Made by a program: the position numbers and the translations under genes. Below are positions 1-55,961 of a DNA stretch of 55,961 nucleotides, piece by piece. The DNA lies in the NCBI GenBank assembly GCA_017516885.1, contig JAFXAR010000039.1:1-55961 (forward strand), read 5' to 3'. The notes below the pieces were generated by a model. That model did no database searches. It was given only the letters and a program-made list of their open reading frames with translations, and was not told the DNA's origin. Every line of letters starts with the position of its first letter. The stretch's first letter is position 1. Source of the DNA: Bacteroidaceae bacterium. GTDB lineage: Bacteria; Bacteroidota; Bacteroidia; Bacteroidales; Bacteroidaceae.

Positions 1-23
1 CATTGCAAATGATGTCACTGCGT

Positions 24-189
24 ATAGACAATGCGAGCAGCAATTAGTCAAGCGTAATGTGGCGAAGTCACATAGCTTGGGTTGCGACAAGCGAGCATTG
101 TCAATGCGCACAAGCATAGATAATGCGAGCAGCAATTAGTCAAGCGTAATGTGGCGAAGTCACATAGCTTGGGTTGCGACAAGCGAGCA
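24..189. repeat. Direct repeat, two copies of about 74 bp at a 92-bp offset
   Basis: Copies at 24-97 and 116-189 match almost base for base (one clear mismatch, C29/T121). A partial third copy beginning GCAATTAG follows at about 190. Each copy holds an internal stem (AAGCGTAATGTG pairing imperfectly with CACATAGCTT). The flanks GCAATTAGTC and GGGTTGCGA also occur in a structured repeat near 23680, and part of them near 10842. The first stretch of the window has no convincing gene. Confidence 0.85.
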
Positions 190-233
190 GCAATTAGCCG
201 CGTGAAGCAGGCAATCAGCAAACAAAAACCATT

Positions 234-545
234 ATGAACACAACAGCGCAAAAGTTCATAGTAACAAAAGACGGAACATTAAGACTGGGAGCTGTAAAGA
301 GACACTGCGAGCTTCTCAAACCCGGCGAGGCATGCATAGGCGGCGGATTCTACACACTCGATTATGTAACGCACCGCCTGCTGCTGAGCGGCGCTTCGAG
401 CCAATACGGAGAACCGCAATGGGAAGAAATCAACGCGCTCAAAGTATCGGCCTACTACCAAGGATTAGAAATAACATACACCTCATGGGACAGTTGGGAA
501 TCCCCCTTCCCGGTGAGCGAGAGAATAGAGATACATTATTTATAA
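234..545 (+). CDS. Small hypothetical protein
   Basis: A 103-residue soluble protein with no signal peptide or membrane segment. I do not recognise a named family. The middle is rich in aromatic residues and glycine (IGGGFYTLDYVTHR, then YYQGLEITYTSWDSW), suggesting a small beta-rich fold. The ATG at 234 is preceded by an A-rich stretch (CAAACAAAAACC), as is common in Bacteroidetes, and the stop codon lies at the foot of a very strong palindromic terminator, which supports a real expressed gene. It stands alone, convergent with the rubrerythrin operon. ORFs on the other strand and in other frames here are shadows. Confidence 0.7.
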   Translation: MNTTAQKFIVTKDGTLRLGAVKRHCELLKPGEACIGGGFYTLDYVTHRLLLSGASSQYGEPQWEEINALKVSAYYQGLEITYTSWDSWESPFPVSERIEIHYL

Positions 546-597
546 AAATTCATGCAGGGCAATGGAGCGCGCTCCATTGCCCTGCATGAATTTTTAT
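542..597. terminator. 56-bp perfect palindrome, bidirectional terminator
   Basis: Arms of 28 bases pair without a mismatch about a centre between 569 and 570. The outer A5/T5 runs give a U-tract in either direction. It includes the stop codon of the upstream small gene and lies between convergent genes. Confidence 0.9.
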
Positions 598-910
598 CTT
601 GCCGCTAAAGTCCTATTTCATAGATAATGCTATTTCCCGGCAATTGCTTCACAAGCAGCAGCTATTTTTGTTGCCGGCCTGCCAATGCGGCAGCCTGAAA
701 AAGCAAAAAAAATGAGGCTGACTATTTAGCAGCCTCATTATTGTGGAGATGAATAAAAAGATGCAGTTCAAGACAAGCGTAACGCAGTAAATTTGTGCAA
801 ACGAGTTAAATGCAAAGTCTTTGCTATTTTACAACGAGTGTTGCCAAATTTCGGGTGTCAAATACACTTTTTAGTCATCTTTATAAGTATTGTTCTATAC
901 AAATTTCAAA
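598..910. other. Intergenic region between convergent genes, with a dispersed hairpin module
   Basis: No credible gene. A hairpin at about 709-740 (ATGAGGCTG pairing with CAGCCTCAT) is followed by GATGAATAAAAAGATG at 748-763, CAAGCGTAACGCA at 774-786 and ACACTTTTTAGTCATCTT at 864-881. The same ordered motifs recur near 19917-20069 and 35310-35395. Confidence 0.6.
709..881. repeat. Hairpin + GATGAATAAAAAGATG module, copy A
   Basis: The order is a stem-loop, TTGTGGA, GATGAATAAAAAGATG, about 100 bases, then ACACTTTTTAGTCATCTT. It is one of three copies in the window. The stem sequence differs from copy B but the pairing is retained, which suggests that the structure is what is conserved. Confidence 0.7.
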
Positions 911-1459
911 TTACTTGAAGTAGCGGTTGAACAAGCCCTCAAAGCCCTTGCCGTGACGTGCCTCGTCCTTTGCCATTTCGTGAACAGTGTCGTGGATAGC
1001 ATCCAGGTTCAGTTCCTTTGCACGCTTTGCAATGCGGTACTTGTCGGCACATGCGCCTGACTCAGCGTTCATTCTCTTGTCAAGGTTAGTCTTTGTATCC
1101 CAAACAACATCACCCAAAAGCTCTGCGAACTTTGCTGCGTGCTCAGCCTCCTCCCATGCATAGCGCTTGAAAGCCTCTGCAATCTCGGGATAGCCCTCGC
1201 GGTCGGCCTGGCGGCTCATTGCCAAATACATGCCCACCTCGGTGCACTCGCCAATAAAGTGGTTGTTAAGGTCCTTTATCATCTCATCGTCGCAGCCCTT
1301 TGCCACGCCAATTACATGCTCCTGAACAAACTCAAGCCTGCCGTTACCCTCCTGCATCTCGTTGAACTTCTCTGCAGGAACCTTGCACATTGGACAACGC
1401 TCGGGAGCTGAATCACCTTCATGAATATAACCACATACTGAACAAATAAACTTTTTCAT
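911..1459 (-). CDS. rbr: Rubrerythrin, rubredoxin-first type
   Basis: A 182-residue non-haem diiron protein that reduces hydrogen peroxide in anaerobes. The N-terminus carries a rubredoxin-like iron knuckle with Cys6-x2-Cys9 and Cys22-x2-Cys25. A four-helix ferritin-like domain follows, with diiron-type motifs ([36 protein letters not shown]). The domain order is that of reverse rubrerythrins, since classical ones carry rubredoxin at the C-terminus. It lies 46 bases downstream of a PerR/Fur regulator on the same strand, so the pair is likely one peroxide-stress unit. The first-codon choice is clear because the CxxC knuckle starts at residue 6. Confidence 0.93.
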
Positions 1460-1481
1460 AATTCTAATTTTTTAAGCCGTT

Positions 1482-1491
1482 AATAATTATT
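1482..1491. promoter_or_regulatory. Possible PerR/Fur-like dyad between perR and rbr
   Basis: AATAATTATT is a perfect 10-base palindrome in the 46-base gap, within TTAATAATTATTGTA. It loosely resembles the AT-rich dyad of PerR operators. This is inference only, as such dyads arise by chance in AT-rich DNA. Confidence 0.25.
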
Positions 1492-1505
1492 GTATTATCT
1501 TTTTA

Positions 1506-1922
1506 TTATTTCTTTAAGCAACTGGGGCACACGCCTTTCAGATAGAGCTGCGCATCAGTAATCTCATAACCGTCAAGCCCCTCAACAAGAGAGATAAAGT
1601 CCTTCTTCATCTGCAAATCTACAATTTTTCCGCAAATATTGCAACGGAAATGCGCATGACAGCAACGATTTCCGTCAAAGCAGCGGAAAGTATCGTCAAT
1701 AGTGAGCATTGAAATAAGCCCTGCATCGACAAACAGTTTAAGAGTGTTATACACAGTAGTCAACGATAGCGAGCCAAGTTCATCGCGAAGCGCCTCGTAA
1801 ACTACCTCAGCGGTGGGATGCTGACAACTCCTGCGCACATATTCAAATATCGCCAAACGCTGCACCGACGGACGTATGCCTGCATTTATAAGTTCCTCTT
1901 TAAGTTCTGCTCTTGATACCAT
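1506..1922 (-). CDS. perR: Fur-family regulator, PerR-like
   Basis: A 138-residue repressor with an N-terminal winged helix (IRPSVQRLAIFEYV, then LTTVYNTLKLFVDAGLI) and a C-terminal metal-binding dimerisation domain. The structural zinc ligands are the pairs Cys94/Cys97 and Cys132/Cys135. His36 in HPTAE and Asp83 in the CFDG segment match the position where PerR uses Asp and Fur usually uses Glu, which favours a peroxide sensor over an iron sensor. Its position directly upstream of rubrerythrin supports the same reading. A promoter on this strand with CTTG, 20 bases and TATATTTG lies 38 bases upstream. PerR versus Fur cannot be settled from sequence alone. Confidence 0.88.
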   Translation of the reverse strand: MVSRAELKEELINAGIRPSVQRLAIFEYVRRSCQHPTAEVVYEALRDELGSLSLTTVYNTLKLFVDAGLISMLTIDDTFRCFDGNRCCHAHFRCNICGKIVDLQMKKDFISLVEGLDGYEITDAQLYLKGVCPSCLKK

Positions 1923-1959
1923 ACCGGTTGTTTATTAAACTTCATTTTTGAAATCATTG

Positions 1960-1991
1960 CAAATATATAAACATTCTATCAATCCTGCAAG
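1960..1991 (-). promoter_or_regulatory. Promoter of perR-rbr
   Basis: On the minus strand: CTTG (-33), 20 bases, TATATTTG (-7), matching the Bacteroidetes sigma-ABfr pattern TTTG/TAnnTTTG. Confidence 0.7.
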
Positions 1992-2110
1992 TTTTTTAAT
2001 ATATTTTTCTCAAAAAAAATTAAAGTATTTGCATAAAGTGCCGCAAAAGAGCCTCAAGAGCACATCTTCGGGCAGCATTTTCGCTCCAGCAGATACAAAT
2101 CAAAAGCGCA

Positions 2111-2142
2111 TTTGTATTTTTCGCATCAAAAGAGTAACTTTG
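2111..2142 (+). promoter_or_regulatory. Promoter of the ABC-F gene
   Basis: TTTG at 2111-2114, exactly 20 bases, then TAACTTTG at 2135-2142. This is a perfect Bacteroidetes -33/-7 pair, 40 bases before the start codon. Confidence 0.8.
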
Positions 2143-2182
2143 CAGTCCAAAAAAATTACCTTATAAATAATATTACACAGTT

Positions 2183-4114
<1,932 letters not shown>

Positions 4115-4138
4115 TTAAATATTCTTAATACATAAAAA

Positions 4139-6166
4139 ATGAAAAAATTATTCATCTGCACGGCAATAGCAATGAGCCTTGCCGCATGCTCAACAAAAAA
4201 CGCTATGGAATCAAAAATTGACTTGGCAAACCTTGATACCACACACCACCCCGGCACCGACTTCTTTGAGTACGCCACCGGCGGCTGGAGAAAGGCAAAC
4301 CCGCTGACCGACGAATATGCCCGCTACGGACAGTTCGACGCCCTGCGCGAAAAGAACCGCGAACAGCTTAAGGAACTTGTTCTTGCACAGGCAGCACAGA
4401 AGAACGAATTCGGCAGCAACGGACAGAAAGTAGGCGACCTCTACAATCTTGTAATGGACAGCACCCGCCGCAACAGCGAAGGCACAGCCCCAATCAAGCC
4501 GCTAATGGACAAGATTGCCGCAGTTACATCAAAGAGCGAAATCATACCGCTCATGGCAAAAATGTACCGCGCAGGCATCGGAGGCTTCTTCGGAACAGGC
4601 ATTGGCACAGACATCATGAACAGCAACGCCAACCAGTTAGGCATATATCAGGGCGGCCTCTCATTGCCCGAAAAGGAGTATTACAGCGACAATGACGAGA
4701 TTACCCTTAACATCCGCGAGAAGTTCAGCCAATATGTCATCAACATGTTCAAGCTGCACGGATTCAGCGCCGCAGAGGCCGAAGCAAAGATGAAGGCAAT
4801 CATGGCAATAGAGACACGCATTGCAGCAAAGCACCTGAGCCGCGTGGAGCGCCGCAATCCCATGAACAGCTACCACAAAATGAGCTACTCAGCCCTCAAG
4901 GAGCAGATTCCGGGCATTGACTGGGACGCATACTACACAATCCTCGGCATCAACGGCATTGAGGAGCTCAACCTTGCGCACCCCGAAGCCATTAAGGAAG
5001 TGGCAGCAATCATCAGCGACACCCCATTGACCGACCTCACAGCCTACATGCAGTGGCGGGTGATACGCTCAACATCGAACGAGCTCACCGATGCAATAGA
5101 GCAGGAAACCTTCTCGTTCTACGGTACAGTTCTCAGCGGCAAAAAGGTGCAGCAGCCACGCTGGAAACGCGCTCTTGACCAGGTAAACGGCTCGCTGGGC
5201 GATGTAATTGGCGAGCTTTACGTTGCAAAGCACTTCCCGCCCGCAGCAAAGGAGAGAATGACACAGCTTGTAAAGAACCTCCAGGTTGCCCTCGGCGAGC
5301 GCATTGACGCACAGGAGTGGATGAGCGCCGAAACCAAGAAAGCCGCTCATGAAAAGCTGAACACCTTTACCGTGAAAATAGGCTACCCCGACAAGTGGGA
5401 CGACTACAGCGCACTCACCATTGACCCCTCACTGAGCTACGCCGAGAACTGCCGCAACATGTCGGAATTCGACTGGAAGAAGCACGTTGACGAGAAATGG
5501 GGCAAGCCCGTTGACCGCAGCGAGTGGCACATGACACCGCAGACAGTGAACGCATACTACAACCCCACCACAAACGAAATCTGCTTCCCCGCCGGCATAC
5601 TCCAGTATCCATTCTTTGACATGGATGCCGACGACGCCTTCAACTACGGCGCAATTGGCGTTGTAATTGGCCATGAGATGACACACGGATTCGACGACCA
5701 GGGCCGTCAGTTCGACAAGGACGGAAACTTCGCCAACTGGTGGACCGAGGAAGATGCCAAGAAATTCAACGAGCGCACACAAGTAATCGTAGACTTCTTC
5801 AACAAGATTGAAGTTCTCCCCGGCCTTAACGCAAACGGCAAGCTCACCCTCGGCGAGAACATTGCCGACCACGGCGGCCTCATGATTTCAATGCAGGCAT
5901 TCCGCAACGCAACAAAAGAGAACCCGCTTCCTGTAATTGACGGCTTCACCCCCGAGCAGCGCTTCTACCTCTCATACTCCAATGTATGGGCCGGAAACGT
6001 GCGCGACGAAGAAATCCGCAACCTCACAAAGAGCGACGTTCACTCACTCTCACGCTGGAGAGTAAACGGCACACTGCCCCACATCGACGACTGGTACAAG
6101 GCATTCGGAATCACTGAAAAAGACCCAATGTTCGTACCCGCCGGCGAGCGCCTTAAAATCTGGTAA
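4139..6166 (+). CDS. pepO: M13 (neprilysin/PepO-like) zinc metallopeptidase lipoprotein
   Basis: 675 residues. The N-terminus is a lipoprotein signal with lipobox LAAC (Cys17), so it is probably anchored facing the periplasm or the cell surface. The zinc site is HEMTH (His512, Glu513, His516) with the third ligand in ENIAD (Glu573, Asp577). The substrate-binding NAYY segment (VNAYYNPTTNEI) is also present. The length fits the bacterial M13 family. These enzymes cleave short peptides. It lies 24 bases after the ABC-F gene and 11 bases before metA, so the three may form a transcription unit, although they share no pathway. Confidence 0.95.
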   Translation: MKKLFICTAIAMSLAACSTKNAMESKIDLANLDTTHHPGTDFFEYATGGWRKANPLTDEYARYGQFDALREKNREQLKELVLAQAAQKNEFGSNGQKVGDLYNLVMDSTRRNSEGTAPIKPLMDKIAAVTSKSEIIPLMAKMYRAGIGGFFGTGIGTDIMNSNANQLGIYQGGLSLPEKEYYSDNDEITLNIREKFSQYVINMFKLHGFSAAEAEAKMKAIMAIETRIAAKHLSRVERRNPMNSYHKMSYSALKEQIPGIDWDAYYTILGINGIEELNLAHPEAIKEVAAIISDTPLTDLTAYMQWRVIRSTSNELTDAIEQETFSFYGTVLSGKKVQQPRWKRALDQVNGSLGDVIGELYVAKHFPPAAKERMTQLVKNLQVALGERIDAQEWMSAETKKAAHEKLNTFTVKIGYPDKWDDYSALTIDPSLSYAENCRNMSEFDWKKHVDEKWGKPVDRSEWHMTPQTVNAYYNPTTNEICFPAGILQYPFFDMDADDAFNYGAIGVVIGHEMTHGFDDQGRQFDKDGNFANWWTEEDAKKFNERTQVIVDFFNKIEVLPGLNANGKLTLGENIADHGGLMISMQAFRNATKENPLPVIDGFTPEQRFYLSYSNVWAGNVRDEEIRNLTKSDVHSLSRWRVNGTLPHIDDWYKAFGITEKDPMFVPAGERLKIW

Positions 6167-6177
6167 AACAAAGCATC

Positions 6178-7059
6178 ATGCCCATAAAAGTACCCGCCGG
6201 ACTTCCGGCATTGCAAGCAGTAATAGACGAAGGGAACGCAGTGGAGACATTTGAAGTCTCCACTGCGCGCACCCTTCGCATAGCCCTGCTCAACATAATG
6301 CCAATGAAAGAGACCACAGAGGCCGATTTCATACGCCTCTTTTCCGAAACCGGCGAAGAGGTTGAGTTCACACTGATGAAGCTCGACACCCACACCCCCA
6401 AGCACGCCACCCCCGAGCACATGAACAGATACTACAAGGGATTCTCTCAGCTCAAGGGAGAGCACTTTGACGGACTTATTATAACCGGCGCACCAATAGA
6501 GAAAATCGAATTCGAAGAGGTATCCTACTGGCCCGAACTCTGCAGCATATTTGAATGGGCAAAAACCAACGTAACATCCACCCTCTTCATCTGCTGGGCA
6601 GCCCAGGCAGGGCTATACCGGAAATTCGGCATACAGAAACATCTGCTGCCAAAGAAAATGTTCGGAATATTCCCACACATAATAAACACCCCCGCACATC
6701 CCCTGTTCAAAGGCATTGGCGAGACACTCTACGTTCCCCACAGCCGCCACACAGAGATTCTGCGCAGCGACGTAACCGCATGCAAGGAGATTGAACTGCT
6801 GTCGGAAAGCGAAATTTCAGGCGTATACATAATGCAGGAAAAAGGCACGCTGAATTTCTTTATAACAGGACATTCCGAATATGCCCTGAACACCCTTGAC
6901 GGAGAGTACAAGCGCGACATCTCAAAAGGCCTGCCCATTGAACTGCCTCTGAACTACTACCTTAACAACAACCCAGCCAATACCCCGGTAAATCTGTGGC
7001 AGCACACCGCACGCCGCATGTTCGGCAACTGGCTCAAATATTTCTGCAAGGCGCAATAA
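6178..7059 (+). CDS. metA: Homoserine O-acyltransferase MetA, predicted acetyl-CoA type
   Basis: 293 residues. It acylates L-homoserine in the first committed step of methionine synthesis. The nucleophile is Cys139 in LFICWAAQAG, with His232 and Glu234 in GHSEY completing the triad. In this family the residue after GAP-x decides the acyl donor: Gly (Gly111 in E. coli) goes with succinyl-CoA and Glu with acetyl-CoA. Here the segment is GAPIEKIEF with Glu108, so acetyl-CoA is predicted despite the common succinyltransferase label. It starts 11 bases after the peptidase stop. thrA elsewhere in the window feeds the same branch. Confidence 0.95.
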   Translation: MPIKVPAGLPALQAVIDEGNAVETFEVSTARTLRIALLNIMPMKETTEADFIRLFSETGEEVEFTLMKLDTHTPKHATPEHMNRYYKGFSQLKGEHFDGLIITGAPIEKIEFEEVSYWPELCSIFEWAKTNVTSTLFICWAAQAGLYRKFGIQKHLLPKKMFGIFPHIINTPAHPLFKGIGETLYVPHSRHTEILRSDVTACKEIELLSESEISGVYIMQEKGTLNFFITGHSEYALNTLDGEYKRDISKGLPIELPLNYYLNNNPANTPVNLWQHTARRMFGNWLKYFCKAQ

Positions 7060-7128
7060 CCGCCAAGGCAAAAAACTTTTAATGACGTTTTAATGACGCA
7101 GGAGCGCACTCCCAACCATTCTACGCCA

Positions 7129-7305
7129 TCACCAGAACTTATTATTTTCGGCGCTGTATTCAAATCCCGCATTGCGCAGCCTGGTTTCCAGTTCAGCGCG
7201 GTCAACGTCAAGAGCCGCGCACAGTTCGTCAAGCGAAGCATATCTGTCGCGCAGATACATATTCACCGTACTCATAAGCATAAAAGGGTCATTCGGCAGT
7301 TCCAT
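7129..7305 (-). CDS. DUF4250 family small protein
   Basis: A 58-residue ORF read from ATG at 7305 to TGA at 7129. It begins MELPNDPFMLMSTVNMYLRD and continues with YASLDELCAALDVDR, ending in NNKFW. The MELPNDPFML(L/M)S opening and the SLDELC...LDVDR helix pair are characteristic of DUF4250, a short family of unknown function widespread in Bacteroidetes and Firmicutes that probably folds as a small helix-turn-helix. The gene is convergent with metA. An apparent ORF on the plus strand over the same bases is a shadow. Confidence 0.85.
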   Translation of the reverse strand: MELPNDPFMLMSTVNMYLRDRYASLDELCAALDVDRAELETRLRNAGFEYSAENNKFW

Positions 7306-7463
7306 AATTCAATTGTTATATCAAACCAAGGTTAGCAAAGTTCAAGAAGCGGCATTCACACCACCCCACGCCCTGCGGCAAAGGGAAAAAGAGTGCTGCA
7401 CCGCGAAGATAGCAAGAAGTTTCCTTATTTCCAACGACCGATTCAAGAAGGCCAAATTCTTAT

Positions 7464-7483
7464 TTCTCTTGCAAAGAGAATTA
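7464..7483 (+). repeat. Left arm of a 20-bp inverted repeat
   Basis: TTCTCTTGCAAAGAGAATTA. The exact reverse complement lies at 8658-8677. The arm is itself a quasi-palindrome (7-base stem, 3-base loop). The two arms enclose 1174 bases with the AbiEi-like gene. Confidence 0.75.
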
Positions 7484-7492
7484 TCAAACGTG

Positions 7493-7500
7493 CAAATATA
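7493..7500 (-). promoter_or_regulatory. Possible -7 element for the DUF4250 gene
   Basis: TATATTTG on the minus strand. No good -33 element was found at the right distance, so this is weak. Confidence 0.3.
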
Positions 7501-7748
7501 GTGATTATCAATTAAATTTAAATAAATTAAACTGTTATTTTAAATTAAATTTGATGCTTTTTCAACAAATGGACGTATGTAACTGCATGAATTCATGAGA
7601 AAAAATTTCTATTAGAATAGGGTTTCGTTAGTTTCACCGTTTCTTTACAGGAAAATTCTGTATATAAAAAAGATTCTTTAAGCAAAATTTACATTGCCAA
7701 ACGGTCCACTAATTCATTGTTTAACCACAGTTTTCCCATAATATATTT

Positions 7749-8357
7749 TTAAGCGCTTAGCATTGGTTTTATAATTCGTTTCATCCATGCAGGCATCTTG
7801 TCTGCATCTTTAATTAAAGCATCCTTGTTGGTCTCTTTTGACACCAATTGTCGGATTATGTTCAACTCGCTTTCTCCTATATTGTCCTTTTTCAGGGCTT
7901 TAAGTGCCTGAACTAGCAAAGAGATGAGACGAGTTTCATAACAGAAGTTCTTGGGTACACCTCGCTTTAATACTACTTTCCTATTTGATACGTTTACAAT
8001 TCTTTCACTTCCAGTAGTCAGGAAAGTGTAGTTCATTGGCACTTGAGTTGATAACCCTAATGCATTCAATGCTGTCATGCCAGATGGCAGCACCTCTGCG
8101 TTATCCCGGACAGCAATTGCCTGCACCACCTTGTCGACAGAAGGAAGCACTGCACCGAATTTGCTTTTTCTCGGTTTTGCATATATCCCATGGGCGATTT
8201 TAACAAGTATGCCTTCTGCCGTTAGTTCGGACAAAATGCTTCCCACAAATTCTGTATGGTATTCAGGGAAGTCGGTCCGAAACAGGATACTGTCTTCTGG
8301 CATCGCTTCTACGCGTTGCCTAAGAGTTGTATTATCTATTGAATATTCATTAGTCAT
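7749..8357 (-). CDS. DUF6088 / AbiEi-like antitoxin-domain protein, orphan
   Basis: 202 residues from ATG at 8357, which has GGTGAT just upstream. A TTG start 36 bases further up is possible but less likely. It starts with a winged-helix part (LRQRVEAMPEDSILFRTDF...ILSELTAEGILVKIAHGIYAKPRKSKFG) of the type IV toxin-antitoxin AbiEi class. This is followed by the DUF6088 body (DKVVQAIAVRDNAEVLPSGMTALNALGLSTQVP, then VVLKRGVPKN). AbiEi proteins are DNA-binding antitoxins normally followed by an AbiEii nucleotidyltransferase toxin. None is seen on either side. The gene is more AT-rich than its neighbours and sits between 20-bp inverted repeats, suggesting acquisition. Family assignment is fairly sure; function is not. 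Confidence 0.8.
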   Translation of the reverse strand: MTNEYSIDNTTLRQRVEAMPEDSILFRTDFPEYHTEFVGSILSELTAEGILVKIAHGIYAKPRKSKFGAVLPSVDKVVQAIAVRDNAEVLPSGMTALNALGLSTQVPMNYTFLTTGSERIVNVSNRKVVLKRGVPKNFCYETRLISLLVQALKALKKDNIGESELNIIRQLVSKETNKDALIKDADKMPAWMKRIIKPMLSA

Positions 8358-8390
8358 ATCACCTTTGAAATTTTGATGATTTTTCAAATG

Positions 8391-8398
8391 CAAAGATA
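8391..8398 (-). promoter_or_regulatory. -7 element of the AbiEi-like gene
   Basis: TATCTTTG on the minus strand, 33 bases before the ATG. The -33 element is not convincing. Confidence 0.45.
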
Positions 8399-8657
8399 TG
8401 AAAATGATTTAAATAAATGATTACTTGCCAGGTATTTTATTAGTTTGAGTTGAAATATACTGTTTTGTGCAGCGTACGGCATGAATGTAAAAAACTTTAA
8501 AAAGGTACGATATAAATTTAAACAGCGTCTAAGAATTCCAATTATAACTCTCAGTTTTCCTCTTGCGGCAAGTAGGTGTAAGGGTTTGCGCTGGAGGGAT
8601 TCTGTCAAAAATCTTTATGCGAAATTCAGTCAAACCCCGGTTGGTTTATATAGCGTT

Positions 8658-8677
8658 TAATTCTCTTTGCAAGAGAA
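8658..8677 (-). repeat. Right arm of the 20-bp inverted repeat
   Basis: Exact reverse complement of 7464-7483. It lies 43 bases before the secreted-protein start codon and contains TCTCTTTG, a possible weak -7 element pointing at that gene, with GTTG at 8640-8643. Confidence 0.75.
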
Positions 8678-8720
8678 CAAGCGTTTTAAAGCATTTTTTA
8701 TTTATTTAATACTATTTCAA

Positions 8721-10526
8721 ATGAAAAAATTTACTCTACTAATCGCATCGCTGTTTATAACAATCGGTGCAATGGCGCAGTGGACTGTAGTAACAGTTAA
8801 AGGCGTTAACAATGTTCCAAGTGAAAAGGTTAACTTATCTGAAGGTCTTGAGAGCGGCTATTATCTGCTAAAGCAGGTTAATAGCAGTGCTAGTGCTGCC
8901 AAAGGGCAGGGTGTTGGCTGGATTAAGGCAGCAAGTGAAGCTGCAGATGCAGTTGTTACATCAAAAAATACAGGAGAACCGGGCACTAATGGTGTCACCT
9001 ATATTTGGTATGTTGAGGTTGTAGATGCAGAGAACAAATTGATTACAATCTCTACAGCAAACAAGGTTGCTGCATGGCAGGCTCCAGACAAGTATCAGAA
9101 GAACTTGGTTGCCTATGACAGCAGGGCAACACTGAAGTATCACACAGGCACTGTCAACCTTTCGGGCAACGCCACACCAAATGAAGGCTCTTGCTTTATT
9201 TCTAATGAAGGGACAACCGCCTTTGTTCATTTCTCAGGTGATAACTTAGGTTCTTGGACCGATACAAACTCTGGTTCTATGTTCATGGTGGAATTCTACA
9301 AGTTGGACGATGCCGATTTAAACAAGACAGAAACCATCTACAACCATTTGACATATACTGTTACCGATGAAACCGGAAAGGAGTATACAGGAACATATGA
9401 TGGTGTTGCCAGCACAACAGTACCCGAATTTACAGGCGCAGTTGGATACACCCTTACAGATGCCGTTTGGAATGACCTGAACTATACTGCAACAATCAAT
9501 TTTGCTTACCCTGTTTCAAATAAGGACAATGGTGTCACAAACGAAACCTTACTTACAATAAACGGTACTCAAAAATATATTTGCAATGTCGATGGCGATG
9601 TTAAGGTAAAGGAGAATACAGCTGATGCAAACTCCCTGTGGGCTATCTATCCTTCATTCAGCAATGGTGCGTTTACATTTGCAATAATGAACATTGCTAC
9701 CGGCAAATATATATACACAGAGGCTACTGCTGCAAAATTAGATAATACAGATACAAACACCGGTATAAGCAATAACGCTGCTGCTGGAACTTTTGTACTG
9801 AATAATACTCCAACACAGTTTGTAATTGCGAGTGATAAGGACTTCAAGATAAGTGACAAGAATCTATACCTTTCCATCAATTCACCTGCAAATGATAAAG
9901 ATGTTTATTTGGGATTGTACGGAAGTCCACATAATGGTACAAATGTCACAAAAGTAGACTTGCCATATTACGAGGTTGCTGTAACCGATGCAAAGTATGC
10001 CACTTTCTATGCTCCTTATGCAGTTACTGTTCCCGATGGTGTTACTGCACACACAGTTACACTCAACGGCGAATGGGCAACATTGAGCGATCCAATTGCA
10101 ACAATCCCTGCATACACGGGCGTTGTACTCTATTCTGAGACAGCAGCAACATATCAATTTACAGTTACAGCGGACGTAGACGCTATTGAAAACAACGCCC
10201 TCCGTGGTACAGTTGCTGCAACATACACAGACGGTCCTGCTTACGTTCTTTCAAACCAGGCAAACGGTGTAGGCTTCTACAAAGCGACACTTACTGATGG
10301 CCAGTTCCTTAACAACCACCACAAGGCATACTTGCCAAAGCCGGCTGGCGCTGAGAGCGTAGCATGCTACAGCTTCCGCTTTGGCGAGGGCACAACAGGC
10401 ATTGAGAATGTGAAAGGTGAAAACGGAAATGCGAAAGCAATCTTCGACCTCACCGGCCGCAAGGTAAACAGCATCAGCGCTCCCGGCATCTACATTGTTA
10501 ACGGCAAAAAGGTTTTGGTTAAGTAA
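8721..10526 (+). CDS. Secreted protein with T9SS-like C-terminal domain (paralogue 1)
   Basis: 601 residues from ATG at 8721. An upstream TTG would put 18 extra residues before the signal peptide. The signal peptide is MKKFTLLIASLFITIGAMAQ. The mature part is beta-rich and Thr/Asn-rich. It has ricin/lectin-like segments (LWAIYPSFSNGAFTFAIMN, then IATGKYIYTEA) and a module common in Prevotella surface proteins (KYATFYAPYAVTVPDG...IPAYTGVVLYS...HHKAYLPKP). The tail (GIENV...IFDLTGRKV...GIYIVNGKKVLVK) resembles the type A sorting domain of T9SS cargo, so surface display or release is predicted. The last 170 or so bases are nearly identical to those of the gene ending at 23096. The ligand is unknown. 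A micro-peptide gene follows after 65 bases. Confidence 0.85.
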   Translation: MKKFTLLIASLFITIGAMAQWTVVTVKGVNNVPSEKVNLSEGLESGYYLLKQVNSSASAAKGQGVGWIKAASEAADAVVTSKNTGEPGTNGVTYIWYVEVVDAENKLITISTANKVAAWQAPDKYQKNLVAYDSRATLKYHTGTVNLSGNATPNEGSCFISNEGTTAFVHFSGDNLGSWTDTNSGSMFMVEFYKLDDADLNKTETIYNHLTYTVTDETGKEYTGTYDGVASTTVPEFTGAVGYTLTDAVWNDLNYTATINFAYPVSNKDNGVTNETLLTINGTQKYICNVDGDVKVKENTADANSLWAIYPSFSNGAFTFAIMNIATGKYIYTEATAAKLDNTDTNTGISNNAAAGTFVLNNTPTQFVIASDKDFKISDKNLYLSINSPANDKDVYLGLYGSPHNGTNVTKVDLPYYEVAVTDAKYATFYAPYAVTVPDGVTAHTVTLNGEWATLSDPIATIPAYTGVVLYSETAATYQFTVTADVDAIENNALRGTVAATYTDGPAYVLSNQANGVGFYKATLTDGQFLNNHHKAYLPKPAGAESVACYSFRFGEGTTGIENVKGENGNAKAIFDLTGRKVNSISAPGIYIVNGKKVLVK

Positions 10527-10591
10527 CAGCAAGCGTTGCTTGTAAATTTTGTTCTTCTGTCAAAACGATAATATAAAAAACAATATCAGAT

Positions 10592-10774
10592 ATGAAAAAG
10601 ACATATATTTCACCTCTTGCAGCAGAGGTAAACGTAGAGGCAGAGCAGATGCTCGCAGCTTCACCAGCGACTTTGAACGTAGACAGCAGCAATGAAAATG
10701 CTGTAAACACAACAGGCGAAGGCGTTCAGCTCGACGGCGGCCGCCGCGGCGAGTGGGGCAATTTGTGGAAGTAA
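10592..10774 (+). CDS. Micro-peptide MKKTYISP family, copy 1
   Basis: 60 residues in three parts: a leader-like MKKTYISPLAAEVNVEAEQ; a Ser/Asn/Thr-rich middle (LNVDSSNENAVN); and a tail VQLDGG followed by RRGEWGNLWK. A second copy of 58 residues lies at 23225-23401 with the same ends, and both follow secreted-protein genes of one family. Bacteroidales genomes hold many short MKKxYxxP proteins of unknown function. The GG at 49-50, with Leu at -4, Val at -6 and a basic, Trp-rich ten-residue tail, resembles a double-glycine leader/core arrangement. That reading is inference, and no C39 peptidase is nearby. The stop codon lies in the loop of a hairpin reiterated downstream. Confidence 0.75.
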   Translation: MKKTYISPLAAEVNVEAEQMLAASPATLNVDSSNENAVNTTGEGVQLDGGRRGEWGNLWK

Positions 10775-11040
10775 TTCCGCAAATTGACACACGAGCGTAG
10801 CGGAGACACGCAGTGGCTCCTTTAATGTGCGCGGCAATAGTCGCACGAAGCATGGGCAAAGCTCATGCCGGGCGGGATGCCAAAAAGCGCACATTGAAAA
10901 TGGGGTAATTTGTGGAAATAATTTTCCGCAAATTGACACACGAGCGTAGCGGAGACACGCAGTGGCATCGTGGAAATAATTTTCCGCAAATTAACACACG
11001 AGCGTAGCGGAGACACGCAGTGGCTCCTTTAATGTGCGCG
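10765..11040. repeat. Hairpin-bearing 58-bp repeat array, locus 1
   Basis: Units begin at 10765, 10912 and 10970. Each has GTGGAAATAATTTTCCGC (a stem AATTTGTGGAAA with TTTCCGCAAATT) followed by ACACGAGCGTAGCGGAGACA and CGCAGTGG. The first unit starts inside the micro-peptide codons for its last residues. Between units 1 and 2 lies a stretch with a truncated copy of the peptide 3' end (10901-10921 reads WGNLWK stop). A 24-base block ending CTCCTTTAATGTGCGCGGC follows units 1 and 3. Confidence 0.9.
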
Positions 11041-11058
11041 GCAGCAATCGCCTGCAAA

Positions 11059-11100
11059 GCAAAAAAAATCCGGGAATTGAATTTCCCGGATTTTTTTTGC
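11059..11100. terminator. Bidirectional terminator
   Basis: GCAAAAAAAATCCGGGAA pairs with TTCCCGGATTTTTTTTGC around a short loop. It ends the plus-strand peptide locus and the minus-strand ABC/GntR operon. Confidence 0.9.
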
Positions 11101-11115
11101 TTAATAAAAACTATT

Positions 11116-11460
11116 CTACAGCAAGTCAATCAACTCTTCCTTAGTTATGCCAAGCATGGCGGCCTTTGCCTTGAATTGCGGAAGTTCATTGCTTATAAAC
11201 TCCCTCTTCACTATCTCCTTTATGCGCGCAACAGCGCCACTCTTCACAAAATATCCCAGCCCGCGCTTGTTATATATAATCTCCTGAGTCTCTAGCAGCT
11301 GATAGGAACGCACAACCGTATTAGGGTTAACACCCACCAAAGCGCCCATTTCGCGCACCGATGGAATACGCTCCTCCTCCTGCCACTCACCGCTCACTAT
11401 CTTCTCCTGCATAAGGTCTACATTCTGCAGGTAAATGGGTTTATGTTCACTGTACTCCAT
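11116..11460 (-). CDS. GntR-family regulator (YtrA-like)
   Basis: 114 residues from ATG at 11460; an in-frame TTG lies six bases upstream. The N-terminal winged helix has the GntR pattern (VDLMQEKIVSGEWQEEERIPSVREMGALVGVNPNTVVRSY, split here by helix boundaries), with a short C-terminal helical tail instead of an effector domain, as in the YtrA subfamily. YtrA-type repressors usually sit with an ABC transporter and respond to cell-envelope antibiotics. Here the gene is the last of three on the minus strand, two bases after the permease stop, so it probably represses its own operon. Confidence 0.88.
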   Translation of the reverse strand: MEYSEHKPIYLQNVDLMQEKIVSGEWQEEERIPSVREMGALVGVNPNTVVRSYQLLETQEIIYNKRGLGYFVKSGAVARIKEIVKREFISNELPQFKAKAAMLGITKEELIDLL

Positions 11461-11462
11461 AA

Positions 11463-12230
11463 TCAATAATCCATTTTCTTAATTCTGCGATAGGTTACCG
11501 CAAGTGTTACGCATGCAATGGCTGCATTGAACAGCAACAGCATTATCTCAAGAAAAGAAATTACATCCTGAGCCGAACAGTTGCCGAATGTGCGGCCAAG
11601 CCAAATTTCAAATGCCCTTTCAGTTGCTAAATTTACCGACAGCGCCGAAACAATGAATGAAACACCAAATACCAGCGCAAAGAACAGCGCAAGAAAGAAA
11701 AGCAAGGTCTTTAAAATCTTGTGACTGCGGAACACAGCATTGAACATCATGGGAGTTGACACAAATGCTATGGCAGATATAATCACGCGATAATCGAGGA
11801 GAACCGCAAGGTCAAGGAAAGCTATCTCCTTAAAGCCGCCAATGCCCATCATTGAAAAAAGCCACAGCAGGACATCGGTTGCAGTAAGCGCCACAAATGC
11901 GCAGACAGGCACAACAACCATGCACATAAGTGACATTGAGAGAAGCTTCTCTAATGTGCTGGCCGGAATAATGGCATAGATATATCCCTTCTTGCGACTG
12001 TTAATATCGCTATATACAAAATAGGGAGAGAGCAGCACTGCGAAGCAAAAAAGCGGATAAATCATCTCCGTACGGTCATTTAGAGCGTATCCATCCTTAA
12101 TGGTAAACGCCCAAGAGGCCACAATAAAGCCTGCGAACACGAGCATGCCCTTCACATATCGGGGCAAGTAATTCAGGCACTCATATTTAAAGAGCTTGCC
12201 AAAACGTCCAAAATCAAAAGTATCACTCAT
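11463..12230 (-). CDS. ABC transporter permease, ABC-2-like
   Basis: 255 residues with about six hydrophobic helices (for example GMLVFAGFIVASWAF, MIYPLFCFAVLLSPYFVY, TLLFFLALFFALVFGVSF, IMLLLFNAAIACVTLAV). It has no signal peptide and no nucleotide-binding motif. It overlaps the ATPase gene upstream by four bases (ATGA), typical of translational coupling. With the ATPase it would form an exporter or an antimicrobial-peptide resistance type transporter. The substrate is unknown. Confidence 0.82.
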   Translation of the reverse strand: MSDTFDFGRFGKLFKYECLNYLPRYVKGMLVFAGFIVASWAFTIKDGYALNDRTEMIYPLFCFAVLLSPYFVYSDINSRKKGYIYAIIPASTLEKLLSMSLMCMVVVPVCAFVALTATDVLLWLFSMMGIGGFKEIAFLDLAVLLDYRVIISAIAFVSTPMMFNAVFRSHKILKTLLFFLALFFALVFGVSFIVSALSVNLATERAFEIWLGRTFGNCSAQDVISFLEIMLLLFNAAIACVTLAVTYRRIKKMDY

Positions 12231-13033
12231 TTCTGTTTATTTTTAAGGTTAATGTAATTGAAGAGAATCTCAATGTTCATTCGGCTCTCCTCGCCACTTT
12301 TGTTCTCGCATATATATGTGCATCCGCCAAGGCCGGGCTCAACATAAAGAGAACCCTCGGGAGCGTTTGCCGAAACGCCAAATTCATACTCCTGCTGAAT
12401 ATCGCTCACGCTCTTGTCCAAGAGAACGCTCCGGCGGTCGAGTATCATAATGTGGTCGAGCAGATTTTCAACATCGCGCACCTGATGGGTAGAAATTATT
12501 ATTGTGCGCTTCTCATCCATTGCCGCAGCCATCATGCGGCGAAAGAGCGCCTTGCTGGGAATATCAAGACCGTTTGTGGGTTCGTCAAGGAACAGATAGT
12601 CGGTTTTCAACGCAAGGGCCAATGCAATCACCGCCCTCTTGCGCTGCCCGAGCGAAAGATTTGTAAACTTGCGGTTCGCGTCAATCTCAAAATCGGCAAG
12701 CAGGCGGGCAAACAGTTCGTCATCATAGTTAGGATAGAACTGCGAAACACCGGCAGCATAATTCTTTATGGCAATGTCCGGCCCGTCAAAATCCTCAGGC
12801 ACATAATAAATCTTAGACAGGCAGCTTGGCTTGCGCTCAACCACCGTGCCGTCAATTTTTATTGTACCATGCTTTGTTGTAAGCAAAGCGCACATAAGTT
12901 TAAAGAGCGTACTCTTGCCCACGCCGTTCTCGCCTAAAAGGCCATATATCCTGCCCTCCTTAAATGTGGTGCTCAAATCCTCCAAAACAGGAATGCCGGG
13001 ATAACTAAAATAAAGTTTTTCAATCTCAATCAT
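12227..13033 (-). CDS. ABC transporter ATP-binding protein
   Basis: 268 residues. Walker A GENGVGKST at 34-42, Q-loop region around VPEDF, signature LSLGQRKR, Walker B YLFLDEPTNGLD and switch STHQVRDVENLL. It is the first gene of the operon ATPase-permease-GntR, with a perfect Bacteroidetes promoter at 13059-13090. The family resembles the YtrB/BcrA type ATPases that work with small ABC-2 permeases. The last 60 or so residues extend beyond the ATPase core and may contact the permease. Confidence 0.9.
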   Translation of the reverse strand: MIEIEKLYFSYPGIPVLEDLSTTFKEGRIYGLLGENGVGKSTLFKLMCALLTTKHGTIKIDGTVVERKPSCLSKIYYVPEDFDGPDIAIKNYAAGVSQFYPNYDDELFARLLADFEIDANRKFTNLSLGQRKRAVIALALALKTDYLFLDEPTNGLDIPSKALFRRMMAAAMDEKRTIIISTHQVRDVENLLDHIMILDRRSVLLDKSVSDIQQEYEFGVSANAPEGSLYVEPGLGGCTYICENKSGEESRMNIEILFNYINLKNKQK

Positions 13034-13058
13034 AGTGTATTAGTTTATTAGTGCACCA

Positions 13059-13090
13059 CAAATGTAAATGTTATAATTTTATAATCCAAA
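13059..13090 (-). promoter_or_regulatory. Promoter of the ABC/GntR operon
   Basis: Minus strand: TTTG, exactly 20 bases, TACATTTG. It lies in the gap shared with the divergent hexosaminidase gene. Confidence 0.85.
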
Positions 13091-13120
13091 TAAAAATCAA
13101 CTTTTTTATAAAAAAAATCA

Positions 13121-13128
13121 TATATTTG
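13121..13128 (+). promoter_or_regulatory. -7 element of the GH20 gene
   Basis: TATATTTG, 47 bases before the ATG at 13176. The -33 element is poor. Confidence 0.5.
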
Positions 13129-13175
13129 CACAATATAATACATATACCTTATTCATATAGCCTATACCTTTGTTT

Positions 13176-15212
13176 ATGAAAAGATTCCTAATATACATAA
13201 CAGCGCTGCTTGCAGTGGCATCGTGCAGGAACACCGAGAGTTTGGTGCACAACAGCATACTGCCGCTCCCCAGCAAGGTTACGGCTGAAAAAGGGAAGTT
13301 CACATTCGGCAAGGACACAAGGCTTGAGATTTCAGCCGATGCCGAGAGCAAAAGAATACTTTCGGGGGTTTTAGAAGCATCGCCGCTCACATTCAGCAAC
13401 AGCGGCAGCAAAAGCCTGATCCTCAAAATTGGCGATGTGCAGGGAATTGCATCACCCGAAGGCTACCGCATTGAGATTACCCCGCATGCAATTACAGCAA
13501 CCGCAAAAAGCGGCGCCGGACTTTTCTACGCAGTGCAGACAATATTGCAGAGCATTGACGAGAGGGGCTCTGTACCGGCGGGAACAATTGTTGACGAGCC
13601 CCGCTTTGCCTACCGCGGCCTGATGCTCGACGTAAGCCGCCACTTTTTTGGCAAGGAGTTCATTAAAAAGCAGATTGACGCAATATCGCACTTCAAGATG
13701 AACCGTCTGCATCTGCACCTTACCGACGCTGCCGGATGGCGCATAGAAATAAAGAAATATCCGCGCCTCACACAGTTTGCAGCATGGCGCAGCAAGCCCT
13801 TGTGGAAGGACTGGTGGTTCGGCGACCGCCTTTATGCCGAGGAAGGCGCTCCCAATGCTCATGGAGGATACTACACCCAGGACGACATTCGCGAGATTGT
13901 GAAGTACGCAGCCGACCGCTACGTTACAATAATCCCTGAGATTGAAATGCCCGCCCACAGCGAGGAGGTTCTAACAGCATACCCCGAACTCTCCTGCACG
14001 CACGAGCCCTACAAGCAGGCCGACTTCTGCGCAGGCAATGAAAAGACCTACGAATTCCTTGAGAATGTACTGACAGAGGTTATGGAGCTGTTCCCATCGG
14101 AATACATACACATTGGCGGCGACGAGGCCGGAAAGGCATCATGGCCCAGCTGCCCACTCTGCCAAAAGCGCATGAAGGAAGAGGGGCTGAGCAACGTAAA
14201 CGAACTGCAGAGCTACCTAATACAGCGCATAGAGAAATTTGTAAACAGCAAAGGGCGGCAGATAATAGGCTGGGACGAAATTCTTGACGGCGGACTTGCC
14301 CCCAATGCCACCGTAATGTCGTGGCGTGGCACAGAGGGAGGCCTGGCGGCAGCAAACAGCGGCCACAAGGCAATTATGACCCCCGGAGGATACTGCTATC
14401 TCGACTCGTATCAGGACGCCCCACACACTCAGCCCATGGCATTCGGCCCTTACATGCCGCTGCAAAAGGTATATTCATACAACCCCACCGAAGGCCTTGA
14501 AGAGCAGCAGGCAAAGTTCATTTATGGTGTTCAGGGCAATCTGTGGGTGGAATACATTCCCACCGAAGAACTTGTAGAGTATATGATTTACCCCCGCATA
14601 CTTGCCATTGCAGAGATAGGCTGGAGCAACCCCGCTGTGCGCAATTACGATGCATTCAGCAAACGCGCAGTAAAGGCAGTTGACAAGCTGCGCGCCGGCG
14701 GATACAACGCTTTCGACCTCTCACGCGAATACGGCCAGCGCAAAGAGGCAGCCCGGCCGGCAAACCACCTTGCAAAGGGCAAAAAGGTAACATACGCAGC
14801 CTCGGCGCCATTCAACAGCAAGTACAATGCCGGAGGCGACGCTGCGCTCACCGACGGCATTCGCGGCGGATGGACCTACACCGACAGCAAATGGCAGGGT
14901 TTCATCAAGGGCGGCGTTGATGTTGTAATAGACCTTGAGGAGAGCCGGAAGATAAGTTCCGTATCGGCCGACTTCATGCAAATGTGCATTCCCGACGTTT
15001 GGATGCCGGCTGAGGTTACAATATCGGTATCCGATGACGGAACTGCCTTTACCGAGATTGCAAAGATAAGGCACGAGGTAACGAGAGACGAGGGCCTGTC
15101 GTTCAAAAGCTTCGGCTGGAGCGGCAAAGCAAAGGCGCGCTACATAAAGTACACCGCCAAATGCGGCCCGCAAAAAGGCTGGCTCTTCACCGACGAGATT
15201 GTAGTTGAATAA
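13176..15212 (+). CDS. Beta-N-acetylhexosaminidase, GH20 lipoprotein
   Basis: 678 residues from ATG at 13176; a TTG six bases upstream is less likely. A lipoprotein signal ends in the lipobox VASC. A GH20b-like N-terminal domain (to about residue 130) precedes the GH20 barrel, with HFFGKEFIKKQID, HLHLTDAAGWRIEIK and the catalytic Asp316-Glu317 in HIGGDEAGKASW. The C-terminal 150 residues (ALTDGIRGGWTYTD...VDVVIDLEESRKISSV) form an F5/8 type C-like carbohydrate-binding module. It releases terminal GlcNAc or GalNAc from glycans, probably mucin or host N-glycans, at the cell surface or periplasm. It is transcribed divergently from the ABC operon. Confidence 0.95.
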   Translation: MKRFLIYITALLAVASCRNTESLVHNSILPLPSKVTAEKGKFTFGKDTRLEISADAESKRILSGVLEASPLTFSNSGSKSLILKIGDVQGIASPEGYRIEITPHAITATAKSGAGLFYAVQTILQSIDERGSVPAGTIVDEPRFAYRGLMLDVSRHFFGKEFIKKQIDAISHFKMNRLHLHLTDAAGWRIEIKKYPRLTQFAAWRSKPLWKDWWFGDRLYAEEGAPNAHGGYYTQDDIREIVKYAADRYVTIIPEIEMPAHSEEVLTAYPELSCTHEPYKQADFCAGNEKTYEFLENVLTEVMELFPSEYIHIGGDEAGKASWPSCPLCQKRMKEEGLSNVNELQSYLIQRIEKFVNSKGRQIIGWDEILDGGLAPNATVMSWRGTEGGLAAANSGHKAIMTPGGYCYLDSYQDAPHTQPMAFGPYMPLQKVYSYNPTEGLEEQQAKFIYGVQGNLWVEYIPTEELVEYMIYPRILAIAEIGWSNPAVRNYDAFSKRAVKAVDKLRAGGYNAFDLSREYGQRKEAARPANHLAKGKKVTYAASAPFNSKYNAGGDAALTDGIRGGWTYTDSKWQGFIKGGVDVVIDLEESRKISSVSADFMQMCIPDVWMPAEVTISVSDDGTAFTEIAKIRHEVTRDEGLSFKSFGWSGKAKARYIKYTAKCGPQKGWLFTDEIVVE

Positions 15213-15224
15213 CAAAACCAGAGT

Positions 15225-15298
15225 TTTGTCATTCCAACGGCAGGAGGAATCTCAAGAAACAAAAAGAGAGCCCTCACACAAGGTTCGGGATGACAAAG
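15225..15298. repeat. Inverted repeat of MITE/REP type
   Basis: TTTGTCATTCC at 15225-15235 pairs with GGGATGACAAA at 15287-15297 (one wobble) around about 50 bases containing GGCAGGAGGAATCTC. A shorter related dyad, GTCATCTTGACGCAAGGAGC followed by AATGAC, occurs near 23153-23179. Confidence 0.6.
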
Positions 15299-15347
15299 AA
15301 CATAAAATTTATAGAAAATAAGAACAATAAGAAATCATTAAAAACTT

Positions 15348-18300
15348 ATGGCAACCAAAAAAATTCTAAAGACAATGCTGGCATTGGCAGTAGCGCTGCC
15401 AATGAGCGCCGGCGCACAAGTCGACGTAAACCGGGACATGTACCCCGATTACAGCGACAAGACAAACCCCGACTGGTCACTGATGAAGCCAGCCGGAGCA
15501 AGCAAAAGCAATGCATCACGCACAGGCGAAGCCACCGCTTCACAAAGGCCCTCGCATGTGAACAACGCCGAACTAAAGTTCTTTCCGCCGGTATTCAACC
15601 AGGACGGAGGCTCATGCGGTTCAGCATCACGCATCTGCTACATGTTCACATACGAGCTTAACGCATACCGCAACCTTAGCGGCAAAAGCGCTGAGAACTA
15701 CTACCCCTCACATTTCGTGTGGCTGCTCACAAACGGCAACTCAGGAAAGAACGAGTTTGTTACAAGCATAGGCGTACCCTCTGCTGCCACATACGGCGGA
15801 CAGACATACTCGCAGACCTTTGGCAGCCAGGACTGCTCAAACGAGGACTTCGGCTGGATGCAGGGCTACGACAAATGGTTCGAGGCCATGCACAACCGTA
15901 TGCTCAATCCATCGAATTTCCCTGTAAACGTAGGCACTGAAGAGGGCCGCGAGGCTGTGAAAAACTGGCTGTGGAACCACAGCGGCGACACAAGCTTCCA
16001 GGCCGGCGGCATCTGCGGCATTGGTGTTGCAAGCTCAGGCGGCAACTACGACGGCAAGATTACCCGCACTGCGGCCAACAGCGAAGCGCAGGTTGTGGGC
16101 AAAAAGTATGTAAAGGCATGGGGAACACAGGTTGACCACGCCCTTACCATCGTTGGTTACGACGACCGCATCGAGTTCGACCTTGACGGCAACGGAGTAG
16201 CCGGCGAAGTTGAAAAAGACGAGGTGGGCGCATGGATTATTGTAAATTCATGGGGCGCATGGTGGGGCAACCAGGGATTCATCTACTGCCCCTACGCATA
16301 CGCCGGAGCATCGTTCCGAAGCGACGGCACATTCGCCGAAAACTGGTGGACGCCTGAAATCTACAAAGTAAGAAAAGACTACCGCCCCCTGCGCACAATA
16401 AAGCTTGAAATGGAGTACTCACGCCGAAGCGAAATAAAGCTTTCGGCTGGCATCTCGGCCGACATCAACGCAACAGCACCCGAGAGCACCATTGAGTTTG
16501 AGCACTTCAAATATGCCGGCGACGGTAACTACGGCAACACCAACCCCGCGCCCGAAGTTCCAATGCTTGGACGCTGGGCCGATGGAAAGCTCCACACAGA
16601 ACCGATGGAGTTCGGATACGACCTCACCGACCTCACAGCCGGATACGACCGCAGCATGCCCCTGAAATATTTCTTCATTGTAGAGACAAGAGGCTGGGGA
16701 AAAGGCAGCGGAAAAATCCACAACGCATCAATCATGGACTACGAGCACCATGCCGACGGTTTGGAGACACCATTCAACCTTGGCGAGGGCGTAGAAATCA
16801 AGAGCGCGGGCAACAAGACCATAATTTCGGTTGTAGTATACGGCGAGGAGTACTACGCACCGCAGAACTTCTCACTCAGCGGCAGAACATTGTCATGGCA
16901 GGCGCCAGTGCGTTCGGGCAAGAGCATTGACCGCTTCCGCATCTACAGCAACGACACAAAGATTGCCGAACTTGAACCGGCCGTAACAAAGTACAACATT
17001 CCGCAGGATGTTGCACTTGAAGGCACATTCAGCATTGCCGCGGTTTACGCCGACGGCGTTGAGTCGCAGAAGGTAACCCTGCAGGCCCCCATTGAGGAGG
17101 ATACCGTGAACACAGTAATCAACCTCATGCAATCGGGCATGAAACTCCCCGGCGTGTTCAACAACAAGTTCGAGAACATGACACTTGAGTTCTACATGAA
17201 GCCCAACTCACTTGCCAACTGGAACCAGAGCGCCGGACCGGGATGGGGAACATTCATGATGCACGCCAATGCAGACGGTTCGTATACCGTGGGCTGGGAC
17301 ACAAACAACAGAATAACAACCGCCACCGGACTGCTTTCTGTAGGCAAATGGACACATGTGGCCATAGTATGCAAAGGCAAGAATATTGCCGTGTATATCA
17401 ACGGAACACGAAGAGGCGCATTCACCTCGCAATCATACAATGGCATAGGCGGTTTCGGCGACCTTGTATTCTCTGCCGGCAATGCCAACACAGCACAGGA
17501 CGCGAGCTACGACGAAATACGTATATGGAACAAGGTACGCACTCCAAAGGAGATTCAGAACAGCATGAAGGCACAGTTTGCCGGCGAGCTTCTCCCCGAC
17601 GGACTTGTTGCATACTACCGCGGCAACACAATCACGGTGGATGGCCAGACGAAGATACGCGAATATGTGAACAACAGCCACGCTGAGATTCTCAACAACA
17701 ACTACAAAATTGAAGAGAGCAGCATAGCAATGGGCAAGACAAAGGCCACAATCAGCGCAAGCATCAATGCTGTAGACGGCGAAGTGCGCGCATGCATACC
17801 TGTAACATTCTCGGCAGCCTACAGCGATGCTGTAACAAAGCTCACATGGACAATAAAGGGCGCCGGCATTGAGAACCTTGCAATAAAAAAGCCAACAGCA
17901 ACCTTTACGGCAGCCGGAGAGCATGAGGTTATAGTAACCGCTGAAGACTTCAACGGCAACACCGTAACCGACACTCTTGTTGTAAACGTAACAGAAGAGC
18001 CTGAGGCCGATGCCACATTCAAGGCAAGCAAAGAGCCTGTTGTGAAGGGCGAAAAGGTGACATTCATTGTAGAGAAGCCGCAGATTGGATACATCTACGA
18101 GTGGACAATCCCTGGAACAGATGCCGATGAAAAGGTCTACGGCCTGCACGCAAGCGCAGTCTATAACACTGCCGGCAAACAGAATGTAACACTTAAGGTA
18201 ACATCGCTCAGCGGCAGCAAGAGCGCCACTTCAAGCATCGTTGTCGAAGTTCTTGACTCAAGGCCCGAAGCTGCATTTGAAGTTAGCCCGGCAATAATCG

Positions 18301-19895
18301 TAAAGGGCGAAAAGACATTCCTTAAGGACATTTCGGCCTACAGGCCTACAGAATGGGAATGGACCATTGAGAACAACTACAAGAAGTTCATTGTAAACGG
18401 ACAGAACAGCAGCCTTACACCCGATGTAAGCGGCATATACTCCGTAACCCTTAAGGCCGGCAACGAAATAGGCTCATCAACCGCAACACGCGAGCGCGCG
18501 CTAATCGTTTGCAACGCCGACAGCAGGAACGGCCTGAGCTTCAGCGGCCGCGACAATGCAACCGTAACAGCCGACCTTTCACTGCCGCAGAGCGACGTGC
18601 TTACCATAGAATGGTGGATGCGCCCCGATGCCCTTACCGCATCGTGCCTCGGCATTGGAGAGAGCGAAAGCACCTTCCTGCTCAAGACAGACGAGGATGG
18701 AGTGATGACAATCAGTGCAGGAGGCGTATCGGGCAAGAGCGAACCCAACCTTGTAATTGCCAACGAATGGCATCACTACGCCGTAGTCTTTGAAAAGACA
18801 GACTACGGATGCTTTGCCGAATTCCATCGCGACGGAGAGTACTTCTCAACAGCATTCATCGAAGGCAACGCAGGAATCCCCGCATTGAGCACATTCTCAA
18901 TTGGCAACAGCAGCGCAAGCATGAGCGGACAGATTGACGAGTTCCGCATTTGGAAGAATATAGTAAACTATGAGAAGCTGCTCGCTGTGTGCAACGCACC
19001 GCTCGAGAACCCAGAGAGCATGACCGACCTTGCACTCTACTACGACTTTAACCAGAGCGGCGGCGATGTAATTGACCGCAGCGGCAACAGCCACAACGGA
19101 GTGCGCAGCGGATTCGGCCCCGACGGCGACGCATGGGGTCTGTCAAGAGGCGTATTCTGCCTGAATACCGACCCAAGCATTGAAAATGGCGAGGTAAGCA
19201 AAAAGTACCTCAGCAACTACCGCAGCGAGTTCAACCACGATGCAAGCACAAAGGTAAACACAAGCGTTGCCAACCGCTTCTACAAGCTCGCTGAATGGAC
19301 CATTGAAAATGCGGTTGTAAATGGCAGCGTCACCACCGGAGCTCACGTTGATGCAGAGAAATCGTACTGCATGACCTTTACAACAACATGGGACGGGTTC
19401 AGCAGCTCGCTCAACAACCACAAGGTTTACCAAACAGTTACACTGCCGGCCGGAAACTACAAGTTCACCGCAAGCTACCACACAACATGGGAGGGACAGT
19501 GCGACAACAGCTATGTAATTGCCGACCTCGGCACAGGCCTACCTGACAATGCCAAAATTGACGATGCCATTGCATACAAGAAAATGGCCGCAAAGGGCAA
19601 TGCAATGGACAACAGCATTGAGTTCACACTTGAGCAGGAGAGCGAAGTAAGCCTTGGTTTGCTTGTAAACATGACCGGACTGGCATGTATGGCAATTGAC
19701 CGCTTCTCACTTGAGCGCGACAATGTTGAATACATTGAGGCCGACGGAGAGACAGCAACATCAATTGAAAGCATAGTGGAGAACGAGAACTGGAACGGCG
19801 ACAATTCAATCTACGACCTCCACGGCCGCAAGGTGCTCGAAACCCAAAAGGGCAACATATATATTATAAGAGGTAAAAAGGTATTGGTAAAGTAA
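15348..19895 (+). CDS. Secreted papain-like protease with LamG and PKD-like domains and T9SS-like tail
   Basis: 1515 residues. After a signal peptide (MATKKILKTMLALAVALPM to GAQ) comes a C1-type cysteine protease domain: Cys90 in GGSCGSAS, His264 in VDHALTIVGYDD and Asn300 in IIVNSWGAWWG, all catalytic residues being intact. A beta domain follows. Then come a laminin-G/concanavalin-like domain (about 585-740, TLEFYMKPNSL), several PKD/Ig-like repeats (about 800-1070, with repeated VVKGEKVTF and TWTI), a second LamG domain (LTIEWWMRPDAL), a further beta-rich carbohydrate-binding-like domain, and a C-terminal sorting-like tail (IYDLHGRKVLETQKGNIYIIRGKKVLVK in two pieces). It is probably exported by T9SS and acts on host or dietary protein or glycoprotein. 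GC is higher than in the two flanking secreted genes. Confidence 0.9.
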   Translation: MATKKILKTMLALAVALPMSAGAQVDVNRDMYPDYSDKTNPDWSLMKPAGASKSNASRTGEATASQRPSHVNNAELKFFPPVFNQDGGSCGSASRICYMFTYELNAYRNLSGKSAENYYPSHFVWLLTNGNSGKNEFVTSIGVPSAATYGGQTYSQTFGSQDCSNEDFGWMQGYDKWFEAMHNRMLNPSNFPVNVGTEEGREAVKNWLWNHSGDTSFQAGGICGIGVASSGGNYDGKITRTAANSEAQVVGKKYVKAWGTQVDHALTIVGYDDRIEFDLDGNGVAGEVEKDEVGAWIIVNSWGAWWGNQGFIYCPYAYAGASFRSDGTFAENWWTPEIYKVRKDYRPLRTIKLEMEYSRRSEIKLSAGISADINATAPESTIEFEHFKYAGDGNYGNTNPAPEVPMLGRWADGKLHTEPMEFGYDLTDLTAGYDRSMPLKYFFIVETRGWGKGSGKIHNASIMDYEHHADGLETPFNLGEGVEIKSAGNKTIISVVVYGEEYYAPQNFSLSGRTLSWQAPVRSGKSIDRFRIYSNDTKIAELEPAVTKYNIPQDVALEGTFSIAAVYADGVESQKVTLQAPIEEDTVNTVINLMQSGMKLPGVFNNKFENMTLEFYMKPNSLANWNQSAGPGWGTFMMHANADGSYTVGWDTNNRITTATGLLSVGKWTHVAIVCKGKNIAVYINGTRRGAFTSQSYNGIGGFGDLVFSAGNANTAQDASYDEIRIWNKVRTPKEIQNSMKAQFAGELLPDGLVAYYRGNTITVDGQTKIREYVNNSHAEILNNNYKIEESSIAMGKTKATISASINAVDGEVRACIPVTFSAAYSDAVTKLTWTIKGAGIENLAIKKPTATFTAAGEHEVIVTAEDFNGNTVTDTLVVNVTEEPEADATFKASKEPVVKGEKVTFIVEKPQIGYIYEWTIPGTDADEKVYGLHASAVYNTAGKQNVTLKVTSLSGSKSATSSIVVEVLDSRPEAAFEVSPAIIVKGEKTFLKDISAYRPTEWEWTIENNYKKFIVNGQNSSLTPDVSGIYSVTLKAGNEIGSSTATRERALIVCNADSRNGLSFSGRDNATVTADLSLPQSDVLTIEWWMRPDALTASCLGIGESESTFLLKTDEDGVMTISAGGVSGKSEPNLVIANEWHHYAVVFEKTDYGCFAEFHRDGEYFSTAFIEGNAGIPALSTFSIGNSSASMSGQIDEFRIWKNIVNYEKLLAVCNAPLENPESMTDLALYYDFNQSGGDVIDRSGNSHNGVRSGFGPDGDAWGLSRGVFCLNTDPSIENGEVSKKYLSNYRSEFNHDASTKVNTSVANRFYKLAEWTIENAVVNGSVTTGAHVDAEKSYCMTFTTTWDGFSSSLNNHKVYQTVTLPAGNYKFTASYHTTWEGQCDNSYVIADLGTGLPDNAKIDDAIAYKKMAAKGNAMDNSIEFTLEQESEVSLGLLVNMTGLACMAIDRFSLERDNVEYIEADGETATSIESIVENENWNGDNSIYDLHGRKVLETQKGNIYIIRGKKVLVK

Positions 19896-19916
19896 TTGGC
19901 AAATACTTTAAAAGCA

Positions 19917-19947
19917 GGCGAGGGTGACCCAGAAGTCACCCTCGCTT
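19917..19947 (+). terminator. Terminator of the protease gene
   Basis: GCGAGGGTGAC, loop CCAGAA, GTCACCCTCGC, then TTT. It also forms the stem of the dispersed hairpin module copy B. Confidence 0.85.
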
Positions 19948-20069
19948 TGTGGGAGATGAATAAAAAGATGTAGTTTAAGGCTTGCGAAGACTTAAAAACC
20001 GCAGTTTACTGACGTAAATGAGGATTTTTAAGGCAAGCGTAACGCAAAAATACACTTTTTAGTCATCTT
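19917..20069. repeat. Hairpin + GATGAATAAAAAGATG module, copy B
   Basis: A stem-loop, TTTGTGGGA, GATGAATAAAAAGATG (19955-19970), GCAAGCGTAACGCA (20034-20047) and TACACTTTTTAGTCATCTT (20051-20069). It has the same order as copy A but a wholly different stem sequence. Confidence 0.75.
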
Positions 20070-20218
20070 CTTTTTATATATATTATTCTTCCAAAACGTT
20101 TCCAATGTCGCAGAAGAATTCAGCTTGTTGTTTTAGCGGTTTGCCGTATTTTTGTGTTAATTTTACCACATTTCATCAAAAAAGCGAAAAAAACTGATTC
20201 TAGTTTATTATTTTTTCA

Positions 20219-20226
20219 TAAATTTG
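20219..20226 (+). promoter_or_regulatory. -7 element of the second secreted-protein gene
   Basis: TAAATTTG, 77 bases before the ATG. The -33 element is weak. Confidence 0.5.
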
Positions 20227-20303
20227 CAGCGCAAAGTATATGCACTCAAAACGAGTGCCCTGCTCACGCAATAACCTTTTAACTAATTTAATACTAATTT
20301 CAA

Positions 20304-23096
20304 ATGAAAAGATTTACTTTAATCCTTTCGTTGATGGTAGTCATGGCTACCACAGCGATGGCGCAGACGGTTGTTAGAGCAATCAACCCTGCAAAGTATT
20401 ACACACTTTCGTGTAAAGCCACAGACCATGGTACTTTCATCAATGACAACGGTACTGTAATCAACGGACGTTCATTAACCGCTACATGCTTCCAGTTTGA
20501 GGTTGCCGATGGTGTTGAAAACGGTTACTACATTAAGAGTGTTGTTTCAGGAAAGTACCTGAATAGTAATGGTTCAAATGTTACAGCTGCCGACACCAAG
20601 ACTGCTTGGATATTGGGTATCCCCGATCATACTGCTGATGCTGTCTATTTTGGGGTTAACGGCACTGCAGGCGTGTTCCTGAACAATAATGGAACTAGCA
20701 GCGACGGCACATGTGAAGGTCTTAAGATTGCTTCACACGGAACCAGCGGTCCTGCTGCAACCAACGCATGCTCCTTGTGGACATTGACAGAGTATGACGA
20801 GATTCCATACACACAAGTTGCCATTACTGCGTTAAGCCAGCTGAGCAACAGCAAGGTTTATACATTCAAGTCTGGCAGAGGCGCTCACTACCTGCTCTAT
20901 CACACCGTTGCTCCCGACAACCTTTCTTCAACATACGGCAGCGGTCACCCAATGGACTATTCAAGCACAACTGAAAACTTCCAGTTTGCTGTTTACAAAT
21001 TCCAGGACAATTACTACATGTTCAACATTGCCGCTAAGAAATTCATAGGTAATAACGACAACAACAATGGTGCAATTCCTCTTGTGGAGATGCCTACAAA
21101 CGACATAGAGTTCCGCGCTTCACAAAACGCAATACACAACTTTGTTATCTCTACAAACGGAACAGGCGCTCTCAACTGCGCTGCTACAGGAGGCTGCCAC
21201 GGTGTTGTAAACTGGAACGGTGGTTATAACGACCTCACCGACCCAGGTAACGTATACCTTATAATCGAGGTTGGTGACTTGAGTGCAGAGCTCACTGCAG
21301 TTATTGAGGAGAGACTGAATGTTGGCGTTACTCTTGCTGAGGCGCAGTCTATTATTGACGGTGCAAGCGACACTAGAGTAGGTGCATACACAACAGCAAC
21401 TGTTGCCGGTTTGCAGAATGCTTTGAACACATACAATGCAAGCCAGACAGCACAAAACCTTGAGGCAATAAAAACAGCCATCAACACCGTTAAGACAAGT
21501 GGCGAAAAGGTAACTTTGAGCGCAAACGAGATATTTACTGTAAAGTGTGTTGAGGATACTCGCGGATACATGGTTTACTCTACCGTTGAGGGTAAGGGAA
21601 GCGATACCCAGGTTTACCTTGCTGAAACACCATACATTGATGCTAATCAAGTGAAGTATCATCCTGGAATAGCAGACGAAGGTGTTTACAAAGAGTGGGC
21701 TATGGCTGTACGCAACGGCAAGAAGTATATCTACAATGTGGAGAAAAAGCAGTTTATCAGCGCTGACGGTGTTGTTCAGTTTACAAATTCTCCCACAGCC
21801 TTGAATATCATTGAAATTGAAAACAATCTTTGCGAGATTCAGTTTGAATCAAACAACAAATACCTTTCCTTCTCTCCAGGTTGGGGCGCAGACTGCGTAC
21901 GTACAGAATATGGAGTAGACAATGGTTGTAAATTCTACCTTGACAAAACCGGAGAAACAGTAAATGCTGATGCTATTGCAACTGTAGAGACTATAATTAT
22001 CAATGACTGGAAAGAGGCAGCATTGGCAACAATTGGTTATGTTGGCGGTTATCCTTCTACACTTGAAGCGTCAATCAACGCTGTTAACACATTGGCTGGA
22101 ACAACTGAGTTTGAGAACGCAAACGCTACATCAAAAATTCAGTTTGCTCCTGGATACTACTTCGTTAAGCAGGTAAGTACCGGCAAGTATGCTTCATACA
22201 ACGCCAACGGCAAATTTGCAACTGAGGATGTTGAAAAACTGGGTATTAAGCATGTTCTCCAGTTTGTTCAGGATGGTGAGAACATCAAGCTCCAGGTTCC
22301 TAACTTGGGCAAGAATGTTCAGTTGGAGGATGCTTCAGCAAATGGCAGCGGTGCATCATCTATTGTTGATGGCGGTTCTAACTTCGCCGTAGTTATCAAC
22401 AATTCAGCAAATGTAATCATCAAAGGCGACGGTCAGCCAATGCGTACAGAGGGTTCTGGAGCAATCAACTACTGGAGTGGCGAAACAAATGCAACTTGGA
22501 ACATTATTCCTGCAAACGACATTGAGATCTCTGTAAACGAATTTGCATCGCTTTACTTGCCATTTGCAGTTAGCGTTGAAGGCGCAACAGCATACGCAGT
22601 AGAGAGCACAAATGATACATATGTAACCCTGACAGAAAAGAGTGACATCCCTGCAAATAAGGGTGCAATCCTCGCAACTGATGGCGAAGCAACTGTAACA
22701 CTCAACATTCTTGCAGAGGCTGAATCAGACTGGACAAACAACAAGCTCCAGGGTTCAACAATTGACAGTTATGTTGCAGGCGCTGCTTATGTTCTTGCTA
22801 ATGGCAATAACGGCATTGGCCTTTACAAGACAATCCTCAATGTTGACGGTACTGGTGCAACCGGCGAAACCCACTTCAAGAACAACGCAAACAAGGCTTA
22901 CTTGCCTGCAGTTGCCGGTGCTTCTAACGTAGCATGCTACAGCTTCCGCTTTGGCGAGGGCACAACTGGCATTGAGAATGTGAAAGGTGAGAACGGAAAT
23001 GCGAAAGCAATCTTCGACCTCACCGGCCGCAAGGTGAACAGCATCACTGCTCCTGGCATCTACATTGTAGGTGGCCGCAAGGTTTTGGTTAAGTAA
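20304..23096 (+). CDS. Secreted protein with T9SS-like C-terminal domain (paralogue 2)
   Basis: 930 residues with signal peptide MKRFTLILSLMVVMATTAMA. It contains several ricin/lectin-like beta segments (for example KYYTLSCKATDHGTFINDNG and LYHTVAPDNLSS). A helical FIVAR-like spacer follows (LAEAQSIIDGASDTRVGAYT...LQNALNTYNASQ), then the NEFASLYLPFAVSVEGA...IPANKGAILATDG module and the tail IFDLTGRKVNSITAPGIYIV ending in KKVLVK-like GGRKVLVK. From SNVACYSFRFGEG onward the DNA is nearly identical to the gene ending at 10526. Surface display by a type IX pathway is predicted. Host-glycan or polysaccharide binding is plausible but not shown. A micro-peptide gene follows after 128 bases. Confidence 0.85.
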   Translation: MKRFTLILSLMVVMATTAMAQTVVRAINPAKYYTLSCKATDHGTFINDNGTVINGRSLTATCFQFEVADGVENGYYIKSVVSGKYLNSNGSNVTAADTKTAWILGIPDHTADAVYFGVNGTAGVFLNNNGTSSDGTCEGLKIASHGTSGPAATNACSLWTLTEYDEIPYTQVAITALSQLSNSKVYTFKSGRGAHYLLYHTVAPDNLSSTYGSGHPMDYSSTTENFQFAVYKFQDNYYMFNIAAKKFIGNNDNNNGAIPLVEMPTNDIEFRASQNAIHNFVISTNGTGALNCAATGGCHGVVNWNGGYNDLTDPGNVYLIIEVGDLSAELTAVIEERLNVGVTLAEAQSIIDGASDTRVGAYTTATVAGLQNALNTYNASQTAQNLEAIKTAINTVKTSGEKVTLSANEIFTVKCVEDTRGYMVYSTVEGKGSDTQVYLAETPYIDANQVKYHPGIADEGVYKEWAMAVRNGKKYIYNVEKKQFISADGVVQFTNSPTALNIIEIENNLCEIQFESNNKYLSFSPGWGADCVRTEYGVDNGCKFYLDKTGETVNADAIATVETIIINDWKEAALATIGYVGGYPSTLEASINAVNTLAGTTEFENANATSKIQFAPGYYFVKQVSTGKYASYNANGKFATEDVEKLGIKHVLQFVQDGENIKLQVPNLGKNVQLEDASANGSGASSIVDGGSNFAVVINNSANVIIKGDGQPMRTEGSGAINYWSGETNATWNIIPANDIEISVNEFASLYLPFAVSVEGATAYAVESTNDTYVTLTEKSDIPANKGAILATDGEATVTLNILAEAESDWTNNKLQGSTIDSYVAGAAYVLANGNNGIGLYKTILNVDGTGATGETHFKNNANKAYLPAVAGASNVACYSFRFGEGTTGIENVKGENGNAKAIFDLTGRKVNSITAPGIYIVGGRKVLVK

Positions 23097-23108
23097 TTGA
23101 CCAAAAAT

Positions 23109-23136
23109 AGCAAGGGCGGGTTTCGCCCGCCCTTGC
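23109..23136 (+). terminator. Terminator-like hairpin between secreted gene and micro-peptide
   Basis: GCAAGGGCGGG, loop TTTC, CCCGCCCTTGC. It has no long T-run after it, so it may only partly terminate transcription before the peptide gene. Confidence 0.7.
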
Positions 23137-23151
23137 AAAACAACCAGATTA

Positions 23152-23180
23152 TGTCATCTTGACGCAAGGAGCAATGACAT
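23152..23180. repeat. Short GTCAT dyad
   Basis: TGTCATCTTGACGCAAGGAG continues to CAATGACA, a small inverted repeat related to the one at 15225-15298. Confidence 0.4.
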
Positions 23181-23224
23181 TGCAAATATGACATGTAACA
23201 ATAACAGTTAGAAATAATAATAAC

Positions 23225-23401
23225 ATGAAGAAGACATATATTTCACCTCTTGCAGCAGAGGTAAACGTAGAGGCAGAGCAGCTGATGCTTACAGCTTCAT
23301 TGAACGTAGACAGCAGCAATGAAAATGCTGTAAACACAAGTGACAAAGGCGTTCAGCTTGACGGCGGCCGCCGCGGCGAGTGGGGTAATTTGTGGAAATA
23401 A
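23225..23401 (+). CDS. Micro-peptide MKKTYISP family, copy 2
   Basis: 58 residues. MKKTYISPLAAEVNVEAEQ is identical to copy 1, then LMLTASLNVDSSNENAVNTS, and the same tail VQLDGG and RRGEWGNLWK. The ends are conserved while the middle differs by an insertion/deletion (copy 1 has MLAASPAT) and by TGE versus SDK before GVQLDGG. That indel pattern leaves the frame intact, which supports translation. The gene follows the second secreted protein just as copy 1 follows the first. As in copy 1, TAA lies in the loop of the AATTTGTGGAAA/TTTCCGCAAATT hairpin that begins the downstream repeat array. Function unknown. Confidence 0.78.
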   Translation: MKKTYISPLAAEVNVEAEQLMLTASLNVDSSNENAVNTSDKGVQLDGGRRGEWGNLWK

Positions 23402-23565
23402 TTTTCCGCAAATTAGCACACGAGCGTAGCGGAGACACGCAGTGGCATCGTGGAAATAATTTTCCGCAAATTGACACACGAGCGCAGCGGAGACACGCAG
23501 TGGCATCGTGGAAATAATTTTCCACAAATTAGCACACGAGCGCAGCTCAGACACGCAGTGGTTCA
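23392..23565. repeat. 58-bp tandem repeat array, locus 2 (three units)
   Basis: Units start at 23392, 23450 and 23508, exactly 58 bases apart. Each has the hairpin GTGGAAATAATTTTCC(G/A)C followed by ACACGAGCG(T/C)AGC...ACACGCAGTGG. The first unit overlaps the last three codons of the micro-peptide. The first 34 bases around the stop (23381-23414) are identical to 10901-10934. Confidence 0.93.
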
Positions 23566-23590
23566 TAGAACTGCTATATACAATTAACAA

Positions 23591-23621
23591 GCAAGGGAAG
23601 CATTACCGCTTCCCTTGCTTT
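23591..23621 (+). terminator. Terminator after the micro-peptide array
   Basis: AGCAAGGGAAGC, loop ATTACC, GCTTCCCTTGCT, then TTG. It probably ends the second secreted-protein/peptide unit. Confidence 0.75.
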
Positions 23622-23676
23622 GTTATTACCCCATAACGGAGAACGGAAAACTGAGCCGGAGGCGAAGCTTAGACAA

Positions 23677-23755
23677 CGCTGGCAGCAATTAGTCGCACGA
23701 AGCACAGACGTAGTTTGTGCCGTGCGGGTTGCGATTAGACAGTGTTGTCAAAACG
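23677..23755. repeat. Structured repeat GCAATTAGTC-stem-GGGTTGCGA
   Basis: GCAGCAATTAGTC, a stem (GCACGAAGCACA with TGTGCCGTGC), then GGGTTGCGATTAG and AGTGTTGTC. It has the same frame as the repeats at 24-189, with a different stem sequence that still pairs. Confidence 0.6.
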
Positions 23756-23852
23756 GGAAACAGTTCTGTTCTCTGTTGGCTTTGCCCAAGTTGCTCTCGC
23801 TCGGCATAGTAAAAGTAAACTTTTTCTCTGCACTCGCTTACTCGCAACTTTC

Positions 23853-23922
23853 TCTGTTATCTGTTCTCTGTTCTCTGTTCTCTGTTATCTGTTATCTGTA
23901 CTCTATTATCTGCACTCTGTTC
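23853..23922. repeat. Heptanucleotide tandem repeat, ten units
   Basis: Ten 7-base units of TCTGTTA/TCTGTTC with a few variants (TCTGTAC, TCTATTA, TCTGCAC). It ends two bases from the stop codon of the beta-barrel gene. Confidence 0.9.
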
Positions 23923-23924
23923 TA

Positions 23925-26192
23925 TCAATGCCCAAAGCGAGAAGTGTCAACCTCCTTGCTCTCCTTCTGCTTGTATCCGCCAAAACGGTAGGCAACGGAG
24001 AGAGTGAAGTTGCGTGAATGAAAATCGTTCCTGTTAAGCAGATTCTGCCCTTTGTAATTCATCTTCATGTCGCCAATGGTTGAGTTGAAAATATCGTTGT
24101 AGAAGCAGCTGAGCGTGCCTTTCCCCTTTGCAAAATTCCATTTTGCTCCGGCTGACACCCTCCACATAGTCTCCATTTTAAAAGTTCCTTGCGTTGCAGG
24201 TGTCTGCACAAATCCGTTGAGTTCAAATGAAAGGTCCTTACCCACCTTAAAGGTGTTGTCGAGAGAAAAGACTCCAATGATGCTTCTGTCCTTAAAGCCT
24301 ATGTCAAAGAAATTGTCACAGCGCTGCGCTACATGTATACCCATTAACATGGCGCGCGTATTAAACCACTCCACCGGCGAGCAGGGAATAACCGCCAGCA
24401 CTCCTGACTGTGAAATGTAGTCCCAGTTGTGGGTCTGGTAAATGAGCGCGAGCCTGTCGGAGCACTGATACATTGTTTGGGCAAACATCTTGTTGACGTA
24501 GTTCATGAAAGCGCCAAAGACATACTTTTGCTTGAATATGTAGTTTGCATTAAAGGAGTATAGCTTTGAGGGTTCAAGACCGGGAGTGTTATGAAGTTCG
24601 GCATATCCGTCAATGTATGACACGCCTTCCTGCATCTGCCAGTACGAGGGATAGAGTGTCTGCACATTGAGCGTTCCCTGCCATATATGGTTAGGGTTAC
24701 GCATGAAAGTGAGCGAGCCTTGCGGATAGAGCGTCCAGCGCTCTCTGCCATTTACTCTGTAATATTCCAACGAGGCCGACAGTGAGAACGAAAGGCCCAT
24801 CATGGACTGTTTGCCCACAGATAGGTAGCCAATGGCGGTATGTTCCGAGAGCGATGAATTTACATCGCTGCCCTTGAGTGTGCTTTCGGCCGAATATATC
24901 TGATAGTCCTCGCTTTCGCTGTTGCGGTATGAGAGGCCATAGCCCAAAGTCCACCCTTTGCCAAAGGCATGCTTCTGGTCGGCGTATGCATTGAATGCCC
25001 TTACCTTCTGGCCCGCATCCTGCTCCATCTGAAGCTCGCTGCCGCTGAGGTAGCTTACGTTCATGTTTTGAGTTGCTGTATTCTTATACATGGTATAATC
25101 GGCGCCGGCAGAAAGGCCTATGCCCAATTTCGCACTGAGGGAGAAGTTGTGCATATCGTCGCTGTTGACCTTCTTATGGTTGTCGGATACCTGGAAGTTT
25201 CCCGAGGAATGGGAGAAGCCTTCATGGTCGTGCCTGTAGAGCCTGCTGTACGATGCTGCAATGTTATTCTTGCCTGAATTATATTCGTATGAGGCGCGCG
25301 TGTTGTGAACCCACGCTGTGTTGCGTATTTTCTGAAGCTGGCGAATGTCGTGCACCACTCCATTCAATGTATGCAATGACACCATGTCAATGTCCTGAAC
25401 GTCCGATACACGGTCGGCACTGTACATTATATCAAAAGCATGCTTGGGACTGGTTACACGCAGAAAGGCATGAGCCTCGCCCTCGCTGTAGAACTTGTTT
25501 CTGTAAGTGCCGCCCACCTCACCCTGCAAGGAGTATTGGGTGTCCTTTTTCAGCACAACATTTATTGCCGCTCCGCGCACATGGTATTCAGGCGGGGCGC
25601 TGTACATAACCTCAACCTTCTCCACCCTGTCAACAGGGGTTGTCTTGAGCAGGAAGTTGAACTGCTCCGCAGTCATTGTGGTGGGCTTGCCGTTAATTAT
25701 CACTGAGAGCGAGCTTGCTCCTACAAGGGTGAGCTTGCCATTGTCCTCGCTCACACCGGGAAGTTTTGCAAGCGCCTCGTAGGTGTTGTTTGCCACCTTG
25801 TCTTTCACAAGATGCCGGAGGTCGTATGAAAGCTTGCCATCTTCAACCTTGACAAGCGGACGCTCGCCCTTGACAACAATGTCGCCCAGAGCAACATCAA
25901 TGGGTTCAAGGAGTATGCATCCGGCATTGCCTGAAGTGCATGCAACCTCGCGAGGACGGAATGCCAAATGGTGGACAACCAAACGGAAGGTATCGGCTTT
26001 ATGCTCAAATGAGAATTTTCCCTGAGCATCGGTCACCATAACATCCAAAAGGAGAGAATCCTTGCTCAGCAGCACAACATTGGCATCGGCAACAGCACCG
26101 CCTTCGCGGCTTTCCACACGGCCTGTTATATTCTGCGCCGAAACGGCAACAGTACAGAAGAGCAAAAATAGTGTAAGCAGAGTTCTATTCAT
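23925..26192 (-). CDS. Outer-membrane beta-barrel family protein (TonB-dependent receptor-like)
   Basis: 755 residues from ATG at 26192; an in-frame ATG 18 bases upstream would precede the signal peptide MNRTLLTLFLLFCTVAVSAQ. A carboxypeptidase-regulatory-like beta domain comes first (ITGRVESREGGAVADANVVL, residues 23-105). A plug-like segment follows (LSYDLRHLVKDK...YEALAKLPGVSEDNGKL...VIINGKPT). The rest is a long barrel of alternating strands ending FTLSVAYRFGGYKQKESK. This architecture matches the OMP_b-brl_3 family. It sits in the outer membrane, and its substrate is unknown. No SusD partner is adjacent, so this is not a classical polysaccharide-utilisation pair. Confidence 0.9.
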   Translation of the reverse strand: MNRTLLTLFLLFCTVAVSAQNITGRVESREGGAVADANVVLLSKDSLLLDVMVTDAQGKFSFEHKADTFRLVVHHLAFRPREVACTSGNAGCILLEPIDVALGDIVVKGERPLVKVEDGKLSYDLRHLVKDKVANNTYEALAKLPGVSEDNGKLTLVGASSLSVIINGKPTTMTAEQFNFLLKTTPVDRVEKVEVMYSAPPEYHVRGAAINVVLKKDTQYSLQGEVGGTYRNKFYSEGEAHAFLRVTSPKHAFDIMYSADRVSDVQDIDMVSLHTLNGVVHDIRQLQKIRNTAWVHNTRASYEYNSGKNNIAASYSRLYRHDHEGFSHSSGNFQVSDNHKKVNSDDMHNFSLSAKLGIGLSAGADYTMYKNTATQNMNVSYLSGSELQMEQDAGQKVRAFNAYADQKHAFGKGWTLGYGLSYRNSESEDYQIYSAESTLKGSDVNSSLSEHTAIGYLSVGKQSMMGLSFSLSASLEYYRVNGRERWTLYPQGSLTFMRNPNHIWQGTLNVQTLYPSYWQMQEGVSYIDGYAELHNTPGLEPSKLYSFNANYIFKQKYVFGAFMNYVNKMFAQTMYQCSDRLALIYQTHNWDYISQSGVLAVIPCSPVEWFNTRAMLMGIHVAQRCDNFFDIGFKDRSIIGVFSLDNTFKVGKDLSFELNGFVQTPATQGTFKMETMWRVSAGAKWNFAKGKGTLSCFYNDIFNSTIGDMKMNYKGQNLLNRNDFHSRNFTLSVAYRFGGYKQKESKEVDTSRFGH

Positions 26193-26265
26193 AAGATTAC
26201 GAATTACCATTGCGCGAAAGTAATAAAAATTTATTTACAACAATTTTATAACGGGACTTTTTTTA

Positions 26266-26274
26266 CCCCCCCCC
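26266..26274. repeat. C9 homopolymer tract between divergent genes
   Basis: Nine consecutive cytosines after a T8 run, in the 203-base gap between the beta-barrel gene (minus) and manA (plus). Confidence 0.85.
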
Positions 26275-26312
26275 TATTTTAACCTTCATTAACATTATTT
26301 CTTGCCCGACAC

Positions 26313-26344
26313 GTTGATATTTAACCGGGAATGCGCTACTTTTA
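26313..26344 (+). promoter_or_regulatory. Promoter of manA
   Basis: GTTG at 26313-26316, 20 bases, TACTTTTA at 26337-26344. It is a near-consensus Bacteroidetes promoter and supports the ATG at 26396. Confidence 0.6.
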
Positions 26345-26395
26345 TGCTGAAAATTCATCATGGAGTTCAGGAAACTCCCCTTTATTATTTATAAT

Positions 26396-27364
26396 ATGTA
26401 TAAATTCAAGCCAATACTTAAGTCAATGCTTTGGGGCGGAGAGAGAATTATTCCCTACAAAGGATTGCAATTGGAGAAGAAGTCAGTTGGAGAGAGTTGG
26501 GAAATCTCAGGTGTAAAGGATAACGAGTCGGTTGTGGCCGAAGGGCCTGATGCAGGCATGAAACTGCCCGAACTTATTGCACGAGACAAGGAAGCGCTGC
26601 TGGGCCAGAGCAACTATGAGCGCTTTGGCAAGGAGTTTCCGCTGCTGATAAAGTTTATTGATGCACGCCAGGACCTTTCAATTCAGGTGCATCCCAATGA
26701 CAAGCAGGCATGGGAGCGCCACCAGTCAAAGGGCAAGACTGAGATGTGGTATGTAGTGGATGCCGAACCGGGGTCGCGCCTTCGCTCGGGATTCGCAAAG
26801 CAGGTTACTCCCGAAGAGTACGAGGCGAGCATTGCCGATAACACAATAACCGGCCTTTTAAAGGAGTACGACATTCATGCGGGCGATGTATTCTTTCTGC
26901 CAGCCGGACGCATACACTCAATAGGTGCAGGCGCTTTCATTGCAGAGATACAGCAGACATCGAATATTACCTACAGAATTTACGACTTCAACCGCTGCGA
27001 TGACAATGGCAATCCGCGCGAACTGCACACCGAACTGAGCAAGGCTGCCATCGACTACACTGTGCTGCCCGACTACCGCACTTACTACGACGCAAAAGAT
27101 GACACGCCGGTGCTGCTGGCATCGTGCCGTTACTTTACAACATCGCTCTACCGGTTGACAAAACCCTACAGCATGAACCTTGCCGAACTTGATTCCTTTG
27201 TGGTGCTTATATGCACAAAGGGCAGTGGCACCGTGACCGATGAGAGCGGCAACTGTGTAAGCATAAAGCAGGGCGAAAGCATTCTGATACCGGCAAAAGC
27301 AAGAGGAGTGGAGATTAAGCCCGAGAGCAGCATTGAACTGCTGAGCAGCTGGATTGAAGAATAA
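26396..27364 (+). CDS. manA: Mannose-6-phosphate isomerase, class I
   Basis: 322 residues from ATG at 26396 (MYKFKPILKSMLWGGERI); an upstream in-frame start would give 12 extra residues that lie in the promoter leader. It is a cupin metalloenzyme interconverting fructose 6-phosphate and mannose 6-phosphate, feeding GDP-sugar synthesis. The zinc-binding region is LSIQVHPND, and AGDVFFLPAGRIHSIGAGAFIAEIQQTSNITYRIYD (read in parts) carries the catalytic cupin strands. The length fits the short bacterial form. It is monocistronic, ending in a 44-base palindromic terminator. Confidence 0.94.
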   Translation: MYKFKPILKSMLWGGERIIPYKGLQLEKKSVGESWEISGVKDNESVVAEGPDAGMKLPELIARDKEALLGQSNYERFGKEFPLLIKFIDARQDLSIQVHPNDKQAWERHQSKGKTEMWYVVDAEPGSRLRSGFAKQVTPEEYEASIADNTITGLLKEYDIHAGDVFFLPAGRIHSIGAGAFIAEIQQTSNITYRIYDFNRCDDNGNPRELHTELSKAAIDYTVLPDYRTYYDAKDDTPVLLASCRYFTTSLYRLTKPYSMNLAELDSFVVLICTKGSGTVTDESGNCVSIKQGESILIPAKARGVEIKPESSIELLSSWIEE

Positions 27365-27384
27365 GAAACTGTTTTATAAAGAGC

Positions 27385-27428
27385 TTCTAAAATTAGCGCT
27401 GGCGAATTCGCCAGCGCTAATTTTAGAA
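27385..27428. terminator. 44-bp perfect palindrome, bidirectional terminator
   Basis: TTCTAAAATTAGCGCTGGCG pairs fully around a central GAATTC. It lies between convergent manA and the FAD-dependent protein. Confidence 0.9.
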
Positions 27429-27448
27429 TATTATGTACATACATTTCA

Positions 27449-29047
27449 TCAAATGCCATTCATGTATTCGCAAGCCGACTGCGCGCATCTCTCTCCATCG
27501 ACAGCGGCCGAAACAATGCCGCCCGCATAGCCTGCGCCTTCGCCGCATGGAAAAAGACCCTGAATGCCAACATGCTGCAGTGTATCGCTGCTGCGCAGAA
27601 TGCGTACAGGCGAAGAGGTGCGGGTTTCAACGCCTATCAACGCCGCCTCACCAGTGAGGAAACCGTGCGACATGCGCCCGAACTGCTCAAAACCGCGCTG
27701 CAGACGCGATGAAATAAATTTTGGCAGCCAAAAGTGCATTGGCGATGAGATTAGACCGGGAGCGTAGGAACTGCGCGGAAGGTCGTAGCTTAGCCTTCCC
27801 CGCACAAAATCGGTCATGCGCTGGGCAGGGGCTGTCTGCTTGCGGTTACCCATTACCCAGCAAAGACGCTCAAGGCGCTCCTGGAAATTCATTACTCTGA
27901 GCGGTGAATCATCGGGCACAGAGGGTACATCCTCGCAATCGACACTCATTTCGGGCAGCAGCACATCCTCAGGGTTAATCTGCACCACCATTCCCGAATT
28001 GCTCCATGCACCGCCACGGTGCGAGGGCGACATGCCGTTCACAAGCAGTTCACCGGGCGCAGAGGCCGAGGGAATCACAACGCCGCCGGGGCACATGCAG
28101 AAACTGTAGACACCACGGCCATTGACCTGCGTTGTGAAGCTGTATTCGGCAGCAGGGAGATACTTTCCGCGTCCTTTGGGCGAATGGTACTGTATTTGGT
28201 CAATGAGCGCCGAGGGATGTTCAAGGCGCACGCCTACAGCAAATCCCTTTGCCTCAATGGCAATGTTGCTGCTGTTCAAATAGCGGTAGACATCCTTTGC
28301 CGAATGGCCTGTTGCCAAAATAACAGCATCGGCATGAATTTCGCCGTTGCCGGTGCGTATTCCGCAAACCTTGTTATTCTTTATCAGCAGTTCTTCCATT
28401 CTTGTTGAGAAGTGCACCTCACCGCCGCATTCCACTATTCTGTTGCGGATGTTCTCAATTACACGCGGCAGCTTATCAGTGCCTATGTGCGGATGAGCGT
28501 CGGCAAGAATTGATGCGCTCGCGCCATGCTGGCAGAATATATTCAGCACCCCCTCAATGCTTCCGCGCTTTTTGCTGCGGGTATAGAGCTTTCCGTCGGA
28601 ATAAGCTCCCGCACCGCCCTCGCCAAAGCAGTAGTTCGATTCAGGGTCAACCGTGTGGGTGCGTGCAATGGAGGCAAGGTCAACCTTGCGTGAACGCACA
28701 TCGCGTCCGCGCTCCACAACGATGGGGCGCAAGCCGCATTCTATAAGTTTAAGCGCTGCAAACAATCCTGCCGGACCGGCGCCCACGACAATAACCGGCC
28801 TGCAGCCCTCAACATTGCCATACTCGCGGCTCACATACTCCTCCGTACGCGGCATTTCATTTACAAAGACACGCACGGCGAGATTAACAAAGATTGTACG
28901 CTGGCGGGCATCAATGCTGCGGCGCAACACACGCACTGCTGTTATTGTGCGCTCGTCCATGCCCTTCTCGCGCGAAATGAAGCGCGTAAGTGACTGCTCG
29001 CTCGCCGCCTCGTGCGGCAATACTCTTATCTGGAATTCGTGTATCAT
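27449..29047 (-). CDS. FAD-dependent oxidoreductase (conserved FAD protein)
   Basis: 532 residues. A small N-terminal alpha/beta domain (IRVLPHEAASEQSLTRFISREKG) precedes the dinucleotide-binding fold VIVVGAGPAGLFAALKLIECG and a GR motif (VVERGRDVRSRKVD). FGEGGAGAYSDGKLYTR and the second FAD motif DAVILATGHSAKDVY are also present, and the C-terminus has GLFPCGEGAGYAGGIVSAAVDG. The protein belongs to a conserved family of soluble FAD proteins related to geranylgeranyl reductase/HI0933-like flavoproteins; its substrate is unknown. The upstream gap holds a 14-bp tandem repeat. Confidence 0.9.
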   Translation of the reverse strand: MIHEFQIRVLPHEAASEQSLTRFISREKGMDERTITAVRVLRRSIDARQRTIFVNLAVRVFVNEMPRTEEYVSREYGNVEGCRPVIVVGAGPAGLFAALKLIECGLRPIVVERGRDVRSRKVDLASIARTHTVDPESNYCFGEGGAGAYSDGKLYTRSKKRGSIEGVLNIFCQHGASASILADAHPHIGTDKLPRVIENIRNRIVECGGEVHFSTRMEELLIKNNKVCGIRTGNGEIHADAVILATGHSAKDVYRYLNSSNIAIEAKGFAVGVRLEHPSALIDQIQYHSPKGRGKYLPAAEYSFTTQVNGRGVYSFCMCPGGVVIPSASAPGELLVNGMSPSHRGGAWSNSGMVVQINPEDVLLPEMSVDCEDVPSVPDDSPLRVMNFQERLERLCWVMGNRKQTAPAQRMTDFVRGRLSYDLPRSSYAPGLISSPMHFWLPKFISSRLQRGFEQFGRMSHGFLTGEAALIGVETRTSSPVRILRSSDTLQHVGIQGLFPCGEGAGYAGGIVSAAVDGERCAQSACEYMNGI

Positions 29048-29053
29048 AATTAA

Positions 29054-29119
29054 GGTGAAAACGGAAAGGTGAAAACGGAAAAGTGAATACGGAAAGGTGA
29101 AAACGGAAAGGTGAAACAG
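29054..29119. repeat. 14-bp tandem repeat, about 4.7 units
   Basis: GGTGAAAACGGAAA at 29054, 29068 and 29096, with AGTGAATACGGAAA at 29082 and a partial fifth unit from 29110. It fills most of the gap between radA and the FAD-protein gene, directly upstream of the latter's ATG. Confidence 0.9.
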
Positions 29120-29129
29120 TTTCTCAATG

Positions 29130-30497
29130 CTATCCGAATATCAGGCGGAAAGCCTCCTCTACCTTGCTTACCGGCAGAACCTCTATTCCGAAGCGGGAGA
29201 CATCGAGACGCTTTGTATTGCTCTTTGGGACTATTATCTGCTTAAAACCGAGCTTGGCAGCCTCGGCAATGCGCTGCTCAATGCGGTTGACTGGGCGTAT
29301 CTCGCCCGAAAGCCCTACCTCGCCGGCCATACAGAGCGTTGGCTCTATCTCAACATCCATGTTGCTCGACAGGATTGCGCTTATAACCGAAAGGTCAATG
29401 GCCGGGTCGTTTACCCTGAGGCCGCCGGCAATGTTCAGGTAGACATCCTTTTGCGCCAGCTTGAAGCCAACGCGCTTCTCAAGCACAGCAAGCAGCATGT
29501 TCATGCGGCGAATATCAAATCCTGTTGCCGAACGCTGAGGAGTGCCGTATGCCGCAGTGCTCACAAGCGCCTGGGTCTCTATGAGGAAGGGACTGACACC
29601 CTCTATTGCCGAAGCGATTGCAATACCGCTCATTCCGCAATGGCGGTCGCTAAGAAGCAGTTCCGAAGGATTAGTGACCTGCCTGAGCCCCTCGCGGCGC
29701 ATCTCATATATACCAAGTTCGGCTGTGCTGCCAAAGCGGTTCTTTATTGAGCGCAGCACGCGGTAAAGATGGTGCTGGTCGCCCTCAAACTGTATTACAA
29801 CATCTACAATGTGCTCAAGGATTTTAGGGCCGGCAATTGCGCCGTCCTTGGTTATGTGGCCTATAAGTATAACGGGCACATTGTTCTCTTTGGCAAACTT
29901 CAGAAGCATTGCTGTACACTCCCTCACCTGCGCCATGCTGCCGGGAGAGGATTCTACAGCCTCGCTGCACATTGTCTGAATTGAGTCTACCACCAAAAGT
30001 TCGGGCGAAAGGTTCTTGATATGTGCAAACACTGTTTCAAGGGAGGTTTCGCACACAATATGGCAATTTCCGCGTTCATGCGCAATTCTGTCGGCGCGGA
30101 GCTTTATCTGCTGAACACTCTCCTCGCCCGACACATAAAGCACCTTGCGCTGCGGCATGCCAAGAATTGTCTGCAGCACAAGGGTTGATTTTCCAATTCC
30201 CGGTTCGCCGCCAAGAAGTACAAGAGAACCCGGCACAAGGCCGCCGCCAAGCACACGGTTCAGTTCGCCGTCGCCCATGTCCATGCGGGGCTGCGCATCG
30301 GCTGCCACATCGTCAATAAGCTGCGGCTGCGCGAGCTGACGCTCCCCCATTGGCGATACTGGGCGCGAAGAGGGAGCACTCCTCACAACCTTCTCAACAA
30401 AACTGTTCCACGCTCCGCACACAGGACACTTTCCTGCCCACTTTGGCGACTCGTAGCCGCAATCATTACACAAGAATATCGTTTTTTCCTTTGCCAT
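29130..30497 (-). CDS. radA: DNA repair protein RadA/Sms
   Basis: 455 residues from ATG at 30497 (MAKEKTIFLCNDCGYESP); 12 further codons upstream are open but unlikely. An N-terminal zinc finger has CNDCGY...CPVCGAW. The RecA-like ATPase core has Walker A GEPGIGKST, Walker B ELLVVDSIQTM and the RadA-specific KNRFG motif (SIKNRFGSTAELG). A C-terminal Lon-like domain ends the protein (NIAGGLRVNDPAIDLSV, then MAGEVGLSGEIRPV). It is a helicase-like branch-migration factor in recombinational repair. It lies in a run of minus-strand genes after menA and a CPBP protease. Confidence 0.96.
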   Translation of the reverse strand: MAKEKTIFLCNDCGYESPKWAGKCPVCGAWNSFVEKVVRSAPSSRPVSPMGERQLAQPQLIDDVAADAQPRMDMGDGELNRVLGGGLVPGSLVLLGGEPGIGKSTLVLQTILGMPQRKVLYVSGEESVQQIKLRADRIAHERGNCHIVCETSLETVFAHIKNLSPELLVVDSIQTMCSEAVESSPGSMAQVRECTAMLLKFAKENNVPVILIGHITKDGAIAGPKILEHIVDVVIQFEGDQHHLYRVLRSIKNRFGSTAELGIYEMRREGLRQVTNPSELLLSDRHCGMSGIAIASAIEGVSPFLIETQALVSTAAYGTPQRSATGFDIRRMNMLLAVLEKRVGFKLAQKDVYLNIAGGLRVNDPAIDLSVISAILSSNMDVEIEPTLCMAGEVGLSGEIRPVNRIEQRIAEAAKLGFKQIIVPKSNTKRLDVSRFGIEVLPVSKVEEAFRLIFG

Positions 30498-30532
30498 ATC
30501 AAGAGACTGCTTAAATTTGTAAAACACTTTCA

Positions 30533-30555
30533 ACTCCTCCCATTATGGGGGAGGG
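30533..30555. repeat. Inverted repeat between CPBP and radA genes
   Basis: CTCCTCCCATTATGGGGGAG, continued by GGTTTGGGTGAGG. It is a stem-loop that resembles dispersed CCTCACCC...CTCCC palindromic repeats found in many bacteria. It could be a weak terminator for the CPBP gene. Confidence 0.5.
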
Positions 30556-30569
30556 TTTGGGTGAGGCTT

Positions 30570-31187
30570 TTACATTATCGGAAACCATATAAACACCGCC
30601 GTATCCCAAAGTGCATGGGAAATTATTATTGCCGCAAACCTTTCGGGGAACAAGCGGTAAAGCAAGCCCCATGCAGCGCCGGCCACAAGCGCGGCCATTA
30701 TAAGCATAAAATTAAGGGAGGCCAAATGCACAAGAGTGTATGCAGCCGTTGCCACAGCAAAGCCAATGTTAGCGCCCCACTTTTTTGTAAAGCTCTGCTG
30801 CACATATCCGCGCCAGAAAATCTCCTCGGCAGGGCCTATTAGAAAAAGCATAAGGAACGACAGGAGCAACGCCGATTCGCCATCCTTCAGGCCGTATATG
30901 CTATCTACCTGAGGACGTGCAAAGCCGAACATCAGCTGCGAGAGTTTGTCGCCCACCCAAAAGACACACCACAGCGCCACAGCAATAGCTATGCCAAGGA
31001 GAATGTCCGCCGGTGTCAAATGCACCTTTTTCCGCCATTCGGGATAAAAGAGGGTGGCAAAAAGAGAAAGCACGCATGCCGACCCGGTCATCATCCACCA
31101 GAAATTTATATGCGGCGCAGTGAGCGGGCTGAGCATTACAGTCCACAGCAGGGCGGCAAGCAGAATGGTAAAGAGCACTTTCTTCAT
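30570..31187 (-). CDS. CPBP-family intramembrane metalloprotease
   Basis: 205 residues with an N-terminal signal anchor and about six hydrophobic helices. The family motifs are present: Glu121-Glu122 and Arg126 in EEIFWRG, His154 in LVHLAS and His191 in SHALWD. CPBP (Abi/Rce1-like) proteins cleave substrates in the membrane or confer bacteriocin self-immunity; its role here is unknown. It overlaps the menA-like gene by four bases (ATGA), so the two are translationally coupled. Confidence 0.92.
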   Translation of the reverse strand: MKKVLFTILLAALLWTVMLSPLTAPHINFWWMMTGSACVLSLFATLFYPEWRKKVHLTPADILLGIAIAVALWCVFWVGDKLSQLMFGFARPQVDSIYGLKDGESALLLSFLMLFLIGPAEEIFWRGYVQQSFTKKWGANIGFAVATAAYTLVHLASLNFMLIMAALVAGAAWGLLYRLFPERFAAIIISHALWDTAVFIWFPIM

Positions 31188-32083
31188 GACAGCAGCTTAT
31201 CAATAAACAGTGAAACTGTGAGCAGAAGGCTGAAAGCGAGCTGCAGCTGCGCAGTCTTTTCATCAACCCCCACTAAAGCCTCAAAGCCCTCTTTGGGGTA
31301 TTTAAACGCGCTGCGCACATTGCCCAGCGCTATCTTTACAGTAGGCAGCACAATTAGCGACCACCATGGAAACACGCCAAAGCACGCTCCTGCAACAATC
31401 CACGCATACGGCAGAAGCACTTCAAAGGCGTAAACCGATGCCGACGCCTCCTTGCCAATCAGCATTGCAAAAGTACAGATTCCTGCACGCTTGTCGTGCT
31501 CAATGTCGCGCGTATTATTGGAGTGCAGAATGCCTACCGTAATAAGCCCAATTGGCAATGCGAGCCATAATGCATCAAGAAGGAACTCTCCTGTTGCCAC
31601 ATACGACGTTCCGAGAATAGGCAGTACCGAATAGGTAAGGAATATGTCAACATCGCCAAGCGCGTGGTACTTGAGCCACGGATAAAAGAGAATGAGCGCA
31701 CAGCCGGCCAGGCCAAGCAGCAGCGTGGGCCACCCGGTTGCAAGAAGCAAGGCTATGCCCGATGCCGCAGCCACCGCAAGCAGGCTGAGCGAGAGCTTCT
31801 TTATTTCTGCTGCCTGAAACTCTCCGCTGGTTATGGAAAGGCCGCCGATAGTATCCTCGCGGTCGACACCTTTTACATAATCAAGGTAATCGCTCCAGCA
31901 ATTTGCAGCGGCATGAAAAACTACCACATTGACGAGCGCCCAAAGGCCTATGCCCCAATTGACATCCACACCAAGCCAGCCAAGATAGGCAAGCGTTACA
32001 AGCACCGGCATTGCCGACGCCGGAAATGACCACGGCCGGGTTGCAAAGAACCACGACTTGAAGCTATGTTTCTGCTCCTTCAT
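31184..32083 (-). CDS. menA: UbiA prenyltransferase, MenA-like (1,4-dihydroxy-2-naphthoate polyprenyltransferase)
   Basis: 299 residues from ATG at 32083; a TTG six bases upstream is less likely. It has nine or so membrane helices. The Mg-diphosphate-binding motifs are NCWSDYLDYVKGVDRED (first Asp-rich loop) and NNTRDIEHDKRAG (second). The N-terminal ATRPWSFPASAMPVLV matches MenA proteins. The enzyme attaches a polyprenyl tail to DHNA in menaquinone synthesis at the inner membrane. Other UbiA activities cannot be excluded, since the rest of the men genes are not here. Confidence 0.85.
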   Translation of the reverse strand: MKEQKHSFKSWFFATRPWSFPASAMPVLVTLAYLGWLGVDVNWGIGLWALVNVVVFHAAANCWSDYLDYVKGVDREDTIGGLSITSGEFQAAEIKKLSLSLLAVAAASGIALLLATGWPTLLLGLAGCALILFYPWLKYHALGDVDIFLTYSVLPILGTSYVATGEFLLDALWLALPIGLITVGILHSNNTRDIEHDKRAGICTFAMLIGKEASASVYAFEVLLPYAWIVAGACFGVFPWWSLIVLPTVKIALGNVRSAFKYPKEGFEALVGVDEKTAQLQLAFSLLLTVSLFIDKLLS

Positions 32084-32191
32084 AAGCAACTGTTTAAATA
32101 TTTACTATATCTGTACAGCAACGCCGCAGCATTGCCGGCAACGGATTCAATTCGCAAACTTACACAAAAAAGATGATTTTTCATACCGGTT

Positions 32192-32223
32192 GTTGCTCCA
32201 TTTATGCAATTTCTTTAAATTTG
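32192..32223 (+). promoter_or_regulatory. Promoter of thrA
   Basis: GTTG, exactly 20 bases, TAAATTTG, ending 45 bases before the ATG. Confidence 0.75.
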
Positions 32224-32268
32224 CACTCCATTGCAGTGTAACCAGAAACTGCACCCGAAAAGAGAGCG

Positions 32269-34707
32269 ATGAAAGTAATGAAATTCGGCGGAACATCAGT
32301 AGGTTCCGTAAACAGCATATTGAACCTGAAAGGCATTGTTGAAGCAGCGGCAGCAAAGGAGCGTGTAATTGTGGTGGTATCGGCTTTAGGCGGAATTACC
32401 GACAAGCTCATAAAGACTGCAAGCATGGCTGTAAACGGCGATGCCGAATTCAACAGCGAGTTCCAGGAAATTGTGGAGCGCCACCACAGCCTCATTGAAA
32501 ATATTATCTCCGATAGCGCAAAACGTACAGCACTGCTGCAGGAGGTGGATATTCTGCTGAATGAACTGAACAACATATATCAGGGCCTTGCGCTCATAAA
32601 CAACATAACCCCAAAGTCAGAGGCCACAATAGTGAGCTACGGCGAAAGAATATCGAGCCGCATTGTAACAGCGCTCATTGAGGGAGCTGTACGCTTCAAT
32701 GCGCGCAACTTCATAAAAACAGAGACCAAGCATAAAAAATACATACTCGCCGATGAGGTTACAGACAGGCTTATACACAGCCACTTTGACAACAGCGCGG
32801 AACAGATAATAGTTGTTCCCGGATTCATTGCGCAGGATAAGGAAAGCGAGGAGATTACCAACCTGGGACGAGGAGGTAGCGACTACACTGCAGCAATAAT
32901 TGCTGCCACACTGAACGCTGACTGCCTTGAAATATGGACCGACGTGGACGGTTTCATGACAGCCGACCCGCGTGTAATCAACAATGCCTACACAATTGGA
33001 CATTTGAGCTATGTAGAGGCCACAGAGCTATGCAACTTCGGCGCAAAGGTTGTTTACCCGCCTACAATATACCCTGTATTCAAGGCCAATATCCCAATAA
33101 AGATAAAGAACACCTTCAGCCCCGATGGCGCCGGCACTGTTATTGACAACCACAGCGAGGCCGAAGGACGGCTTATCAAGGGTATATCAAGCATCAACGA
33201 CACCGACCTCCTGACCGTTCAGGGACTTGGCATGGTGGGCGTTGTAGGTGTGAACCAGCGCATATTCCGCGCTCTTGCCAACGCCGACATCAGCGTGTTC
33301 CTTGTGGCACAGGCATCATCGGAAAACAGCACCTCGCTCGGTTTGCGCCATGTTGACGCTGAAAAGGCCTGCGAGGTACTGAACAAGGAGTTCGAGAGGG
33401 AGATTTCAATGGGTCTCATGGAGAGCGTGCGCGCAACAGGCGGCCTCTCAACCGTTGCTATCGTGGGCGAGAATATGAGGCATAATGCCGGTATCATTGG
33501 AAAGCTATTCCAGACGCTCGGACGCAACGGTATAAACGTGATTTCATGCGCACAAGGCGGACAGGAGACTAACATTTCGTTTGTAATAAAATCGGAGCTG
33601 CTGCGCAAGACACTCAATGTTATTCACGATTCGTTCTTCCTGTCGGAATATAAGGTGCTTAACCTTTTTGTTTGCGGAATAGGCACTGTAGGCAGCAGCC
33701 TCATTGAACAGATAGCATCGCAGCAGGAGAAACTGAAAAAGGAGCATGGACTCAAAATAAATATTGTGGGCATTGCCAACAGCCGACACGCAATCTTTGA
33801 CCGCGAGGGCGTAGACCTGAGCAATTACCGCGCAGCGCTCAACAGCAGCGCCGACAGCGATATTTACTCATTGCGCGACGAAATCATAAAGATGAACATA
33901 TACAACTCCGTATTTGTAGACTGCACAGCCAACGGTGAAGTTGCCTCGCTATACGCCGACCTGCTTGAGCATAATATAAATGTTGTTGCAGCAAACAAGA
34001 TTGCCGCATCAAGCGACTATGCAACATACAGCAACCTCAAGCACATTGCCCGCCAGCGCAACATCAAGTTCCTGTTTGAAACCAATGTAGGCGCAGGGCT
34101 GCCTATCATAAATACAATTAACGACCTGATAAACAGCGGCGACAAGATTCTGAAAATTGAGGCCGTGCTGAGCGGCACGCTGAACTTTATTTTCAATGTC
34201 CTCAGCCGCGACATTCCGCTTAGCGAAGCAGTGCGCCTGGCACAGGAGAAGGGCTACAGCGAACCCGACCCGCGCATAGACCTCTGCGGCAAGGACGTTA
34301 TACGCAAGCTTGTTATTTTGGCGCGCGAAGCCGGGTACTCAATTGAGCAGGAGGATGTTGAGGCAAGCCTCTTCATTCCGCAGGAACTCTTTGACGGGAC
34401 ATTGGACAACTTCTGGGCAAAACTGCCTCAGTTGGACGAGCAGTTTGAGAACGACCGCAAACAGCTGGCAGCCGAAAAGAAACATTGGCGCTTTATTGCA
34501 AAATATGAGAAGGGCAAGGGAAGCGTGGCGCTAAGCAAGGTAGACGAGCGCCATCCGTTCTATCATCTTGAGGGAAGCAACAACATTGTCCTCCTGACAA
34601 CAGAACGCTACAAAGAGTATCCTATGCTCATTCAGGGCTACGGAGCTGGTGCAAGCGTAACCGCTGCCGGCGTATTTGCCGACATAATGAGAATTGCGAA
34701 TATCTGA
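32269..34707 (+). CDS. thrA: Bifunctional aspartate kinase / homoserine dehydrogenase I
   Basis: 812 residues. The N-terminal aspartokinase has KFGGTSVGS at residues 5-13 and LGRGGSDYTAAIIAA. Tandem ACT domains follow (TVQGLGMVGVVGVNQRIF; STVAIVGENMRHNAGIIGKLF). The homoserine dehydrogenase half starts near residue 463 with an NAD(P) fold FVCGIGTVGSSLIEQI, AANKIAASSDYATY, and the catalytic-region motif NVGAGLPIINTINDLINSGD. It makes both the first and the third steps of the aspartate pathway to homoserine, which MetA in this window then acylates. The ACT domains imply feedback control by threonine or a related amino acid. It is monocistronic and convergent with a sigma-factor gene 10 bases away. 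Confidence 0.97.
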   Translation: MKVMKFGGTSVGSVNSILNLKGIVEAAAAKERVIVVVSALGGITDKLIKTASMAVNGDAEFNSEFQEIVERHHSLIENIISDSAKRTALLQEVDILLNELNNIYQGLALINNITPKSEATIVSYGERISSRIVTALIEGAVRFNARNFIKTETKHKKYILADEVTDRLIHSHFDNSAEQIIVVPGFIAQDKESEEITNLGRGGSDYTAAIIAATLNADCLEIWTDVDGFMTADPRVINNAYTIGHLSYVEATELCNFGAKVVYPPTIYPVFKANIPIKIKNTFSPDGAGTVIDNHSEAEGRLIKGISSINDTDLLTVQGLGMVGVVGVNQRIFRALANADISVFLVAQASSENSTSLGLRHVDAEKACEVLNKEFEREISMGLMESVRATGGLSTVAIVGENMRHNAGIIGKLFQTLGRNGINVISCAQGGQETNISFVIKSELLRKTLNVIHDSFFLSEYKVLNLFVCGIGTVGSSLIEQIASQQEKLKKEHGLKINIVGIANSRHAIFDREGVDLSNYRAALNSSADSDIYSLRDEIIKMNIYNSVFVDCTANGEVASLYADLLEHNINVVAANKIAASSDYATYSNLKHIARQRNIKFLFETNVGAGLPIINTINDLINSGDKILKIEAVLSGTLNFIFNVLSRDIPLSEAVRLAQEKGYSEPDPRIDLCGKDVIRKLVILAREAGYSIEQEDVEASLFIPQELFDGTLDNFWAKLPQLDEQFENDRKQLAAEKKHWRFIAKYEKGKGSVALSKVDERHPFYHLEGSNNIVLLTTERYKEYPMLIQGYGAGASVTAAGVFADIMRIANI

Positions 34708-34717
34708 TGCAGCTGCT

Positions 34718-35221
34718 CTAACGGTAATCCTTCAGCAGTTTCTGCAACTGCTGCCTTGTAAAGAATATCCTGCTTTTCACAGTTCCGAGAGGAAGCCCCA
34801 GGCGGTCGGCAATCTCGCGGTACTTGAACCCGGAAATATGCATGAGGAACGGAATACGGTAGTCGCGCGGCATACTGTGGACAACACGGTAAATCTCCTT
34901 GCTGTCGTAGTTGTTCTCCGTGGTGTAGTTCTCCAGTTCGCGAGGCTGGTTAATGTGGAACAGATTGTCGGTGTGGTCGACAAAAGTCTGGTCACGCACC
35001 TCCTTGCGGTAATTATTGATAAAGATATTGCGCATTATGGTATATATCCACCCTTTGAAGTTCGTGTCGGGGGTATACTTGTCCATATTGCCTAACGCTT
35101 TAAGTGAGGTCTCCTGCAACAAATCATTCGCCTCTTCCTTGTCTGCCGTCAGTTTGTACGCGAAGCGTTGCAGCTCCGACTGAACCTCAAGCAGGTCTCT
35201 CCTAAATTTTGCAGCATCCAC
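34718..35221 (-). CDS. ECF-type RNA polymerase sigma factor
   Basis: 167 residues. Region 2 is ELQRFAYKLTADKEEANDLLQETSLKALGN, with the -10 recognition helix near NFKGWIYTIMRNIFINNYRK. Region 4 is the helix-turn-helix YREIADRLGLPLGTVKSRIFFTRQQL. The start is GTG at 35221; an in-frame stop lies just upstream, and the nearby ATG is out of frame. There is no FecR anti-sigma gene next to it. A 35-base dyad lies directly in the leader. The target genes cannot be told from this window. Confidence 0.92.
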   Translation of the reverse strand: MDAAKFRRDLLEVQSELQRFAYKLTADKEEANDLLQETSLKALGNMDKYTPDTNFKGWIYTIMRNIFINNYRKEVRDQTFVDHTDNLFHINQPRELENYTTENNYDSKEIYRVVHSMPRDYRIPFLMHISGFKYREIADRLGLPLGTVKSRIFFTRQQLQKLLKDYR

Positions 35222-35237
35222 TATTGTATGTCAGTTT

Positions 35238-35272
35238 AATTATAAATGCAGTTGCAACTGCATATTATAATT
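35238..35272. promoter_or_regulatory. 35-base dyad upstream of the sigma-factor gene
   Basis: AATTATAA, then the perfect 18-base palindrome ATGCAGTTGCAACTGCAT, one unpaired A, then TTATAATT. It may be an operator or an mRNA leader hairpin for the sigma gene 17 bases away. Confidence 0.6.
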
Positions 35273-35309
35273 ATAACCGAGAAGGCTGCAATAATGTTCA
35301 GGGGAAGAA

Positions 35310-35395
35310 CAAAAAAAAAGGCTGACTAAAAAGTAATTTTTAGCAGCCTGATTTTTGTGTAGATGAATAAAAAGATGACACTTTAGTCATCTTTT
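35310..35395. repeat. Hairpin + GATGAATAAAAAGATG module, copy C (short form)
   Basis: A stem AGGCTGACTAAAAA with TTTTTAGCAGCCT, then TTTGTGTA, GATGAATAAAAAGATG (35362-35377) joined directly to ACACTTTAGTCATCTTTT. The roughly 100 bases present in copies A and B are absent. Read on the minus strand it forms two stem-loops right after ispG, and its end overlaps the last ispG codons. Confidence 0.75.
35371..35395 (-). terminator. Terminator of ispG
   Basis: On the minus strand: AAAGATGAC, loop TAAA, GTGTCATCTTTTTATT, a stem followed by a T-rich run. The first arm includes the final Asp codons and stop of ispG. Confidence 0.7.
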
Positions 35396-37131
35396 TTCTG
35401 CTTTCTGTCGCTCTCAATAAGCTGCAAGAGCCTCTCAATAGCCTCATCCTCGGGGATATTCTTCTCAACGCACTCCTTTTGGCGGTAGAGCGAAACCTTT
35501 CCCCGCGCTGCACCAACATAACCGTAATCGGCATCGGCCATCTCGCCCGGACCGTTCACAATACAGCCCATGACGCCAATCTTCAATCCTTTCAAGTGAC
35601 CTGTGGCAGCCTTGATGCGTGCCAGAGTGCCCTGAAGGTCGTACATCGTGCGTCCGCAACCGGGACAGGCTATATATTCTGTCTTGCTGATTCGCGCACG
35701 CGTTGCCTGGAGTATACCGAACATTATTGAATTGAGCTGGGCAGCAGTACCAACAGGATTCTCAAGCCAAAGGCCATCGGCAAGACCGTCGATGAGAAGA
35801 ACGCCTAAGTCGGCGGCAGCCTTTATGCGAAGCGACTCAACAGTTGCCTCGTTATATGAGCGGCGGACAATTACAGGAGCTTCAATGCCCTCAATCATCA
35901 GGCGGTGCACCAAAGCGCGCAGTTCCCCAACTGCATTCACATGCTGCGATGAAACAACAAGGGCAATATCCTTGAGCTGCCTTATTTTTGCAATGTTCTC
36001 TGCTGTAAGGTCGCTGTATGTAACGGCAATGAATCTCGTGTCCCTGGCATTCTCCAAGGTCACAAGAGGCACAAGGCCGGCAGCAATATCAGGAGTAAGG
36101 TCCTTGTCCTCAACCTCGCCGCCCACCACCACCGGGACATTGCTTCCGCCAATTATACCAAACTCGCGCGTCTTGCGGCGCACAGGCTCTTCGTAATTAA
36201 ACCCGGTGGCCACCGTTCCTTCAATGGCGGGAGCATTCTTGCGCAAAGCAACATATTCAGCAAGTTCCCTTGCTACCGGAATCTCATTTTCAGGCGCTTC
36301 GGCAAGCGACACGCGCAGAGTATCGCCAATGCCATCGGCAAGCAGCGCGCCAATGCCCACAGCGCTCTTTATGCGTCCGTCCTCAGCATCGCCGGCCTCG
36401 GTAACGCCAAGGTGCAGAGGATAGGCAATGCCCTCCTCGGCCATAACCCTTACAAGGCGGCGCACTGTTGTAACCATCATTGAAGTGTTGCTGGTCTTGA
36501 TTGAGACTACAACATTGCTGAAATCCTCGTCGCGGCAGATGCGCAGGAACTCCATGCAGGACTCAACCACTCCCGAAGGGGTGTCGCCGTAACGGCTCAT
36601 TATGCGGTCGCTCAGCGAGCCATGATTTACGCCTACGCGCACAGCCCTGCCTTCGGCCTTGCATATATTCAGGAATGCCACAAAGCGCTCGCGCAAACGC
36701 GCCAGTTCATCGGCATACTCCTCATCGGTGTAGTCAATATGCTTGAATGTGCGCGCCGAATCGACATAGTTGCCGGGGTTCACGCGCACCTTGTCGGCGT
36801 AACGGGCAGCAGTGTCGGCAACAGCCGCATTGAAATGCACATCAGCAACAAGAGGCACATTGCAGCCGCGCGCCTTCAGCTGCGCCTTTATATCGCCCAT
36901 GTTCACCGCTTCGCGGTTACCCTGGGTGGTAAGGCGCACAAGCTCGCCGCCCTTTTCCACAATACGCAGCACCTGCTCTACGCTGCCGGCGGTGTCCATG
37001 GTGCTTGTGTTGGTCATTGACTGCACACGCACCGGACTGGTGCAACCGATAGTTACACCGCCCACGTTAACCTCCACCGTTGCACGGCGCGAATAGTTGA
37101 ACAGGTCAATATCAATTTGTCTTGTACTCAT
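35383..37131 (-). CDS. ispG: 4-hydroxy-3-methylbut-2-enyl diphosphate synthase (long form)
   Basis: 582 residues from ATG at 37131 (MSTRQIDIDLF); 12 codons further upstream are open but overlap purE more deeply. It is the Fe4S4 enzyme of the MEP isoprenoid pathway. The N-terminal TIM barrel has MTNTSTMDTAGSVEQVLRI. An inserted middle domain of about 200 residues makes the long form typical of Bacteroidetes and plants. The C-terminal domain carries cluster ligands in CPGCGRTMYDL and CIVNGPGEMADADYGYVG. It overlaps the end of purE by 20 bases in another frame, suggesting translational coupling. dxs, in the same pathway, lies at 48648. Confidence 0.96.
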   Translation of the reverse strand: MSTRQIDIDLFNYSRRATVEVNVGGVTIGCTSPVRVQSMTNTSTMDTAGSVEQVLRIVEKGGELVRLTTQGNREAVNMGDIKAQLKARGCNVPLVADVHFNAAVADTAARYADKVRVNPGNYVDSARTFKHIDYTDEEYADELARLRERFVAFLNICKAEGRAVRVGVNHGSLSDRIMSRYGDTPSGVVESCMEFLRICRDEDFSNVVVSIKTSNTSMMVTTVRRLVRVMAEEGIAYPLHLGVTEAGDAEDGRIKSAVGIGALLADGIGDTLRVSLAEAPENEIPVARELAEYVALRKNAPAIEGTVATGFNYEEPVRRKTREFGIIGGSNVPVVVGGEVEDKDLTPDIAAGLVPLVTLENARDTRFIAVTYSDLTAENIAKIRQLKDIALVVSSQHVNAVGELRALVHRLMIEGIEAPVIVRRSYNEATVESLRIKAAADLGVLLIDGLADGLWLENPVGTAAQLNSIMFGILQATRARISKTEYIACPGCGRTMYDLQGTLARIKAATGHLKGLKIGVMGCIVNGPGEMADADYGYVGAARGKVSLYRQKECVEKNIPEDEAIERLLQLIESDRKQKKDD

Positions 37132-37618
37132 ACTGAAGCTCCTTAAGGTCCTCGTTAGCCTTTTCAATCTTCTTTTTCAAATTCTCCTTGTAAGCGGCAA
37201 GGCGTCCGGCAAGTTCTGTATCGGCAAGCGACAGCATCTCAACTGCAAGTATTGCGGCATTGAGCGACGCATTTACACCCACTGTTGCAACAGGAATGCC
37301 GGGAGGCATCTGCACAATGGCAAGGAGTGCATCCATGCCATCGAGAGTGCTGTTGATGGGCACGCCAATAACAGGCAAAGTGGTGCTTGCAGCAATGACA
37401 CCCGGAAGGTGTGCTGCCATGCCTGCCGCTGCAATAATAACCTTAACGCCACGCTCCTTGGCGCTCTTTGAGAAACTCTCTACTGCCTCGGGGGTGCGGT
37501 GCGCCGACAGCGCATTAACCTCAAAGGGAACTTTCATTTCGTTCAGGAAGTCTGTCGCCTTCTTCATTACAGGAAGGTCGGATGTGCTTCCCATTATTAC
37601 ACTTACTATTGCTTTCAT
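37112..37618 (-). CDS. purE: N5-carboxyaminoimidazole ribonucleotide mutase
   Basis: 168 residues. It is the class I PurE in purine synthesis, converting N5-CAIR to CAIR. The substrate motifs are MGSTSDLPVM at 9-18, SAHRTPEAV and AAAGMAAHLPGVIAAST. The glycine-rich segment PGIPVATVGVNASLNAAILAVEML follows. It has the usual length. It lies 27 bases after fbp and overlaps ispG, in a minus-strand run fbp-purE-ispG with unrelated functions. Confidence 0.96.
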   Translation of the reverse strand: MKAIVSVIMGSTSDLPVMKKATDFLNEMKVPFEVNALSAHRTPEAVESFSKSAKERGVKVIIAAAGMAAHLPGVIAASTTLPVIGVPINSTLDGMDALLAIVQMPPGIPVATVGVNASLNAAILAVEMLSLADTELAGRLAAYKENLKKKIEKANEDLKELQYEYKTN

Positions 37619-37645
37619 CTTTCTTTGCTTTAATTACTATGAGAA

Positions 37646-39637
37646 TTATGGCCTCTCCTTAATCACGCCCTTGCGATAGGCGTAAAGAAGGCGTTCAAGG
37701 TCGGCAATCTTTACCATGATGCCGCGTCCTATATCTGTGTCGCGCACCTTTTCGCGCTCGCCTACCATTTCTACAATCTTTGTTGTGCTCTCAATATCCG
37801 TTCCGTTGAGAATAGCCTCTTCAGTAGATGTGAACGGTGTATGCTGCACAAGCTCAAAGCCGCGGCTGTGGTACACAAGAGTGTATCCCGCTATGCCTGT
37901 GCGGTTATGGTACACCTTGGAGAAACCGCCGTCAATGACCATAAGGCGGCCATCGGCCTTGATTGGTGTCTCGCCCTTGCCTACACGCACCGGCACATGG
38001 CCGTTGATTATGTGGCGGTGGCTGCCCTTTACGCCGAATTCATCAAGAATGCCGTCGCATACTTCAGGATTGTCGCGCAGTATGTAGTACCAGCCTTTGG
38101 GTTCCTTCTGCACCTCCTTGTCATCGAGCAGATAGCGCTCAAACGTAGCCATCTTGGCCTTTCCAAAGAGCGGAGACTCGGGACCGCACCACAGATACCA
38201 GAAGAAATCGGCATATTTGCTGCGCACGCTCTCATCTACATCATTGTCAAATGCAGTGCGCGCCATGCGCTCAACCTTCTTGAGCAGTTCCTTGCCCTTC
38301 ACTGGCACGCCGTCAAAAACCACCTCGCGCATTGAACCGTCCTCGTTGATGGGAACTGCCGCATGGAACATGAGGTTTGAATTGTATATAGCATACATTC
38401 CTCCGCGCATCAGCAGACAGTTCACATGGCTCTGCAAGCGCTCGCTGCGGATAAATGAATGGCGCAGGCGCTCAATGACATCCTGCTCCTCGGGAGTAAG
38501 AGCGTAAGGATTGTCAGGGTCGAGCGTGGGCCATAGCTTGTCCTTCATCTCATACTCCTGGCCCTCAATTGTTATTATTCCGCGCTCCTTGTCAATAAAC
38601 TCCATCAGGCAGCGGTCCATCATATTCCATTCGGGATGCTGCATTGCAATCTGCCCCGACAGCTTGAACTCTATGACAGAGATTGCCTTGTGCATCTGCG
38701 CTATGAGACGTACATCCTTTTCGGTGAAATTAGTGCGTTCCTCGTCAACTCGCGGTATATATATTTCACAGGGGTCATCGGCATACTGCTCCATGGCAAA
38801 TGTTGCCAGCGGCACCATGTTTATCGCATATCCGTCCTCAAGAGTAGTTGTGTTGGCATCGCGCAATGACAGGCGGAGAACGCTGGCAATGCAGCATGTA
38901 TTTCCGGCTGCAGCACCCATCCACAGTACGTCGTGATTGCCCCAGGTTATATCAAGGTGGTGATATTCGCAAAGGGCGTCCATTATGCGGTGAGCGCCCG
39001 GGCCGCGGTCAAAAATATCGCCAAGAATATGCAGGCGGTCAATGATAAGGCGCTGGATAAGATAGCAGAGCGCTGTTATAAAATGACCCGCGCGCCCAGT
39101 GCCAATGATTGTGCGTATAATAACTGACAAATAGGCCTGCTTGTTATGATAGTCGTTAGACTCGTGCATAAGTTCCTCTATGATATAGGCATACTCCTCC
39201 GGGAGGCTCTTGCGCACCTTTGAGCGGGTATATTTTGAAGATACATCCCGGCACACCACAATAAGGCGGTTGAGCGATGTGGTATAGTATTCATCCAAGT
39301 CAACGCCCGACTGCTTTACAATCTTCAGCTTTTCTTCGGGATAATATATTAGCGTACAGAGGTCCTTCTTTTCGGCCGGAGTGATGCTGTTGCCAAAAAG
39401 TTCATTCACTTTACGCTTGATGTTTCCCGATGCATTTCGCAGCACATGCTGAAAAGCCTCGTCCTCGCCATGAAGGTCGGCAAGGAAGTGCTCAGTGGGC
39501 TTAGGAAGGTGAAGAATTGCCTCAAGGTTTATGATTTCTGTAGAAACGCTTGAAACAGTAGGAAAATCGCGCGCCAGCAGACGCAGATACCTGAGGTCTT
39601 CCTTAACCTCTTCAATTGTTACATTCTGTTTTGACAT
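37646..39637 (-). CDS. fbp: Fructose-1,6-bisphosphatase, class III
   Basis: 663 residues, the length of the class III gluconeogenic enzyme found in Firmicutes and Bacteroidetes. It is a calcineurin-like metallophosphatase with ligand motifs HFLADLHGEDEAF, LGDIFDRGPGAHRIMD, TWGNHDVLWMGAAAG and later IINGHVPVRVGKGE and VIDGGFSKVYHNRTGIAGYTL. The promoter TTTG-N19-TAAATTTG stands 64 bases upstream. It probably heads the unit with purE and ispG. Confidence 0.96.
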   Translation of the reverse strand: MSKQNVTIEEVKEDLRYLRLLARDFPTVSSVSTEIINLEAILHLPKPTEHFLADLHGEDEAFQHVLRNASGNIKRKVNELFGNSITPAEKKDLCTLIYYPEEKLKIVKQSGVDLDEYYTTSLNRLIVVCRDVSSKYTRSKVRKSLPEEYAYIIEELMHESNDYHNKQAYLSVIIRTIIGTGRAGHFITALCYLIQRLIIDRLHILGDIFDRGPGAHRIMDALCEYHHLDITWGNHDVLWMGAAAGNTCCIASVLRLSLRDANTTTLEDGYAINMVPLATFAMEQYADDPCEIYIPRVDEERTNFTEKDVRLIAQMHKAISVIEFKLSGQIAMQHPEWNMMDRCLMEFIDKERGIITIEGQEYEMKDKLWPTLDPDNPYALTPEEQDVIERLRHSFIRSERLQSHVNCLLMRGGMYAIYNSNLMFHAAVPINEDGSMREVVFDGVPVKGKELLKKVERMARTAFDNDVDESVRSKYADFFWYLWCGPESPLFGKAKMATFERYLLDDKEVQKEPKGWYYILRDNPEVCDGILDEFGVKGSHRHIINGHVPVRVGKGETPIKADGRLMVIDGGFSKVYHNRTGIAGYTLVYHSRGFELVQHTPFTSTEEAILNGTDIESTTKIVEMVGEREKVRDTDIGRGIMVKIADLERLLYAYRKGVIKERP

Positions 39638-39700
39638 ATCTCTCAGATGTTATGTTTTCAATCATACACAGGCATAATATGCCCAATTTGACACATACTG

Positions 39701-39731
39701 CAAATTTAGGTATTATTTTGAAAAAGACAAA
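39701..39731 (-). promoter_or_regulatory. Promoter of fbp
   Basis: Minus strand: TTTG, 19 bases, TAAATTTG. Confidence 0.8.
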
Positions 39732-39750
39732 ACATGCAGGGCAGAACTAT

Positions 39751-40602
39751 TCATTTTGAGAAGCCCTCAGAAACGAATGGCAATGCAATGCGGAGCGCAT
39801 CCTGCCAATATTGCCATGTATGGCCGCCTTCGCGCACACGCAGTTGATATGGGATACGCTTGCCGCGCATGGCTCTTATGAAGTCCATATTGTTGTCAAA
39901 AAGAAAATCATCGTCACCGACATCAATGAACCAGCGCACAGATGCAATTGCCGCGCACTGTTCAGGAGTGGCATTTTCCACAGCCGCAATATTGCTGTTT
40001 TCCACGGCGCTGCGCATGAAAACGGCACGGCGTTCATCGGGATTTGCGTTTATCCAGCTGTTCTCAACCATTCCCATAAGCGCACTCATCGCATAGGCGC
40101 TTGAGAACATGCCGCTGTGGTTTATGGCATACCATGCTGTGCCGCCGCCACCCATTGAGAGACCCGCTATCGCACGGTGCTGCTTGTCGGGAACGATGCG
40201 GTACTTGTTCTCAACATGAGGCATAAGCTCCTGAAAGAAATAATCCTCGTACCGCCACCCCTTGCAATTGAAATAACCGTCGTATGTTGTTCCGGCATCG
40301 GGCATGACAATAATCATCTCCTGCGCCTTGCCCTCGCTGAACACGGCTGTTGCAATCTCTTCCATATTGCCTCTGTCGCGCCAGGCTGTATGTGTATCGG
40401 TGAGCCCATGCAAAAGATAGAGCACAGGGAAGTGTCTGCCCTCATCGCTGTAACCGGCTGGCAGATATATGCAATACTTCTTGGCTGTACCAAGTATTTT
40501 ACTTTCAAATTCGCACTCCAAGACTGCGGGATAGCTCTCCTGCGCCAATATTCCTGCCGAAGCAAAAAAGAGTGTTAATATACAAAGCAGGTTCTTTATC
40601 AT
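39751..40602 (-). CDS. Secreted esterase, alpha/beta hydrolase (EstD/CE1-like)
   Basis: 283 residues with a signal peptide (MIKNLLCILTLFFASAGILA). The nucleophile elbow is Gly-Leu-Ser149-Met-Gly in AIAGLSMGGGGTAW. VLYLLHGLTDTHTAW supplies the oxyanion region. An acidic residue in WFIDVGDDDFLFDNN and a His in REGGHTWQYW complete a plausible triad. It belongs to the putative esterase family that includes feruloyl/acetyl esterases and antigen-85 relatives. It acts in the periplasm or outside; its substrate is unknown. It lies 46 bases after rpoN on the same strand. Confidence 0.9.
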   Translation of the reverse strand: MIKNLLCILTLFFASAGILAQESYPAVLECEFESKILGTAKKYCIYLPAGYSDEGRHFPVLYLLHGLTDTHTAWRDRGNMEEIATAVFSEGKAQEMIIVMPDAGTTYDGYFNCKGWRYEDYFFQELMPHVENKYRIVPDKQHRAIAGLSMGGGGTAWYAINHSGMFSSAYAMSALMGMVENSWINANPDERRAVFMRSAVENSNIAAVENATPEQCAAIASVRWFIDVGDDDFLFDNNMDFIRAMRGKRIPYQLRVREGGHTWQYWQDALRIALPFVSEGFSK

Positions 40603-40648
40603 ACTGCTGATTATTTAGAAGCTGTTTAAATTCAGGTTGCACCAAACG

Positions 40649-42088
40649 CTACTCCTTGCGCAGCCTCGCTACAGGAATATCAAGCTGCTCGCGATATTTT
40701 GCCACAGTGCGGCGCGCTACATTGTAGCCCTGCTCCCCAAGCATCTGCTGCAGTGCCTGGTCGGTCAAAGGATTGCTCTTGTCCTCACCATCTATGAGTT
40801 CGCGTATCACGCGGAAAAGTTCGTACACCGACTGCTGCGTGCCGTCGCTCTTGACGACACCGTCGCTGAAGAAGTACTTCAGCGGATATATAGTCCACGG
40901 TGTCTGCACATACTTGCTGTTGCCCACGCGGGAGATTGTAGAAATATCGTATCCTGTAATTTTGGCAATATCTTCAAGAATCATCGGCTTCAGCAGAGCC
41001 TCATCGCCTCCACTCACAAAGAACGGTTTCTGCAGGCCTGCAATTGCCCGCATGGTGGCAAGCATAGTGTGCTCGCGCTGCTGCACTGCCGAGACAAAAT
41101 TTCTTGCAGCATCAATCTTCTGCCGCAGGAACTGGGCCGCCGCACGCTGGCTGCTGTTGCCGCCAGAGGCCTGGGCATCGAGCAGCTGCACATACTCCTC
41201 GCTCACTTTAAGCTGAGGCACATGCGCATTGTTCAGCGACACATACACCTCGTCGTCCTGCACGTCAAGCAGAAAATCAGGAGTTATCTGCTGGCGGCTT
41301 ACACCAACTCCCTCGGCAAGCGCTGCACCCGGGCGCGGATTAAGCCGCACAATATCGGCTATGGCATCGCGGCACTCTTCGGGCGTAACGCCAAGCCTTC
41401 CGGCGAGCGTATCCCACCTTTTGCCCGTAAAATCGTCATAGTAATCCGAAAGTATGCGCCTGTGAAGTTCCCTCTCCTTTGCATGCCCGCCACGTTCCAG
41501 CTGCAGAAGCAGACACTCCTGAAGAGTGCGTGCCGCTATTCCTGCCGGTTCAAACGTCTGAATCATTTTAAGAACCGCGAGTATATCATCCAATGAGGCG
41601 TCTATGCTATTGTATATAAGCAATTCATCCTGAATCTCTTCAAGAGGCTTGCGCAAAAGGCCATCCTCATCAAGCGAGCCTATTATGTATTCGCCCACAG
41701 CACGCTGCACAGGAGAGAGAGAGAGTTCGCCCAGCTGCTCCATGAGCGTGTCGCCAAAGGAGAGCGTGTCGCCAACAGGAATATCCACCCACGAACCGCT
41801 GCTGCCACCGGCAACCGGAATCTCCTCATTGCCGCTGTAGTCGTCATATTCATCGGCCGAAAATGAATCAATGCCGTAAGAATCATCAGTTACGGAATCA
41901 TCGGCAGGGGCATCGTCGCGCTCAAGAGGTTCAAGCGCCGGATTGTCCATAACCTCGCCACGGACACGTTCCTCTATCTCAACTGTTGTCATTTCCAGCA
42001 ACTGCACCGCAAGCAACTGCTGGGGGGAGAGGGTCTGAAGAAGAGCCTGCTGCTGATTCTGTGTCTGCGAGAATGAACTTTTTGCCAT
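40649..42088 (-). CDS. rpoN: RNA polymerase sigma-54 factor
   Basis: 479 residues. The N-terminal activator-binding region is Gln-rich (SQTQNQQQALLQTLSPQQLLAVQLLEM). An acidic stretch follows (about 50-85). The core-binding domain comes next (GDTLMEQLGELSLSPVQRAV, LEEIQDEL). The DNA-binding part contains KITGYDISTISRVGNSKYVQTPWTIYPLKYFFSDG and ends with the RpoN box ARRTVAKYREQL. It directs transcription of genes that need enhancer-binding ATPases; none is in the window. Confidence 0.97.
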   Translation of the reverse strand: MAKSSFSQTQNQQQALLQTLSPQQLLAVQLLEMTTVEIEERVRGEVMDNPALEPLERDDAPADDSVTDDSYGIDSFSADEYDDYSGNEEIPVAGGSSGSWVDIPVGDTLSFGDTLMEQLGELSLSPVQRAVGEYIIGSLDEDGLLRKPLEEIQDELLIYNSIDASLDDILAVLKMIQTFEPAGIAARTLQECLLLQLERGGHAKERELHRRILSDYYDDFTGKRWDTLAGRLGVTPEECRDAIADIVRLNPRPGAALAEGVGVSRQQITPDFLLDVQDDEVYVSLNNAHVPQLKVSEEYVQLLDAQASGGNSSQRAAAQFLRQKIDAARNFVSAVQQREHTMLATMRAIAGLQKPFFVSGGDEALLKPMILEDIAKITGYDISTISRVGNSKYVQTPWTIYPLKYFFSDGVVKSDGTQQSVYELFRVIRELIDGEDKSNPLTDQALQQMLGEQGYNVARRTVAKYREQLDIPVARLRKE

Positions 42089-42149
42089 AAATACCCTATT
42101 TCGCTCTATAAAAATTCTGGCGATACTAATTCAAACAACTTCTTGAAAG

Positions 42150-43793
42150 TTAATATTTGAAACTGCTGCCGCCCAAAAACTCGCGGGCAAGCGATGTTGG
42201 AGGCAGTTCGTCATCCTGCAAAGGTACAATATAATCAAGAAAACGCAAAAGCCTTTGCGCTTCGGAATACTCGGGCGAAGTTTCTGGAACAGCCCTGAGC
42301 ATGGGCTCGGCCTGTGACTTGAACACCGCAAGTTCATAGAATAGCGACGAATTGAACATTACATCGGCATTCTCCTGATAAGGGAAAATCCACTCCTCCT
42401 CGCCTTTGCGCACATCGGGCCAGCGCATAATGGTTTCCTGCGCCGTGTAGCCACGATATTTAGCGTCGCGGATGATGCGGCGGAGCAGACGGTTGTCCGA
42501 TGTTGATATGTAATTGTGGTAATCGAGCTTTATTGATGTGAGCGCCGACACATATATGCGGAATTTCTCACTGTTGGGCACCTGCGATGTAAGCATGGGG
42601 TTGAGCGCGTGTGTTCCCTCAATAACAAGAACCATCTGCGGAGAAAGCTTGAGGCGCTTGCCATTGAACTCCCGCTCGCCGCTCTTGAAGTTATAGGTGG
42701 GGATTTCTATCTCATCGCCGGCAAGAATCCTTGTGAGAGACTCGTTGAAGAAAGGCAGATCGATAGAATATATTGATTCGAAATCATAGTCACCGTCGGC
42801 CTTGCGCGGAGTTTCTGTACGGTTTACAAAATAGTCGTCCAAGGATATTGCATAGGGTTTCATTCCGCAGGCAAGAAGCTGTATGCTGAGCCTCTTGCTG
42901 AAGGTTGTCTTGCCCGACGAAGAAGGGCCTGCAATAAGCACCACTCTTGCGCCCTTGTCGCGCACCATGTCGGCAATCTGTGACAGGCGGCGCTCCTGAA
43001 GCACCTCGGAGACATTTACAAGGTCAACGCCAAAACCGGCACGCACCCCCTTGTTGAAATCGCCAATTGTCTCAACACCCATCTTCTGATGCCACTGCAA
43101 GCGTTCCTCAAAGAGCTCGTGCAGCTTTTCCTGCGGCACTTTATCCTCAAGTTCCGACGGATGCTCCCTGCTGGGAACTCTCAAAAGGACACCGTCGTCA
43201 TAATTCTCAACCTCAAACAGCTTTATGTAGCCGGTACTTGGCACAAGGCCGTTATAATAGCTGTCAATATAGCCGTCAAGCTCATAATATGCCGTATAGA
43301 GCCTGTCATAAGTCTCAAGCAGGCGTACCTTGTCCATTCGGCCTATGCTCCTGAAGATTTCTATAGCCTCATCGGTGTGGCACTCCACGCGGATAAACGG
43401 AAGGTCACAGGCTACAATATTGAGCATCCTTTCGCGCACGGCCGAAAGTTCGTCAGGAGTCAGCGCACGCTCCATGCGGCAATAATAGCCTTTTGAGATT
43501 GCATTCTCAAACCGCACGGTTTCACCGGGGAATGATTCGTTCATCGCCTTCATGAAAATGAAGAGCAGAGAGCGCACATACATGCGCATGCCGTCATTTG
43601 ACGTAACGTCAATAAACTCCACATCCTTGTTGCGGTATACCCTTTTAGCAAGCCCTTCGGTAACATTATTCACTCTTGCCGCAATTACTCCGTACGGCAT
43701 TTCCAGCCCGAATGCATCGTAAATTTCCCTTAAAGTGAGACCGGTTTCCACCTCCTTTGTCACTCCGTTGTTCTTGCAATAGATTCTAATCAT
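42150..43793 (-). CDS. Nucleoside kinase with TGS/ThrRS-like N-terminus
   Basis: 547 residues. The first part (residues 1-60) is a TGS-like ubiquitin fold (MIRIYCKNNGVTKEVETGLT), followed by a threonyl-tRNA synthetase second-domain-like stretch (ERALTPDELSAVRERMLNIV). The C-terminal half is a phosphoribulokinase/uridine kinase P-loop domain, with Walker A VLIAGPSSSGKTTFSKRL and ISLDDYFVNRTETPR. Such fusions are conserved in Bacteroidetes and Firmicutes and are annotated as nucleoside kinases, probably for uridine/cytidine. The gene starts a minus-strand run with rpoN and the esterase. Confidence 0.92.
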   Translation of the reverse strand: MIRIYCKNNGVTKEVETGLTLREIYDAFGLEMPYGVIAARVNNVTEGLAKRVYRNKDVEFIDVTSNDGMRMYVRSLLFIFMKAMNESFPGETVRFENAISKGYYCRMERALTPDELSAVRERMLNIVACDLPFIRVECHTDEAIEIFRSIGRMDKVRLLETYDRLYTAYYELDGYIDSYYNGLVPSTGYIKLFEVENYDDGVLLRVPSREHPSELEDKVPQEKLHELFEERLQWHQKMGVETIGDFNKGVRAGFGVDLVNVSEVLQERRLSQIADMVRDKGARVVLIAGPSSSGKTTFSKRLSIQLLACGMKPYAISLDDYFVNRTETPRKADGDYDFESIYSIDLPFFNESLTRILAGDEIEIPTYNFKSGEREFNGKRLKLSPQMVLVIEGTHALNPMLTSQVPNSEKFRIYVSALTSIKLDYHNYISTSDNRLLRRIIRDAKYRGYTAQETIMRWPDVRKGEEEWIFPYQENADVMFNSSLFYELAVFKSQAEPMLRAVPETSPEYSEAQRLLRFLDYIVPLQDDELPPTSLAREFLGGSSFKY

Positions 43794-43834
43794 AAGCCTG
43801 TGAGTTTAACGCATTATAATAATGTTTACACATG

Positions 43835-43864
43835 CGAAGATAAGAACAAAATGCTTTTTACAAG
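43835..43864 (-). promoter_or_regulatory. Candidate promoter of the nucleoside kinase
   Basis: Minus strand: CTTG, 18 bases, TATCTTCG, a mediocre match. Confidence 0.4.
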
Positions 43865-43870
43865 CATTTT
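43848..43870. promoter_or_regulatory. Inverted repeat in divergent promoter region
   Basis: AAAATGCTT, loop TTTAC, AAGCATTTT. It lies between the kinase gene and the ATPase/DUF4435 pair and may be an operator or a hairpin. Confidence 0.45.
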
Positions 43871-43901
43871 TTAGTATTTTTAATTTTTTCACTATAGCAT
43901 T

Positions 43902-43932
43902 TTTGTAAAAGCGCAACATTATATTACATTTG
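43902..43932 (+). promoter_or_regulatory. Promoter of the AAA/DUF4435 pair
   Basis: TTTG at 43902-43905, 19 bases, TACATTTG at 43925-43932, ending 27 bases before the chosen ATG. Confidence 0.8.
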
Positions 43933-43959
43933 CTTTGCACAACAAGAAGAATATCTGTT

Positions 43960-44784
43960 ATGGAAAAGATGGCACAATACATAAAGAGCATTGAGATAGA
44001 CTCGCTGTGGAGCAACCGCAAGCACATTTACTGGGAGCTGCGCCCCGACGTAAATATTCTCAGCGGCAGCAATGGTGTAGGAAAGAGCACAATCATAAAC
44101 CGTTCGGCTAAGCATCTTAAGGTAATGCGCGACGGCAGGCTCACCAACAGCCCTGAGAATGGAGTGCATATTAAGTTCCACCCCGAAGATGCCACAAGCA
44201 TTAACTTTGACGTTATAAGCAGCATCGACCGCCCTATAATGAGCAGCGAGGCACTTGAGAAGGTATCGGGAGCAGAAATCAGAACCGAGCTCGACTGGCA
44301 GCTGTACAACCTCCAGCGCCGCTATCTCAACTACCAGGTAAACATTGGCAACCGTATTATCGCCCTGCTCACATCGGGCAATCCCGACGACCAGCGCCTG
44401 GCAACAGAACTTACCAAGCCTAAAAAGCAGTTCCAGGACCTTGTAGACGAGCTGTTTGCCCCTACGGCAAAAACCATTGTGCGCGACAGCAACGAGATTT
44501 TCTTTGAACAGTACGGCGAAAGAATTGCGCCATACATGCTCTCGTCGGGCGAAAAGCAGATGCTTGTAATACTGCTCACAGCCCTTGTACAGGAAAACCG
44601 TCCGGGCGTAATGCTAATGGACGAACCTGAAATTTCGCTGCACATAGAGTGGCAGCAAAGGCTGATAACGCTCGTGCGTACCCTTAATCCCAACACCCAA
44701 ATTATACTATGCACCCACTCCCCCGCAATAATAATGGACGGATGGATGGATGCTGTTACGGAAATTGAAGACATTGCCGAATAG
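43960..44784 (+). CDS. AAA/ABC-type ATPase, AriA-like (PARIS-like pair)
   Basis: 274 residues from ATG at 43960; the TTG further upstream overlaps the promoter -7 element. It is an SMC/ABC-type ATPase without long coiled coil: Walker A GSNGVGKST (36-44), signature LSSGEKQM (194-201), Walker B VMLMDEPEIS (217-226) and H-loop CTHSP (251-255). A DUF4435 gene follows after 21 bases. An ATPase of this class with a DUF4435/TOPRIM partner is the composition of the PARIS anti-phage system (AriA-AriB). This ATPase is much shorter than typical AriA, and base composition and setting look native, so the pair could also be a core Bacteroidales gene pair of other function. Confidence 0.85.
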   Translation: MEKMAQYIKSIEIDSLWSNRKHIYWELRPDVNILSGSNGVGKSTIINRSAKHLKVMRDGRLTNSPENGVHIKFHPEDATSINFDVISSIDRPIMSSEALEKVSGAEIRTELDWQLYNLQRRYLNYQVNIGNRIIALLTSGNPDDQRLATELTKPKKQFQDLVDELFAPTAKTIVRDSNEIFFEQYGERIAPYMLSSGEKQMLVILLTALVQENRPGVMLMDEPEISLHIEWQQRLITLVRTLNPNTQIILCTHSPAIIMDGWMDAVTEIEDIAE

Positions 44785-44805
44785 AAAAACACGCCTGAAG
44801 GGAAG

Positions 44806-45819
44806 ATGAAAAAACTTACCGGATACATCAATTCCAAATTCATTGAAGCCGCAAATGCACTGCGCCCCAAAAGAGCGCAGCATCGCATTATAGCATATGT
44901 GGAGAGTTATGACGACATCTCCTTCTGGCGTTCCGTCCTTGATGAATACGAAAGCGGCAAATACCATTTTGAGGTAATGCTCCCCGCACGCTCAAGCCTT
45001 ACTAAAGGAAAGAAGCAGGCAATGATGAACATGCTGGGCAAGGCATACGGCAAGAACATGATTGCCTGCGTGGACAGTGACTACGACTATCTGCTTCAGG
45101 GCGCAACGTCAACATCAAGGCAGCTCATTGAGAACCCCTACATACTGCACACATACGCTTATGCAATAGACAATTTCAAATGCTATTCCGAAAGCCTTAA
45201 GCAGATATGCGTACTCAGCACGCTCAACGACAGGAACATTATGGACATGCGGGAGTTTCTGAAGATTTACTCCAAAATATGCTTTCCGCTGCTTGCATGG
45301 AACATACTCCTCTACCGCAAGCACGACACCCAGACAATGAGCATGCATAAATTCTGCGAAATAACCCGCCTAACATCATTCAATACAGGCAAGCCGGCAT
45401 TCTCCCTGCAGCAGCTCAGCAACAGAGTGGAGCATAACATTAAAATGCTCGAAAAGAAATTTCCGCAGTACACCGGCGAGCAGGAGGCGCTGATGCAAGA
45501 GTTTCAGGAATTAGGGATAAACCCCGAAGAGAGCTATCTCTATATGCAGGGACACCACATAATGAACAACGTAGTGCTCCGAATGCTAATTCCCGTCTGC
45601 CGCCAGCTGCGCAACAGCCGCGAGGAGGAGATTATGAAATTTGCATGCCACCGCCAGCAATACAACAACGAACTCTCATCGTACCGCCACAGCCAATGCG
45701 ACGTGACACTCATTCTCGCAAAGAACACGAACTACAAGGATGCGCCGCCCTACATGCGGCTGAAAGCCGACATTGAAGGCTTGCTTAAAGAATTAGACAC
45801 CCACCCCGAGGAGGTATAG
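44806..45819 (+). CDS. DUF4435 (TOPRIM-like) protein, AriB-like
   Basis: 337 residues. The first 130 residues match a TOPRIM/DUF4435 fold: Glu33 in IIAYVESYDDISFW, Asp90 and Asp92 in IACVDSDYDYL, and Asp122 in YAYAIDNFKCY, the acidic residues expected to bind metal. The rest is helical and charged, without membrane segments. In PARIS, AriB is the effector nuclease released from AriA when a phage anti-restriction protein is sensed. Here the acidic set appears intact, so nuclease activity is possible. It is co-transcribed with the ATPase gene and convergent with trkH 23 bases away. Confidence 0.85.
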   Translation: MKKLTGYINSKFIEAANALRPKRAQHRIIAYVESYDDISFWRSVLDEYESGKYHFEVMLPARSSLTKGKKQAMMNMLGKAYGKNMIACVDSDYDYLLQGATSTSRQLIENPYILHTYAYAIDNFKCYSESLKQICVLSTLNDRNIMDMREFLKIYSKICFPLLAWNILLYRKHDTQTMSMHKFCEITRLTSFNTGKPAFSLQQLSNRVEHNIKMLEKKFPQYTGEQEALMQEFQELGINPEESYLYMQGHHIMNNVVLRMLIPVCRQLRNSREEEIMKFACHRQQYNNELSSYRHSQCDVTLILAKNTNYKDAPPYMRLKADIEGLLKELDTHPEEV

Positions 45820-45842
45820 AAGCTTATTCAAAATAACAATTC

Positions 45843-47297
45843 CTATCTTTTCTTCCAGAATATCGGTGTAAGCAATAGCAGCACCGCAAAGAATTCAAGA
45901 CGGCCAACCAGCATTTGGAAAGCGCTGAACCATTTTACCCCCGCCGGCAGCGCTGCTAAGGAGTCCATAGGGCCATAATTTCCAAGAGCCGGACCTACAT
46001 TTCCTACAAAGGAAACAGAAAGGCCGAACGAGCTAAGGAAGTCTATTCCAAAGCCCATATTTACCACAATGCCGCACACAAGCATGAATATGTATATTAC
46101 AGTGTATGCAAGTATAGCCGACTGCACTCCTACTGGCACAACCTTGCCCGCCATACGCACAGGAATTACAGCATTTGGATGCACAATTCTCTTAAACTCA
46201 TTCATCATCACCTTGCAAAGGATTGTTATGCGCGTGCACTTCATAGCGCCTGACGTAGAACCGGAACATGCTCCAATGAACATAAGCGCACAGAGCATCA
46301 GCCACAGTATTGGTTTCCACAGCACATAATTTGCCGTGGCATATCCGGTTGTTGTCTGCACAGACACTACCTGGAACAGCGAAGAGCGGAACGATTCCTC
46401 CACCCCGAGCCCTGTTGTAAAGAACAAGCCAAAGAAAATCGCAACTGTAAAGCAAAGGATTATGGTTACATAGACTCTGAATTCCGTATCGCGAATCAGT
46501 TCCTTAGGACGCAGCTTGAAAATAAACATATACTGCAGCGACAGGTTAACTCCTCCCAAGAACATAAAAAGCGCTGTCACATACTCAATGAGCGGAGAGT
46601 GAAAACCGGCAATGCTCTCCTGCTTGGTGGAGAAGCCTCCGGTGGAAACAGTTGCCATTGAGTGGCAAACAGAATCAAACCAGCCCATCCCTGCAAAAAA
46701 GAATGAAACGGCAGCAATTACAGTAAGGCCAAGATATATCGTAAGTATCCAGCGCGCCGTAACCGAAATGCGCGGATGGAGCTTTGCACGCATAGGGCCT
46801 ACAGACTCTGCGGCAAACAGATGTATATCGCCAAGACCGAATATCGGGAATACCGCTACCGTAAAGAATACTATTCCCAAACCTCCTACCCAATGTGTCA
46901 TGGCGCGCCAGAAGAGCAGGGATTTTGGCATGGCCTCAATATCATTGAGTATTGTTGCGCCGGTTGTAGTAAAGCCCGACATTGTTTCAAAATAGGCATC
47001 GGTAAAACCGGGAATCGCGCCGCTCAACATATAAGGCAGAGCACCGAAAAGTGAAAAGATAATCCAGGTAATTGTCACAACTATGTAGCCATCCTTTCGT
47101 GACACATCGCGCCCGGCATTGCGGCATTTGCAGACCAGCAACGCACCGACACCCACCATTGCTGCTATTGAATAGAGAAGCGCCGGCACAACATTCTCGC
47201 CATAATAGAGCGCCACAGCGACGCTGCTTGACAGGAATGCGGCTTCGAGAAAAAGCAGCATTCCGATTATCCTGAATATGACTTTCGGGTGGAACAT
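45843..47297 (-). CDS. trkH: Trk/Ktr potassium transporter membrane subunit
   Basis: 484 residues and about ten or more membrane helices. It has the four-fold K+ channel-like repeat with selectivity segments such as ETMSGFTTTGATIL, HSMATVSTGGFSTKQ, VVSVQTTTGYATANY and LSVSFVGNVGPALG. It works with TrkA for potassium uptake at the inner membrane. Its ATG overlaps the trkA stop by one base (TAATG). Confidence 0.95.
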   Translation of the reverse strand: MFHPKVIFRIIGMLLFLEAAFLSSSVAVALYYGENVVPALLYSIAAMVGVGALLVCKCRNAGRDVSRKDGYIVVTITWIIFSLFGALPYMLSGAIPGFTDAYFETMSGFTTTGATILNDIEAMPKSLLFWRAMTHWVGGLGIVFFTVAVFPIFGLGDIHLFAAESVGPMRAKLHPRISVTARWILTIYLGLTVIAAVSFFFAGMGWFDSVCHSMATVSTGGFSTKQESIAGFHSPLIEYVTALFMFLGGVNLSLQYMFIFKLRPKELIRDTEFRVYVTIILCFTVAIFFGLFFTTGLGVEESFRSSLFQVVSVQTTTGYATANYVLWKPILWLMLCALMFIGACSGSTSGAMKCTRITILCKVMMNEFKRIVHPNAVIPVRMAGKVVPVGVQSAILAYTVIYIFMLVCGIVVNMGFGIDFLSSFGLSVSFVGNVGPALGNYGPMDSLAALPAGVKWFSAFQMLVGRLEFFAVLLLLTPIFWKKR

Positions 47298-48634
47298 TAT
47301 CTGAAATATTTTTCAAGTTTCTTCAACACATGCTCAAGGCAGAAGAATATTACATGGTCGCCCACCTGAATCATAGTATTACCTGTAACCTTCATACCCT
47401 TTCCGCCGCGTATAAGGCCGCCGATATTTGCCCCATCGGGCAATCCCAAATCCTTTACCGCGCGGCGCGTTATATAACACTCCCTGTTCACCGGGAACTC
47501 CACAACAACCGCCTCAATAAAAGTAAGGCACTTTACGCTGGCAACATCGGTCTTAAGCATCATCTGGAAGATTGTGCTTGCCGCTAACTTCTTCTTGTTT
47601 ATGACAGAGCCTATATCAAGGCTCTCGGCCATTGATATGTAGTCGATATTCTCAATCTCGGATACTGAGCGGAATACACCGGCACGCTTTGCGGCAAGAC
47701 AGGCCAGGATGTTTGTCTCGGAACTGTCACCCAGGGCTATGAACACATCAGTGTCATCAATGCCCTCGCTGCGCAGCAGTTCGGGGTCGCGCGCATCGCC
47801 ATTTATCACCATTACCCTGTCGTCAACAAGCTCCAGAAGCTTGTGGCAGCGCTTAAGGTCGCTCTCAATGATTTTAACCTTGATGTTTTCGGGCATCATC
47901 TTGGTTGTGCGGACTGCTATTCTGCTTCCGCCCATTATTATGACATTGCGCACCTCGCTGAACTCATCCTTGCCGGTGATGCTGCGGATATAGGAAATTT
48001 GGTCGTAAGTAGTCATAAAGCAGACAAGGTCATCGGGCATTATGACATCGTTTCCTCGGGGTATTATTGTTTCGTCTCCTCGCTGCAAGGCCACTACGTG
48101 ATAGGGAATATCGCGCGAGAGTTCCTTAAAGGGGATATTTATTATCTGTGCGTTGCTGCGCACCTTGACACCAATCATTACAAGCGAGCCGCCACCGAAC
48201 TCAAGCATCTGGCGCATCCAGCTGAACTTCATGTTCGTAGCAATTTCCTCGGCAGCAAGCTGTTCGGGATAAATGAGCGAATCAATGCCTAAGGAGACAA
48301 AATGCTCCTTATGCTTGGGCATAAGATACTCGTAGTTGTCTATGCGCGCCACGGTTTTTTTTGCGCCAAGGTAGTGGGCAAGTATGCACGATGTGATATT
48401 TCGGCTCTCATCGGGAGTAACAGCCACAAAGAGGTCGGCATCATCAGCACCGGCCGCCTTTAATGAGGATATTTTAGTAGGGTCGCCAACCACCGCCTGG
48501 AGGTCGAACAGCGACTCCATCCGCCCTATTTTCTCCTCGTTCTCATCGAGCAGCACAACATTCTCATTCTCTGCCGAAAGCATCTTCGCAAGGTGCGTAC
48601 CAACTGCACCCGCGCCAACAATGACAATTCTCAT
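47297..48634 (-). CDS. trkA: Trk system potassium transporter regulatory subunit
   Basis: 445 residues in two RCK modules. Each has a Rossmann NAD-binding half (MRIVIVGAGAVGTHLAKML at 1; VRNVIIMGGSRIAVRTTKM near 226) and a C-terminal TrkA_C domain (SWMRQMLEFGGGSLVMIGVKVR; CLTFIEAVVVEFPVNRECYI). It gates TrkH in response to nucleotides. It lies between dxs (13 bases upstream) and trkH (1-base overlap), clearly one operon. Confidence 0.96.
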   Translation of the reverse strand: MRIVIVGAGAVGTHLAKMLSAENENVVLLDENEEKIGRMESLFDLQAVVGDPTKISSLKAAGADDADLFVAVTPDESRNITSCILAHYLGAKKTVARIDNYEYLMPKHKEHFVSLGIDSLIYPEQLAAEEIATNMKFSWMRQMLEFGGGSLVMIGVKVRSNAQIINIPFKELSRDIPYHVVALQRGDETIIPRGNDVIMPDDLVCFMTTYDQISYIRSITGKDEFSEVRNVIIMGGSRIAVRTTKMMPENIKVKIIESDLKRCHKLLELVDDRVMVINGDARDPELLRSEGIDDTDVFIALGDSSETNILACLAAKRAGVFRSVSEIENIDYISMAESLDIGSVINKKKLAASTIFQMMLKTDVASVKCLTFIEAVVVEFPVNRECYITRRAVKDLGLPDGANIGGLIRGGKGMKVTGNTMIQVGDHVIFFCLEHVLKKLEKYFR

Positions 48635-48647
48635 GCTATAATAAATT

Positions 48648-50537
48648 TTATTTTGCCTTCATAAGCGCTGCAAGCACCGATTCCACGTCCATTCCGCACA
48701 GGCGGTAAAGCTCCTCGGGCTTGCCATGCTCTACAAACATATCGGGAATACCTATGGCTTCTATCCTTGGGGAGTATCCGTTTGCAGCCATATATTCGGC
48801 AACGGCACTTCCAAGCCCGCCTTTCAGCGCACCATCCTCAAATGTAACCACATATTTGAAATTCTCGCCAACATAGCGCAGAATATCCTCATCAATAGGC
48901 TTTAGGAAACGCATATCATAATGCGCCACGCTAACTCCCGCCGCTTCGGCCTTGGCTACGGCGCTCTCCATCACCTTGCCCATAGGGCCGATAGTGAGGA
49001 AGGCCACATCACTGCCCTGCTTCAAGAGGCGGCCCTTGCCCACCTCAACACACTCAAGCGGACAGCGCCAGTCGTCAAGAGAGCCTTTTCCGCGCGGATA
49101 GCGTATTACAAATGTTCCCATCCCTGGCTGTGCTGCCGTATACATCAGGCGGCGCAGTTCGCATTCGTCGTAGGGCGATGCAATTGTTATATTCGGCACA
49201 GGACGCAGGAATGCAAGGTCAAATGCCCCATGATGAGTAGGGCCGTCCTCGCCTACTATGCCTGCACGGTCAAGGCAAAGCACCATATCAAGTTTCTGCA
49301 GGGCTGCATCGTGTATGAAGTTATCATATCCGCGCTGCATGAACGACGAGTATATATTGCAGAAAGGCAGCATTCCTCCCTTGGCCAATCCGGCCGAGAA
49401 TGTTACTGCATGGCCTTCGGCTATGCCAACGTCAAAGAAACGCTCCGGGAACACCTTGAACAATTTGTCCATTGAGCAGCCTGTGGGCATGGCAGGAGTG
49501 ACACCCACCACTTTGCTGTTCTCTCTTGCAAGTTCAACGAGCGTTTCGCCAAATACATCCTGGAAACGCGGTGTGCCGCCCTCTGCCACAATGCGCTCGC
49601 CGGTCTCCACATCATAGTGACCGGGCTGGTGCCATGCTGTAGCATCCTTTTCGGCAGGCGCCCATCCTTTGCCCTTAGTGGTATGTATGTGCAGCATGTG
49701 CGGTCCTTTCATATCCTTGATGCTGCGGAGCATACGCACAAGTTCAAGCACATCGTTTCCGTTTACCGGACCGAAATAACGCGCACGCATTCCTTCAAAA
49801 AAATTCTGCTGGCGGAAGAGCAAAGACTTCAGGCCATTGTTGAAACGTATAATGCTGTTAGCGCGACGCTCATTCAATATATGCATCTTTCGCAGCCCTT
49901 TTGCAATGGCATAGCGTACTTTGTTATACACCTTTGACGAGTGCATAGAGATAAGCAGCTTGCTCATTCCGCCCACACTGTTGCTTATTGACATATTATT
50001 GTCATTAAGTATTATGAGCAGATTATTGGGAGTGTTCGCAAGATTATTAAGCCCTTCGTATGCAAGTCCGCCGCTCATTGAGCCGTCGCCTATTACAGCA
50101 ATCACATGCTCGTCCTTATGTTCAAGCTGTGCCGATACGGCCAGTCCCAAGGCCGCCGATATTGAATTTGAGGCATGGCCTGCAACAAATGAATCGTATT
50201 CGCTCTCTTCGGGTGACGGGAAAGGCTTGAGACCGCCAAACTTCCTGTTGGTGTGGAAGCGGCCGCGGCGTCCTGTAATAATTTTGTGTCCGTATGCCTG
50301 ATGGCCCACATCCCAGACTATTTTGTCGTTTGGAGTGGAAAATACATAATGCAGCGCCACAGAGAGTTCCACTGCGCCGAGACTTGATGCAAAATGTCCC
50401 GGGTTATTGGCCAATGAGTCTATAATGAACCCTCGCAGTTCCTTACATACCTGCGGCAGCTGCTTTTCAGGCAGAAGGCGCAAGTCGGCCGGTGAGTCAA
50501 TCTTCTCAAGCAGAGGGTATTTATTCTCTTTATCCAT
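48648..50537 (-). CDS. dxs: 1-deoxy-D-xylulose-5-phosphate synthase
   Basis: 629 residues from ATG at 50537 ([20 protein letters not shown]); another in-frame ATG lies 12 bases upstream. This TPP enzyme begins the MEP isoprenoid pathway from pyruvate and glyceraldehyde 3-phosphate. It has the substrate His in [15 protein letters not shown], the TPP motif [16 protein letters not shown] with NDNNMSIS, and the transketolase second domain with the catalytic Glu in [15 protein letters not shown]. The region [14 protein letters not shown] is also present. It heads the operon dxs-trkA-trkH. Confidence 0.97.
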
Positions 50538-50770
50538 TTTAGGAAACAAGTTCTACAAATAATTCATCAAAAATAATCTTTGCCAGCAAGGAGCTTTTAA
50601 ATTTCTGTTCCGCTGACAAAGCAGCAAAATGTGCCATTATTTTGCGAAAATAATGTTTTTTTGACAAAAGCAAAAAGGAAAATAACAAAAAGAGCAAAAA
50701 TATTGATAGCACTTCAATGAAATCAGTCCGCAACTGTTTGTATTTACAATTTTTATCACAAACAACGCTC

Positions 50771-50778
50771 TATCTTTG
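50771..50778 (+). promoter_or_regulatory. -7 element of the GSCFA/murF-alr operon
   Basis: TATCTTTG, 54 bases before the chosen ATG. No -33 element stands at the right distance. Its position shows that the TTG at 50776 cannot be the translation start. Confidence 0.5.
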
Positions 50779-50832
50779 AGAAGTTGTCTTATTTTTGCAT
50801 TTTGGTTATATCGGCTTATAAAAATTACTGAA

Positions 50833-51828
50833 ATGCAATTTGTAACACCTGTAGCGCTGCCGCTCAAAGAATTGAAGATTACCCACAACAGCAGGGTGAT
50901 ACTTATTGGTTCATGCTTTGCCGGGAACATAGGCAAAAGATTGGAAGAGCGCAAGTTTGCAATTGACACAAACCCGTTTGGGGTACAATACAACCCCTTT
51001 TCCATCGCAGCCGTGCTGAAAAGGATTGCATCGGGCGCAAGCTTCACTCCTGCATCGCCCGAAATCTTTGAGCACAACGGACAGTGGCACAGCATAATGC
51101 ACCACAGCGATTTTTCGCGCTCAACAAAAGAGGAACTCTTAGAGTGCATAAACAAAAGACTGGAGCGCTCGCACAGCATGGCAGGCCGGTGCGACATTGC
51201 AATTGTTACATTCGGCACGGCATACGTATACACCCGCACGAGCGACGGCACTGTTGCCGGCAATTGCCACAAACTGCCCGGAAAGGATTTTGAAAGGAGA
51301 TTGTTAGGAACAGAGGAGATTGCCGAGGAATTTGACAAGGTCATTGAACTTTACAAGGAGATGAACCCCGGCGTGAAATTCCTGTTCACCATAAGCCCTA
51401 TACGCCATCTTCGCGACGGCGCGCACGACAACCAGAAGAGCAAGGCCACGCTGCTGCTTGCTGTTGACAAGATAATAAGCGGGCATCCCGGCTGTTGCTT
51501 CTACTTTCCCGCTTATGAGATTCTGCTTGACGAACTGCGCGACTACCGTTTCTATGCCGAAGACATGCTGCACCCGTCAGAAACAGCTGTAAACTGCATT
51601 TGGGAAAAATTCAGCAGCTGCTACTTCCCTGATAGCACACAAGAAATAAACCGCGAGATTGAAGATATAATAAAAGGACTTGGCCACCGTCCGTTCAATG
51701 CAGCATCCGACGGGCACATGCAGTTTCTGAAAAATCTGAGAGAAAAGATGGCTGCATTACAGAACAGGCACAACTTCCTTAACCTTGATAATGAGATAAG
51801 ACAATGCGATACACAATTGAAGAGATAG
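50833..51828 (+). CDS. GSCFA domain protein
   Basis: 331 residues from ATG at 50833 (MQFVTPVALPLKEL); an in-frame TTG at 50776 lies inside the promoter. The name-giving motif GSCFAGNIGKRLEERKF is at residues 26-42. IVTFGTAYVYTR, FLFTISPIRHLRDGAHDNQKSKATL and YFPAYEILLDELRDYRFYAEDMLHPS resemble SGNH/GDSL hydrolase blocks (Ser27, Asn in DNQ, and Asp/His near the end). The substrate is unknown; a link to envelope polymers is suggested because it overlaps murF-alr by 25 bases. Confidence 0.92.
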   Translation: MQFVTPVALPLKELKITHNSRVILIGSCFAGNIGKRLEERKFAIDTNPFGVQYNPFSIAAVLKRIASGASFTPASPEIFEHNGQWHSIMHHSDFSRSTKEELLECINKRLERSHSMAGRCDIAIVTFGTAYVYTRTSDGTVAGNCHKLPGKDFERRLLGTEEIAEEFDKVIELYKEMNPGVKFLFTISPIRHLRDGAHDNQKSKATLLLAVDKIISGHPGCCFYFPAYEILLDELRDYRFYAEDMLHPSETAVNCIWEKFSSCYFPDSTQEINREIEDIIKGLGHRPFNAASDGHMQFLKNLREKMAALQNRHNFLNLDNEIRQCDTQLKR

Positions 51829-54284
51829 CCGGAATACTCCATGCCGAAAGCTTTCTCACAACAGCACAGAGCACGGTAAGCCGTCTGCTTACCGACAGCC
51901 GCTCACTGAGTTTCCCCGAGGAGACACTGTTCTTTGCCATAAAGACAAAGCACGGCGACGGCCACAAGTACATTGAAGAACTCTACCGCAAAGGAGTAAG
52001 AAACTTTGTAGTGAACAGCGCAAAGGGACATCTCCATTTAAGCGAGGCGAACTTCATTGTCACAAATGACAGTCTTGCGGCACTGCAAGCCCTCGCATCC
52101 CACCATAGGTCAAGATTCACAATCCCCATAGTAGGCATTACCGGCAGCGACGGCAAGACAATAGTCAAGGAGTGGCTCTACCAGCTGACCGCCGGCAACT
52201 ACAATGTAACGCGCTCCCCACGCAGCTACAATTCGCAGATAGGCGTTCCGCTTTCAGTATGGCAACTCAGGGAGAACAGCACCCTTGGAATATTTGAAGC
52301 AGGAATATCATGCATTAAGGAGATGGACAGGCTGCAGGGAATAATACGCCCTACAATCGGTATCATTACCAATATAAGCAGCGCGCATCAGGAGAACTTC
52401 AGCACCTTACAGGAAAAGTGCAACGAAAAGCTCTCCCTGTTCCGCAACTGCGAGATTCTCATATACAATGCCGACAACCCGCTTATTGCCAACGCTGTAT
52501 CACAGCAGCTGCTGCCATCAAGGGAGATTGCATGGTCATGCACTGACCCCGAACGGCCACTGTATATAAAGTCGGTGGAAAAAGACGACAGCGGAACAAC
52601 CGTAAGATACCAGTATCTTACCATTGAACACAGTTACCGCATCCCATTCCTTGACCAGGCGTCAATAGAGGATTCAATAAACTGCCTCGCCGCGGCACTT
52701 TACCTTATGATTCCGGCCGAAGAGATTGCGCTTCGCATGGAACAGCTTGAACCGGTAGCCATGCGGTTAGAGGTTAAGGAGGGCAAGCATGGGTGCATGA
52801 TAATCAACGACAGCTACAATTCCGATACGGCCTCATTGGAGATTGCGCTTGACTTCATGGAGCGTCGAAGCAGCACCATGCCGGGACTGAAGCGCACCCT
52901 CATACTTGCCGACATAAAGCAAACCGGCGAAAGTTCACGCTCGCTCTACAGTACCGTGCTTAAGCACCTTAATGAACGCAAGATAGAGAAGTTCATAGGC
53001 GTTGGCGAGGACATCTGCTCACAAGCAGACTGCTTCCTTGAATCGGAGATTGAATGCCACTTCTTCAAAAGCACCGAGGAACTTCTGGCATCACAAGCAA
53101 TAAAAAGCCTTGAAAAAGAGTACATACTGATAAAGGGCTCGCGTTCATTCCATTTTGAGGATGTTACAGAAGCGCTTGAGAAAAAGGTGCATCAGACAAT
53201 CCTTGAAGTCAACCTCAGCGCGCTGCGCGACAATCTGAACCGCTACCGCAACAGTTTGCTGCCCGAAACAAAGACGATATGCATGGTAAAGGCCGATGCA
53301 TACGGTGCGGGAGCTCTTGAAGTAGGACGCACATTGGAGGAAAGCCGCATAGACTATCTTGCAGTTGCAGTTGCCGACGAGGGAGCAGAACTTCGCAGGG
53401 AGGGCATCTGCACAGGCATAATAGTGATGAATCCTGAGCCAAGTTCATACCGCACGCTATTTGACAACAAGCTGGAGCCCGAAGTCTACAGCTTCGGAAT
53501 GCTGCAGTCGCTGCTCAAGGCAGCATGCCTTGAAGGGGTTACCGACTACCCAATCCACATTAAGATTGACACAGGAATGCACCGCCTCGGATTCCTGCCT
53601 AGCGAAATTCCGGCCCTTGTCGAGGTTCTCAAAAAGCAGTGCGCCCTTACTCCGCGCTCAGTATTCTCGCACTTCGTTGGCAGCGACAGCTCCGATTTTG
53701 ACAGTTTCAGCAATATTCAGATTGAGCGTTTCAACGAAGCTGCAAGCACATTGCAGAACGCCTTCGGGCACAAAATCCTAAGACATATATGCAACAGCGC
53801 CGGAGCAGAGCGTTTCACTGGCGTGCAGTATGACATGGTGCGCCTGGGCATTGGCCTCTACGGCATATCACCTATTAAGGAGGATGCCACACTGCACCCC
53901 ATCTCAACGCTAAAGACCATTATTCTGCAGATTCATGACGTGCCTGCCGATGAAACTGTGGGCTACAGCCGCCGCGGCAAGCTAACGCGTGATTCGCGCA
54001 TTGCCGCTCTGCCCATAGGATATGCCGACGGCCTCAACCGAAAATTAGGCAATGGGAACGGATACTGCATTGTTAACGGCAAGAAAGCGCCATACGTTGG
54101 AAACATCTGCATGGATGTTTGCATGATTGATGTAACAGGAATCGACTGCAACGAAGGCGACACAGTTGAAATATTCGGGCCCAGCCTGCCGGCAGCCCAG
54201 CTTGCCGAATGGTTAGAGACAATACCGTACGAGATACTTACATCCGTGTCGAACAGAATAAAACGCGTATATTACAGCGACTGA
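51804..54284 (+). CDS. murF-alr: Bifunctional MurF ligase / alanine racemase
   Basis: 826 residues. Residues 1-455 are UDP-MurNAc-tripeptide:D-Ala-D-Ala ligase, with P-loop GITGSDGKTIVKEWL (usually GSNGKT, here Asp for Asn), EAGISCIKEMDRLQ, and the C-terminal Mur domain INDSYNSDTASLEIALDF. From about 461 an alanine racemase follows: PLP-lysine motif TICMVKADAYGAGALEVG, HIKIDTGMHRLGFL, a VGYSRRGKL segment likely holding the catalytic Tyr, and VGNICMDVCMIDVTG. The fusion couples D-Ala supply to its use in peptidoglycan precursors and is usual in Bacteroidetes. It overlaps the GSCFA gene by 25 bases. Confidence 0.96.
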   Translation: MRYTIEEIAGILHAESFLTTAQSTVSRLLTDSRSLSFPEETLFFAIKTKHGDGHKYIEELYRKGVRNFVVNSAKGHLHLSEANFIVTNDSLAALQALASHHRSRFTIPIVGITGSDGKTIVKEWLYQLTAGNYNVTRSPRSYNSQIGVPLSVWQLRENSTLGIFEAGISCIKEMDRLQGIIRPTIGIITNISSAHQENFSTLQEKCNEKLSLFRNCEILIYNADNPLIANAVSQQLLPSREIAWSCTDPERPLYIKSVEKDDSGTTVRYQYLTIEHSYRIPFLDQASIEDSINCLAAALYLMIPAEEIALRMEQLEPVAMRLEVKEGKHGCMIINDSYNSDTASLEIALDFMERRSSTMPGLKRTLILADIKQTGESSRSLYSTVLKHLNERKIEKFIGVGEDICSQADCFLESEIECHFFKSTEELLASQAIKSLEKEYILIKGSRSFHFEDVTEALEKKVHQTILEVNLSALRDNLNRYRNSLLPETKTICMVKADAYGAGALEVGRTLEESRIDYLAVAVADEGAELRREGICTGIIVMNPEPSSYRTLFDNKLEPEVYSFGMLQSLLKAACLEGVTDYPIHIKIDTGMHRLGFLPSEIPALVEVLKKQCALTPRSVFSHFVGSDSSDFDSFSNIQIERFNEAASTLQNAFGHKILRHICNSAGAERFTGVQYDMVRLGIGLYGISPIKEDATLHPISTLKTIILQIHDVPADETVGYSRRGKLTRDSRIAALPIGYADGLNRKLGNGNGYCIVNGKKAPYVGNICMDVCMIDVTGIDCNEGDTVEIFGPSLPAAQLAEWLETIPYEILTSVSNRIKRVYYSD

Positions 54285-54299
54285 CAGGCAATCATGCCA

Positions 54300-54345
54300 T
54301 TCTATAAACGAAATGACCGCGTGAGCGGTCATTTCGTTTATAGAA
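54300..54345. terminator. 46-bp palindrome, bidirectional terminator
   Basis: TCTATAAACGAAATGACCGC, loop GTGA, and a perfect complement. It sits between convergent murF-alr and the transporter gene. Confidence 0.9.
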
Positions 54346-55648
54346 AGTTCCTTATAAATATATACAATATAAGTACCGGAGTAATGAAACGGAGCATGAA
54401 GACCACAACGCCGGCGAAACGCTTGTTGCAAAGACCTCCATTGGTGATTTCCTCACTCATAAAGCCCCTCTTCATGAACCACACCACCATTATGCATGTG
54501 AACATTGCACCCAACGGCATCAGCACATTGGCTGTAATATAGTCGAAAATATTAAAGAAATCAACCCCGAACATCTTGTAGAATGTAACCGTGCTCAAGA
54601 GCACCGAAATTACAGTAGTTACCAAAGCTGCGCGCTTGCGTGTCATATTAAACTCCTCGGCCACATAGGCTGTAAGAACCTCATGGAACGATATTGTAGA
54701 GGTCAATGATGCAAGAATCACAAGCAGAAAGAATATTGACGACCACACTGCTGCCAAAGGCATCCCTTTGAAGATTTCGGGAAGGGTAACAAATACAAGC
54801 GAAGGCCCTTCGGCCGGCTGCAATCCCGCACTGAATACAGCCGGGAAAATGACAAGCCCGGCAAGAACCGATACAAGGAGTGTCAGCACAGAGACATTGA
54901 ACGATGTAGCAACCATGTTGGTATCCTTCTTGAAATATGATGCATAAGTAACCATGCAGCCCATTCCCACAGAGAGAGAGAAGAAAGCCTGTCCAATTGC
55001 CATCATTATAGTCTCAGGCTTGAAGGCCTCGGCAAAATCACACGAAAGGAAAAACCTGTAGCCATCGGCCGCCCCGGGCATGAACGCCACACGCACAGCC
55101 ATTACTATGAGTATTACAAAGAGCGCCGGCATCATAATTTTTGACGCCTTTTCAATCCCCTTCTCCACTCCGCGCGACACAATAAAATGTGTCATCAATA
55201 TAAACAGGAAACAATAAAACAATGGCCGCCATGAATCCTGAAACATGCTGAACTGCTCCTTGAATGAGTGCGGCGATGAGAAAATGCCGCCGCTCAGCGA
55301 ACTTGCAAAATACTCCAGCGACCAGCCGGCTATAAGGTAGTAGTAACCCGAAATGAGCAGCGCTCCAAGCACTCCGCTGTATCCCAGCCAGCTCCACCGT
55401 TTTGAAAGGGAGCGGAAAGCGCCTACCGCATTTTTCTTTGTGCGGCGGCCCACTGCAAATTCCGCAAGCATGGCAGGTATGCCCACTACAATAACGCTCA
55501 GCAGGAAAACCAGCAAGAAGGCCGCGCCGCCATGCATTCCGGCAATGTAAGGGAAGCGCCACAGCGCTCCAAGACCTACGGCGCTGCCGGCCGCCACTAA
55601 TATCACGCTCAATTTGCCACCAAAAGAGGCTCTTTGCTGTTCACTCAT
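54338..55648 (-). CDS. Sodium-dependent (NSS/SNF family) transporter
   Basis: 436 residues from ATG at 55648 (MSEQQRASFGGKLSVI); a much longer open frame upstream crosses the promoter and is not credible. It has about 11-12 membrane helices. The family hallmark is helix 1, AAGSAVGLGALWRFPYIAGMHGGAAFLL, with the sodium and substrate site. The length and the lack of a twelfth-helix tail match bacterial NSS members such as LeuT and MhsT relatives. It takes up amino acids, probably neutral or aromatic. Its stop codon lies inside the shared palindromic terminator. Confidence 0.94.
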   Translation of the reverse strand: MSEQQRASFGGKLSVILVAAGSAVGLGALWRFPYIAGMHGGAAFLLVFLLSVIVVGIPAMLAEFAVGRRTKKNAVGAFRSLSKRWSWLGYSGVLGALLISGYYYLIAGWSLEYFASSLSGGIFSSPHSFKEQFSMFQDSWRPLFYCFLFILMTHFIVSRGVEKGIEKASKIMMPALFVILIVMAVRVAFMPGAADGYRFFLSCDFAEAFKPETIMMAIGQAFFSLSVGMGCMVTYASYFKKDTNMVATSFNVSVLTLLVSVLAGLVIFPAVFSAGLQPAEGPSLVFVTLPEIFKGMPLAAVWSSIFFLLVILASLTSTISFHEVLTAYVAEEFNMTRKRAALVTTVISVLLSTVTFYKMFGVDFFNIFDYITANVLMPLGAMFTCIMVVWFMKRGFMSEEITNGGLCNKRFAGVVVFMLRFITPVLILYIFIRNFL

Positions 55649-55669
55649 AATATATTCATTTTTGAGGTG

Positions 55670-55677
55670 CAAAGATA
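55670..55677 (-). promoter_or_regulatory. -7 element of the NSS transporter gene
   Basis: TATCTTTG on the minus strand, 22 bases before the ATG; only a TTG-like -33 match near 55700. It supports the short start. Confidence 0.5.
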
Positions 55678-55961
55678 GCAACAAACGAGCAAGAAATATC
55701 AAGCTTGCTTGAATATTTTTCACAGCGAGTGCAGACATCTTTGGGCTCAGTAGAAAAAAGGTGTGGGTTAGCAAAATTATTTGCGGTTGTAATAAAAAAA
55801 CAGTTCCCTCGTCGCTTCGCTCTGTCGTGATGAACAATTGCGCAATGATAAGCACAGGTAATTTCTTTAACCGGCACCGTTAAATTCCACAGCTTGAACC
55901 TGTTTGATTTTTGGAAATAGTGCGAGGATTGTTTGACCGCTGGTTACACGCTTGCTTGCAA
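55678..55961. other. Window end without a supported gene
   Basis: No gene, repeat or RNA is recognised after the transporter promoter. Open frames here carry no family features. Confidence 0.5.

What the first reader, a model, noticed from the sequence alone, without database searches (positions are those of the whole stretch)
8721..11040. Duplicated cassette: secreted T9SS-like protein, micro-peptide gene, hairpin array
Two loci (8721-11040 and 20304-23565) share the same order: a signal-peptide lectin-like protein with a near-identical C-terminal tail, then a 58-60 codon gene starting MKKTYISP and ending GGRRGEWGNLWK, then an array of 58-bp hairpin units. The peptide ends are conserved while the middle varies by an indel that keeps the frame, which argues for translation. 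I know of no described function for this arrangement. Co-duplication of all three parts suggests they work as a unit, for example a peptide linked to surface display, signalling or competition.
Basis: partly seen in the sequence, partly recalled or inferred. Interest (0 to 1): 0.8.

Follow-up and report, generated by a model that had tools for sequence, protein, structure and literature searches.

The report
Tiny proteins paired with exported proteins
Gut bacteria of the Bacteroides group carry many copies of an uncharacterised 50-60 residue protein whose gene usually sits right behind genes for one class of exported protein and evolves together with the far end of that protein, which suggests it is a dedicated partner of it.

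Summary
Two loci share a cargo gene with a near-identical end, a 58-60 codon ORF and 58-bp repeats. The ORF looks translated (purifying selection, frame kept). It belongs to a large family without a Pfam, NCBIfam or PHROG model: 37 of 44 same-genus and 186 of 299 same-family genomes. It lies behind a gene with a T9SS-type tail in 60 of 75 same-genus loci and 32 of 37 loci from other genera (controls 0 of 60, 2 of 70). The tail follows the translocon SprA (1 of 16 genomes without, 11 of 16 with SprA).

New here: the peptide tracks a ~130-residue domain before the tail. In two further genomes 7 of 11 tail genes with that domain have it, 3 of 46 without. Within genomes peptide and domain diverge together (r 0.76), peptide and the region further up hardly (0.20).

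The 58-bp array is local, not conserved. Function is unproven. Best guess: a cytosolic, cis-encoded export or folding partner of the cargo's C-terminal module. Export by a C39 transporter is unlikely (C39 in 5 of 44 genomes).

The parts
8721..10526 (+). Cargo protein 1 (601 aa): signal-like N-terminus, passenger, pre-tail domain, T9SS-type tail
9957..10352 (+). Pre-tail domain (~130 aa) of cargo 1; the part that predicts presence of the peptide gene
   Evidence: A6; profile score 123.1 bits
10302..10523 (+). T9SS-type C-terminal tail of cargo 1 (profile match, overlaps the end of the pre-tail domain)
   Evidence: profile A4 match E 1.5e-29; this tail is itself a row of A4
10592..10774 (+). Peptide gene 1, 60 aa
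10775..11051 (+). Three repeat units with hairpins (58-bp type); the first set apart by 149 bp; not conserved in relatives
11059..11100 (.). Perfect 18-bp inverted repeat, terminator-like by eye
20304..23096 (+). Cargo protein 2 (930 aa): signal-like N-terminus, passenger, pre-tail domain, T9SS-type tail
22521..22922 (+). Pre-tail domain of cargo 2 (end approximate)
   Evidence: A6; 114.1 bits
22869..23093 (+). T9SS-type C-terminal tail of cargo 2
   Evidence: profile A4 match E 3.3e-28
23110..23136 (+). GC-rich perfect hairpin (11-bp stem) between cargo 2 and its peptide gene; similar ones at several same-genus loci
23225..23401 (+). Peptide gene 2, 58 aa
23392..23565 (+). Three tandem 58-bp units; the first overlaps the last codons of the peptide gene
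23582..23627 (.). Inverted repeat, terminator-like by eye
15348..19895 (+). Contrast inside the window: a third tail gene (1515 aa) without pre-tail domain and without a peptide gene

Best explanation
Shown: the 58-60 aa ORFs belong to a large small-protein family. Most copies examined lie directly behind a gene for a protein with a T9SS-type tail, and almost only behind the subset of such cargo that has a particular ~130-aa domain before the tail. The peptide diverges together with that domain and tail and hardly with the region further up. Inferred: the peptide is a cognate partner of the C-terminal module (pre-tail domain plus tail). It is acidic and hydrophilic and shows no signal, so it most likely acts in the cytoplasm: made right after the cargo, it holds the C-terminal module in an export-competent form or escorts it, using its conserved ends (Tyr-x-x-Pro ... 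Leu-Ala-x-Ser, and the C-terminal Trp motif). Cargo without its own peptide gene would be served in trans by a paralogue.
For: Position: 60 of 75 same-genus and 32 of 37 other-genus loci; controls 0 of 60 and 2 of 70. Domain link: G000, peptide after 6 of 11 tail genes with the domain and 0 of 16 without; G019 and G004, 7 of 11 against 3 of 46 (Fisher p 1e-4); after widening the domain profile on the pooled set, 9 of 13 against 1 of 47. Peptide-linked cargo with the domain: 58 of 59 same-genus (the miss is a 112-aa fragment) and 26 of 26 of the other-genus cargo put into that test. Co-divergence within 12 genomes, 65 pairs: pre-tail r 0.76 (reached by 0 of 1000 shuffles), tail 0.67 (4 of 1000), region further up 0.20 (59 of 1000). 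Translation: pooled dN/dS 0.25 / 0.34 / 0.10 for N-terminal, middle and C-terminal parts; A-rich stretch before the ATG. No signal: highest 15-aa hydropathy median 0.97 against 2.05 for the first 30 aa of the cargo; median pI 5.1. T9SS link: peptide in 176 of 225 SprA-positive and 10 of 74 SprA-negative genomes.
Against: No physical interaction, localisation or phenotype is known. 4 of 13 domain-bearing cargo genes of G019/G004 and 5 of 11 of G000 (two of the five cut by contig ends) lack a peptide gene in cis. 15 of 75 same-genus peptides have no tail gene upstream; 10 of these 15 share the core A[PQ]DSDDSEFG, and 7 of those 10 lie before an uncharacterised lipoprotein-like gene, the other 3 ending at a contig end. 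Co-divergence could reflect physical linkage in a duplicated 3' cassette. The domain profile was trained on peptide-linked loci and the tail profile holds tails of some tested loci. The SprA correlation is not corrected for phylogeny. Known T9SS cargo fold in the periplasm (PMC5445135, passage read), so a cytosolic factor is not required by current models.
Confidence: 0.4

Rival explanations
1. Exported peptide (signal, bacteriocin-like or modified peptide): residues 1-24 are a leader ending at a Leu-Ala-x-Ser site, and the variable remainder with its Trp motif is released and acts outside the cell.
For: Conserved N-terminal part, Ser at the LA-x-S position in 99% of 114 distinct peptides, variable middle. 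Copies of one genome resemble each other (nearest neighbour in the same genome 38 of 56), as expected for a species-specific signal.
Against: No hydrophobic signal. Peptidase C39 in 5 of 44 genomes of the genus, none in G000, while 37 of 44 have the peptide. No maturation gene noticed by eye among the large ORFs of 16 longer loci (not searched systematically). One genome may carry very different peptides that follow their own cargo domain (G004). Cys in 3 of 61.
Confidence: 0.2
2. Surface or periplasmic partner: the peptide reaches the envelope by an unknown route and completes or anchors the pre-tail domain, or accepts the cargo after tail cleavage.
For: Co-divergence with pre-tail domain and tail. 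[quoted passage not shown]
Against: No export signal or tail on the peptide. One natural fusion puts the peptide in front of a signal-like stretch and a nuclease, which would leave it on the cytoplasmic side.
Confidence: 0.13
3. Regulatory small protein that senses backlog of the cargo or controls expression of the operon.
For: A hairpin with a stem of 10 bp or more lies between cargo and peptide genes at 10 of 59 linked loci; acidic soluble protein.
Against: Co-divergence with one cargo domain, and one copy per cargo gene, is more than a regulator needs; no DNA-binding family among the library matches.
Confidence: 0.12
4. Passive passenger of a 3' exchange cassette: recombination swaps pre-tail domain, tail and following ORF between cargo genes, and the peptide has no role for the cargo.
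For: 3' part of the two window loci far more alike than the 5' part; within-genome similarity; several copies lie at contig ends (not counted).
Against: Purifying selection in all three parts of the ORF, spread over 20 of 25 genera, Y-x-x-P at the N-terminus of 114 of 114.
Confidence: 0.1

Closest known systems
T9SS type B cargo and its PorP/SprF-like shuttle (Flavobacterium johnsoniae SprB-SprF)
   Same: A cognate partner gene lies directly downstream of a T9SS cargo gene; partner matches the cargo's C-terminal signal; some cargo are orphans (9 of 12 adjacent there); cargo known or predicted to be adhesins (PMC12618676, abstract and passages read).
   Different: SprF is a shuttle protein that collects the cargo after passage of the outer membrane; here the partner is 50-60 aa, hydrophilic, without signal, and the tail weakly resembles a gingipain (type A) CTD.
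T9SS type A sorting domain (TIGR04183 / PF18962; gingipain R2 CTD structures 5ag8, 5ag9)
   Same: Tail at the extreme C-terminus of proteins with signal-like N-termini; weak profile match to gingipain R2 CTD (E 0.24-0.32); distribution follows SprA with one exception.
   Different: The curated model is not reached: 1 of 27 tails matches at E up to 1, best 0.01.
Double-glycine leader peptides exported by C39 transporters (recalled; bacteroidetocins seen only as a search listing, PMC6671954)
   Same: Short precursor with conserved N-terminal part and variable remainder.
   Different: No C39 domain found in 39 of 44 genomes of the genus; conserved site is LA-x-S, not GG.
Small-protein catalogues of the microbiome (PMC11364881, three passages seen)
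   Same: Short, lineage-restricted, conserved ORFs.
   Different: This family has a defined genomic partner and co-diverges with one domain of it. Whether it is already an anonymous cluster in such a catalogue was not checked.

Membership tests
T9SS cargo, type A CTD (TIGR04183) | Match to the curated model above cut-off | tested here: not met
   No match for P0001/P0002 at E<=1; 1 of 27 tails at E<=1, best 0.01
T9SS cargo, type A CTD (TIGR04183) | N-terminal Sec-type signal plus C-terminal tail | tested here: met
   Read from the sequence of the two window proteins; hydropathy of cargo N-termini; no signal-peptide predictor was available
T9SS cargo, type A CTD (TIGR04183) | Distribution follows the T9SS translocon SprA | tested here: met
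   Tail in 1 of 16 SprA-negative (exception G051) and 11 of 16 SprA-positive genomes that I chose; genus g7: 0 of 3 negative, 2 of 2 positive; genus g3: 1 of 6 positive
T9SS cargo, type A CTD (TIGR04183) | Ig-like fold of the CTD, cleavage by PorU | not testable with these tools
   Structure prediction switched off
SprF-like cognate shuttle | Gene directly downstream of the cargo gene | tested here: met
   60 of 75 and 32 of 37 loci
SprF-like cognate shuttle | PorP/SprF-family protein of the outer membrane | tested here: not met
   51-60 aa in the linked same-genus set, hydrophilic; no Pfam or NCBIfam match
SprF-like cognate shuttle | Required for secretion of the cognate cargo | not testable with these tools
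   needs deletion and secretion assay
C39-exported leader peptide / RiPP | C39 peptidase-transporter in the genome | tested here: not met
   5 of 44 genomes, none in G000 (MAGs, incomplete)
C39-exported leader peptide / RiPP | Modification enzyme next to the precursor gene | tested here: inconclusive
   None recognised by eye at 16 longer loci. G000 has three SPASM-domain genes, on contigs C69, C53 and C47; its peptide genes are on C34, C66, C57, C52, C59 and C20

The most novel reading that the evidence does not exclude
A family of cis-encoded small cytosolic proteins, often several per genome, each matched to the C-terminal module of its own T9SS cargo: a cargo-specific export or folding partner of a kind that my searches did not find described for the T9SS.
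Probability: 0.35. Interest if true: 0.85.

Novelty: new variant of a known kind. Interest (0 to 1): 0.66.

Why it matters
The family reaches 20 of 25 genera examined of a major gut family. A 2017 review says it is unknown whether T9SS cargo, once in the periplasm, require chaperones for folding or guidance to the translocon (PMC5445135, passage read). A small-protein gene that marks one class of cargo, and changes with its C-terminal module, is a concrete candidate for a dedicated partner that can be tested by deletion and pull-down. It would also give a function to a family that the domain libraries searched here miss.

Tried and rejected
Array as functional part: rejected. The unit occurs only at these two loci of the genome. 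Tandem repeats, mostly of unrelated sequence, lie within 700 bp after 24 of 86 peptide ORFs (control 2 of 74, but in upstream coding sequence, not in intergenic sequence). A stem of 10 bp or more follows the stop at 25 of 57 linked loci.

C39-type export: rejected as the general route.

Association with the tail alone: replaced by association with the pre-tail domain.

RNA families: none in the window at gathering threshold. Pfam, NCBIfam, PHROGs for the peptide: best E 0.03, 0.11, 0.11, single members each. PDB: none for the peptide. Pre-tail domain: no Pfam family for more than 3 of 33 members, best E 0.005.

Results against or limiting: the SprA correlation is not phylogenetically corrected; 14 of the 26 copies in SprA-negative genomes are in G051. 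By genus, peptide without SprA in g2 and g12, SprA without peptide in g6 and g22; of six SprA-positive g3 genomes five lack tail and peptide, and one SprA-negative g3 genome has two peptides. dN/dS is pooled over 354 non-independent pairs. The loci are not a random sample: 80 of the roughly 150 other-genome matches listed were fetched, best scores first, those at a visible contig start mostly skipped; the 37 other-genus loci are the best-match loci of 24 genomes that I chose for good matches and.

Papers: searches listed no title or abstract on this pairing; one search searched six literal sequence strings and found none. Only open-licence PMC text was searched. Passages were read of PMC4804311, PMC5445135, PMC12618676, PMC10202324 and PMC11364881; no paper was read whole.

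Full report
Observation. Each has a secreted-protein gene (601 and 930 aa), a 60- or 58-codon ORF, and three copies of a hairpin-rich repeat. The two loci are alike mainly in their 3' part: identical of aligned bases 490 of 1097 in the first 1200 nt of the ORFs, 186 of 339 in the domain before the tail, 179 of 206 in the tail, 164 of 174 in the peptide gene. The 29-bp repeat core has 6 copies in the window and no others in the genome.

Peptide family. In its own genome (G000, 2.3 Mb, 75 contigs, 87% complete) a profile finds 8 copies. In the genus 37 of 44 genomes, G000 included, have it at E 0.01 or better, with up to 17 copies. Among 299 genomes drawn from the family, at least 85% complete, 186 have it at E 0.001 or better, in 20 of 25 genera, up to 21 copies. 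In a draw of 294 genomes of the order, 4 match at E 1e-4: G000 and three genomes of one genus of another family. The 80 named loci kept are mostly ruminant-gut Bacteroidaceae MAGs, with a few labelled Bacteroidales, Rikenellaceae or Alistipes. None of 26 diverse members matches Pfam, NCBIfam or PHROGs beyond chance, and there is no PDB relative. In 114 distinct peptides (8 of 123 loci left out because their match began inside the ORF) Y-x-x-P stands at the N-terminus of all, Ser of L-A-x-S in 99%, and a Trp in the last 12 residues of 110.

Translated? Yes, by inference. Pooled over 354 pairs dN/dS is 0.25 (N-terminal), 0.34 (middle), 0.10 (C-terminal). The bases before the ATG are A-rich, for example 76% A at -13 and 71% at -16, against 31% A at -60 to -31 (78 peptides). 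The two window copies differ by 5.5 synonymous and 4.5 nonsynonymous changes over 36.7 and 134.3 sites.

Where it lies. I fetched 80 of the roughly 150 other-genome matches listed (best scores first, those at a visible contig start mostly skipped) and added 6 of G000; 11 of the 86 had less than 800 bp upstream and were set aside. With one profile for the tail, a tail gene ends within 700 bp upstream on the same strand in 60 of 75, and in 32 of 37 loci from other genera (the best-match loci), there at 10-77 bp in 30 of 32. Controls: from the other side 0 of 60; at a point 2000 bp upstream 2 of 70. The tail profile contains tails of some of these loci. Of the 15 same-genus exceptions 10 share the core A[PQ]DSDDSEFG; 7 of these lie before a lipoprotein-like gene and 3 end at a contig end; two of those lipoprotein-like products had no Pfam match. 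Five of the 37 other-genus loci also lack a tail gene.

Is the tail a T9SS signal? Its profile matches the ends of 4kca and 7jvi in the PDB (E 9e-10, 6e-7) and, weakly, gingipain R2 CTD (E 0.24-0.32). It does not reach TIGR04183. Yet among 32 genomes that I chose it occurs in 11 of 16 SprA-positive and 1 of 16 SprA-negative ones; the exception G051 has 69 tails and 14 peptides but no SprA found. Within genus g7 three SprA-negative genomes have 0 tails and two positive ones have 12 and 31; in genus g3 five of six SprA-positive genomes have none. The peptide follows SprA: 176 of 225 positive and 10 of 74 negative genomes; 866 and 26 copies, 14 of the 26 in G051, uncorrected for phylogeny. I call it a divergent T9SS-type tail, not a member of the curated family.

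What the peptide tracks. Not every tail gene has it. Of 34 tail hits in G000, 27 gave a readable tail protein: those with a ~130-aa domain before the tail have the peptide in 6 of 11 cases (two of the five misses are cut by contig ends), those without the domain in 0 of 16 (one of them cut). After five rounds of widening the profile on the pooled set, all 60 counted: 9 of 13 against 1 of 47; in G000 6 of 12 against 0 of 15. Nearly all peptide-linked cargo have the domain: 58 of 59 same-genus and 26 of 26 other-genus cargo put into that test (26 of the 37 loci passed its filter). The widening is partly circular, the first test less so. The domain has no Pfam family.

Co-divergence. In 12 genomes with three or more loci (82 loci in all, 65 within-genome pairs), peptide identity follows pre-tail identity (r 0.76; 0 of 1000 within-genome shuffles reach it) and tail identity (0.67; 4 of 1000), but hardly the region further up (0.20; 59 of 1000). 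Of 10 cargo proteins scanned, Pfam finds BspA-type LRR (2), F5/8 type C, fn3, BACON, and a BNR repeat below cut-off; the other four have nothing or a weak DUF. So pre-tail domain, tail and peptide behave as one module, and passengers vary.

How it may work. The peptide is acidic (median pI 5.1) and hydrophilic, with no stretch like a signal. C39 peptidases were found in 5 of 44 genomes of the genus. This leaves a cytosolic role as the simplest reading: a cis-encoded partner of the cargo's C-terminal module. That step is inference. Precedent for a partner gene directly behind T9SS cargo, matched to the C-terminal signal and with some orphan cargo, is SprF for type B cargo (PMC12618676, abstract and passages read); the partner there is a different, outer-membrane shuttle. 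[quoted passage not shown] PMC5445135 (passages) states that the need of periplasmic cargo for chaperones is unknown. PMC10202324 (passages) describes type A, B and C tails.

The array. Its unit starts in the last codons of the peptide gene. In relatives the same place often holds a strong hairpin (stem of 10 bp or more at 25 of 57 linked loci) or tandem repeats of other sequence (24 of 86 loci have any, the two window loci included). I read it as local amplification of the gene end and a terminator-like hairpin.

Verdict. A real, widespread, uncharacterised small-protein family with a specific, co-diverging genomic partner. The pairing is well supported; the mechanism is not.

Noticed in passing
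L288:8979-10313 (genome G311, contig 14): A peptide ORF runs in frame into a signal-like stretch and a DNA/RNA non-specific endonuclease (PF01223), close behind a tail gene: a natural fusion.
   Followed up: partly
L009, L104, L107, L122, L128, L130, L149 (also L103, L116, L139, cut by contig ends): A peptide subfamily with core [FI]TG[NS]A[PQ]DSDDSEFG lies upstream of an uncharacterised lipoprotein-like gene instead of behind a tail gene; the core is also seen in MAGs labelled Rikenellaceae and Alistipes (L214, L222).
   Followed up: partly
L293:3570-3979 and 6797-7000 (genome G270): Three peptides with a Trp-free C-terminus among lipoprotein-like genes in a genome with a single tail hit.
   Followed up: no
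peptides, residues 20-24: The conserved LA-[AT]-S looks like a lipobox (motif recalled) with Ser for Cys, but no hydrophobic stretch precedes it.
   Followed up: no
window:23110-23136 and intergenic regions of several same-genus loci: GC-rich hairpin of the type GGGCGGG...CGCCCGCCC between cargo and peptide genes, possibly a terminator or attenuator.
   Followed up: partly
window:23850-23923: Degenerate 7-bp tandem repeat (TCTGTTA) 3' of the second locus; 7-bp tandem repeats also follow several other peptide loci.
   Followed up: no
window:29052-29116: 14-bp tandem repeat AAGGTGAAAACGGA, 4.6 copies.
   Followed up: no
window:15348-19895: 1515-aa protein with papain-type peptidase, laminin-G-like, PKD and DUF5013 matches and a T9SS-type tail but no peptide gene.
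   Followed up: partly
genome G051: 100% complete genome with 69 tails and 14 peptides in which SprA was not found.
   Followed up: no
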